A DNA stretch of 43,946 bases from Methanosarcinales archaeon (GTDB taxonomy: Archaea > Halobacteriota > Methanosarcinia > Methanosarcinales > Methanosarcinaceae). The notes under the pieces were generated by a model. The model saw only the letters and a list, made by a program, of their open reading frames with translations. It was not told where the DNA came from and did not search any database. Below are positions 1 through 43,946 of this stretch, piece after piece. Each line of letters opens with the position of its first letter. Within the stretch, counting starts at the first letter, position 1. The position numbers were made by a program, and so were the translations under genes. Where the stretch lies: contig JAIRKA010000047.1 in NCBI GenBank assembly GCA_031260345.1, positions 1-43,946 on the forward strand, in the 5' to 3' direction.

Positions 1-279
1 AAAGATGTTCAGGCATATGACATCGGCATTACAAATCAGTCGGCGAAAAGAATGGGATACATCGGCGTTCGTCTGGCAGATGAAACGATGTTCGGCCCGA
101 CCGGCGAGAAGTTTGAAGCAACAAACATAATCGGCCGCGTCCTCAACCCGGAAAATTTGAGAAATATTAAAGAAGGCGACGTTATTTACATTCGAGAAAT
201 CAATGTGCGGCATGATTCCAAGTCTGGGTCGGAAGAGGAAAGGCAGAAGGAAGAGACAATACAGGAGGAAGAAAAGTGA
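1..279 (+). CDS. Methanogenesis marker protein 3 (C-terminal part, 5' truncated by window edge)
   Basis: Frame open from window start: KDVQAYDIGITNQSAKRMGYIGVRLADETMFGPTGEKFEATNIIGRVL. First gene of the mmp3-6-5-15-17-7 order; overlaps the next start (GTGA). Confidence 0.8.
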   Translation, partial: KDVQAYDIGITNQSAKRMGYIGVRLADETMFGPTGEKFEATNIIGRVLNPENLRNIKEGDVIYIREINVRHDSKSGSEEERQKEETIQEEEK

Positions 280-1085
280 ACAGTGATTTTTCCGATCAGA
301 GACAGTCTTCCGATCAAGCACAATCCTTTCAAAACAAAAATGTGATAAAACCGGTTTCGGGACAAAAGGAGATTACAAAAATCATTGCTGTCAGCTCTGA
401 TAAAGTCCTTCCCGCAGACGCCGCACAAGCTGTTTATGCATCGGGTTTCCCCGTCACTCTTAAAGAAACCTGCTACGGCTTGGTTTTGACGGGAACGGAG
501 GAAAACGTGAACGCCGTCGTCCAAATCGTCCAGAATTTGGATAAGAATCATATTTTTGTCAAAGACCGCGGCTTCCCTGCAGGCGACCCGCGCCGCTGCC
601 GCGCAATTCGGAGCGGCGGACAGCGCCCCGGTTTCTATACGCTTCACGCGGAAATTTCAAAAATGGGAACTGTCGGCGACGCGCTTGATAATTACGAGGC
701 AGGCGTTGAGAAGACGGAAGCTGAGTGGCCGAGCCGCCCGAGCTCGTTTAAAATTGAAGGTTATATTGCGGATGAGTTTGGGAAAAGCAAAAAGAAACCC
801 GAAATGGCAAAAATAATTGCCGATAGAATCGCCGCAAAAAAAGGCGCAGCGCAGTCGGAGTCGAAGACAAAAGCAAAGAAAACAGCTGAAAAGGCGGAAA
901 CTTCAAAGAAGACCACCGCAAAAAAAGCAACTTCAGAAAAAGCGAATGCAAAGAAGACAAGCGCAGAGAAGCCTGCCGCAAAAACAAAGATAGCTGAAAA
1001 GCCATCAGCTAAAAAGGCGGCAGCTGAAAAATCGACAGCTCAGAAAACAACGGCCAAGAAAAATAACGGACGGACTTCAAATTAA
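276..1085 (+). CDS. Methanogenesis marker protein 6 with long Lys/Ala-rich C-terminal tail
   Basis: Core ITKIIAVSSDKVLPADAAQAVYASGFPVTLKETCYGLVLTG...GGQRPGFYTLHAEISKMGTVGDALD resembles Mmp6; GTG start overlapping upstream stop; order in the cluster. Confidence 0.85.
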   Translation: MNSDFSDQRQSSDQAQSFQNKNVIKPVSGQKEITKIIAVSSDKVLPADAAQAVYASGFPVTLKETCYGLVLTGTEENVNAVVQIVQNLDKNHIFVKDRGFPAGDPRRCRAIRSGGQRPGFYTLHAEISKMGTVGDALDNYEAGVEKTEAEWPSRPSSFKIEGYIADEFGKSKKKPEMAKIIADRIAAKKGAAQSESKTKAKKTAEKAETSKKTTAKKATSEKANAKKTSAEKPAAKTKIAEKPSAKKAAAEKSTAQKTTAKKNNGRTSN

Positions 1086-1120
1086 TCAATGAAATAAAAA
1101 AGAAGGATTAAAAACAAGAG

Positions 1121-1609
1121 GTGGATGCTTTGGTGAAAGTTTTTATTTACCCCACAAACAGCTTTATTCTGGCCGATCTGGTGACGCGCTCAGGCCATGA
1201 GCCGCTTGTCATTATGAATCAAGTGCGCGAAAAAGTCACGTCGCTGAGCGTAGACTCTCCGCCGCTCAACATTACGTCGGAAGACACGAATCTCGGCTTG
1301 AAATATGCGGCTATTGAAGTGCCGGCCGGTGTTCGCGGCCGCATGGCGTTGATGGGACCGATGATTGAAGAAGCCGAAGCGGGAATTATTGTTGAAGACG
1401 CGCCTGCTGATTTCGGCTGTTCCGGATGCAACAGGACAAACGAATTGTTCAAATATCTGGCCCGAACCCATGTAGACAGAAGCCTGATCTTAGAAATCCG
1501 CTATCCGTCAAACGAAGAGCAGATGCATGATTTTGTTTATACGATTTTAGATTTCTTAAAAACGCTGCCGACAGAAACAAAATCTGAAAAAGGGAGTGGC
1601 AAGAAATGA
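1121..1609 (+). CDS. Methanogenesis marker protein 5
   Basis: VKVFIYPTNSFILADLVTRSGHEPL...PPLNITSEDTNLGLKYAAIEVPAGVRGRMAL; cluster context. The GTG at 1133, preceded by GAGGTGG, is a plausible alternative start. Confidence 0.83.
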   Translation: MDALVKVFIYPTNSFILADLVTRSGHEPLVIMNQVREKVTSLSVDSPPLNITSEDTNLGLKYAAIEVPAGVRGRMALMGPMIEEAEAGIIVEDAPADFGCSGCNRTNELFKYLARTHVDRSLILEIRYPSNEEQMHDFVYTILDFLKTLPTETKSEKGSGKK

Positions 1610-2964
1610 GCGGGTCAAAACCTTTGAAAATGGCAAACGCGGACGAAGAAAAGCTTTGCTTAGATTCCGAGCCGCCGAAAAACTTTGAACACGGGCCGGA
1701 AACAAAGCCGCCCAAGACCAAGCCGAAACGTGAAGCAAAAGTTAAAATCGCTCTTGTCTCCTGCGGAACAGAATACGGCGGCGTTCAGCACGCTTTTGAG
1801 CAGGCGGCCGATAAAGTCAACGCCGAATTCATTTATCCTGAAATTGATGTCGCCGTTTTGGATACAATCGGAAAAGATTTCGGTATCGAAGCGGCCAGCG
1901 GCGATCTTCGGCTAATGATGGCGCGCGCGCAGGCTGTCGTCCGCGGCGAAACAATCGCAGACGGTGTGTTCATTACAACCTGTTTCAGATGCGCTGAAGC
2001 GGCGATTGTCAGAAACGAAGTCCGCCGTTACATTCACAAATACTCTAATGTTCCTGTGATCAGCTACTCATTTACCGAACAGACCGACGCGGCGACGCTT
2101 TACACGCGTTTTGAAGCGCTGACGACCATTGCCAAGCGCCGCCACCTGCTCGCACGTGAAGTGCAGCACGGAATTACGGCCGGCATTGACTCCGGATCAA
2201 CAACGACCAAAGCGGTCATTATGAAAGACAACCGGATTATCGGCTACGGCTGGGTTCCATCCAACGAAGTGATTGAAAGCGCCGAAAAAGCGCTGACGCT
2301 GGCGCTTGAAATGTCCGGCATTGACAGAAGTGAGATTCAGGCGCTTGGAACAACCGGCTACGGCCGCTACCTTGTCGGCCAACATTACAATGCGGATTTG
2401 GTTCAGGAAGAAATCACGACGAACTCCAAAGGCGCCGTTTACTTGGCGAAAATTCAGAAAGGGCCGGCAACTGTTATTGATATTGGAGGCATGGACAACA
2501 AAGCGATTTCCGTTGAAGATGGCATTCCCGGAATGTTTACGATGGGCGGCATCTGTGCCGGCGCTTCCGGCCGTTTCTTTGAAACCGTTGCCAAGCGTTT
2601 GAATGTCGATATCACTGAACTCGGCGATTTGGCAATGAAAGGACATCAGAAGAATGTTCCGATGAACAGTTACTGTATCGTTTTTGGGACGCAGTCGCTT
2701 GTCAACTCGCTTGCAGGGGGCGCGCTTCCAAAAGATGTTGCGGCCGCTGCCTGCCGCAGCGTTGTCGAACAGATTTATCAGCAGCAGCTTCAGGAAGTCG
2801 ATGTTAAAGAGCCTGTTATTCTTGTCGGCGGCTCGTCACTGATTAAAGGCGTTCCGCGCGAGTTAAGCGATTTACTGAATGTTAAAGTGATCGTTCCCGA
2901 AAATTCACATCTTATCGGCGCCGTCGGTGCCGCGCTTTTGGTCTCCGGATTTGTGGAGGAATAA
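1606..2964 (+). CDS. Methanogenesis marker protein 15 (BadF/BcrA/HgdC-type ATPase fold)
   Basis: ITAGIDSGSTTTKAVIMKDNRIIGYG...GTTGYGRYLVG...GPATVIDIGGMDNKAISVEDG, typical of 2-hydroxyacyl-CoA dehydratase activator-like ATPases; cluster order. Confidence 0.88.
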   Translation: MSGSKPLKMANADEEKLCLDSEPPKNFEHGPETKPPKTKPKREAKVKIALVSCGTEYGGVQHAFEQAADKVNAEFIYPEIDVAVLDTIGKDFGIEAASGDLRLMMARAQAVVRGETIADGVFITTCFRCAEAAIVRNEVRRYIHKYSNVPVISYSFTEQTDAATLYTRFEALTTIAKRRHLLAREVQHGITAGIDSGSTTTKAVIMKDNRIIGYGWVPSNEVIESAEKALTLALEMSGIDRSEIQALGTTGYGRYLVGQHYNADLVQEEITTNSKGAVYLAKIQKGPATVIDIGGMDNKAISVEDGIPGMFTMGGICAGASGRFFETVAKRLNVDITELGDLAMKGHQKNVPMNSYCIVFGTQSLVNSLAGGALPKDVAAAACRSVVEQIYQQQLQEVDVKEPVILVGGSSLIKGVPRELSDLLNVKVIVPENSHLIGAVGAALLVSGFVEE

Positions 2965-2976
2965 GGAGGAGTCATC

Positions 2977-3675
2977 ATGAATATGGAACCGCTGGAGATT
3001 TTTGAAGTGTACTCCGCCATTCATTCGGAAGCGGAAACCTACCGCGGCATTACGGCTGACGTGATGTCTGACCTTCGGTTGGCATCCGCAATCGGCAGAA
3101 TCCGAATTGAAATCTACCCTCAGAATTCACTTTACATGATGGCGGCCATACTTCGAGATGTTGAAATGCCGATTCGAATTTCCGATATGGCCGTTGTTGA
3201 TACGGCTTATGAAGGCGGCGTTGGTTTTGTCAAATTTAAGGTTGAGCGGGAAAAATATATGCCCGATCTGACACGTTTTTTGTGGAATAAATACACGCCT
3301 GCAAACGTTATCCAAGATGACCGCTGGACAATTCTCGTCCGCGCGGAAGAACCCGCAAAGGAAGCGGAAACACTCCCGAACCAGGTCATTGCCAATCCGT
3401 CTCAAAATATGCACGCGAATATGATTGAATTGTCAATCCGCGGCGTCCCTGAGGGTTTTCGTGTCAGATATCACACATTTAAGAACAATGAATTTTTGTT
3501 TATCGCATCGGAAGATATTATTGAGCCGGACCAGCTGGCGCATGCCGAAAAAATGATGGAAAACCTGAGAACGGCGGTTCCCGATATCACGGTCATCAAA
3601 AAAGCGGATGGAAAGGAAAGGCGTGAAGCCAAAAATAAATCGGAGATCGCTGCCGAAAACGGGGAGGGGCAGTGA
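2977..3675 (+). CDS. Methanogenesis marker protein 17
   Basis: LEIFEVYSAIHSEAETYRGITADVMSDLRLASAIGRIRIEIYPQNSLYMM; position between mmp15 and mmp7; RBS aaggagg. Confidence 0.82.
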   Translation: MNMEPLEIFEVYSAIHSEAETYRGITADVMSDLRLASAIGRIRIEIYPQNSLYMMAAILRDVEMPIRISDMAVVDTAYEGGVGFVKFKVEREKYMPDLTRFLWNKYTPANVIQDDRWTILVRAEEPAKEAETLPNQVIANPSQNMHANMIELSIRGVPEGFRVRYHTFKNNEFLFIASEDIIEPDQLAHAEKMMENLRTAVPDITVIKKADGKERREAKNKSEIAAENGEGQ

Positions 3676-4613
3676 TGAGAACGGTTTACGAGCCTTATGT
3701 TTTCAACGGCGGTGTTTACAAACACGGCCAAATTATTGAACTTTTAGAAGATGTCGGCGGCTATTTGGTCAATAAAATGATTACGATTACGGAAGTCACG
3801 ATGGACATGATGATTCCGGAAGTCGATGTTCCGCTGATTGAAGAGCTGGCGAAAAAACAGCTCGGGACGCTGATCAAATCACCGCTCACGGGCGTTGAAA
3901 TCGCGGTCGTCTCCCCGACGCTCGCCTCGCACCATCTGCCTCACTCGGCCTGCGACATCGCGGAATATCTGCGACATCCCGGCGCGAAGACGACGATGAT
4001 CGGCCTTGCCCGCGGCATGGGCCGGCGCGTATCACTCAATGATCATTTTGAGCGCCAACTGATTAACGAGCATGACATTGCGCTTTACTGTCTCGGGACG
4101 TTTCGAGACTGCATCATCAACAAAAAGCCGCGCCTCTTGGAAGGCGTTGACGGTCCGATTGTCGCGACCGGCGGCCCGAAGGATATTGATGTTGAAGAAA
4201 TCCACGGCGCTGATATGTATATCGGCGGCCTCGGCCGTCTTTCGCACAGAATGCGCAGCACGGATGAAATCAATGCGCTTGATGTGATGAATGAAAATGT
4301 CGGCGAACTCGTTGAAGAAATGCGCCGGGAATTATCAAGAGATCCGCCTGCGGTTTTGCCCGCGCGCGCGATGAAAGAAATCGAAAATCAAGTTCCTGAA
4401 GTCACAAGATCTTTGGCGCCGTCTCCGCTCGTCTTGAAAATGTCGGGCGTTCGCGTGAAATTGCCTTATGATTTGTTTCATCAGCGTGTCAGAGATGTGG
4501 AATTTGATGATGGTCCGAAACTCGGCGATATCGCGATAATTACGAAGTCGAAAATGAACAATTACATTTTGGTTCAGATCAAACCGAAATCGGAAGTCGG
4601 GTTTGAGATTTAA
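3672..4613 (+). CDS. Methanogenesis marker protein 7
   Basis: EPYVFNGGVYKHGQIIELLEDVGGYLVNKMITITEVTMDMMIPEVDVP...SPTLASHHLPHSACDIAEYLRHPGAKTTMIGLARGMGRRV; overlaps the mmp17 stop. Confidence 0.87.
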   Translation: MMRTVYEPYVFNGGVYKHGQIIELLEDVGGYLVNKMITITEVTMDMMIPEVDVPLIEELAKKQLGTLIKSPLTGVEIAVVSPTLASHHLPHSACDIAEYLRHPGAKTTMIGLARGMGRRVSLNDHFERQLINEHDIALYCLGTFRDCIINKKPRLLEGVDGPIVATGGPKDIDVEEIHGADMYIGGLGRLSHRMRSTDEINALDVMNENVGELVEEMRRELSRDPPAVLPARAMKEIENQVPEVTRSLAPSPLVLKMSGVRVKLPYDLFHQRVRDVEFDDGPKLGDIAIITKSKMNNYILVQIKPKSEVGFEI

Positions 4614-4784
4614 GAATAACGGTTATATATCCCCTCTTCCGTCTTAGCATATTCAATTTCTAATTTATGCATATAAACGATTTTAGAAATATAATCGCGC
4701 TTAAAGCGCTTTTTCACATTCATCACATCATTTTTCAGAAGGTAAAATGTATATTTGATTTTTTAATTTTTGGAGGATTTATAA

Positions 4785-5171
4785 ATGAAAGAACAAGTTG
4801 AAATTAAGGATTTAAAAGAAGGCAAGTACGTTATCATTGATGACGAAGCCTGTGTCATTAAAAGCATCGCAAAATCCAAGCCGGGAAAGCACGGCGCAGC
4901 CAAAGCGCGTATTGACGCAGTCGGTCTTTTTGACAACCAGAAGCGCTCCATCGTCGGCTCCGTTTCAACAAAAATCTACGTCCCGATCATTGAAAGAAAG
5001 AACGCTCAAGTGTTAACAATCACGGGCGATATCGTTCAGCTGATGGATCTCGCTGAATTCAACACTTTTGAAATTCCGCTTCCGGAGGAATATAAAGACC
5101 GTGTCAAGGAAGGCGGAGAAGTTTCTTACGTGACGGCACTTGACAAAATTAAGTTGGATTTGAGAAACTGA
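4785..5171 (+). CDS. Translation initiation factor aIF5A
   Basis: Hypusine-site motif SKPGKHGAAKARIDAVGLFDNQKRSIV; about 128 aa; RBS ggagga. Confidence 0.96.
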   Translation: MKEQVEIKDLKEGKYVIIDDEACVIKSIAKSKPGKHGAAKARIDAVGLFDNQKRSIVGSVSTKIYVPIIERKNAQVLTITGDIVQLMDLAEFNTFEIPLPEEYKDRVKEGGEVSYVTALDKIKLDLRN

Positions 5172-5319
5172 GGTTTCTCGTTTCTTTTTCTTCTTTTTTG
5201 TTTTTCACTCTGTTTTCTATTTTCTCGCTTATCTTTTCTGTTTCTCGCTTTTTATTTTAAAATCATCTCTCATTATTCGATAGTAAATTATGAAAAGCGA
5301 TTGGCGGGTTTGAAAGTCA

Positions 5320-5463
5320 GATGAAAAGCGGAGCGGCTCGCGCGTGACGGGCAGCTGCCAAGACGGACACGAACACGGTAAAGTAACGGCGGCAACGCAA
5401 ACAGTAAGGTAACAGCGGTCACGTTCGCGATAGCGTTCGGATGTGATAAAAAGGAGCAGATGC
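5320..5463 (+). repeat. Intergenic repeat family 1, copy A
   Basis: gatgaaaagcGGAGCGGCTCGCGCGtgacgg...CACGTTCGCGATAGCGTTCGGATGTGATAAAaaGGAGCAGATGC, shared with copies at 18517, 27474 and 30338. Confidence 0.85.
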
Positions 5464-5575
5464 AAGCGGCGGCATAAGCCTGCCGACAGCAGCAAACGAA
5501 AAACAGTTGCAGGAATGGAGCTCGCTCGAAACAGGTGAGCGCTCTTCCGCTTACGTCTGCCTCTTTTTTGAGCAT

Positions 5576-5712
5576 TCCGCTAATTTCCGTTTTTGCACTT
5601 CGCTTCGCTCTAATGTTTGACCGCTCCTGCGGACCGGCCAAAGCTCAAAAACGAAAATTAGCGGTCGTGCGTGAAGTTTCATACAAGTATAAAATGATTG
5701 AAACATCGTGTC
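5576..5712 (+). repeat. Stem-loop tail module of repeat family 1, copy A, with nested family-2 palindrome
   Basis: CCGCTAATTTCCGTTTTTG ... CAAAAACGAAAATTAGCGG (19-bp stem, one mismatch), then TCGTGCGTGAAGTTTC...GAAACATCG. The same layout occurs at 30570-30673. Confidence 0.8.
5616..5642. repeat. Family-2 palindrome (27 bp)
   Basis: TTTGACCGCTCCTGCGGACCGGCCAAA, imperfect palindrome with a conserved mismatch inside the CCG/CGG stem. Confidence 0.75.
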
Positions 5713-6138
5713 TTTGATTCACTTTTTTTCTTCTGATGAACTTTGGATTTTATTCACCATACCTTTTATATATCACAAACCTCTTCTGATGTTGCCAATT
5801 AAAACTCTATTCTTATCTTTATGATTTCATTTATCGAAATCAATCAGCTTCTTGAAGCTTTTTGTCCGTCATCTGTGGCAAAACCTGCATGCGTATGCTA
5901 TGGCTGCATAACGCTTTTGCTTCAAACAAGCCTTTTTAAAAATTGAAGAAAACATTTTTGTTTTCAAGTTTGGTCTGAATTATCATTATTCATCACGGCT
6001 TATTCAATTTTTCAGAGTTATCCATCCGTTCTAACGCATTTACGTTATCATCATACGGAATTTCAAAGGAAATTAAACTAAATTATTAATTAAAATCAAA
6101 TTTAAATCAACATCCCAAATATCTCGGAGGAAAAAATT

Positions 6139-6825
6139 ATGGCAAGAAAACAACAAAAGAAAGTGGACAGCTGGAAGGAAAAGAAATGGTACAGCATCGT
6201 TGCGCCTGAATTCTTAAACCGCGCTGTCGTCGGTCAGACAGTCGCATCCGACCCGGCACTTCTCCCCGACCGTATCATTGAAACAACAGTCGGCGAAATT
6301 TCCGGTGAAATGTCCAAGAACAACATCAAAATGAGATTCAGAATCGTCGCTGTCAACGGCGATGTCGCTGAAACCGCATTTTTGGGACACCACTTGACAA
6401 ACGACTATCTCCGCTCCATCGTTAAGAGACAGACTTCCAAAATTGACGCCATTTTGACCGTCAGAACGGCAGACGGCTACATCGTTACCATCAAGCCGAC
6501 CTGCTTCACCGTCAAGAGAGCCAGAACCAGCCAGATCAAAGCCATCCGCAGCATGATGACAAGAATCGTCGTCAGACGCGCTGTCAAATCCAACTTTGAA
6601 GACCTCATTCAGGAAATCGTCACCGGAAAACTCTCTTCCATGGTTTACAAACAGACCAAAAATATCTACCCCTTGAGAAGAGTCGAAATCAGAAAAACAG
6701 AAGTCGTCAAGACACCGGCTCAGCGCAGAGTTCCGAAAGCCGCAGAAAACGAAACGCTCGCAGCAGAAGAGCCTGCACCCGTTGAAGTTGAAGCGCCTGC
6801 GATTGAAGAAGCAGCAGAAGAATAA
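6139..6825 (+). CDS. 30S ribosomal protein S3Ae (eS1)
   Basis: MARKQQKKVDSWKEKKWYSIVAPEFLNRAVVGQTVASDP...IKPTCFTVKRARTSQIKAIRSMM. Confidence 0.95.
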   Translation: MARKQQKKVDSWKEKKWYSIVAPEFLNRAVVGQTVASDPALLPDRIIETTVGEISGEMSKNNIKMRFRIVAVNGDVAETAFLGHHLTNDYLRSIVKRQTSKIDAILTVRTADGYIVTIKPTCFTVKRARTSQIKAIRSMMTRIVVRRAVKSNFEDLIQEIVTGKLSSMVYKQTKNIYPLRRVEIRKTEVVKTPAQRRVPKAAENETLAAEEPAPVEVEAPAIEEAAEE

Positions 6826-6867
6826 TTCTTCTTTCCAAAATCAAAACATAAATAATTATAAAAAAAG

Positions 6868-6893
6868 AAGCCCGCTTTTGCGGGCTTTTTTTA
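6868..6893 (+). terminator. Intrinsic-type terminator between convergent rpS3Ae and aquaporin genes
   Basis: AAGCCCGC TTTT GCGGGCTT followed by TTTTT; preceded by A-run, so it could work in both directions. Confidence 0.8.
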
Positions 6894-6937
6894 TTTAATT
6901 TCGTTTTAAGTTTTTTTTGTTGTTTTAAAAACGTCGT

Positions 6938-7639
6938 TTACGCTTTGTCAGTTCTTTTTTCGCTCTTGAAGAAACGGTAGACAAGAGCTGCAAGCGCTCC
7001 GCCGATCAGCGGCGCGATGATGAAAACCCAGACTTGCTGAAGTGCCAAGCCGCCCATAAGCAAAGCGGGCGCCAAACTTCTTGCGGGGTTGACAGAGGTT
7101 CCGGTGAGCGGAATGCCCATGATGTGAACAAAAACCAATACCAAACCGATAACAATACCTGCAACAACACTCATTTTTTCGTTTCCTGTCACACCGAGGA
7201 TGGCAAGAACGAAAACAAAAGTCAAAATGATTTCAACCGCAAACGCGCCGATCATGCTTAATCCGACGGCGGAAGCTTCACCAAAACCGTTCTGTCCGAG
7301 ACCCGTTGCTGCAAACCCGCCGAGGTCGGCAGAATTGATAATAAATGCCAAAATTGCAATACCGATAACTGCGCCGATCACTTGAAAAACGACATAGCCG
7401 ACAAAATCTTTCGGGGATATTCGTTTGTCAATGAGCATGCCAAGAGAAACGGCAGGATTGATGTGGCATCCGGAAATATTGCCGATGACATATGCCATTG
7501 CAACAATCGAAAGACCGAAAGCCATTGCAATACCAAGTGTCCCGAGAACATGGCCGGCAATTGCTGCGCTGCCGCAGCCGAAAAGAACTAAAACCATTGT
7601 TCCGATACATTCGGCAAGATACTTTTTAGCGGAATCCAT
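6938..7639 (-). CDS. Aquaporin / MIP family channel
   Basis: Two NPA motifs, CHINPAVSLG and TSVNPARSLAPALL; six hydrophobic segments; 233 aa. Confidence 0.93.
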   Translation of the reverse strand: MDSAKKYLAECIGTMVLVLFGCGSAAIAGHVLGTLGIAMAFGLSIVAMAYVIGNISGCHINPAVSLGMLIDKRISPKDFVGYVVFQVIGAVIGIAILAFIINSADLGGFAATGLGQNGFGEASAVGLSMIGAFAVEIILTFVFVLAILGVTGNEKMSVVAGIVIGLVLVFVHIMGIPLTGTSVNPARSLAPALLMGGLALQQVWVFIIAPLIGGALAALVYRFFKSEKRTDKA

Positions 7640-7840
7640 AAAATCTTTACTCCTTCATTTTAAAAGACATTTAAAATAAAATGTCAAAGATTCAAATGCA
7701 GTAAAACAATATAAGTCTTTTACTGCCCAAAATATTCAAAAATGCAGTTTTCACAAAAGAGTTTCATTGTATTCAATATTCAATGAAGAAAGCGTTCTTG
7801 GATTCAATGAAAAATTGAATAATTTTCAAAAAAAAGAAAC

Positions 7841-7886
7841 GGGTGCCTATCTTCCTGAGATTCAAATGAATCAGGAAGCTGCACCC
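7841..7886 (-). terminator. Bipartite hairpin terminator downstream of the LRR surface protein gene
   Basis: GGGTGC..CTTCCTGA...TCAGGAAG..GCACCC, followed on the - strand by GTTTCTTTTTTTT. Confidence 0.75.
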
Positions 7887-7907
7887 ATACTTTAACAATT
7901 GTCAGTA

Positions 7908-9986
7908 TTACTTTCGGTTTTTATATCTCTTATAAACATAATAGCCGATGACCAGAAGCAGCAACAGGAGCAAGAGCCACCACAGGAGTTTCTTAATAAT
8001 TCCCGTGTCGTTCTCATTTTCACCGCCATCGGATTCATTTCCGTCAGAACCATTGCCCGGGGGATTTACAGGAGGTTCCGGAGGCGGTACGGGCGGAAGT
8101 ATAGGAGGTGTTGTGCTGTTGTTAACAACAGCTTGACCGGTTCCGCTTCCACCGCCACCTGTGCTGATTTCCGGTTTATCGACAACAACGACATCAATAA
8201 TTGCTGTCAATCCGCCGGCAAAATCAACGACTTCCGAGTAAGAATCCTCATTTCCGGAGAGCGTTACAAACTGATAATTTTCTGATGTGAAAAGAACTCT
8301 GTACGTTTCACCCGTTTCAAAGTAATAGACCAAATCACTTCCGACCCATCCGTTCTCAAACGAATAAGTTCCGGGCTCTCCAGCCGAAACAATGATTTCG
8401 GAAATATTTTCCCATGCACCAGCACTTGTTTCGTGCTGAAGTGTCACCGCAACACTTTTTCCGAGAGTAGAGCCGGATGCAACGTCAACTGTTCCCGAAA
8501 TTTCATAATGCTCAACGACTTTCAAATCAACAGAGTACGAATGAATGGAACCTTCACTATCCTCAACTTCCACTTTAAAGATCCAGCCGTTCATTGAAAT
8601 ATCAGCGGGTGAAATTGTCAAAGTGTTTGTATCAAAACCGCTGCTTCCGGGAACTGATGTTGAATTTACATCGTCGAAAGTGCCGCCCCCTTTATCAACA
8701 AGCCATTTGTAAGTCAATGTCCCGTTTCCGATAGCATTAACGGTAAATGCCGCAATGTCACCGCTCATAACAGCCATATCTTCGGGCTGGCCGTCCTCGA
8801 TGATCAAAAGTTTCTGAATGTAAGTAACGGAAACTTCCGAGCTGTTATCCCAACCGTACATTGCCGCCATTGCGCGAAGAGTTTGTCCGACAGAAATGGT
8901 CACTATGCTTCCGCTTGGCCCGTTGTTAATACTTGAAACCGGATTGCTTCCGTCTGTTGTCCAGTAAACGGTTACTCCGGGCGTCACATGATTAATTGTC
9001 ACGTTTTCGGTTCCGTTAATTACGTTTCCTGAAGGGGTGGTTGTCGGGGTCGGCAATGTACCTTCGGAATTAATAACCACGGTATATAAACTGATTCTGT
9101 ATTCAATGCCGTTAACAACGATGAAGCATTCATAAGTGCCGGCGTCAAGGGATTGTGAGTAAACTTTTGAATATTCATTCGAAAGCGCGCCGGAAATCAG
9201 CGTTCCGTTTTTTTTCCATATGTATGTATAAGTGCCGCCTATTATCGTCACATTACTTCCAAGCGTAAAATTATCGCCGGCATTCTGTTCAATTGTACCC
9301 ATTGTAAATGTTCCGACTGCAACCACTGTTGTTGCAGTAAAATTGCTCAAATCAGTATATGTCGCTGCAGTTGCTGCATCAGGAACTAAAATCAATATAT
9401 TATTATCGGGCTGAAAAGTTCCATATCCGTGGTAACCTGACTCAACCACGGGCATATTACCAAGATACATAAAATCAATGTATGTATCGTGAAAAACGCC
9501 GTCTTCAATTAACGTAACAGAAGGCAAATTAAGATACCAAAGATCCGGGCACACATGGAAAGCGAAATATTCGATCGTTGTCGCCTTCGGAAAATCGACG
9601 TATTGAAGAGCATAGCAATCTAAAAAGGCATGATCTCTTACCGTGATAACCTCATATCCGGTAACAGATAACAGTGAATATATCAGCGGAGATGAAAAAA
9701 ATCCGTAGCTCGGAATTATTGTTGTTCCATTATTTAATACAAGATGGAAAGGTGTGTTAAGCTGTGTAATTGCGGCCCAGCCGATGCTGTTTAATGAAAC
9801 GGTTTCTCCTGTTATAATAATTGTATCTCCTGCGCTGTAGGCAGGAACGGGACCCCCGGCATTAAGCGTCGCGACATCAACATATACATTTGCGGCGGAT
9901 GCGGCCGAAATTGTCAAAAATAATATCGATAAAATAAAGATGAGAATAACAACGGGTTTCCAAATTTTATTTTTTAAATTATGCAT
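7908..9986 (-). CDS. BspA-like LRR cell-surface protein with Ig-like and chitobiase-C-like (CHB_HEX_C) domains, Pro-rich stalk and C-terminal membrane anchor
   Basis: N-terminal signal peptide (WKPVVILIFILSILFLTISAASA); LRR_5-like ITVRDHAFLDCYALQYVDFPKATTIEYFAF; ENVTINHVTPGVTVYWTTDGSNPVS; PPILPPVPPPEPPVNPPG; WWLLLLLLLLVIGYYVYKRYKNRK. Confidence 0.8.
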   Translation of the reverse strand: MHNLKNKIWKPVVILIFILSILFLTISAASAANVYVDVATLNAGGPVPAYSAGDTIIITGETVSLNSIGWAAITQLNTPFHLVLNNGTTIIPSYGFFSSPLIYSLLSVTGYEVITVRDHAFLDCYALQYVDFPKATTIEYFAFHVCPDLWYLNLPSVTLIEDGVFHDTYIDFMYLGNMPVVESGYHGYGTFQPDNNILILVPDAATAATYTDLSNFTATTVVAVGTFTMGTIEQNAGDNFTLGSNVTIIGGTYTYIWKKNGTLISGALSNEYSKVYSQSLDAGTYECFIVVNGIEYRISLYTVVINSEGTLPTPTTTPSGNVINGTENVTINHVTPGVTVYWTTDGSNPVSSINNGPSGSIVTISVGQTLRAMAAMYGWDNSSEVSVTYIQKLLIIEDGQPEDMAVMSGDIAAFTVNAIGNGTLTYKWLVDKGGGTFDDVNSTSVPGSSGFDTNTLTISPADISMNGWIFKVEVEDSEGSIHSYSVDLKVVEHYEISGTVDVASGSTLGKSVAVTLQHETSAGAWENISEIIVSAGEPGTYSFENGWVGSDLVYYFETGETYRVLFTSENYQFVTLSGNEDSYSEVVDFAGGLTAIIDVVVVDKPEISTGGGGSGTGQAVVNNSTTPPILPPVPPPEPPVNPPGNGSDGNESDGGENENDTGIIKKLLWWLLLLLLLLVIGYYVYKRYKNRK

Positions 9987-10302
9987 TTTTTACCACGATC
10001 AAAGATTTGTATTAAAATGGAAAAAAATCAGTTTTAATGTGTAGACCTGTCTCTCGTTAACAAAAACATCAAAACAAATCTAATATTATTTAGACAGTTA
10101 AAATTGTAAAATATATAAATTTAATTATAATCTATGAATGTCAAATGAATAAATGAAGCAAAAATAAATTTATTGAAAAACGATTATTGAGAACTGCTGA
10201 AATCAAGTGCAATCGTCATTTAAAAGTCATTCAAAGTATCTTCATAAAATATCCTTAAATAGGATAACTCCCTTTCACATCAAAAGTTCAAGGAACATTT
10301 TT

Positions 10303-11376
10303 ATGAGTTTTACAAAAGAAGAAATCCTCGATGTTTTGAATACGTACGATTTGGACAACATTACGATTGCGACAATCTGTTCTCACTCCAGCCTTCAGAT
10401 TTTTGACGGTGCCCGCAAAGAAGGTTTTAAGACGCTCGGAATTTGTTTAAGGGCTCCTCCGAAACACTATGACGCTTTTCCGTTGGCAAAGCCCGACGAA
10501 TTTTTAGTTCTTGACCGCTATGAAGATTTATTGGACAAGGTTGAAGAACTGAAAGCCAAAAATGTCATCATTATCCCGCACGGCTCATTTGTCGCCTACA
10601 TGGGAACCGACAAATTCGTACAGCTCGGCCTTCCTACATTCGGAAACAGAGACGTTTTGGAATGGGAATCCAACCGCAGAAAAGAAAGAGAATGGCTTGT
10701 CGGCGCAGGCATCCACATGCCCGACGCGCTTGAAGACCCGAGGGACATTGACGGCCCCGTGATGGTCAAATACGACGGCGCTCGTGGCGGCAAAGGCTTT
10801 TTCATCGCAAAATCTTATGAAGACTTTTTGGAACACATTGATGATTCCAAAACCTTCACGATTCAGAGATTCATTACGGGAACACGCTATTATTTGCATT
10901 ATTTCTATTCCCCAATCAAAGAAGACGGCTACACGCTCAGTAAAGGCAGTTTGGAAATGCTCAGCATGGACCGCCGCGTTGAGTCCAACGCTGATGAAAT
11001 TTTCCGTTTGGGCTCCCCGAAAGAACTTGCGGAAGCAGGTATCATCCCCACTTATGTCGTGACCGGCAACGTACCGCTTGTCGCTCGTGAATCACTTCTG
11101 CCGCTCGTCTTTGAACTCGGCAGCCGCGTGGTTGAGGAATCCATGAAAAAGTTCGGCGGTATGATCGGACCGTTCTGTTTGGAAACGGTTATTACCGACA
11201 ACTTGGAAATTAAAGTGTTTGAAATTTCCGCAAGAATCGTTGCCGGAACGAACCTTTATATTTCGGGATCTCCGTACGCCGATTTGGTTGAAGAGAATAT
11301 GTCCACAGGCCGCAGAATTGCCAGAGAAATCAAATTGGCAAAAGAAAAAGGCAAATTGGACGAAATTATTTCTTAA
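10303..11376 (+). CDS. purP: Formate-dependent FAICAR synthetase PurP (5-formaminoimidazole-4-carboxamide ribonucleotide synthetase)
   Basis: ITIATICSHSSLQIFDGARKEGFKTLGICL...VMVKYDGARGGKGFFIAKS...EISARIVAGTNLYISGSPYADL. ORF opens at 10207, but MSFTKEE at 10303 with upstream aagga is the likely start. Confidence 0.93.
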   Translation: MSFTKEEILDVLNTYDLDNITIATICSHSSLQIFDGARKEGFKTLGICLRAPPKHYDAFPLAKPDEFLVLDRYEDLLDKVEELKAKNVIIIPHGSFVAYMGTDKFVQLGLPTFGNRDVLEWESNRRKEREWLVGAGIHMPDALEDPRDIDGPVMVKYDGARGGKGFFIAKSYEDFLEHIDDSKTFTIQRFITGTRYYLHYFYSPIKEDGYTLSKGSLEMLSMDRRVESNADEIFRLGSPKELAEAGIIPTYVVTGNVPLVARESLLPLVFELGSRVVEESMKKFGGMIGPFCLETVITDNLEIKVFEISARIVAGTNLYISGSPYADLVEENMSTGRRIAREIKLAKEKGKLDEIIS

Positions 11377-11456
11377 TTTCAAATTTTTAAAATGCGAAAA
11401 AGGTTGAATATGAATCCATATTCAACTTCTGTTTTTAATTAACAAGTCCAAGATAA

Positions 11457-11591
11457 TTATTCAAGCTCAAAAGCATTTTTGCCTTCACCGCAAACCGGAC
11501 ATCCCCAATCGCCCGGCAAATCTGCAAAAAGCGTTCCCTCTTTTTCTTCATCATAAACGTGACCGCAAACGATACAATCATATTTTGCCAT
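11457..11591 (-). CDS. Short rubredoxin-type protein, 44 aa (absent from supplied ORF track)
   Basis: My reverse-strand translation: [44 protein letters not shown]; two CxxCG knuckles and [12 protein letters not shown]. Confidence 0.92.
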
Positions 11592-11866
11592 TTTAATCAA
11601 CCTCATGCTTTTTGAATTGACAACTGTTTATCCATAATTGGAAACTGAAAAATTACTGAAAGGGCTTTTCGGCACTTACATGATACGAAACGCTTCTGTT
11701 TTATATAATTTTATGTTTCTTTTGTGTTTTTATAATTGACAGTCTTTGAAAAGCACATCACGATTTTATTCATTTTTTTGTTTGAAAATGAGGGAACACG
11801 TTTACTGCAAAAAAGTAAAGATGAAAAGCGATTTTTCACTTCTCATTCTCTTGTTTTATTTTTGGC

Positions 11867-13045
11867 TTATTCTTTTTTGCCGCCGAAAATCTTTTTATGA
11901 AGGTCATCAAACGGTTTCTTATCAATCCCTTCTTTTTTGTATTTACGGGACATGATCATGTAATAGCCGGCAGCGGCCAAAACAATTGCGGCAATGATTG
12001 CGATTATAATTGTCACCGCCGTCCAAAACGGTACTTCTTCAACTGAAACCTCCACTTTCATTGTGTCCGATATTCGCTGACGTCCGTAATTGTCTATATA
12101 CAAAATTTCACTGTTGATGGCATAAGGTTTGTCATAAATGACGGAGTCGCCGTCAACGCTGATTCTAAAGACCGCCGTGACTTCATCTCCCGGATTCACT
12201 GTGCCCAAAAATGACTGGTCATCCGTTGTACTGAACGGCGTTGCCGTGCTCAAGCGGACATACGCGTCTCTTGCAGTCTCTTCGCCGCTGTTTCTGTACG
12301 TTACGAAAAGCATGCCGGCGTTTCTTGAAGACAAGTTTTGCTCAACGCTGACAATTTCAAATTGTGTCGCTTCTTTTATTCGAATCGTGACGGGAATTCT
12401 TTGAGACGTTTCTTCACTGTACCAAAAAGAAGCGTTCAAGTTGCGGATGCCCATCAAAACACCGCTGGCATTCACGGGATCCGCATCGTAAATAACATTT
12501 CTTAAATGCCTGTAAGTCACATTCAAAGTGAGTTCATATTCGCCGGCGGGAAGGTCTCTCTGGATGTCAACGGTATATCTGATCGGATTAGAAGTCGCGC
12601 CGGAGGACATACTTCCCGCGACCTGCGGTCCGGTTTGAACAGTGATTCCCGGAATATCAGATTCAAGCGTTGCGGTAACGCCGACCGCCGTTAAAATCGC
12701 TCTGATATTTTCAAGTTCCATCTGCTGAAGCGTTGCATTCAGCTGCTGCTCAACCGACCCGTTTGCTCCCCTGACAGGATTTTCCGCTCTAAAGCCCTCA
12801 ATGACGCCGTGGTTTGACAGCACGAGCGGAATCGTTGCGGTCTGCCCGCGGGAATATTCGCCGCCGCCCTGAACACTGACACGAATGTCAGGCCCGCCGT
12901 AAAACGAATAAAAATTGGTGCCCAAGTTTCCGAAAAACGTTTGATTTGAAGCAGCACCAAAAGCGACCGGCGCCATCGCGCCAAAGATAAGCATCGCCAA
13001 AAGTGCGGCAGTTATATATTTTTTAATTGTTGCCATAAAAATCAC
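11867..13045 (-). CDS. COG1361-type (S-layer-like) secreted/membrane-anchored protein
   Basis: Signal peptide, repeated beta-type domains (SVEQNLSSRNAGMLFVTYRNSGEETARDAYVRLS), C-terminal TM AVTIIIAIIAAIVLAAAGYYMIM. Probable start MATIKK at 13036. Confidence 0.8.
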   Translation of the reverse strand: MIFMATIKKYITAALLAMLIFGAMAPVAFGAASNQTFFGNLGTNFYSFYGGPDIRVSVQGGGEYSRGQTATIPLVLSNHGVIEGFRAENPVRGANGSVEQQLNATLQQMELENIRAILTAVGVTATLESDIPGITVQTGPQVAGSMSSGATSNPIRYTVDIQRDLPAGEYELTLNVTYRHLRNVIYDADPVNASGVLMGIRNLNASFWYSEETSQRIPVTIRIKEATQFEIVSVEQNLSSRNAGMLFVTYRNSGEETARDAYVRLSTATPFSTTDDQSFLGTVNPGDEVTAVFRISVDGDSVIYDKPYAINSEILYIDNYGRQRISDTMKVEVSVEEVPFWTAVTIIIAIIAAIVLAAAGYYMIMSRKYKKEGIDKKPFDDLHKKIFGGKKE

Positions 13046-13224
13046 AACCGGTTATTTTTATAAGAGTTCATTTTGAATTTTAAGTTTCATGTCAATTTTG
13101 AGTTAGGTTTCAAGTGTAAATTTAATTTTTAAGTTTTCAATGTAATCTTGAGAAGCTTCAATGTAATTTTGGATAAGTTTCAATCTAAGTTTTGAATTTG
13201 AGTTTCAAATTCGGCGGCGTCTGC

Positions 13225-14484
13225 TCAAACATCCTCTTCTTTGCCGCCTTTTCTCTTTTGCTTTTTGACATAATCGTAGACGAAAGAAAGCAGTGTCAGG
13301 AGTAAAATTCCGATTAAAGCGTTTCTAAATGTAAATGGCGTGTACGGGTTGACCATTTCAACGTCGATTTTTAAGCTTGGGGCAATCCTGAGTCTGCTGT
13401 TTTCATCAAAATATCGAATATCCGTGTTGATGCCGTAAGTCCTCTCAACCGCATCGCTATGTGCCGTAATCGGATATTGGACGACGACGGATTCGCCCGG
13501 CGCAAGGTCTCCCAGAAGCGCTCTGTTTCTTGAAGAGCTGAGCGGGTGCATTAAACTGAGTTTCGCTTCCGCGTTGTAAGCCGTTTCATCGCCGATATTA
13601 GTATACGTCACAGCAATCGCCCTTGTTTTTCCGGCAGAAATGACTTCACTCACTGTGCCGACTTCAAAAACCGCGCCGCTTGCAACGTGAATCGGAATTT
13701 GAATTGTTTGGGTAACAACCGTATATTCCTGAACAAAGGAATCGGAATACAAAAACGTCGTAAATCCGTCCGTTCCGTTGCCCGCTTTAATCATTCTTGC
13801 GTTGGACGGATATTTGTAATCCACCGTCATATGAATGATGTATTCACCGGCAGGCGCTCTCGGACTGACTTGAATCGGAACAGTCACAACGCTGTATGAG
13901 CCGCTGTTTAAACTTGCCAAATGCGAATAGTCGCGGCTGCCGTCAACTTCAATATACGGGCTGTCGCTGGCAAACTTTATGTTTAAAGACTGGGCGTTGA
14001 CTCTGCCGGCTTCAATCTGCATTTCCATTTGAGCCAGTGTATTTTGCCGGTTCATGTCTGCCGATTGTCCCAAAAATGCCAAATAGTCTGACAATTGAAT
14101 GACAGAGACCGTTCGGGTAACCAAAGGTGCCCCGCCTTCTCCGCCTTCAACGTATTCTTCGAACATTGCGCTGTTCAAATTCGCTGCAATAACAAATTCT
14201 CTAGCAACGACGCGTTCAAGAACGCCGCTGTTCGCAACGGCAATTTGAAGCGTTGCCGCATCTCCTTTTCTAAATTCGTGATTCCCGCGAAGCGATGCGG
14301 TAATTTCAGGCTCGCCGTAGCCGATATAATAGTCAAGCGTGTCCGATCCCATAACCGGAATAAAGCTTTCAGCGGCGGCCGGACTGCAAAAAGACATTAA
14401 GATGAATGCCGCTGCAATCAAACAATAAAATTTTGACCGTTTCGTATTCGCAGGATGATTCTGAATTTCACTGCTTGCACCCAT
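13225..14484 (-). CDS. COG1361-type protein, paralogue of the preceding gene
   Basis: EITASLRGNHEFRKGDAATLQIAVANSGVLE...AVTYTNIGDETAYNAEAKLSLMHPLSSSRNRALLGDLAPGESVVVQYPI aligns with the neighbour; C-terminal TM; start overlaps upstream stop (TAATG). Confidence 0.8.
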   Translation of the reverse strand: MGASSEIQNHPANTKRSKFYCLIAAAFILMSFCSPAAAESFIPVMGSDTLDYYIGYGEPEITASLRGNHEFRKGDAATLQIAVANSGVLERVVAREFVIAANLNSAMFEEYVEGGEGGAPLVTRTVSVIQLSDYLAFLGQSADMNRQNTLAQMEMQIEAGRVNAQSLNIKFASDSPYIEVDGSRDYSHLASLNSGSYSVVTVPIQVSPRAPAGEYIIHMTVDYKYPSNARMIKAGNGTDGFTTFLYSDSFVQEYTVVTQTIQIPIHVASGAVFEVGTVSEVISAGKTRAIAVTYTNIGDETAYNAEAKLSLMHPLSSSRNRALLGDLAPGESVVVQYPITAHSDAVERTYGINTDIRYFDENSRLRIAPSLKIDVEMVNPYTPFTFRNALIGILLLTLLSFVYDYVKKQKRKGGKEEDV

Positions 14485-16904
14485 TAAATCATCTCCGTTT
14501 TTTTGTTTATTTTTACCATTGAATAAATTGAATTTTTAAAATCATTGAATGTTTGTTTGAATCCTTTGTCCTTATAGCCGTCTAATGTCAGCATCAATAA
14601 CGGGAACACAACAAACGACGCCAAAAGCACCATCATCATATTAATCACGGTCACCAAGCCGAAACTGGAAATGATGCCGAATGCCGACGCCGTTAATGCC
14701 AAAAATCCGAAAATCGTTGTAATTCCGGAGACGGTAAGCGCGATTCCTGTATTTGTGACAGCGGACCTCATAGCTTCCGTTGGCGGCAGACCGTGGCCTT
14801 TTTCTTCATAATAGCGCTCCATCAGCAAAATCGAATACTCTGATCCCGCGCCCAGTATAATACATCCCATAACGGCCGTCATCGGCGTGTAAACGATATT
14901 AAAAGTGTACATGACAAGTCCTGACCAGCCGATCACCAGCCCGATTGTCAGAACGGGGGTAAGCGCTTTGTAAATATTTCTGTAAATGAGCAGCAGCGCA
15001 ATAAACACGAGGAGAATGCCGAGCATGGTTTGCTGAACACGTCCGGAAAGCAAAGAGTCCAGCAATTCCGTATACGGGACCATTCCTCCTGTAATCGTTG
15101 CTGTTGTTCCCGGAGGCATCGGATGCCACATCAAATCTTCCTGAACGATTTCGATAAGCGTTTTAACACTTTCCATCGGCAAATTCATGACCGCGGAGCC
15201 GACATCCAAGTTCAGAAGAAGCAAAGAGTTGCCGTATGAATACCGATCCATTACGCTTTGCGGTATTTGATCATAGATTGCCCGAATTTCCTCACTAGTA
15301 TCCGGAATGACGCCGCCGTTATATTCTTTGACAATTGAAGCCAAACTGTCAGCGCCAAAAACGTAATCCTGATTCCTCGTTTGATATGTTCCGAATTCGT
15401 CCATCCATTTCAAAACATGAGGCGATGAGATGTCCTGTGTCTGAATCATAATATTAATGGTGTCTGAACCGCCCATAACAGATCCCATTCTGTAAAAGTC
15501 AAGGAGCGCCGGCATATCCTGCGGCATGTATGTTGTAAAATCGGTTTCCGCGGGGATTGTGGTGTCCGCGTAAAAACCCAAAGCGCCCGTCACAATGGCC
15601 ATCATAAAAATGGTTTTTTTGTGAGGAAGCGTAAAATCAATTATTTTGTTTAAAGTCGATGTAACAATGTTGTTCCTTATATCCGACCTGTTCGCTTCGT
15701 CTGTTCCGTTTGCGCCTCCCGCCGAGTTTCTGCTTTTCACCGCCGGGAAGAATCGGCTTAAAGGCGATTTAATTCCGGTTTCCTCTTCTTTTTTGCGGAT
15801 TTTTTCAGACAGCGCATCCATGTAGTAAAGCGATACAGTTCCGAAAAACAAAGCGGCGGCGTAAGAGCCGATGCATCCGATAATCAAAAGCATTCCAAAA
15901 TCCTGAATCATCGGAATGCCTGACACCAAAAGTGAAACGAAGCTGACGCAGGTGACGAAGAGCGCCGTCATAACGGCCGGGCCGGTGTATTTGAATGTCG
16001 AAATTAAAGCTTGCCCGCGCTCCTTTCCTTTTGAAAGCTCCTCTTCCATGCGGTTATGGAATTGAATGGCATAGTCAATACCAAGAGCGATTAAAATCGG
16101 AAACGCTGCAATTGACACCATTGTCATATTAATGTGTAAGGAACCCATCATTCCGAAAGTGTAAATCAGACCGAAAACGACAACAATAAGAGGGTACAGT
16201 CTCCAGCGAACGCCTCTGAAGACAAGACCGAGCCCGACAACCATTAACAGGAGCGCCAAAAGAAGCAGCAAAGCCATGGTTAAGCCCATCTCTTCATTCA
16301 TGTCCGCGTTCAGCGCAGCGTCTCCGGTGATAATCAAGTTGTATCCGGGCGGAAACACTGAAAAATTAGCGGCGTTTCTTGCCGCAATCGTTATGTCTTC
16401 TTTTTGACCTTCTGAAAGGTTCGCACTGTATGTGATTGCAATCAGTGAGTGCGTATTGCCGAAAATCAAACCTTCATACATGCTTGGATTCAAATCGACA
16501 AGCGCTTTGACTTCTTCTGTCGTTGACGGTATTTCGCCTCGTCCCGTTACTTGTTCATTGGTTGCTTTAATAATTGATGCGGGGCTGCCGACAGCATCAA
16601 CGCCGGACACATTTCTCATCAGATTTTCAAAACGTTCGGTTGCCCTCAGCACGGCCGGGTCGTAAACATCTGCGCCCTCTATCATGACAATAACAGCTTC
16701 CTGGCTGAACATGCTGTTATATTTGTCAAGATCTTGGTACATTTTGGAATCTTTGTGGATGTATGTATCCATTCCGGAATTCATCGTAATTCCCATAGCA
16801 CCGTATACAGCGACAAGAATCAGAACAACAAAGCCGATGAAGACAAATTTGCGATTTTTTTCCGTAAATTTTCCCAGTTTTTCAAAAAGGTTTGTTAAAG
16901 ACAT
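14484..16904 (-). CDS. MMPL/RND superfamily exporter (COG1033-like)
   Basis: 806 aa; two repeats of a TM bundle plus large extracytoplasmic loop; AFPILIALGIDYAIQFHNRMEEEL and VMGCIILGAGSEYSILLMERYYEE. Confidence 0.92.
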   Translation of the reverse strand: MSLTNLFEKLGKFTEKNRKFVFIGFVVLILVAVYGAMGITMNSGMDTYIHKDSKMYQDLDKYNSMFSQEAVIVMIEGADVYDPAVLRATERFENLMRNVSGVDAVGSPASIIKATNEQVTGRGEIPSTTEEVKALVDLNPSMYEGLIFGNTHSLIAITYSANLSEGQKEDITIAARNAANFSVFPPGYNLIITGDAALNADMNEEMGLTMALLLLLALLLMVVGLGLVFRGVRWRLYPLIVVVFGLIYTFGMMGSLHINMTMVSIAAFPILIALGIDYAIQFHNRMEEELSKGKERGQALISTFKYTGPAVMTALFVTCVSFVSLLVSGIPMIQDFGMLLIIGCIGSYAAALFFGTVSLYYMDALSEKIRKKEEETGIKSPLSRFFPAVKSRNSAGGANGTDEANRSDIRNNIVTSTLNKIIDFTLPHKKTIFMMAIVTGALGFYADTTIPAETDFTTYMPQDMPALLDFYRMGSVMGGSDTINIMIQTQDISSPHVLKWMDEFGTYQTRNQDYVFGADSLASIVKEYNGGVIPDTSEEIRAIYDQIPQSVMDRYSYGNSLLLLNLDVGSAVMNLPMESVKTLIEIVQEDLMWHPMPPGTTATITGGMVPYTELLDSLLSGRVQQTMLGILLVFIALLLIYRNIYKALTPVLTIGLVIGWSGLVMYTFNIVYTPMTAVMGCIILGAGSEYSILLMERYYEEKGHGLPPTEAMRSAVTNTGIALTVSGITTIFGFLALTASAFGIISSFGLVTVINMMMVLLASFVVFPLLMLTLDGYKDKGFKQTFNDFKNSIYSMVKINKKTEMI

Positions 16905-16957
16905 GAAAATCCTCTGTAAAACAAAAATCCTTTATTATCGGACTTCGGTTTGTTGTT

Positions 16958-16982
16958 TTGACCGGCCTGAAGAGGCGGTCAA
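16958..16982. repeat. Family-2 palindrome (25 bp)
   Basis: TTGACCGGCCTGAAGAGGCGGTCAA. Confidence 0.65.
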
Positions 16983-16992
16983 ACTTGGAGCT

Positions 16993-17018
16993 TTGACCGA
17001 TCCGGCAGGAGCGGTCAA
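16993..17018. repeat. Family-2 palindrome (26 bp)
   Basis: TTGACCGATCCGGCAGGAGCGGTCAA; 10 nt after the previous copy. Confidence 0.7.
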
Positions 17019-17227
17019 TCATTAGAGTAAAGCACCAAGCGGTTTTTGTTTTTAATCGATCGTAATCGTTATAAAATAACAATAATTGACTCTATTGTAA
17101 ACTCAATCATTTCAGAAGGTGAACAATAGATTTTGGTTATATATAACTTCCGAAGAGCACGTTTTTTATTTCGGGAGATGATTGTTTAAAACAGTTCAAC
17201 ATTGCCAAACAGTTAAAAACAAAATGT

Positions 17228-17249
17228 GAACGAACTTTATCGTTCGTTC
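17228..17249 (-). terminator. Hairpin downstream of the small basic protein gene
   Basis: GAACGAAC TTTATC GTTCGTTC (8-bp stem); on - strand followed by ACATTTTGTTTTT. Confidence 0.6.
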
Positions 17250-17280
17250 CTTTTTAAAAAAACAAATCGTATAAAAAAGA

Positions 17281-17454
17281 TTATTTTGCGAGAGCTTTGG
17301 GTGATCTCTTCAAATATCTTCTTTTGTGTCCGGAAGAGGTAAATCTCTGTGCCGGTCCCGGGTGCGCTTTTGTGCTCAACCCGCTCTCGACTTTCTTTGC
17401 GTTTCCTTTTCTTCCTTTAACTTTGACCCAAACAATACTTCCTGTCTTGCCCAT
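17281..17454 (-). CDS. Small basic conserved methanogen protein, 57 aa (possibly DUF5350; absent from supplied ORF track)
   Basis: My translation: [60 protein letters not shown] aggaggac upstream on - strand. Confidence 0.75.
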
Positions 17455-17759
17455 AATCAGTCCTCCTTCTTTATTTTATGTATCCTTAATTGAATTGCGA
17501 ATAAGTTATGAATGTCATATTTTGATTTAAACTATGAATTTAAAAAACAATACCGTGCACGATATTATTAACTGTGTTTTTCGGATTGCCGCCGAGAAAT
17601 CCGAGTTTTACAATAAGTGTAAAATTGTAAAATGATAAAGATTTGAAAAGTAATCGTCATCTTTAAGGTTTGACTACTACACTTTTACAAATATAAATCT
17701 TACGTTTTTCATTTCGGTCCGAACATCAAGTTTAATAAATAAAAAGCTTTTTTTCATTC

Positions 17760-18464
17760 ATGAAAAAAGCGGAATCGGATTTGGAATATTTTGAAGATGA
17801 GAAAGAAGCGCTCGCCGGTTATTCAAAATCTCATTTTTTGGAAGTCGTTCAAGATGTCGGCTTTGAATGTGATTTTTGCGGTAAATGCTGTACACGCGCT
17901 TTTAATGATCACGTTTATCTGCTCAAAGAAGACATCTCCCGCATTTTTGAAACAGACGCTGATGCAGCTGATGCGTTTATCCCGTCTCCTTATTTCGATT
18001 TTTGTGACCAGAGTGGCCGTTTTTATGTTTCCGGCTACAGTTTGAAAACTCAAGGCGATGAAGTCGGCAGCTGTATTTTTTTGGAAAACGACCGCTGCCG
18101 GATTTATGACAACCGTCCGCTGATCTGCCGCGTTTATCCTTATATGATTCACCGCGAAACGGACGATTCGGGTTTATATGATTGGCGCGAAATAAGCGGC
18201 CTCAATGAACACGGACTCTACGGCGCCGAAATAAGCGAAAAAGAGGCCGCCGATATTTTTGAAATGACGAAAAAGTACGAATCGGGGTACATCTCTCAAG
18301 AAATCGAATTTCTGCGCGCGGTTTCCAATCATTTTGCCAAAAATAAGCTGAAACATATCCCGAAAATTTACGACAATAGAATTCGGGATTTTGAAAAAGG
18401 AGAGGTTGTAACGGTTTTTGTTTATTACGACGGCGCTTTTCATGAACATGAAGTGCAAAAATGA
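17760..18464 (+). CDS. YkgJ-type cysteine-cluster (putative Zn/Fe-chelating) protein
   Basis: FECDFCGKCCTRAFNDHVYLLKEDI...CIFLENDRCRIYDNRPLICRVYPYMI. Confidence 0.85.
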   Translation: MKKAESDLEYFEDEKEALAGYSKSHFLEVVQDVGFECDFCGKCCTRAFNDHVYLLKEDISRIFETDADAADAFIPSPYFDFCDQSGRFYVSGYSLKTQGDEVGSCIFLENDRCRIYDNRPLICRVYPYMIHRETDDSGLYDWREISGLNEHGLYGAEISEKEAADIFEMTKKYESGYISQEIEFLRAVSNHFAKNKLKHIPKIYDNRIRDFEKGEVVTVFVYYDGAFHEHEVQK

Positions 18465-18516
18465 CGGATTCATTTATTCAATTTCTTTTAAAAATGAGGA
18501 GCGGGTTGAAGCAGTG

Positions 18517-18656
18517 AAATTAAAAGCGGAGCGGCTCGCGCGCGGCAACTGAGGCGGCAAGCGCAAACCTGAAGGCAGCAGCGGCAACACAAACCTGTTG
18601 GCAATCGCAGCCCTGTTCGCGTTAGCGAACGGATGTGATAAAGAAGAGCAGATGCA
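18517..18656 (+). repeat. Intergenic repeat family 1, copy B
   Basis: aaattaaaagcGGAGCGGCTCGCGCGcgg...TGTTCGCGTTAGCGAACGGATGTGATAAAgaaGAGCAGATGC. Confidence 0.85.
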
Positions 18657-18804
18657 CACAAGCATACGCAAACAGTTCTCCAAAGTTCGAATTTAACAAA
18701 TTTCACGAAAACTTGATGTTTGTTTTTCAATGCTGAAAAAATCAAAATGAAATGAAGTCAGAAATAAAAAGAAGAGGTGGCTGAAATACCGCCAATTAGC
18801 AAAA

Positions 18805-19608
18805 TTAAGATTTCTCTTCAATAAATTTGACATTAGAGTAATCTGTTTTTCCGAGCATGCGTTTGTAGAAAACAAACCAGGGCGTGTCGATAATACCGAT
18901 AAACACTTTAATAACGAGCTGACCGACAATTAAGCCTGCGACAATTTCCCACGGAAGGCCGCCAATGATATAGAACGCAACGGTCACGAAAATAAAGGAA
19001 TCGACTGCCAAACTGACAGCATCCGTTAACAATGAGCGGAGCCAAATGTACGGGTTTAGAAAAGCGTCTCCCGAAAAAGCGAGTTCCCTTGGAAGAAGCT
19101 TCTTCTTGATATAAGAGAACATGTAAGCGTCAAGCAATGAGCAAACTAAAAAAGCAATCCAGCTTGCAATCGTCACGCCGACGCTGAGCGCGAAAATGGA
19201 AGTCCAAGCTTCACTCAATTCAAAGAAGGGAGCTGCCGGAATGTAAACGGCCATTGCGATAAACATAACGAAAAGAACCTGTGTGCCGAATGCAATCATA
19301 ACGGCAGCGACGGCTTTTTTTCTGCCGTAAACTTCGTTAATCATGTCAAGAACCAGCGCAATAAACGGATAAAGAATTGCAGCGGCCGGCGCTACTAAAA
19401 GAATCTCGTGACCGAACCAGGTTCCGAAATCAAATGTTGCCAATTTGGTCGCAATCACTTGAGAACTGAGCAGGTAGGCAACAAAAAACGCCGTCAGAGC
19501 GGCAAATCCGTAGGCCGGATATTTTTTAATGATTTTAACGGATGAAAGCGTAACGATCGTTATCGTAATAACCCAAAGAAGAGCAACAAACAAAAGATTA
19601 TAATCCAT
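18805..19608 (-). CDS. Queuosine-precursor transporter family protein (YhhQ/VUT)
   Basis: LLSSQVIATKLATFDFG...AAAILYPFIALVLDMINEVYGRKKA...SLLTDAVSLAVDSFIFVTVAFYI. Confidence 0.88.
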   Translation of the reverse strand: MDYNLLFVALLWVITITIVTLSSVKIIKKYPAYGFAALTAFFVAYLLSSQVIATKLATFDFGTWFGHEILLVAPAAAILYPFIALVLDMINEVYGRKKAVAAVMIAFGTQVLFVMFIAMAVYIPAAPFFELSEAWTSIFALSVGVTIASWIAFLVCSLLDAYMFSYIKKKLLPRELAFSGDAFLNPYIWLRSLLTDAVSLAVDSFIFVTVAFYIIGGLPWEIVAGLIVGQLVIKVFIGIIDTPWFVFYKRMLGKTDYSNVKFIEEKS

Positions 19609-19772
19609 AAATGTAAACCTCGCTTGACCTAAATCCGTCTCTTATATAAAAAGTGATTTGAAAAGGGCGGAAAACCCAAAAGACGAAAAATCAAAAAAAT
19701 CAGCACCATAACTAATTATAAATATTTTTCAAACCCATTCAAATGAAATAAGTTTTAGAAAAAAGGATAAAC

Positions 19773-21182
19773 ATGACTGTTGAGAACATGACCGCCGACT
19801 CAAAAAAAGAAAAAATCAATGAAATTCGAGCCGAGATTTTAAAGCGTATCCGCCCGACAGATGCGGAAAAAACAAAACTCGAAACGATTCGAAAAGGCGT
19901 TATTGACGATATTGCCCGAATTGCACAGGAGCAGGGACAATGCGACATCCTGCCGCTTTCCGTCGGCTCAGCCGAAAGAAATACGTGGCTTCACGGCAAT
20001 CATGACATTGATGTTTTCATTTCATATCCGGAAGACATTTCTTTTGATGAATTTCACAAAAGAAGCCGCCTGCTTTTAATGGCAATGGCAAAAACGGGTG
20101 ATTCTTGGGAAGACCGTCACTCCGAGCATCCGTACATTCATATCAAAAAAGAGGGGTTTGAAATTGATTTGGTTCCCTGTTTCCGCGTGAAAAGCGGCGC
20201 TGACATCAAATCCGCCGTTGACAGAACACCGTTTCATTGCGCTTACATTAAAGAAAACATCAGCGGCCTCGAGGACGATGTTTTGATGATGAAGCAGTTT
20301 ATGAAAGGAACCGGCGTTTACGGCTCGGAAGTCAGAACGGGCGGCTTTTCCGGCTACTTGACGGAAATTTTAACCATTTATTACGGGGGTTTTGTCGGCG
20401 TTTTGGAACACGCTTCAAATTGGAAACATGGGACGGTTATTGATATGGCCGACCATCAAACATTGGAACACGAAAATCCGCTTGTCGTCGTCGATCCGAC
20501 AGACCCGAAAAGAAACGTAGCTGCCGCTTTATCACTGACAAAATTCGCTCTTTTTATTGACCGCGCCCGCACCTTCTTGAAAAGTCCGAGTTTGGATTAT
20601 TTTACGCCGAAAAGCTATCCGCCGATGACCGCGGCCGAGTTTGAGAAAACGATGACGGCACGCGGAACCGGAATGATCGGCATTTCATTTCAAACGCCTC
20701 CCAAAGCGGAAGATACGCTTTATCCGCAGCTTTTCAGAATGGAAAAGTCACTGGAAGAACTGCTGACAAGAAACGAGTTTACCGTCGTCAATACATTTTC
20801 GTGGGCCGAAGCCGGAGGAAAAAGCATTGTCTTTGTCGAACTTTTAAGCACTGTGCTTCCGCCGCTTCAAAAAAGGGTCGGCCCACCCGTTTGGAACGCC
20901 GAAAACGCCGAATCGTTCTGCAAGAAATACAAAAACAACCCGAGCACATTCTCTTTTGCGATCGAAAACGAAAGATACGCCGCGGAGATTCCAAGAAAGT
21001 ATAAAACGGCTGAATATTTGATTGAGGATATGATTTTCAAGGAAACGGCTTTGGGGCGCCATGTCCGCGATTCCATGAAGAACGGCTATGAGGTGCTGAG
21101 AGAAAAAGAGATTATGGAAGTCAAAGGCGACCCTTTTTGGAAATTCATGAATGAAAAATTAACGGCTCAAATTAAGCCTTAA
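19773..21182 (+). CDS. cca: Archaeal class I CCA-adding enzyme (tRNA nucleotidyltransferase)
   Basis: LPLSVGSAERNTWLHGNHDIDVFISYP nucleotidyltransferase motif; 469 aa. Confidence 0.95.
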   Translation: MTVENMTADSKKEKINEIRAEILKRIRPTDAEKTKLETIRKGVIDDIARIAQEQGQCDILPLSVGSAERNTWLHGNHDIDVFISYPEDISFDEFHKRSRLLLMAMAKTGDSWEDRHSEHPYIHIKKEGFEIDLVPCFRVKSGADIKSAVDRTPFHCAYIKENISGLEDDVLMMKQFMKGTGVYGSEVRTGGFSGYLTEILTIYYGGFVGVLEHASNWKHGTVIDMADHQTLEHENPLVVVDPTDPKRNVAAALSLTKFALFIDRARTFLKSPSLDYFTPKSYPPMTAAEFEKTMTARGTGMIGISFQTPPKAEDTLYPQLFRMEKSLEELLTRNEFTVVNTFSWAEAGGKSIVFVELLSTVLPPLQKRVGPPVWNAENAESFCKKYKNNPSTFSFAIENERYAAEIPRKYKTAEYLIEDMIFKETALGRHVRDSMKNGYEVLREKEIMEVKGDPFWKFMNEKLTAQIKP

Positions 21183-21227
21183 AATAGAAAAGCGGGGACG
21201 AGTTTCCCTCTCTTTTTTTGAAAAAAT

Positions 21228-21252
21228 GGAGCGGCTCGCGCGCGAGGCGGCA
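21228..21252 (+). repeat. Intergenic repeat family 1, copy C (5' core only)
   Basis: GGAGCGGCTCGCGCGCGAGGCGGCA. Confidence 0.7.
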
Positions 21253-21330
21253 GTCAAGAAACCAACTCCAATTTTCTGATTCAATCAACAAGCAGGCGTT
21301 GTAAATGAATTATTTTTGTCGCGGGGAAAT

Positions 21331-21635
21331 AAACCGCATTTTTCGCTTCCGTTCGCCGCTTCGCGCCGCCCGGAATCAAAAATTGCGGGTCGTTACGTGA
21401 ACTTTTCATATCTTGATTCAAAAACGAAACATCGTTTTTATTATAATTTTCTTTAAACTCGAACGCTGTTATTCATTTCTTATCTAAAACATTTTTAATT
21501 TTAGGGCTTATTGGGCGTTCGGGTTTCATTTTAGATTAAGAAAAGCCGATGTTTCGGTTTTATACAAGTAAATGAAAAACCAAAACAACCACCTCCAACG
21601 ATGAGTTTCATGAGGGGCGGCGCGAAGCGGCGAAC
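21331..21635 (+). repeat. Stem-loop tail module of repeat family 1 (copy C), enclosed by a perfect 21-nt inverted repeat
   Basis: GTTCGCCGCTTCGCGCCGCCC (21351-21371) / GGGCGGCGCGAAGCGGCGAAC (21615-21635). Nested stems CGAAACATCG/CGATGTTTCG, CGAACGC/GCGTTCG and CTAAAA/TTTTAG. Confidence 0.75.
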
Positions 21636-21857
21636 CGGATGCGAAGCGAGTGAAAGGAGGAGTTGGAGATTCGCACCCATATAAAACAACGAAAACAAAA
21701 CACTTACTTTTTTAAGCCTTATTCTTGAAAATGCTGTAAAGAATCATTTTTTAGTTTTATCAGCTTTTCAGGTTTATATATTTTATAAAGCCGATGCTGT
21801 TTTCACTCAAAATTTATTGGAAAAAAACAGAGAACAATTATTAAAGCGTAACGAAAA

Positions 21858-21882
21858 ACGGAGCGACTCGCGCGAGGCGGCA
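21858..21882 (+). repeat. Intergenic repeat family 1, copy D (5' core only)
   Basis: GGAGCGACTCGCGCGAGGCGGCAC. Confidence 0.65.
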
Positions 21883-21902
21883 CAAAACTAAAAAAAGAAA
21901 AG

Positions 21903-21928
21903 GAAACGGAAAAAACATTTCCCGTTTC
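21903..21928 (-). terminator. Terminator-like hairpin downstream of aglB
   Basis: GAAACGG...CCGTTTC; on - strand followed by CTTTTCTTTTTTTAG. Confidence 0.65.
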
Positions 21929-21951
21929 ATAATTTATTTTTGGGTTTTGAA

Positions 21952-24900
21952 TCAGACCGCAACGGTGTTCCCTCTCAAAACATCAGTTTCGGTGACGTCA
22001 ACACTGAATTCACCGGTGCTTTTCGTGATCAGGTATCTGCCGATTGGTCTGACAGCGAAATTAGTTTCACCGTCTATCGGACCGGTTGTCGAGTACGGAA
22101 CTGTGAAAGAGTAAGCTCCGCTTGCATCCGCGTTAACAGTCTGACGGTAGGTGAAGACACGGTTCTGGTTTGTCTGAATTGTTAAAGCCAGTTGAACCGT
22201 TTCGTTCGGCGCGGCAGTTCCGCTGATAACGGCACCTTCTACAAATTCAAAGATCTTAACGTAGCCTGTGTTTGTTTCGGGTATATTTCCGGAATAACGT
22301 TGGTTGAAAAGAGTCTTGTAGAGGATTTCCTGCCAGGACATATGAGTGTTTGGACTGTAGGCTCGGGACTCGTAAACCATGCGGTACTGTTCCAAGCCAG
22401 CTGCGTCCAGCATATGCAGGCGGAAAACCATTGAATTGAAATAGCGGTCACTGCCGATGATACTCTGATTCTGCCCGCCGATGTTGACTATGGTGCGATA
22501 ATCGTTCGTATCCAAAGTCCACGCCGTCATCGCATAGAATTTGCTCATGCCGGATGCCATTTCAATGTCCGTTACAATGAAGCGAGCACCAAAAAGACCC
22601 TCGCGCGGGTCAATGTCATACAATACGCTTGTTGCTGCTGCCTCCGTTTCGGCAACGAAGAACGGCGCTGCGCCCGGAATCATGTCGTCCGTGATGCTGC
22701 CGCGGCGACCGCCGACACCGGCCTGGAACGGATTGGCATTCACCATGCGCTCTCCGATGACCTGCAGCCAATGGCCGTAGTCCCACCAAGACAGCACGCC
22801 GTAAGCTGTGCCGGGGTAATCAAATGGAACAGTACTCACCTGATTCACGAAGAATTCAACGCCGAAAAGGTTTCTGTTGCCTGAAGTACCGTTGCCGTCA
22901 GGGTCTTGGGGCGGCATTTCATAGCGGCCGTACCAGTCCAAACCGATTTCGGGTGTGTTGTCGCGGAGCCACAAAGAAGATTCAATCCAAGCTTCGTTCG
23001 GACCGCCCGTGCCTGACACATATTGAGATGTCAGATTGAAAGTCGGAACCAAAAGAACACCGAGAGCAACCACTAAGACGACTGCCGCAATAACAATCTT
23101 TTCATTGCCGTTGTCTGCTTTTACTTTCACCTTTGAAGATTCGCGGCGCACCTTCGCGCTTTCCTGCTTTGATGAATAGACAGGAGCAGGCTCTATCTTT
23201 TTGGCGCGGCCCTCTTTGGAGAAGTTTTTCTTAAGGGTCTTCCAAGCTTCATCCGCTTGAACGGCGCGCATGAGCTCCATAAAGAGCCAGGACGTCATGA
23301 TGAGGACCGGGAGGACAAAGTAGTAGCTGAATCTGTTCTGCTGAACCATCGCCCAAAGCAGCATGACTGTCCAAACAACGAGGAGAACTTTTTCCATGCT
23401 GTTGTTTTTGGCCGCAGTGTAAGCTATAATCGGCAAAGCGATAAGCCAAAGATACCCCATAACAGAAAAAGTCCAATACAGATTGCCCGCTCTGCCTGAG
23501 AATAAAATAAGCATGAGGAAGGCAACTGCCCAGCCGGCCAGCAATAACTTCTTAATGCGTGAATCGCGAATGTAAGAAGTTGCAGCGAGTATCAGAATGA
23601 CCACGAAAACGGCGAGAAGCACTATAAAGAAAAGCGGGTTGACAGCGTCTCCGAAATAAGGAGAAGCTTCACCGATTGTTAAAGCACCGCCTGTTCTTGT
23701 AAAGAACCCAACAACACTCAATATTGCAGTTCTGACAGTACTTGAAATCAAACTGCCGACAACTGCAACAAACAGAGCGAGGCCGGCAAGAATGCCCGGA
23801 TAATAAAGTCTGTTCAGTTTCTTCTTTTCAAGCACATAAGAAAGGGCGGCCATAAAGAGTATTGCAAGAATACCTGCGCTGAGAGCTACAATATGGAGGG
23901 TTCTGTATATGCCGATTTGCGGTACAGGGAGAATGACCAGAAGGTCAGCGAGGAAAATGACGATGCCGATAAGGGCAATGGAAGCTGTTCCTTCGCCTCT
24001 CAGGTGATTAATCACCATTTGAATCGTGATGTAAACGCCGATGATAAAAGCGAAGAGAAGAGCGCCTTCCCAAACAAGCGTGTAAGCGCCTAATGCAATA
24101 CCGGTTAAAATCGCGTAAGGCAAAAAGGGTTTGATTGCTGAAAATTTGCCTTTGAAGAGTTCTTCATAAGTTATCTTTTTATCACGCAATTTCAAAAGCG
24201 CCAAGGCCAAGAATATGATAACGACTGTACTGAAAAGAACTTCGGCGACGTGGTGGTCATTAAAACCGATGGTACTTCTTGACAGGAATTGACCCGGAGC
24301 GACAGCCAAAAGGAAAGCGGTCAAGAGACCGATGTTTCTGCTCTTGAAGATTGTCTTTGCAACGAAGTAAGCGGCAACGACACAGACGGCTGCAAGAACA
24401 CAGGGCCAGTAAGCCGCAATGGTCATTGCATACGCTTCGGTCGTGTTGCCTGTGATAAGCTGAAGGGCTTTAATAACAGCAACCAAAATATAATCATAAA
24501 GAGGAGCGAACTCCTGAAGCGTTCCGAACGGATAAGTCGTGGCCGGATCAAACCAAAGAAAACTGGGCCAATTATGCATCAGGAAATCTATATTTCTCCA
24601 GTGATACCACGGGTCGTTTTCACCGAAGCGGATAAATCCGTTTGACAGAAAAACGCCGTCTCTTGGTATGATACGGATGTAAAAAGCAAGCAAAGCGGAA
24701 AGCAGAACGCCGATACCGTAAAGAGCGCTTGTCATTAATTTGTTTTTGTCTTTATACTCATCCAAGAAGCCTTTCTTTTCGGACTTCTTTTTCGCGTCTT
24801 CAGATGACGCTGTCGCTTCTTCGGTGCGGGCTTCACCTGATTCAGCCATCATAGAATCCGCGCGAGCGGACTCTTCTGGAGCATATTGTCCCGAAGCCGC

Positions 24901-24984
24901 TGCATCTGTATTCGATGCTGCGGTGTCCGAATCATTGGAAACGCGGCGTCCTGAAGTTTGCCTACGGGTATTTTTTTTCGCCAA
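21952..24984 (-). CDS. aglB: Archaeal oligosaccharyltransferase AglB/STT3
   Basis: WWDYGHWLQ catalytic motif; ENDPWYHWRNIDFLMHNWPSFLWFDPATTYPFG; 13-ish TM segments; 1010 aa. Confidence 0.95.
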   Translation of the reverse strand: MAKKNTRRQTSGRRVSNDSDTAASNTDAAASGQYAPEESARADSMMAESGEARTEEATASSEDAKKKSEKKGFLDEYKDKNKLMTSALYGIGVLLSALLAFYIRIIPRDGVFLSNGFIRFGENDPWYHWRNIDFLMHNWPSFLWFDPATTYPFGTLQEFAPLYDYILVAVIKALQLITGNTTEAYAMTIAAYWPCVLAAVCVVAAYFVAKTIFKSRNIGLLTAFLLAVAPGQFLSRSTIGFNDHHVAEVLFSTVVIIFLALALLKLRDKKITYEELFKGKFSAIKPFLPYAILTGIALGAYTLVWEGALLFAFIIGVYITIQMVINHLRGEGTASIALIGIVIFLADLLVILPVPQIGIYRTLHIVALSAGILAILFMAALSYVLEKKKLNRLYYPGILAGLALFVAVVGSLISSTVRTAILSVVGFFTRTGGALTIGEASPYFGDAVNPLFFIVLLAVFVVILILAATSYIRDSRIKKLLLAGWAVAFLMLILFSGRAGNLYWTFSVMGYLWLIALPIIAYTAAKNNSMEKVLLVVWTVMLLWAMVQQNRFSYYFVLPVLIMTSWLFMELMRAVQADEAWKTLKKNFSKEGRAKKIEPAPVYSSKQESAKVRRESSKVKVKADNGNEKIVIAAVVLVVALGVLLVPTFNLTSQYVSGTGGPNEAWIESSLWLRDNTPEIGLDWYGRYEMPPQDPDGNGTSGNRNLFGVEFFVNQVSTVPFDYPGTAYGVLSWWDYGHWLQVIGERMVNANPFQAGVGGRRGSITDDMIPGAAPFFVAETEAAATSVLYDIDPREGLFGARFIVTDIEMASGMSKFYAMTAWTLDTNDYRTIVNIGGQNQSIIGSDRYFNSMVFRLHMLDAAGLEQYRMVYESRAYSPNTHMSWQEILYKTLFNQRYSGNIPETNTGYVKIFEFVEGAVISGTAAPNETVQLALTIQTNQNRVFTYRQTVNADASGAYSFTVPYSTTGPIDGETNFAVRPIGRYLITKSTGEFSVDVTETDVLRGNTVAV

Positions 24985-25250
24985 GATAATAACCTCAATT
25001 AGCTTAAATTTTGATACTCATGCAAATTTTACTCATGTAAAATTAATACAATCATAATGCAAAAGTATTCAAAAAGTATTGATTCAAAGCCGTTTGAATG
25101 AATGCAATGCGGCAAAATGAATCAATCAGTACATAAATAAAAGAATAATTCAATACAAGCTATTTAATTTTAACCTATCTTGCCCCTCTTTAAGCTTTTC
25201 GTTTTTGAAAAAAGAGTAAAGTTTATGAAAGTTCAGACATTGTTTCACTT

Positions 25251-26537
25251 ATGATTTTCAAAAATTTGTCCGAACTTTCCGACTCGGATTTAAATCAATT
25301 GCTTTCGCGCGGAAAAGGGCTGGCAGATGTCGGCTCCATCGTAGACGCAATTTTAGAGAATGTCAAAGCGAACGGAGACGCGGCGATTTTGGAATATGCC
25401 AAGCAGTTTGATAAAGCGGATTTGAAAACGCTCGCCGTCACGCCTGCTGAAGTCGAAGAAGCAATTGCGTCCCTGGATTCAAATTTATTGAAACACTTGC
25501 GGCAGGCGGCTGAAAACATTCGCCGCTTCCACGCCGCTCAGCTGCCGAAGGAAATCTGGTACATCGAGGATACGCCCGGAATTGTTTTGGGACAGAAAAC
25601 GATTCCGCTTTCAAAAGTCGGCTGCTACGTCCCCGGCGGGCGCGCCAGCTACCCGTCCACCGTTTTGATGACAGCGCTGCCGGCAAAAGTGGCAGGCGTC
25701 TCAAAAGTAATTGTCTGCACCCCCCCCCGCGCTGACGGAACAGTGCACCCGCTGACGCTTGCTGCCTGTAAAATTGCAGGCGTTGACATGATTTTCAAAA
25801 CGGGCGGCGCACAGGCGATTGCCGGCATGGCGTACGGAACGAAAAGCATCCCGCAGGTTGACAAGATTGTCGGCCCCGGAAACGTGTTCGTGACTTACGC
25901 GAAAATGAAAGTGAGGGATGAGGTCGAAATTGATTTCCCGGCCGGCCCGAGTGAAGTTTTAATTATTGCGGATGACTTCGCGGAACCGAAAATGACTGCC
26001 GCCGATATTTTAGCGCAGGCGGAACACGATCCGGATTCTGTTTCCGTATTGGTGACGCCTTCCGAAAAGTTTGCGAAAGCGGTTTTTGAAGAAGTGGAAA
26101 AGCAAGTAAAAACCGCTCAACGAAAAGAAATAATTGACGCGTCTTTGAAAAATTCGGCAATTCTGATTACGAAAAACATGGACGAATGCATTGAATTTTC
26201 AAACCGATTCGGACCCGAGCACTTGCAAATAATGGTTGACTCTGAAATTGAAGATTTAATTTTGAATCAGATTCAAAATGTCGGGTCCGTTTTCATCGGA
26301 AACTACGCGCCTGTTCCGGCCGGTGACTATGCGTCGGGAACAAATCACGTTCTGCCGACTTCTGGCTATGCTCGGATGTATTCAGGACTTAACACCGCTC
26401 ACTTTTTGAAATCATTCACGATTCAAAGAATCAGCAAAGAAGGGCTGAGTGAGATTAAAGATGCCGTTATTGGTTTGGCGGAAACGGAAGGTCTTTTTGA
26501 ACATGCGGAAGCGATTCGAAAACGTTTTGAAGAGTAA
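25251..26537 (+). CDS. hisD: Histidinol dehydrogenase
   Basis: [16 protein letters not shown]-type motif ([27 protein letters not shown]), [31 protein letters not shown]. Confidence 0.97.
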
Positions 26538-26622
26538 ATATTTATAAAAATCGAAGCATATAGAGTTATCATTAGAGTCATATAGAGTCAATTGAAAAAA
26601 ACGAAGCTTTGGAGAAACGCAT

Positions 26623-27369
26623 ATGTTTACGCACCCCGACTTTTCAAAAGTCTCAACCGCCCACAGCACCCGAAAAATCAAAGATATGACGGATGTTTTA
26701 ATGGACCAGACACGGATAACATATCCCGATAAGATCCTTTACGATATGTACCGCGAGGTTCATTTATCGGGAGAAGAGCTTCAAAGGATGAAAAAAGCGC
26801 AGCTCCGCTATGATATTACGGTGATTCCGCCGGCGATGCTCGGCCCTGAATTTGTGAAAACCGCCGGCCACTATCACCCCTGTCCAAAATGCAGCGGCGG
26901 AGGAAGTTCAGGTTCCGAGATGCTTTCATATCCGGAAGTTTATCAAGTGATTCGCGGAACGGCGACTTATCTTCTCCAGAAAAAGGATTTGTCCGACTTC
27001 ATTATTGTTGAGGCGAATGAAGGCGATATCGTTTTAATTCCACCGAATTACGGACATGTGACCGTCAACGCCGACAGTGAAAAGCTCGTGATGGCAAATT
27101 GGGTGTCGGACGCTTTTGATTCCGAATATGAGCCCGTCCGCTGCAAAGCGGGACTGGCGTACTACATTACGGAAGACGGAATTGCTCAAAACGGCAATTA
27201 CGAAAAAATGCCGCCGCTCTCCTATGGCAAGCCGAAGAGCTACCCTGAAGTCGGTTTGTATTCCGGCGTTGACATGTACGGTTTGGTCAGCGATTTGGAA
27301 ATGCTGAATTTTTTGACGAATCCGCAGAACTATCCGGAATTATTTAAGAAACCGTTTTATGAATGCTGA
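26623..27369 (+). CDS. Cupin-type archaeal glucose-6-phosphate isomerase
   Basis: KTAGHYHP...SYPEVYQVIRGTATYLLQK and GDIVLIPPNYGHVTVN cupin motifs. Confidence 0.92.
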   Translation: MFTHPDFSKVSTAHSTRKIKDMTDVLMDQTRITYPDKILYDMYREVHLSGEELQRMKKAQLRYDITVIPPAMLGPEFVKTAGHYHPCPKCSGGGSSGSEMLSYPEVYQVIRGTATYLLQKKDLSDFIIVEANEGDIVLIPPNYGHVTVNADSEKLVMANWVSDAFDSEYEPVRCKAGLAYYITEDGIAQNGNYEKMPPLSYGKPKSYPEVGLYSGVDMYGLVSDLEMLNFLTNPQNYPELFKKPFYEC

Positions 27370-27473
27370 TGCTGAAAAGTTCAGCTTTTTCTATTTTTGA
27401 TTATTTTTTAAAAACGTGCATCCATTTCCAAAATGATTAAAATCGAATGAGTCTTTTTTCAAAAAATATTAAA

Positions 27474-27645
27474 AGTTGGAGCGGTCGCGCGGGCGGCAGC
27501 TGCGGTAAGCGGAATCGGCAAGGCAGTAGCGATGACTCGAACGGCAGGCAGCGCGGCAACACGAACAGTAAGGTAACAGTGGCCACGTTCGCGATGGCGT
27601 TCGGATGTGATAAAAAAGAGCAGATACGCTAGAAGCGTAAACAGA
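27474..27645 (+). repeat. Intergenic repeat family 1, copy E
   Basis: GTTGGAGCGGTCGCGCG...gcggcaacacgaacagtaaggtaacagtggcCACGTTCGCGATGGCGTTCGGATGTGATAAAaaaGAGCAGA; the last ~70 nt nearly match copy A. Confidence 0.85.
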
Positions 27646-27944
27646 TTTCCAAATGGAAGCAATCTTATGAAAATTGGATGTCTATTCTTTAAAACATAAA
27701 ACAAATGTTAAACCTCAGATTGGTTTATCATTTATGAGTTTCTTTTAAGTTTCAAATTCAAATTCAACAAATTGAGCAATTATGACGCAAAATGATTTCA
27801 GGAACGGTTAACAGATTCAGGGCGGCTGAGAGGAAAAAGCTGCCAAAGGAAAATTGGATCGAAGTGGAGACTGTTGAAACTGTTTATTAACGTATATTTT
27901 TTAGATTGGAATTTAATTATTGATTATTTCGGAGTACATTTATT

Positions 27945-29192
27945 ATGGCAGAAACGTCAGCGCATGACAAATATGAATTCAAAAAAACGCTTGAAACCAT
28001 CCGCGACAAAAAAGGAAGAAGTACGGAACTGGTTTCACTTTACATTCCCGCCGACAAACAAATTTCGGACGTGACCGCGGACTTAAGAGAGGAACACAGC
28101 CAAGCCTCAAACATCAAATCCAAATCGACAAAAACGAATGTCCAGGGCGCGATTGATTCTTTACTTGCAAAGCTCAGATATTTGGATAAAGTCCCACCAA
28201 ACGGCATCGTTTATTTCACGGGTGCCGTTGACGTCGGCGCAAACAAAACAAGTATGGAAAGTTACGTCGTAAACCCCCCCGAGCCGATTATTACTTATAA
28301 ATACCACTGTAATTCCGAATTTCACTTAGAGCCGCTTGAATACATGCTCAAAGAAAAAGGAACATTCGGGCTTCTCGTCATGGACAGAAGAGAAGCAACG
28401 ATCGGAACGCTGGTCGGCAAGAAAATCGAACCGCTCCGCAGGCTGACTTCAAACGTTCCCGGCAAGCAGCGCAAAGGCGGGCAAAGTGCCCAGCGTTTCC
28501 AGAGCTTGAGATTGATTGCGATTCACGAGTTCTACAAAAGAATCGGTGACGCTTCAAGTGAAGTTTTCATGACGGTTGACCCGAAAGAGTTCAAAGGAAT
28601 TCTCATCGGCGGCCCGTCTCCGACAAAAGAAGAATTCTTGGATGGTGAATTTTTCCACCACGAACTTCAGAAAAAAGTTCTCGGCCTCTTTGATATCGCT
28701 TACACGGACGAGTCCGGTCTTCACGAACTTGTAAACGCCGCCGCCGATAAGCTCATGGATTTGGAGCTGATGGAACAGAAAAACATTATGAAAATGTTCT
28801 TCAAAGAATTAATTTCCGAATCCGGGCGCGCTTCATACGGTGAAAAAAGCGTCCGCGCCAACTTGGAAATCAACTCTGTTGAAACGCTGATTCTCTCCGA
28901 AGACTTAAGAGCTGAAAGAATGACGGCCGTCTGCCAAAGCTGCGGTGAGATGAATCAGAAAACACGCACATGGCGCCCGGGAGAACATATTCCCAATCTC
29001 GGCAACTGTTCAAAATGCGGCGCGGAATTGGCAGATATTGAAATCAGAGACGTCGTGGATGAGCTCTCGGAAATGGCGGACAAATCCAACGCTGTTGTCC
29101 ATTTCATTTCAACGGACTTTGACGAAGGCAACCAGCTGATGTCGGCTTTCGGCGGCATTGTCGCTGTTTTGAGATACAATACCGGCCTGTAA
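27945..29192 (+). CDS. prf1: Archaeal peptide chain release factor aRF1
   Basis: SNIKSKSTKTNV (NIKS motif), GKQRKGGQSAQRF (GGQ motif), zinc-binding region CQSCGEM...CSKCGAEL. Confidence 0.97.
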   Translation: MAETSAHDKYEFKKTLETIRDKKGRSTELVSLYIPADKQISDVTADLREEHSQASNIKSKSTKTNVQGAIDSLLAKLRYLDKVPPNGIVYFTGAVDVGANKTSMESYVVNPPEPIITYKYHCNSEFHLEPLEYMLKEKGTFGLLVMDRREATIGTLVGKKIEPLRRLTSNVPGKQRKGGQSAQRFQSLRLIAIHEFYKRIGDASSEVFMTVDPKEFKGILIGGPSPTKEEFLDGEFFHHELQKKVLGLFDIAYTDESGLHELVNAAADKLMDLELMEQKNIMKMFFKELISESGRASYGEKSVRANLEINSVETLILSEDLRAERMTAVCQSCGEMNQKTRTWRPGEHIPNLGNCSKCGAELADIEIRDVVDELSEMADKSNAVVHFISTDFDEGNQLMSAFGGIVAVLRYNTGL

Positions 29193-29214
29193 TCAGGCCG
29201 TCTTTTTTGTTTTT
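29183..29214 (+). terminator. Intrinsic-type terminator overlapping the prf1 stop codon
   Basis: CGGCCTG TAAT CAGGCCG then TCTTTTTTGTTTTT; TAA stop (29190-29192) lies in the loop. Confidence 0.85.
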
Positions 29215-29342
29215 AAAACAATCTTATAAATGAACAATTAGACCAAAATGACACGAACAATCATTAGGAATTTATAACACGAACAATTTTAGCAGTTCTA
29301 ACAGTTTTAGAAATTCTAAATTTTAACAATCTTTACAATTTT

Positions 29343-29993
29343 TTGGTGATTGAAATGTCAAAAACAGAAATCTATCCCTTAACCGATTTTGAAACGGCTG
29401 TGGATGCCGCTGCCGCTGCGCTTAAACGCGGAAAAATCGTAGCATTCCCGACGGAAACGGTTTACGGTCTCGGCGCAAGCATCGCTGATGAAAGCGCTGT
29501 TTTAAAGATTTACGCAGCAAAAGGGCGCGTGCCTGAAAAACCGCTCAGTATTTTGTTATCCTCCGCAGAGGATATGGAGAAAATTGCGGCTGAGGTTCCC
29601 GAAAACGCTAAAAAGCTTGCGAATGAATTTTGGCCGGGCCCGATGACGATTATTTTAAAGAAAAAAGCGGAGATTTCAGATAAGATTACGGCGGGAAAGG
29701 ATACGGTCGGTCTTCGCGTGCCTGCGCATCCGGCAGCACTTGAAATTGTGCGAAGAGCAGGACCGCTTGCCTGCCCGAGTGCCAACAAATCAGACAGCAG
29801 AGAGCCGAAATCGGCGGAAGATGTTTTTTCGGATTTGAACGGTAAAATTGATCTTTTAATTGACGGCGGAGAGACAAAAATTCAAAAGCCGTCTACTATT
29901 GTTGATTTAACGGTGACGCCGCCGAAAATTTTAAGAAAAGGCGGACTTGAGATTGCAGAAATTAGAAAAATCATAGGGGATGTATCGGAATGA
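29343..29993 (+). CDS. Sua5/YciO/YrdC family L-threonylcarbamoyladenylate synthase
   Basis: GKIVAFPTETVYGLGASI...KGRVPEKPLSILL...KDTVGLRVPAHP...CPSANKS. Start may be MSKTEIYP at 29355. Confidence 0.93.
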   Translation: MVIEMSKTEIYPLTDFETAVDAAAAALKRGKIVAFPTETVYGLGASIADESAVLKIYAAKGRVPEKPLSILLSSAEDMEKIAAEVPENAKKLANEFWPGPMTIILKKKAEISDKITAGKDTVGLRVPAHPAALEIVRRAGPLACPSANKSDSREPKSAEDVFSDLNGKIDLLIDGGETKIQKPSTIVDLTVTPPKILRKGGLEIAEIRKIIGDVSE

Positions 29994-30232
29994 AGGCGGA
30001 TAAGAAAGCGAGAATCAAAAACAAAGCACAAGGGAGAAAAATCAATGAAACGGTCAAAACCATTAACATCGTCAACTTGGTGATTATTGTCGCCGGTTTC
30101 TTTTTAATGATTCTGAATTACAATGAGTTGTTGACAAGAATCGGTCAGGGATTGATCATGGCAGGCGCGCTCCTCATTATGATGACGATTGTTTTCCAAA
30201 TCATGATGGCAAACAAAATGAGAAGAGGCTGA
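29990..30232 (+). CDS. Small two-TM membrane protein of unknown function
   Basis: 80 aa, basic N-terminus then two hydrophobic segments; ATGA overlap with the Sua5 stop suggests coupling. Confidence 0.65.
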   Translation: MKADKKARIKNKAQGRKINETVKTINIVNLVIIVAGFFLMILNYNELLTRIGQGLIMAGALLIMMTIVFQIMMANKMRRG

Positions 30233-30337
30233 TTTTTTTAAAAAAATATTTTTTAGATTATGATGAGAATTTTCAGTAAAACAAAATTTCTCATCCAATT
30301 CTTTTTTATTAAATTCATGAATGAATAAACGATGGAT

Positions 30338-30810
30338 AGGTTGAAAATTTAATGAAAAGCGGAGCGGCTCGCGCGTGACGGCGGCAGCGCGAACTGTAGG
30401 TAGCCGGTAGCCACGTTCGCGAAGCGAACGGATGTGATAAAAGAGAGCAGATGCACGCAGCAATGCAGACGCAGTAGCGCAGGCAGCAGCTCAATGCAAA
30501 ATACAGTTGCAAGAAAAAACTCATTTGGAGCAAGCTCAGCTTCCGTGTGCATCTATCTCTTCTTTGGCATTCCGCAAATTTTCATTTTTCCACTTCGCTT
30601 CGCTCAGCGAAAAAATGAAAATTAGCGGTCGTACGTGAGGTTTCGACTAATTTAGGGCTTTATTGAAACATCGTTTTTCATTTTTATTTTCACGAAAAAT
30701 TTGAACGCCCTTTTTTCACCTAAATCTAAAATATTTTATTTTTAGGGTTTTATCGGGCGTTCCGTTTAATCTAAATTTAATGAGGATGGATGTTTGGTTT
30801 TTCAATATCT
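30338..30810 (+). repeat. Intergenic repeat family 1, copy F (longest composite copy)
   Basis: GGAGCGGCTCGCGCGTGACGG...CACGTTCGCGAAGCGAACGGATGTGATAAAAGAGAGCAGATGC, then CCGCAAATTTTCATTTTT/AAAAATGAAAATTAGCGG stem and nested stems AAACATC/GATGTTT, GAACGCCC/GGGCGTTC, CTAAAA/TTTTAG. Confidence 0.85.
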
Positions 30811-31014
30811 ATTACTTAAATTGTGAATTTAGACGCAAATAGGAATGAGGATTATATATCAAAAAATCTTAAAGATTGCAAGAGGAAAAAACTCTATTTC
30901 AGGACTTGGTCCTAAAAATGAATGTAAAACAGTAAAAAAGCAGGCACTCCGTCTTTTTAATCAATTGTTATTTATTCAACACCCATCTATTTCAAAATCA
31001 TCTCAGGTCAAAAA

Positions 31015-34000
31015 ATGCCGGCACAAAGCGACTTCATGAAGAAATATTTCGATTCTTTGGAAGCGAAATTGCTCAAAGAAATTGAAATAGCGAATGCTGC
31101 CCGCTCTAAGGGGGAAGACCCGCACCCGCATGTTGAGATTCCGCTGGCAAAGGACTTGGCTGACCGCGTTGAAAATTTAATCGGCGTCAAGGGTGTCGCC
31201 AAGCGCCTTCGTGAAATCGAGGAGGGAGGGCTTAATCGTGAAGAGTCCGCTCTTTTAATCGGCAAGGAAATCGCCGAAGGAAAAGTCGGCGGATTTACGA
31301 CAAGAGAACAGGCTGTTGACGCCGCAATCCGCGTTTCGATGGCGGTCATTACGGAAGGTGTCGTCGCAGCACCGATTGAAGGCATTGCCGAAGTCAAAAT
31401 TGATAAAAACAGTGACGGTACTGAGTTTTTAAGAATTTATTATTCCGGGCCGATTCGAAGCGCCGGCGGAACCGCTCAGGCGCTTTCTGTTTTGGTCGGC
31501 GATTACGTTCGCCGCAGCCTCGGTTTGGACCGCTTTAAGCCGCGCAAAGAGCTGGTGGAGCGTTACGCCGAAGAAATCCGCATTTACAAAAGAACGTCTT
31601 CGCTTCAGTATTCTCCGACGGATGATGAAATCCGCCTCATCGTTGAAAACTGTCCTGTCTGCGTTGACGGAGACGCAACGGAAGACGCGGAAGTGGAAGG
31701 CTACAGGAATCTGCCCGAAATTCCCGGAAACCGCCTTCGCGGCGGCATGGCTCTTGTCATTGCGGAAGGCATGATTTTGAAAGCGCCGAAAGTAAAGAAG
31801 CATGTTGACGGCTTGAAGATGGACGGCTGGGAATTTTTGGACAAACTCATCGCCGGAACGAAAACGGAAGACAAGGGCGGAGATGACACGCCCGCCGCTG
31901 CCGGTAAACCCGGTGCCGTTACGTTGAAAGTCAAGCCCAAAACCAAATACATACAGGATTTGATTGCCGGAAGGCCTCTTTTTTCTCATCCGTCCCGTGA
32001 AGGCGGATTTCGGCTCAGGTATGGGCGGTCAAGAAATACATCATTCGCCGCTGCCGGAATCAGCCCGGCATCAATGTTTATTCTTGACGACTTCATTACA
32101 AACGGAACGCAACTGAAAGTGGAGCGTCCGGGAAAAGCTGCCGGAATGGCCGCCGTTGATTCAATTGAAGGACCGACGGTCCGCTTGAAAAACGGTGACG
32201 TCGTTCGCGCGGACGACGATAAAACGGCGCTTCTGATTAAACCCGATATTGAATATATTATTGACGTCGGGGAAATTTTGTTCAACTTCGGCGACTTTTT
32301 GGAAAATAATCACACGCTGATACCGTCGCCTTACTGTTTTGAATGGTGGCTTTATGATTATGAAAACGGATACAACCGCTTAAAGGATGAAAACAAGCTC
32401 GATACAGTTCGTTTTCTGAGTCCCGAAGAAGTTGATCAATTAAAGCATGTTTCAGAAGAAGCGGCTCTCTTGTTTGCCGACAGCGGAATCCCGCTTCATC
32501 CCGATTACAACTATTTGTGGCACGATTTGTATTTGGAAGAACTCGAAAAAATCGCGGACTTCATTGCCGAAAACGGTCAACTGATTGAATACGCTGATTC
32601 CGCGAATGGGAGTGAGGAGAAGGGTGGAAATGAGGAGAGCGGGGTCAAAAAGGAAAAGCTTTATTTGGCGCTTCCTTATGAAAAATCCGTTGAAAGCGGC
32701 ATCAAAACGCTGCTGGAAAACATTTTGATGCTTCATATTGTCAGATTAATCAACGATGAAAATAATGATGAAAAAAACGATGAAGACAATAACAAAAAGC
32801 AAATATTGATCGCTCCGCCGACTCATATTTTAAGATGTCTCGGTTTAATTGTCGAAGAGGGCGGAACGCTTCAAAAGACATGGACAGCCGAAGAAATAAG
32901 ATCAGCGGGAATTGAACTGACGGTTGATGCCGTCAGCAGAATTTCGAAAATGACGGTCAAAGCCCGCGCCCCGTCCAGAATCGGCGCGCGTATGGGGCGG
33001 CCGGAGAAGTCTGCGCTTCGAAAAATGTCGCCTGCCGCTCAAATTTTGTTCCCGATCAGCGAATACGGCGGAAAAACAAGAAATATCGTTGGCGCATCCG
33101 AATACCGAGAAGATATGAACGCGACAACCGGAAAAATCGAGATCAGAATCGGCATGCGTGTCTGTCCGCGTTGCGGGCGCGAGACGCATAAGTGGCGCTG
33201 CGGCTGCGGTGAATTTACGATTGAGCGCTTGTTCTGTCCGCGCTGCGGGATTGAAACGTCCGGCACCAAATGTCCGAAATGCGAGAAACCGACAATGGGC
33301 GGCCGCAGAAAACCGGTTGACTTCCGCCCGATTTACAAAGAAGCGTTTGAAAGGGTCGGCGAGCGCGATAATTTTGATTTGATCAAAGGTGTTAAAGAAT
33401 TGATGAGCCGCGCTAAAACGCCGGAGCCGCTTGAAAAAGGAATTTTGAGAGCGAAGCATGAAATTTATATTTTCAAGGACGGAACGGCGCGCTACGATAT
33501 GTCCGACATTCCGCTGACGCACATCCGCGCCGATGAGCTCGGCATTACAGCGGAAGATTTAAAGGAGCTCGGGTACGAGAAAGATGTTTACGGGAAAGAT
33601 TTGGTTTCCGATGATCAAGTTGTCTGCCTCTTTGTTCAGGATTTGGTCATATCCGTTGACTGCGCCGAGTATTTGCTGAAAACAACGCAGTATATTGATG
33701 ATTTGCTGAAGAAATATTACGGCGTTGACATGTATTATAATTGTAAAAGCATTAAAGATTTACTCGGCGTGATGGTCATCGGCCTTGCGCCGCACACGTC
33801 CGCGGGCGTTCTCGGCCGCCTTGTCGGTTTTACGAAAGCTTCTGTCGGTTTTGCGCACCCGTATTTCCACGCGTCGAAGCGCAGAAACTGCGACGGCGAT
33901 GAAGACTGCGTGATGTTGGTGCTTGACGGCATGCTCAACTTTTCACGTGAATACCTGCCGGACAAACGCGGCGGCCAAATGGACGCGCCGCTTGTTTTGA

Positions 34001-34644
34001 CAATCCGCATTGATCCGAACGAGATTGATAAAGAAGCGCATAACATTGACATGTGCGCCCGTTATCCGCATGAATTTTATTTGGCGACGGAGGAATACAA
34101 AAATCCGGCTGACGTTTCAAAGATAATGGATTTGGTCAGCAGCCGTTTGAAAACGCAGGACCAGTACGAAAATTTTATGTTTACGCATGATACGACGGAT
34201 ATCGCGAGAGGTCCCGCTTTTTCGGCGTATAAAACACTTGAGACGATGACGGATAAAATGGAAGCGCAGCTTCAATTGGCCGTAAAGATTCGCGCCGTTG
34301 ACGAAACGGATGTGGCCGAACTTGTTTTAAGGTCTCATTTCCTGCCGGATATTATCGGGAATTTGCGGGCGTTTTCAAAACAGACTTTCCGATGCATTAA
34401 ATGCGAAGCGAAATACAGGCGGCCGCCTTTGACTGGAACTTGTTCAAAATGCGGCGGCGGAAACATCATTTTAACCGTTCATGAAGGCGCTGTCCGTAAA
34501 TACGTGGAAGTCTCCAAAGAAGTCGCGATAAAATACAATGTTTCCGATTACACGCTTGAGCGAATTGAGCTGCTGGAGCAGGATATTATTCAGACGTTTG
34601 AAAATCATAAGATTAAAAAGACGTCACTTTCTGATTTTATGTAA
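31015..34644 (+). CDS. polC: DNA polymerase D (family D, Pol II) large subunit DP2
   Basis: [55 protein letters not shown]...YGGKTRNI...[49 protein letters not shown]. Confidence 0.97.
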
Positions 34645-34646
34645 AA

Positions 34647-34675
34647 AAATTTTGCTCCCTTCGGTCGCAAAATTT
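34647..34675 (+). terminator. Hairpin immediately downstream of polC
   Basis: AAATTTTGC TCCCTTCGGTC GCAAAATTT, 3 nt after the stop; no clear U-tract follows. Confidence 0.5.
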
Positions 34676-34794
34676 CATGGGCGGGGGGAGGGCGGTGTTT
34701 GCTGAAAAATCACTTCGTGATTTTTAACGGCTTTGCCAGTCTGTGCTTGGAAGCAGGTTGTTCGCTGAATAATTCCGAGCGCAGCGAGACTTTT

Positions 34795-35637
34795 TCAAAC
34801 CCCAATATCCACATCATAAATCCGGCTCGGGTTTTCCTGATGAATCTTCCAAAACGGCTCTTCGCCGTAAATTTCAATCAGTTTTTTCGTTTTCTTTGGA
34901 ACGGTTTTCGGGCCGAGAACAAAACCGGGTCTGTCGGGGTCGTCAACGTAATCGGTTTCCATTAAAAAACGAGTTCCTTGCGCGAGCGCAATTTCAATGT
35001 TGTCTTTGGCAGCGGGGATGCTTGGATAAAGGCCGAACTTCTCGGCTGCAGTTACCAGAGGTGTCGCATGATGATTAACAACTTTCTCTGTATTAATTCC
35101 CGCTCTTTTTGCAATCTCTGAGATGTCTTGGATGCTTTCAAGTGTCATGTCTTCAACATGAAGCTGAACGGCGCATTTTAAGTCGCGGCAGAGGCTAAAG
35201 ACATGGCTTATCACTTGATTGGACCCGTCCCAAATATCGTGTTCGACCGGAAAATGGGGGCGGCCGCTTTTGAGAGCGACAGCCTCTCCTTTTTGAACAT
35301 AGGATGCGGCAATATCAAATCCACCGCGCATGATTTCAACGGCTTTTTCCACGCTGTTTTCTTCGGAAAGATAGAGAATATCCACCGGATGAATTCCCAA
35401 AACCGGAAAGGCTGTCACTCCCGTTTCATTGATTTTTGAAACGGCTTCGATTGTCAGGTCAAAAACGGTTTTGTAATCTTCCGGTTTTTTGACGGAAACG
35501 CCGAGATGGCGGCTTGGGAGTGAAACTAAAAATAAGTGCGTTCCGCCCGCGTTCTGAAAATCGGAAACGGCATCTAAACCGCGGCCGCGATTCATATCAA
35601 TGTGAATGTGATGGTCGGTAATCGGAAGTTTGGACAT
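34795..35637 (-). CDS. TatD-like / COG1099 predicted TIM-barrel metal-dependent hydrolase
   Basis: LPITDHHIHIDMNRGRG...FPVLGIHPVDILYLSE...FLMETDYVDDPDRPGFVLGPKTVPKKTK. Confidence 0.88.
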   Translation of the reverse strand: MSKLPITDHHIHIDMNRGRGLDAVSDFQNAGGTHLFLVSLPSRHLGVSVKKPEDYKTVFDLTIEAVSKINETGVTAFPVLGIHPVDILYLSEENSVEKAVEIMRGGFDIAASYVQKGEAVALKSGRPHFPVEHDIWDGSNQVISHVFSLCRDLKCAVQLHVEDMTLESIQDISEIAKRAGINTEKVVNHHATPLVTAAEKFGLYPSIPAAKDNIEIALAQGTRFLMETDYVDDPDRPGFVLGPKTVPKKTKKLIEIYGEEPFWKIHQENPSRIYDVDIGV

Positions 35638-35788
35638 GGCAATTTCCCCGTTTTTGAAATAAATTTTAAAGATTTTTCAATTTTCATATTTGATTGAATT
35701 AAATATTTATTGTTGTCTGTTCATTTTGATTTTATAAAAGATTTTCACCATTAATTTTTTTCAATACAATTTTCAAAACGGTGACGAA

Positions 35789-36127
35789 ATGAAAACATCC
35801 AGAACAATCGGACGTGTGACATTGGTTCTTGAAGCGCGGGAAATCGGCAGCGATTTGTCGGTCACGCTGACGGGAGGCATTGCGCATATCGGCGCAGCGG
35901 CTCTCGCATATCCCGACAAAGAAACGGGCAGGACAACGGGTTCCGTCATTTCCGCGCCCGGTCACAAGGAAGAGGAAATTGCGCTTTACGGCGCGAAAGT
36001 GTTGAGTAAAGAGACGAAAAAAACGGTTCTGTTTGCTGTCGGGATTCATTTGGATGAAATTACCGTGGCAGAGATCGAAGAGATTGAAAAAACGTGCCGT
36101 GAAATGATTCAGAGTTTTTTGAAATGA
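35789..36127 (+). CDS. LpdD-like protein (putative prenylated-flavin chaperone)
   Basis: GGIAHIGAAALAYPDKETGRTTGSVISAPGHKEEEIALYGAKVLSK; directly precedes a UbiX gene. Confidence 0.75.
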   Translation: MKTSRTIGRVTLVLEAREIGSDLSVTLTGGIAHIGAAALAYPDKETGRTTGSVISAPGHKEEEIALYGAKVLSKETKKTVLFAVGIHLDEITVAEIEEIEKTCREMIQSFLK

Positions 36128-36169
36128 TTGATTAAAATGACTAAAGTGATTCAAACCGGGAAAGAAAAC

Positions 36170-36730
36170 ATGGAACTTATTATCGGAATCAGCGGGGCAT
36201 CGGGAGCCGGCTACGGCATTCGCCTGCTTCAAATTTTAAAAGAAACGGAAATCAAAACGCATTTGATTATGACAAAAGCCGCCGACGAGATCATTCAAAC
36301 GGAAACCGATTACGATCCGGAGGATGTCAAAAAATTGGCGGATTTCGTTTGGGATGAAAAGGATTTTTCAGCGCCGATTGCGAGCGGTTCATATAAAACG
36401 GCAGGCATGATTATCGCGCCGTGCAGCATGAAAACGCTCGGGCAGGTCGCAAACGGCATCTCCGATAATTTGGTTGCCCGCGCCGCCGACGTTTGTTTAA
36501 AAGAAGAGCGGAAACTGATTTTAATGGTTCGCGAAACCCCTTTCAGCCTCATTCATTTGGAAAACATGGTTGCTGCAAAGAAAGCGGGCGCCACGATTCT
36601 TCCGGCATGTCCCGGATTTTACAGCCGGCCGGAAACGATTGATGATTTGTACAACATTATGGCCGGAAGGGCTCTGGATTTGGCGGGAATTGAAAATCAC
36701 GTTTATAAGCGCTGGAAAGAAAGCGAGTAA
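36170..36730 (+). CDS. ubiX: Flavin prenyltransferase UbiX
   Basis: MELIIGISGASGAGYGIRLLQ...APCSMKTLGQVANGISDNLVARAADVCLKEERKLILMVRETPFSLIHLENM. ORF opens at 36128; internal Met at 36170 fits homologues. Confidence 0.93.
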   Translation: MELIIGISGASGAGYGIRLLQILKETEIKTHLIMTKAADEIIQTETDYDPEDVKKLADFVWDEKDFSAPIASGSYKTAGMIIAPCSMKTLGQVANGISDNLVARAADVCLKEERKLILMVRETPFSLIHLENMVAAKKAGATILPACPGFYSRPETIDDLYNIMAGRALDLAGIENHVYKRWKESE

Positions 36731-36755
36731 AAAAAGAGATAAAAAAGGAAAACCC

Positions 36756-36801
36756 CTCGGGGCTGCGCTCCGAGTTTGCCCGCCCCTTCGGGCCGGGCAA
36801 A
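36756..36801. repeat. Twin hairpin: CTCGGGGC-TGC-GCTCCGAG abutting a family-2 palindrome
   Basis: CTCGGGGCTGCGCTCCGAG|TTTGCCCGCCCCTTCGGGCCGGGCAAA; same architecture as the insert in the NrdG-like gene at 41853-41896. Confidence 0.8.
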
Positions 36802-36870
36802 AAATCAAAATCTATATAAATCAGAAAGTGCTCCTATGTCCGTTTCTTTTGGAAACGGCAAAATCAACAC

Positions 36871-36945
36871 GGGATAGTAGGGTAGCTTGGTCCATCCTCG
36901 AACGTTTGGGACGTTTGGACCGCGGTTCAAATCCGCGCTATCCCA
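36871..36945 (+). tRNA. tRNA-Pro(TGG)
   Basis: GGGATAG/CTATCCC acceptor; anticodon loop TTTGGGA; T-arm CGCGG-TTCAAAT-CCGCG; discriminator A; CCA not encoded. Confidence 0.93.
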
Positions 36946-37011
36946 TAAGATTAAAATATCAACAAATTCTTTAATGATTCCCGAAAAATCTTTTTTGTGT
37001 ATTTTCAGCAT

Positions 37012-37086
37012 GGGATAGTAGGGTAGCTTGGTCCATCCTCGGACGTTCGGGACGTTCGGACTGCGGTTCAAATCCGCGCTATCCCA
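37012..37086 (+). tRNA. tRNA-Pro(CGG)
   Basis: GGGATAG/CTATCCC; anticodon loop TTCGGGA; T-arm TGCGG-TTCAAAT-CCGCG; near-identical to the upstream tRNA-Pro. Confidence 0.93.
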
Positions 37087-37221
37087 TTTAATTTGTCAGA
37101 ATTTGTTTTAAAAACGAAAAATCAAATTTTAAATTCAAGATCAAACAAACGAAGTTTTCTACTTCTCGATGTGCACATGAAGAGTTTTCACGTTTGAGGG
37201 AAATACTAAAATAAACAAAAA

Positions 37222-37293
37222 AGCCGCTGGGGGGACTTGAACCCCCGGCCTGCTGATTACGAATCAGCCGCTATACCGCTAAGCCACAACGGC
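37222..37293 (-). tRNA. tRNA-Thr(CGT)
   Basis: Reverse strand GCCGTTG...GCTGA-TTCGTAA-TCAGC...GGGGG-TTCAAGT-CCCCC...CAGCGGC-T; discriminator U. Confidence 0.93.
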
Positions 37294-37491
37294 ACTTTTT
37301 TAAAATAAAAACAGAATTCCTAAGTGTCCTTTAAGGTATTTAAAGATTATTTTTGATTTGTAATTTTTATTGAGAAAGCTCTGGGATTTTCGCATTTTTC
37401 ACATTTTTCGACTTTTATTTGCTTCATGCAAGATACATTAATTTAATAAGCAGGAGTATATTATGCTGAAATATTCAATAATTAAATATGA

Positions 37492-37517
37492 TTGACCGCT
37501 TCTGTCAAACCGGTCAA
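37492..37517. repeat. Family-2 palindrome (26 bp)
   Basis: TTGACCGCTTCTGTCAAACCGGTCAA, 30 nt upstream of the flavin reductase start. Confidence 0.65.
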
Positions 37518-37546
37518 ATAAAGAAAACATTTACAGGTGAACAAAT

Positions 37547-38131
37547 ATGGCATTTAAATCTCTCGGGCCGGCACCCGCGGCATCCCCGACACCCGCATGG
37601 GTTGTTGTGAGTTATGATAAAACCGGACGCGCAAACGCAATGACTGCCGCTTGGGGTGGAATCGTCAACTCAAATCCGCCTTCCGTTGCCGTTGCGGTTC
37701 AGCCGATCAGATACTCTTATGAAAATATCATTGAGAGAAGAGCGTTTACCGTCTGCATTCCGTCAGAGAAATTCGCAAAAGAAACGGATTATTTCGGCCT
37801 TGCCTCCGGAAAAGATGAGGATAAGATCGCAAAAGCGGGACTGACAGCCGGGCGCGCCGAAAAAGTCAACGCGCCTTACATCAAAGAATTCCCGATGTAT
37901 TTGGAATGCAAATTAACCGACAGAATGAATCTCGGATCACACTTCGTTTTGATCGGACAAATCGTCGATGTCAAAGCCGATGAAGAAATTTTGGACCACA
38001 AAGACAGCATTGAAATCCAAAAATTAAAGCCAATCGTTTACTCCCCGACAGACAGAAGCTATTACGGCGTCGGCGATGAGATCGGCAAAGCTTTCTCAAT
38101 CGGAAAAGAAATCAAAGACGAGAAAGAATAA
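37547..38131 (+). CDS. Flavin reductase-like (flavoredoxin-type) FMN-binding protein
   Basis: VSYDKTGRANAMTAAWGGIVNSNPPSVAVAVQPIRYSYENI...LECKLTDRMNLGSHFVLIGQIVDV. Confidence 0.9.
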   Translation: MAFKSLGPAPAASPTPAWVVVSYDKTGRANAMTAAWGGIVNSNPPSVAVAVQPIRYSYENIIERRAFTVCIPSEKFAKETDYFGLASGKDEDKIAKAGLTAGRAEKVNAPYIKEFPMYLECKLTDRMNLGSHFVLIGQIVDVKADEEILDHKDSIEIQKLKPIVYSPTDRSYYGVGDEIGKAFSIGKEIKDEKE

Positions 38132-38178
38132 ACAAAAAAAATCATTAGAATTAACAATTTTAAACCAAGAGAGAGAAA

Positions 38179-39351
38179 ATGGACCCCGAATCAATTTATA
38201 AATCCGTCGTTGAAAAAGACAAAAAATACGTCATGCCGACATACGGCCGCAAGCCGCTGCTTTTTACGGGCGGCGAAGGCTGTAAGCTGATCGATGTTTT
38301 CGGCAAAAAATACATCGACTGCGTTTCCGGAATTGCCGTCAACGCAACCGGATATTCCAACCAAAAACTGATCAATGCGATTCAAGAGCAGGCAGAGCAG
38401 CTCATTCACATTTCGAATTATTATTACAACATTCCGCAGGCAAATGCCGCCGAAAAATTAGTTCAGATTACAGGGCTTTCCAAAGTCTTCTTCTGCAACT
38501 CCGGCGCGGAAGCCAATGACGGCGCCATGAAGCTTGCAAAACTTCACACCAAAAAGAACAGCTTCATCTCCACCAACAACGCATTTCACGGCAGAACAAT
38601 CGGCTCACTCGGCGCAACGGCCAATATAAAATACCGCGATCCGTTCGTGCCGCTCGTCAAACCGGCCACATTTGTTGAATACGGTGATGCGGCCGCAATT
38701 GAAAAGGCAGTGAATGACGATATCGCAGGCGTCATTTTGGAACCGCTTCAAGGCGAAGGCGGCGTTCACATTTCCAACGCTGAATATCTCAAAGAAGTGC
38801 GTGAAATCTGTACTAAAAAAGATTTGATTCTGATTTTCGATGAAGTTCAAACCGGATTCGGGCGTACCGGGAAATGGTTCTGCAAAGATCATTACGGCGT
38901 TCAGCCGGATATTCTGACAATGGCAAAATCAATCGGAGGCGGCCTCCCGATGGGCGCGTTTGCTGCCCGCGACGGCCTATCTTTTGAGAGAGGTGAACAC
39001 GGAACGACTTTCGGCGGCAGCCCGCTCGTTTGCGCGGCGTCTCTTGCCGTTATGGAAACCATCGAAGAACAGAAACTGCTCGAAAACGCGGCGAAGATGG
39101 GACAATACTTCATGGAAAAGCTTTCAAAAATGGAACGAGGCGATGTTATTAACGTTCGCGGTCTGGGACTCATGATCGGCGTTGAGCTGAATCATGAATG
39201 CGGATACTTTATGGATGCCGCCGCCGAAAAGGGCGTTCTCTTAAACGTTACGGCAGGAAATGTCATTCGCTTGCTGCCGCCGCTCACGATCCAAAAAGAA
39301 GAAATTGACCGCGTCGTTGAAGTGATTGATTCAATCGTAAGACCCGATTGA
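38179..39351 (+). CDS. argD: Acetylornithine aminotransferase
   Basis: FCNSGAEANDGAMKLAK, NAFHGRTIGSLGATA, ILIFDEVQTGFGRTGKWFCKDHYGVQPDILTMAKSIGGGLPMGAF. Confidence 0.93.
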   Translation: MDPESIYKSVVEKDKKYVMPTYGRKPLLFTGGEGCKLIDVFGKKYIDCVSGIAVNATGYSNQKLINAIQEQAEQLIHISNYYYNIPQANAAEKLVQITGLSKVFFCNSGAEANDGAMKLAKLHTKKNSFISTNNAFHGRTIGSLGATANIKYRDPFVPLVKPATFVEYGDAAAIEKAVNDDIAGVILEPLQGEGGVHISNAEYLKEVREICTKKDLILIFDEVQTGFGRTGKWFCKDHYGVQPDILTMAKSIGGGLPMGAFAARDGLSFERGEHGTTFGGSPLVCAASLAVMETIEEQKLLENAAKMGQYFMEKLSKMERGDVINVRGLGLMIGVELNHECGYFMDAAAEKGVLLNVTAGNVIRLLPPLTIQKEEIDRVVEVIDSIVRPD

Positions 39352-39443
39352 TTCAATATAATTGAATGCCGAATAAGTTCTGAATGAGTGCTAAAGTGTG
39401 TTCTGAAATGAATGCTGAAATGTAATGAAAACGGTGAATCTCT

Positions 39444-40568
39444 ATGACCAAAAAATCAAAAGAGGTCTATACTTCTTTGCTCAAAGATTCCGTTTCAAAC
39501 GTGCCTGAATACGTTCCCGGGAAAACGACATCTCAGATCGTTGCCGAATACGGACTTGATCCGAAGACGGTCATCAAGCTGAACGCGAACGAAAATCCTC
39601 TCGGCCCGTCAAAAAAAGTAACGGAAGCAATTCAAAGAGAAGCAAAAAACGCTTCGCTTTATCCGACAGCGGATGCTTCAAATTTGCGCCGCGCTTTGAC
39701 GGAATATACCGGCTTTCCGATTGAAAACATCGTTGCGGCCGGTCCCGGAATGGACAGCTTGATTGATGCCTTGAACAAACTATTTGTCGGCGACGGCGAT
39801 GAAGTCATCATTCCCGTTCCGACTTTTACATATTACGGCATTTCAGCGGTCGGTTTCGGCGGCATTCCTGTTTATGTTCCTTTGAATCCCGATTATTCAT
39901 TCAACGCGGACGCTGTTTTGAAAGCGGTGACGGATAAAACAAAAATCATTTGGCTTTGTTCGCCGAACAACCCGACAGGCAACCTTGTTGCAGCCGAAGA
40001 TGTCGTCAAACTCGCCGAAAAAACAAACGCGATTATCTTCATTGATGAAGCGTATGTCGAATTTTCGGAAGCGAGAAGCTTATCCTTCCTTTTGAAAGAG
40101 TATGAAAACATTGTCATCGGCAGAACGTTTTCAAAAGCGTTCGGCTTAGCAGGCATGCGCCTCGGCTACACAATCGCACCCGCTTGGATCACGTCCGGTT
40201 TGCTGCGTGTGCTGCCCCCGTTTGCGGTCAGTGTTTTAGCGGAAGCCGCAGCGATTGCCGCAATCAATGACAAAGAATATTTGAAGGCAAGCGTTGAAAT
40301 GGTTCAGGCTGAACGTCAAAAACTGATTGAATCGATTTCAAAAACATCTTATAAAGCATATCCGTCGGAAGGAAATTTCATTATTGTTGATGTTTCGCCG
40401 AAAAATTCAAAAGCTGCTGTTGATTCATTTTTAAGAAACGGTATAATCATTCGAAGCTGCGATTCATTTCAAAATATCGGAAAAAACACGGTCAGAATCA
40501 CTGTCGGAACATCGGAAATGAATCAAAAAATTGTTAAAGCGTTCGAATTTTTGAAAAATGAAAAATAA
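39444..40568 (+). CDS. hisC: Histidinol-phosphate aminotransferase
   Basis: IKLNANENPLGPSKKVTEAI, WLCSPNNPTGNLV, FIDEAYVEFS, RTFSKAFGLAGMRLGY. Confidence 0.94.
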   Translation: MTKKSKEVYTSLLKDSVSNVPEYVPGKTTSQIVAEYGLDPKTVIKLNANENPLGPSKKVTEAIQREAKNASLYPTADASNLRRALTEYTGFPIENIVAAGPGMDSLIDALNKLFVGDGDEVIIPVPTFTYYGISAVGFGGIPVYVPLNPDYSFNADAVLKAVTDKTKIIWLCSPNNPTGNLVAAEDVVKLAEKTNAIIFIDEAYVEFSEARSLSFLLKEYENIVIGRTFSKAFGLAGMRLGYTIAPAWITSGLLRVLPPFAVSVLAEAAAIAAINDKEYLKASVEMVQAERQKLIESISKTSYKAYPSEGNFIIVDVSPKNSKAAVDSFLRNGIIIRSCDSFQNIGKNTVRITVGTSEMNQKIVKAFEFLKNEK

Positions 40569-40643
40569 ATATAAATTTTTCTTATTTTTATCTTGTTTTT
40601 CTGTATTTTTCATGGTTTCTTATCGTATTTTCCTCTTTTCATT

Positions 40644-41024
40644 TTATCTTTCACCGGCTTTATTTTTAAAAATCATTTCATACAACTCTTCATCGGAAAC
40701 AAACCTTTTGCTTTTATCACTTCTGACTGCCTTGGTTTTAGGTATACGGTAAACCGCATTTTCTTCTGCGACGACAGACAGCGTCGAACAAAGCATGAAA
40801 ATCGCTTTTTCATGATCGTCTTTGCTTTTATGGATATGCAGAGGTGAAATGTATAAATCGTAATATTCCTCAAATTTATTTTGGTAACCCATTTTTTCAT
40901 AATTATTTTTTATTTTAACCAAGTCGGCATGAACCCGAATCAAATCCTGTTTTTGAATAGAATCTACCTCCAAACTGCAACCGTGACAGTCTTCACGGCA
41001 AAGCTTCAACTTTGCTGAAATCAA
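40644..41024 (-). CDS. Hypothetical protein; no ATG at the 5' end of the frame (start uncertain)
   Basis: 126-aa frame opening at a TTG; N-terminal CREDCHGC; coherent sequence composition but no recognised family. Confidence 0.45.
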   Translation of the reverse strand: MISAKLKLCREDCHGCSLEVDSIQKQDLIRVHADLVKIKNNYEKMGYQNKFEEYYDLYISPLHIHKSKDDHEKAIFMLCSTLSVVAEENAVYRIPKTKAVRSDKSKRFVSDEELYEMIFKNKAGER

Positions 41025-41405
41025 ACTCAGTGGAAAAGTTTGAATGGATCCCCCTGCTCAAAGACCATTCAGAATAAACAGAATAAAAATATTTCGAAAT
41101 ATTTTGAATCAGATTTATTTGATAAATATAAAAGAAAATGAAATGAATAGCATACGAAATGAGATAAATTATCAAAAAGATTTTATTATCAGTTTGAAAT
41201 AAACCAATAAAACAATAAACTCAAACAGGATTTAGAATTATTTATCATTGCATAACTAATGTTAATTAATAGACGAAATTTACAAAAAAAACTGATTGGT
41301 AGGGCAATCCTCAAAATATTATATATTTTTTAGAGCAAATACGGGTTTTTGAACAAATTTAATTTTTCTGATACATTCAAATAATTCCGCTTCCTATTCA
41401 ATCTC

Positions 41406-42242
41406 ATGAACGCGAATGTCGGCGGTATCGTTCCGCTTTCAACGGTTGATTGGCGCGGGAGATCTGCCGTCACTGTCTTTTTAAACGGCTGTCCCTTTCG
41501 CTGCGGCTACTGTCACAATTATGATTTGCTGACAAAAGTCAATCCGACAGATTTAGAACTTGTTAAAAAACGAATTCTGGAATCAAAGCCGTATGTCAGC
41601 GCTGTCGTATTTTTAGGCGGTGAGCCGCTGATGCAGGAAGATGCCGTTTTAGAAATCGCGGCGTTTGCAAAAGAAAACGGGCTTTTTGTCGGCATTCACA
41701 CAAACGGTTTTTATCCGGAAGCAGCTGCTTCGCTGATTGAAAAAGGGCTCGCCGATAAATTTTTCATTGACATAAAAGCGCCGCTTGAAAATGAAATATA
41801 TAACAAAACAGTTGGTATCCAAGACGAAAAACAAAAAATGAAAAGGGAATCCCTCGGAGCTGCGCTCCGAGTTGACCGTTCCTTCGGACCGGTCAAAAAT
41901 GAAAAAATAATCGAGCGGCTTCAAAAAACAATTCAAATCGTTGATGAAAGCTTATCCGAACTTGAAATCAAAACAACCGTTTTTCCGGAGTGTGTTGGCA
42001 CGAAAGAACAAATCGCCGAAATTTCAAAATGGATGAATGAAAACATCAAACAAAAAGAAAAGCTGACTTATGTTCTTCAGCAAGGAAAAGGCGTCAATTC
42101 AAATGACCCCGTTTTTCAAAAAATGACTTTTTTATCACCGGAAGAAATGGATCGTTTAGCTGAGATTGCTCTTGAAAACTTGGAAAAGACAATGGTGTTT
42201 ACACAAACGGATGAAAACGGGCGCGTTGAAAAGAGAAAATAA
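41406..42242 (+). CDS. NrdG-like radical SAM activase (anaerobic ribonucleotide reductase activating protein)
   Basis: CPFRCGYCHN (CxxxCxxC), FLGGEPLMQ, GIHTNGF, FIDIKAPL. Confidence 0.88.
   Translation: MNANVGGIVPLSTVDWRGRSAVTVFLNGCPFRCGYCHNYDLLTKVNPTDLELVKKRILESKPYVSAVVFLGGEPLMQEDAVLEIAAFAKENGLFVGIHTNGFYPEAAASLIEKGLADKFFIDIKAPLENEIYNKTVGIQDEKQKMKRESLGAALRVDRSFGPVKNEKIIERLQKTIQIVDESLSELEIKTTVFPECVGTKEQIAEISKWMNENIKQKEKLTYVLQQGKGVNSNDPVFQKMTFLSPEEMDRLAEIALENLEKTMVFTQTDENGRVEKRK
41853..41896. repeat. Twin hairpin embedded in frame in the NrdG-like CDS
   Basis: CTCGGAGC-TGC-GCTCCGAG | TTGACCGTTCCTTCGGACCGGTCAA, encoding LGAALRVDRSFGPV. Confidence 0.85.
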
Positions 42243-42303
42243 TTCATTTTCATTTTTGTTCTTTCCGATTCCTTTTCAACTTCTTTTTCACTTTTCTCCA
42301 TTC

Positions 42304-42690
42304 TTATTTTCTTTCTTCAATTCTCTGCTTCACGGCGGTATTGGGACTTGCCTTAATCGCATTGCCCGTACTGCCGATGATATGATACGATTCGTTTAGA
42401 GTCTCGGATAAAAACTCAATAAATCGGCAGACAATAAAAGTACCTTCATTTAAACAGTCTGTTTGTATAATCATACCGCAGTCGAAATTCGTCTCATAAA
42501 CATGAAATTGAATATTAAACAGGTCGGGATTTACAGAAGACCTCGACCTGTCAATCAATTTCCGATAGGCTGTTTTAAGAAATAAGGAACGGTCTTCAAT
42601 CTTTAATCCGTTTAAACACTCAAATTCATGAATTGTTCTTCGGATTTCATCAAAAAGTAAAAAATTTGAAGTGCAGCAGGGATCTTTCAT
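42304..42690 (-). CDS. Hypothetical protein, 128 aa
   Basis: ATG-started ORF MKDPCCTSNFLLFDEIRRTIHEFECLNG...; no recognised family. Confidence 0.5.
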   Translation of the reverse strand: MKDPCCTSNFLLFDEIRRTIHEFECLNGLKIEDRSLFLKTAYRKLIDRSRSSVNPDLFNIQFHVYETNFDCGMIIQTDCLNEGTFIVCRFIEFLSETLNESYHIIGSTGNAIKASPNTAVKQRIEERK

Positions 42691-42708
42691 AAGACTTTCG
42701 ACCCGATA

Positions 42709-43946
42709 TTATTTTTCCGCAGAAGAGGAAACTTCAAATTTCTTCTTCAATTTTTCATAAAAAGCGTTCTCAGCGCCCGTTGACGTCAAAAACAGCTTTT
42801 CAACGATTAACTCCGGCGTGCTTTTTGCAACATGATTTTTAATCGGGTTTCTGTTCACGATCAAATTCAAATGTTCATCGAGCCCGCCCGCTTCAATGCC
42901 GTCAACGCGGATCGGAATATCAGCGTTTTCCATTATGGATTCGGCCAAATGAGAAACAAAAAGCGAAAGCGTTTTGCCGTTTTCACAGAACGTTTCCAAA
43001 AGCCCGGCAATGATCTTTGCGGAAGCGCCGGGTTCGGTAATCGATTCAAGCTCGTCTGCGAAAACAGCGCGTTCCGTTCCGCTGCTTTCCGAGACGATTG
43101 AGAAATTGCGAAGCGTTGTTTCAAAAGCGCCTGCATCCAATGTCCCTTTAGATTTGCCGAAGTAATAAAACTCTTCAATCGGCGAAAATTCAAACGATTC
43201 GGCGGGAACGGGAAAACCCATGTGCGCCAAAATCAAACATTGGCCGACAAGTTCCAAAATCGTTGTTTTTCCGCCCGAATTTACGCCGCTCAATAAAACG
43301 GTGTTTTCAACATCATAGGAAACAGGCGTAATGAAGTCCAATCCGTGTTTGGAGGAAAGAAAAAGATTGCGGCCGTTAACGAGATTGAAGAAAACAGTGT
43401 TTGCGTCGGAACCGGCTGAATTCAATTTCGAATTCTGATTCAAATCCAAATTCAACTTTGATTGAGAGCCGGAAGGCGTTTTGGAAAAAGTCGGAAACGT
43501 CATTTGATAAGCATGCGCAAAGCTTGCCGCTGAATACCAGCAACCAAATTCAAGGCAATCGTTAATCAGAAGAGAGATGGCTTCCTTTTTGCCGGCCAAT
43601 TCTTTTGAAAGCTGTTTTTTCTGCTTTTGTTCAAGCTCGGCGGATTTCAAAGAGATTTCTTTCTTAAAGCGCGTCAAAGAATCTAAATTCAGCGCTATGG
43701 GGCACGCTATTTCATCACCGTAAATGTCGGACAAAATTATTTCTTCATCTTTCTTCAGCGAAAGCGTGACGGTAATTTCGGCAAGCATTTCCTTTAAAAG
43801 CTCGCGGTACGGCTTTGAAACGTTCGCCGTTACAATTTGCTTCAAATCGGCGCCCGACAAGATATGCATTAATTGATCACCGTCAAGCGTCAGCGTATTT
43901 CCTGTCAGAACGGCTTTGAGCTTTTCGGAAAGCTCGGCCGCTTTTT
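42709..43946 (-). CDS. MutS-family (MutS2/MutS5-like) ATPase, 5' truncated by the window edge
   Basis: Walker A LLSGVNSGGKTTILELVGQ; AVFADELESITEPGASAKIIAGLLE; LFVSHLAESI. The frame stays open upstream of the listed Met (KAAELSEKLKAVLTGNTLTLDGDQLMHIL), so 43869 is not the true start. Confidence 0.88.
   Translation of the reverse strand, partial: KAAELSEKLKAVLTGNTLTLDGDQLMHILSGADLKQIVTANVSKPYRELLKEMLAEITVTLSLKKDEEIILSDIYGDEIACPIALNLDSLTRFKKEISLKSAELEQKQKKQLSKELAGKKEAISLLINDCLEFGCWYSAASFAHAYQMTFPTFSKTPSGSQSKLNLDLNQNSKLNSAGSDANTVFFNLVNGRNLFLSSKHGLDFITPVSYDVENTVLLSGVNSGGKTTILELVGQCLILAHMGFPVPAESFEFSPIEEFYYFGKSKGTLDAGAFETTLRNFSIVSESSGTERAVFADELESITEPGASAKIIAGLLETFCENGKTLSLFVSHLAESIMENADIPIRVDGIEAGGLDEHLNLIVNRNPIKNHVAKSTPELIVEKLFLTSTGAENAFYEKLKKKFEVSSSAEK

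Follow-up and report, generated by a model that had tools for sequence, protein, structure and literature searches.

The analysed window, the whole stretch of 43,946 nucleotides, is one contig (C7) of the 1.59 Mb, 119-contig source genome, and the genes flanking the repeat copies within it are ordinary housekeeping genes (eIF5A, S3Ae, GPI, aRF1, Sua5, the CCA enzyme and AglB), with no hint of a helper among these neighbours. Four full copies of a dispersed intergenic repeat, which a preliminary description placed near positions 5320, 18517, 27474 and 30338, are real: CGGATGTGATAAA is present exactly in all four, at 5438, 18630, 27602 and 30429, and shuffles are expected to yield 1.4 matches at up to two mismatches. 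A model of the 3' core applied to the whole window without filtering recovered the four full copies alone, at 54-81 bits, and its next match in the window, which scores 13 bits, falls on the inverted tail belonging to copy 1.

The copies are built of modules, all of which lie on the plus strand unless stated otherwise. Copy 1 comprises module A with the 5' core GAGCGGCTCGCGCG (5331-5344), a degenerate array 1 (5345-5418), module C with the hairpin GTTCGCGATAGCGTTC and the core CGGATGTGATAAAAAGGAGCAGAT (5419-5477), a tail on the minus strand that resembles a degenerate inverted C core (5539-5573; 13 bits, E=0.16), and module E with hairpin 2, CCGCTAATTTCCG..CGAAAATTAGCGGTCG (5574-5686). Modules A and C are found in copy 2 at 18529-18542 and 18611-18669, and in copy 3, where A is the variant GGAGCGGTCGCGCG, at 27478-27491 and 27583-27640; a downstream E was seen in neither. 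Copy 4 has A (30362-30375), the best-scoring C (30411-30468; 81 bits), E with hairpin 2 (30567-30645) and a further module F, AAACATCG..GAACGCCC..GGGCGTTC..GATGTTT (30661-30800). The two copies described earlier as consisting of the 5' core only were also found, as module A without C: the one at 21229-21242 is followed by a remnant of E (near 21390) and by F (about 21420-21575), and the other, at 21861-21874, carries one mismatch. A 30-nt inverted repeat (GTTCGCCGCTTCGCGCCGCCCGG; 21351-21380 and 21606-21635, 87% complementary) encloses an F between two A copies, and a second dispersed hairpin repeat, similar to TTTGACCGCTCCTGCGGACCGGTCAAA, occurs in the window at 5602-5630, 17005-17033 and 37488-37518.

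Alignment of 43 copies from the source genome with 38 from Methanimicrococcus blatticola, together with distance counts, gives the module order as A, array 1, the hairpin with core C, array 2, the tail with E, and often F. Module A is GNGCGGCTCGCGCG with T-rich or A-rich DNA ahead of it, the hairpin GTTCGC-loop-GCGAAC continues into core C (GGATGTGATAAAAAAGAGCAGATGC), and E carries hairpin 2 (CCGCWAATTTCCG..CGAAAATTAGCGG); F is present in many copies of the source genome, where it is sometimes followed by another A. An A is located 58-130 nt upstream of C in 43 of 46 copies in the source genome, and an E downstream in 28 of these 46 and in 36 of 38 copies in M. blatticola. Measured from A through E, most elements span 240-380 nt in the source genome and 250-630 nt in M. 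blatticola. The fixed ends proposed originally therefore need revision, as both cores are real but the element runs on beyond the supposed 3' end into the tail, hairpin 2 and often F. Likewise, the 5' core is a far more abundant module of its own, with 155 occurrences in the source genome (reversed-pattern control, two). Both A and, less often, E are found without C, and at six loci the module after A is another hairpin (GGCGGCAGCCGC, AAAAGTCGCGTAAGCGACTTTT, CACCGCCC), which suggests shuffling of modules.

The variable middle also exists, but what had been taken for a degenerate GGCAGC/GGCAAC stretch is a tandem array, either decayed or expanded. Both arrays contain little T (11-16%). Those of M. 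blatticola are clean, locus-private minisatellites that reach about 14 units, with a period of 23-27 nt in array 1 and mostly 18 nt in array 2, the unit of which is copied from the edge of C; in the source genome the arrays are mostly decayed. Tandem repetition takes further forms in the genus. In the relative G011 the C cores are often paired in inverted orientation at short range; at five loci the distance is about 190-550 nt, and tandem arrays occupy both the interval and the outer flanks. On contig C27 of G013, a genome without a detected C, module A recurs in each of four units, about 120 nt long, that are arranged in tandem behind a gene. In M. blatticola (locus L077, near position 12145), array-like GGTAGCAGCAGCGGTGACGGC repeats lie within a coding ORF, where they read as a stretch rich in Gly, Ser and Asn. 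Four element-free intergenic gaps still carry species-specific tandem arrays, and the intergenic regions there thus seem generally prone to tandem growth.

Six Methanimicrococcus genomes, most of them incomplete, were compared, namely the source genome (G000), probably that of another Methanimicrococcus species than M. blatticola, then M. blatticola as its closest relative, G011, G012, G013 and G014; the lineage consists of host-associated (gut) methanogens known for low coding density. The genome-wide search advised in the preliminary description revealed many copies beyond the window: the 24-nt 3' core has 47 matches in the source genome at up to three mismatches and 45 copies in M. blatticola, with no match to the reversed pattern in either. 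A covariance model (R1) detected 48 copies in the source genome, 50 in M. blatticola, 35 in G011, 10 in G012 and 18 in G014, and none in G013, which is 66% complete. Among 107 genomes from 13 other genera, the covariance model gave a single marginal match (E=0.008). The exact 3' core was identified among 85,462 species genomes only in M. blatticola DSM 13328 and in one Thermoplasmatales MAG, where it was judged a chance match, being accompanied by neither the hairpin nor other modules. The Rfam search of the window returned only tRNA and no match to the element above the gathering score. Searches of phage and plasmid collections gave no matches to the element, and in our literature searches no description of the family was found, and it goes unmentioned in two genome papers on the lineage. 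By these searches the repeat family appears restricted to the genus Methanimicrococcus, with dozens of copies per genome between genes.

With respect to neighbouring genes, 35 copies are situated in convergent gaps and 4 in divergent gaps (P ~2e-7), the test relying on the fact that a circular chromosome has both gap types in equal number. Where the neighbouring genes are co-directional, both orientations are equally represented (20 versus 22). Such a pattern is that of DNA purged from promoters; an element bound to the transcript of the upstream gene would not show it.

Comparison of orthologous gaps points to mobility. For eight copies of the source genome both flanking anchors were present in the M. 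blatticola DNA examined; at six of these sites M. blatticola has no C core (gaps of 16-384 nt versus 378-782 nt), and two are common to both species with the same orientation. The reverse comparison, with seven testable M. blatticola sites, again found them mostly unshared. At copy 4, the stretch 30229-31009, consisting of the copy and about 250 nt of unassigned DNA, is missing from the orthologous gap of four relatives (G011, G012, G014 and M. blatticola), whose gaps of about 76-307 nt contain neither A nor C. Another two sites are each empty in two or more relatives. Empty outgroup gaps polarise the change, and these copies are therefore gains. Filled and empty pairs were found in the search for target-site duplications, with junctions blurred by intergenic divergence. 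Mobility is read from genome comparison, by presence and absence alone. Some of the empty sites could instead be explained by loss from a richer ancestor.

Sites that are shared show a second feature. The 7-8 nt adjoining the near-invariant hairpin differ from species to species, giving C dialects, and at site L047, where A and C are present in four species, the C motif of each copy is in the version of the species concerned. The copies of one lineage therefore either evolve together or have been re-seeded. At one other site A is common to four species and C is present in only two, hence modules are also added or lost piecemeal, and C may have been gained or lost beside an old A.

A candidate mover was sought in five families (Y1_Tnp, RVT_1, DDE_Tnp_1, IS110 and rve). 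Y1_Tnp (PF01797) was found in none of the six genus genomes, its control being positive in five genomes including M. acetivorans; RVT_1, DDE_Tnp_1 and IS110 were likewise absent from all six, with positive controls including Methanosarcina acetivorans; and rve domains were seen below the cut-off in two relatives only. The apparent absence or near absence of common transposase families in these six genomes is unusual beside Methanosarcina. Terminal inverted repeats were not detected in 45 elements (mean local end score 6.6 versus 5.9 for shuffled sequences), nor was a single conserved open frame or a protein encoded by the element.

Taken together, we consider it probable, at roughly 60%, that the repeat is a genus-restricted, non-coding, non-autonomous dispersed element of modular structure, with each lineage acquiring copies at intergenic sites that are new to it. 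Among the three roles suggested at the outset, the non-autonomous mobile unit fits best, as relatives have empty orthologous gaps and the element encodes no protein. It is plausible that a putative trans-acting enzyme copies or inserts the element, and that the near-invariant GC hairpin with the C core would be its recognition site; alternatively, a fork-stalling, recombination or conversion process might act at the hairpin and C. Replication slippage beside the hairpin would generate the private minisatellites, and copies would survive where they are harmless, chiefly behind the 3' ends of genes. A host function may exist alongside dispersal.

The strongest competing explanation, possible but unlikely, is that the repeat is a host-functional DNA site, involved in nucleoid organisation, replication or termination and bound by a genus-specific protein with which the C dialects would have co-evolved. 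The near invariance of the hairpin throughout the genus beside 7-8 nt that vary by species would suit such a site, as would the genome-wide spread, the preference for gene ends and the retention of one site in four species. However, the copies are mostly at non-orthologous sites, and their number varies from 10 to 50 among relatives, with none detected in the 66% complete G013. Somewhat more doubtful is spread without any dedicated transposase, by which the hairpin and C core would nucleate private minisatellites on both sides and be recopied and homogenised to the species dialect by the host replication, recombination or gene-conversion machinery, or by a novel class of mover.

The copies might also be relic MITEs of a transposase family that was lost from, or is not yet sampled in, the genus. 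Decayed partial copies, remnants with A or E only and the negative helper search agree with such relics; nevertheless, this origin is improbable, since the cores of M. blatticola are very uniform and the source genome has lineage-specific gains, which together make the spread look recent, and terminal inverted repeats are absent.

A structured RNA, whether part of a 3'UTR or processed to a small RNA as the preliminary description also proposed, has a still smaller chance of being correct. Its hairpins are stable and its position behind gene ends would be appropriate. The C hairpin is conserved: across 49 divergent copies, 99.7% of the cells are paired. Of its six pairs, however, four are invariant, and only a single double change occurs among these copies, with one more change visible on both sides of the hairpin at locus L027; conservation of the C hairpin is clear and covariation thin. 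The 3'UTR role in particular is disfavoured by the even orientation of copies in co-directional gaps, the real bias being against divergent gaps, and Rfam has no match. A long stem joining the C core to the tail, convincing in folds of single sequences, was rejected since pairing is no better within a copy than when the two arms are taken from different copies (permutation P=0.68); the tail of the element may be a decayed inverted C.

A repetitive protein gene on the opposite strand was rejected as an artefact of base composition and has next to no probability: although 43 of 86 copies lie within ORFs of at least 100 aa, nearly all antisense, T-poor sequence is stop-poor in antisense, the longest antisense frames are spread evenly over the three frames (28/24/32), all three are open over at least 60 codons in 45 copies, and periods of 23, 25 and 26 break the frame. 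Where gene calling yields long antisense ORFs in regions of this kind, they are probably spurious.

As a non-autonomous dispersed element that numbers about 50 copies per genome, occupies both shared and private sites and has species dialects, the family would be a natural system for studying how such DNA spreads in archaea, apparently without the usual transposases, and it offers a view of how minisatellites originate beside a hairpin. By the tests run, it is REP- and MITE-like in behaviour and a member of neither class. REP/BIME sequences are short, GC-rich intergenic palindromes present in many copies, with species-specific types, composite arrangements and avoidance of promoters; RAYT-associated REP elements have a conserved tetranucleotide (GTAG/GGAG) at the base of their hairpin. 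The element resembles the REP/BIME system with its RAYT transposases in being a short, GC-rich palindromic intergenic repeat with many copies, species-specific types, composite arrangements and promoter avoidance, but the Y1 tyrosine transposase is missing from all six genus genomes, and the element has a longer, modular unit that includes two tandem arrays. With MITEs and other non-autonomous IS derivatives (review PMC10969869) it shares a non-coding, dispersed unit of a few hundred nucleotides that is polymorphic for presence and absence among relatives. It differs from them in having no terminal inverted repeats and no parent transposase among the five families searched. The eukaryotic Helitron-derived INE-1/DINE-1 elements are non-autonomous, with an internal minisatellite of variable length, a hairpin near one end and no clear TIRs. 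The element is unlike them in that it is not known to have an HUH rolling-circle helper, and like them, by analogy and with no homology claimed, in being non-autonomous and in its variable internal minisatellite, its hairpin and its lack of TIRs. Finally, repeats of the MIRU/VNTR type are intergenic tandem arrays whose copy number differs between loci, as it does in the arrays of the element; in the latter, however, the arrays flank a conserved hairpin core and their unit is private to each locus.
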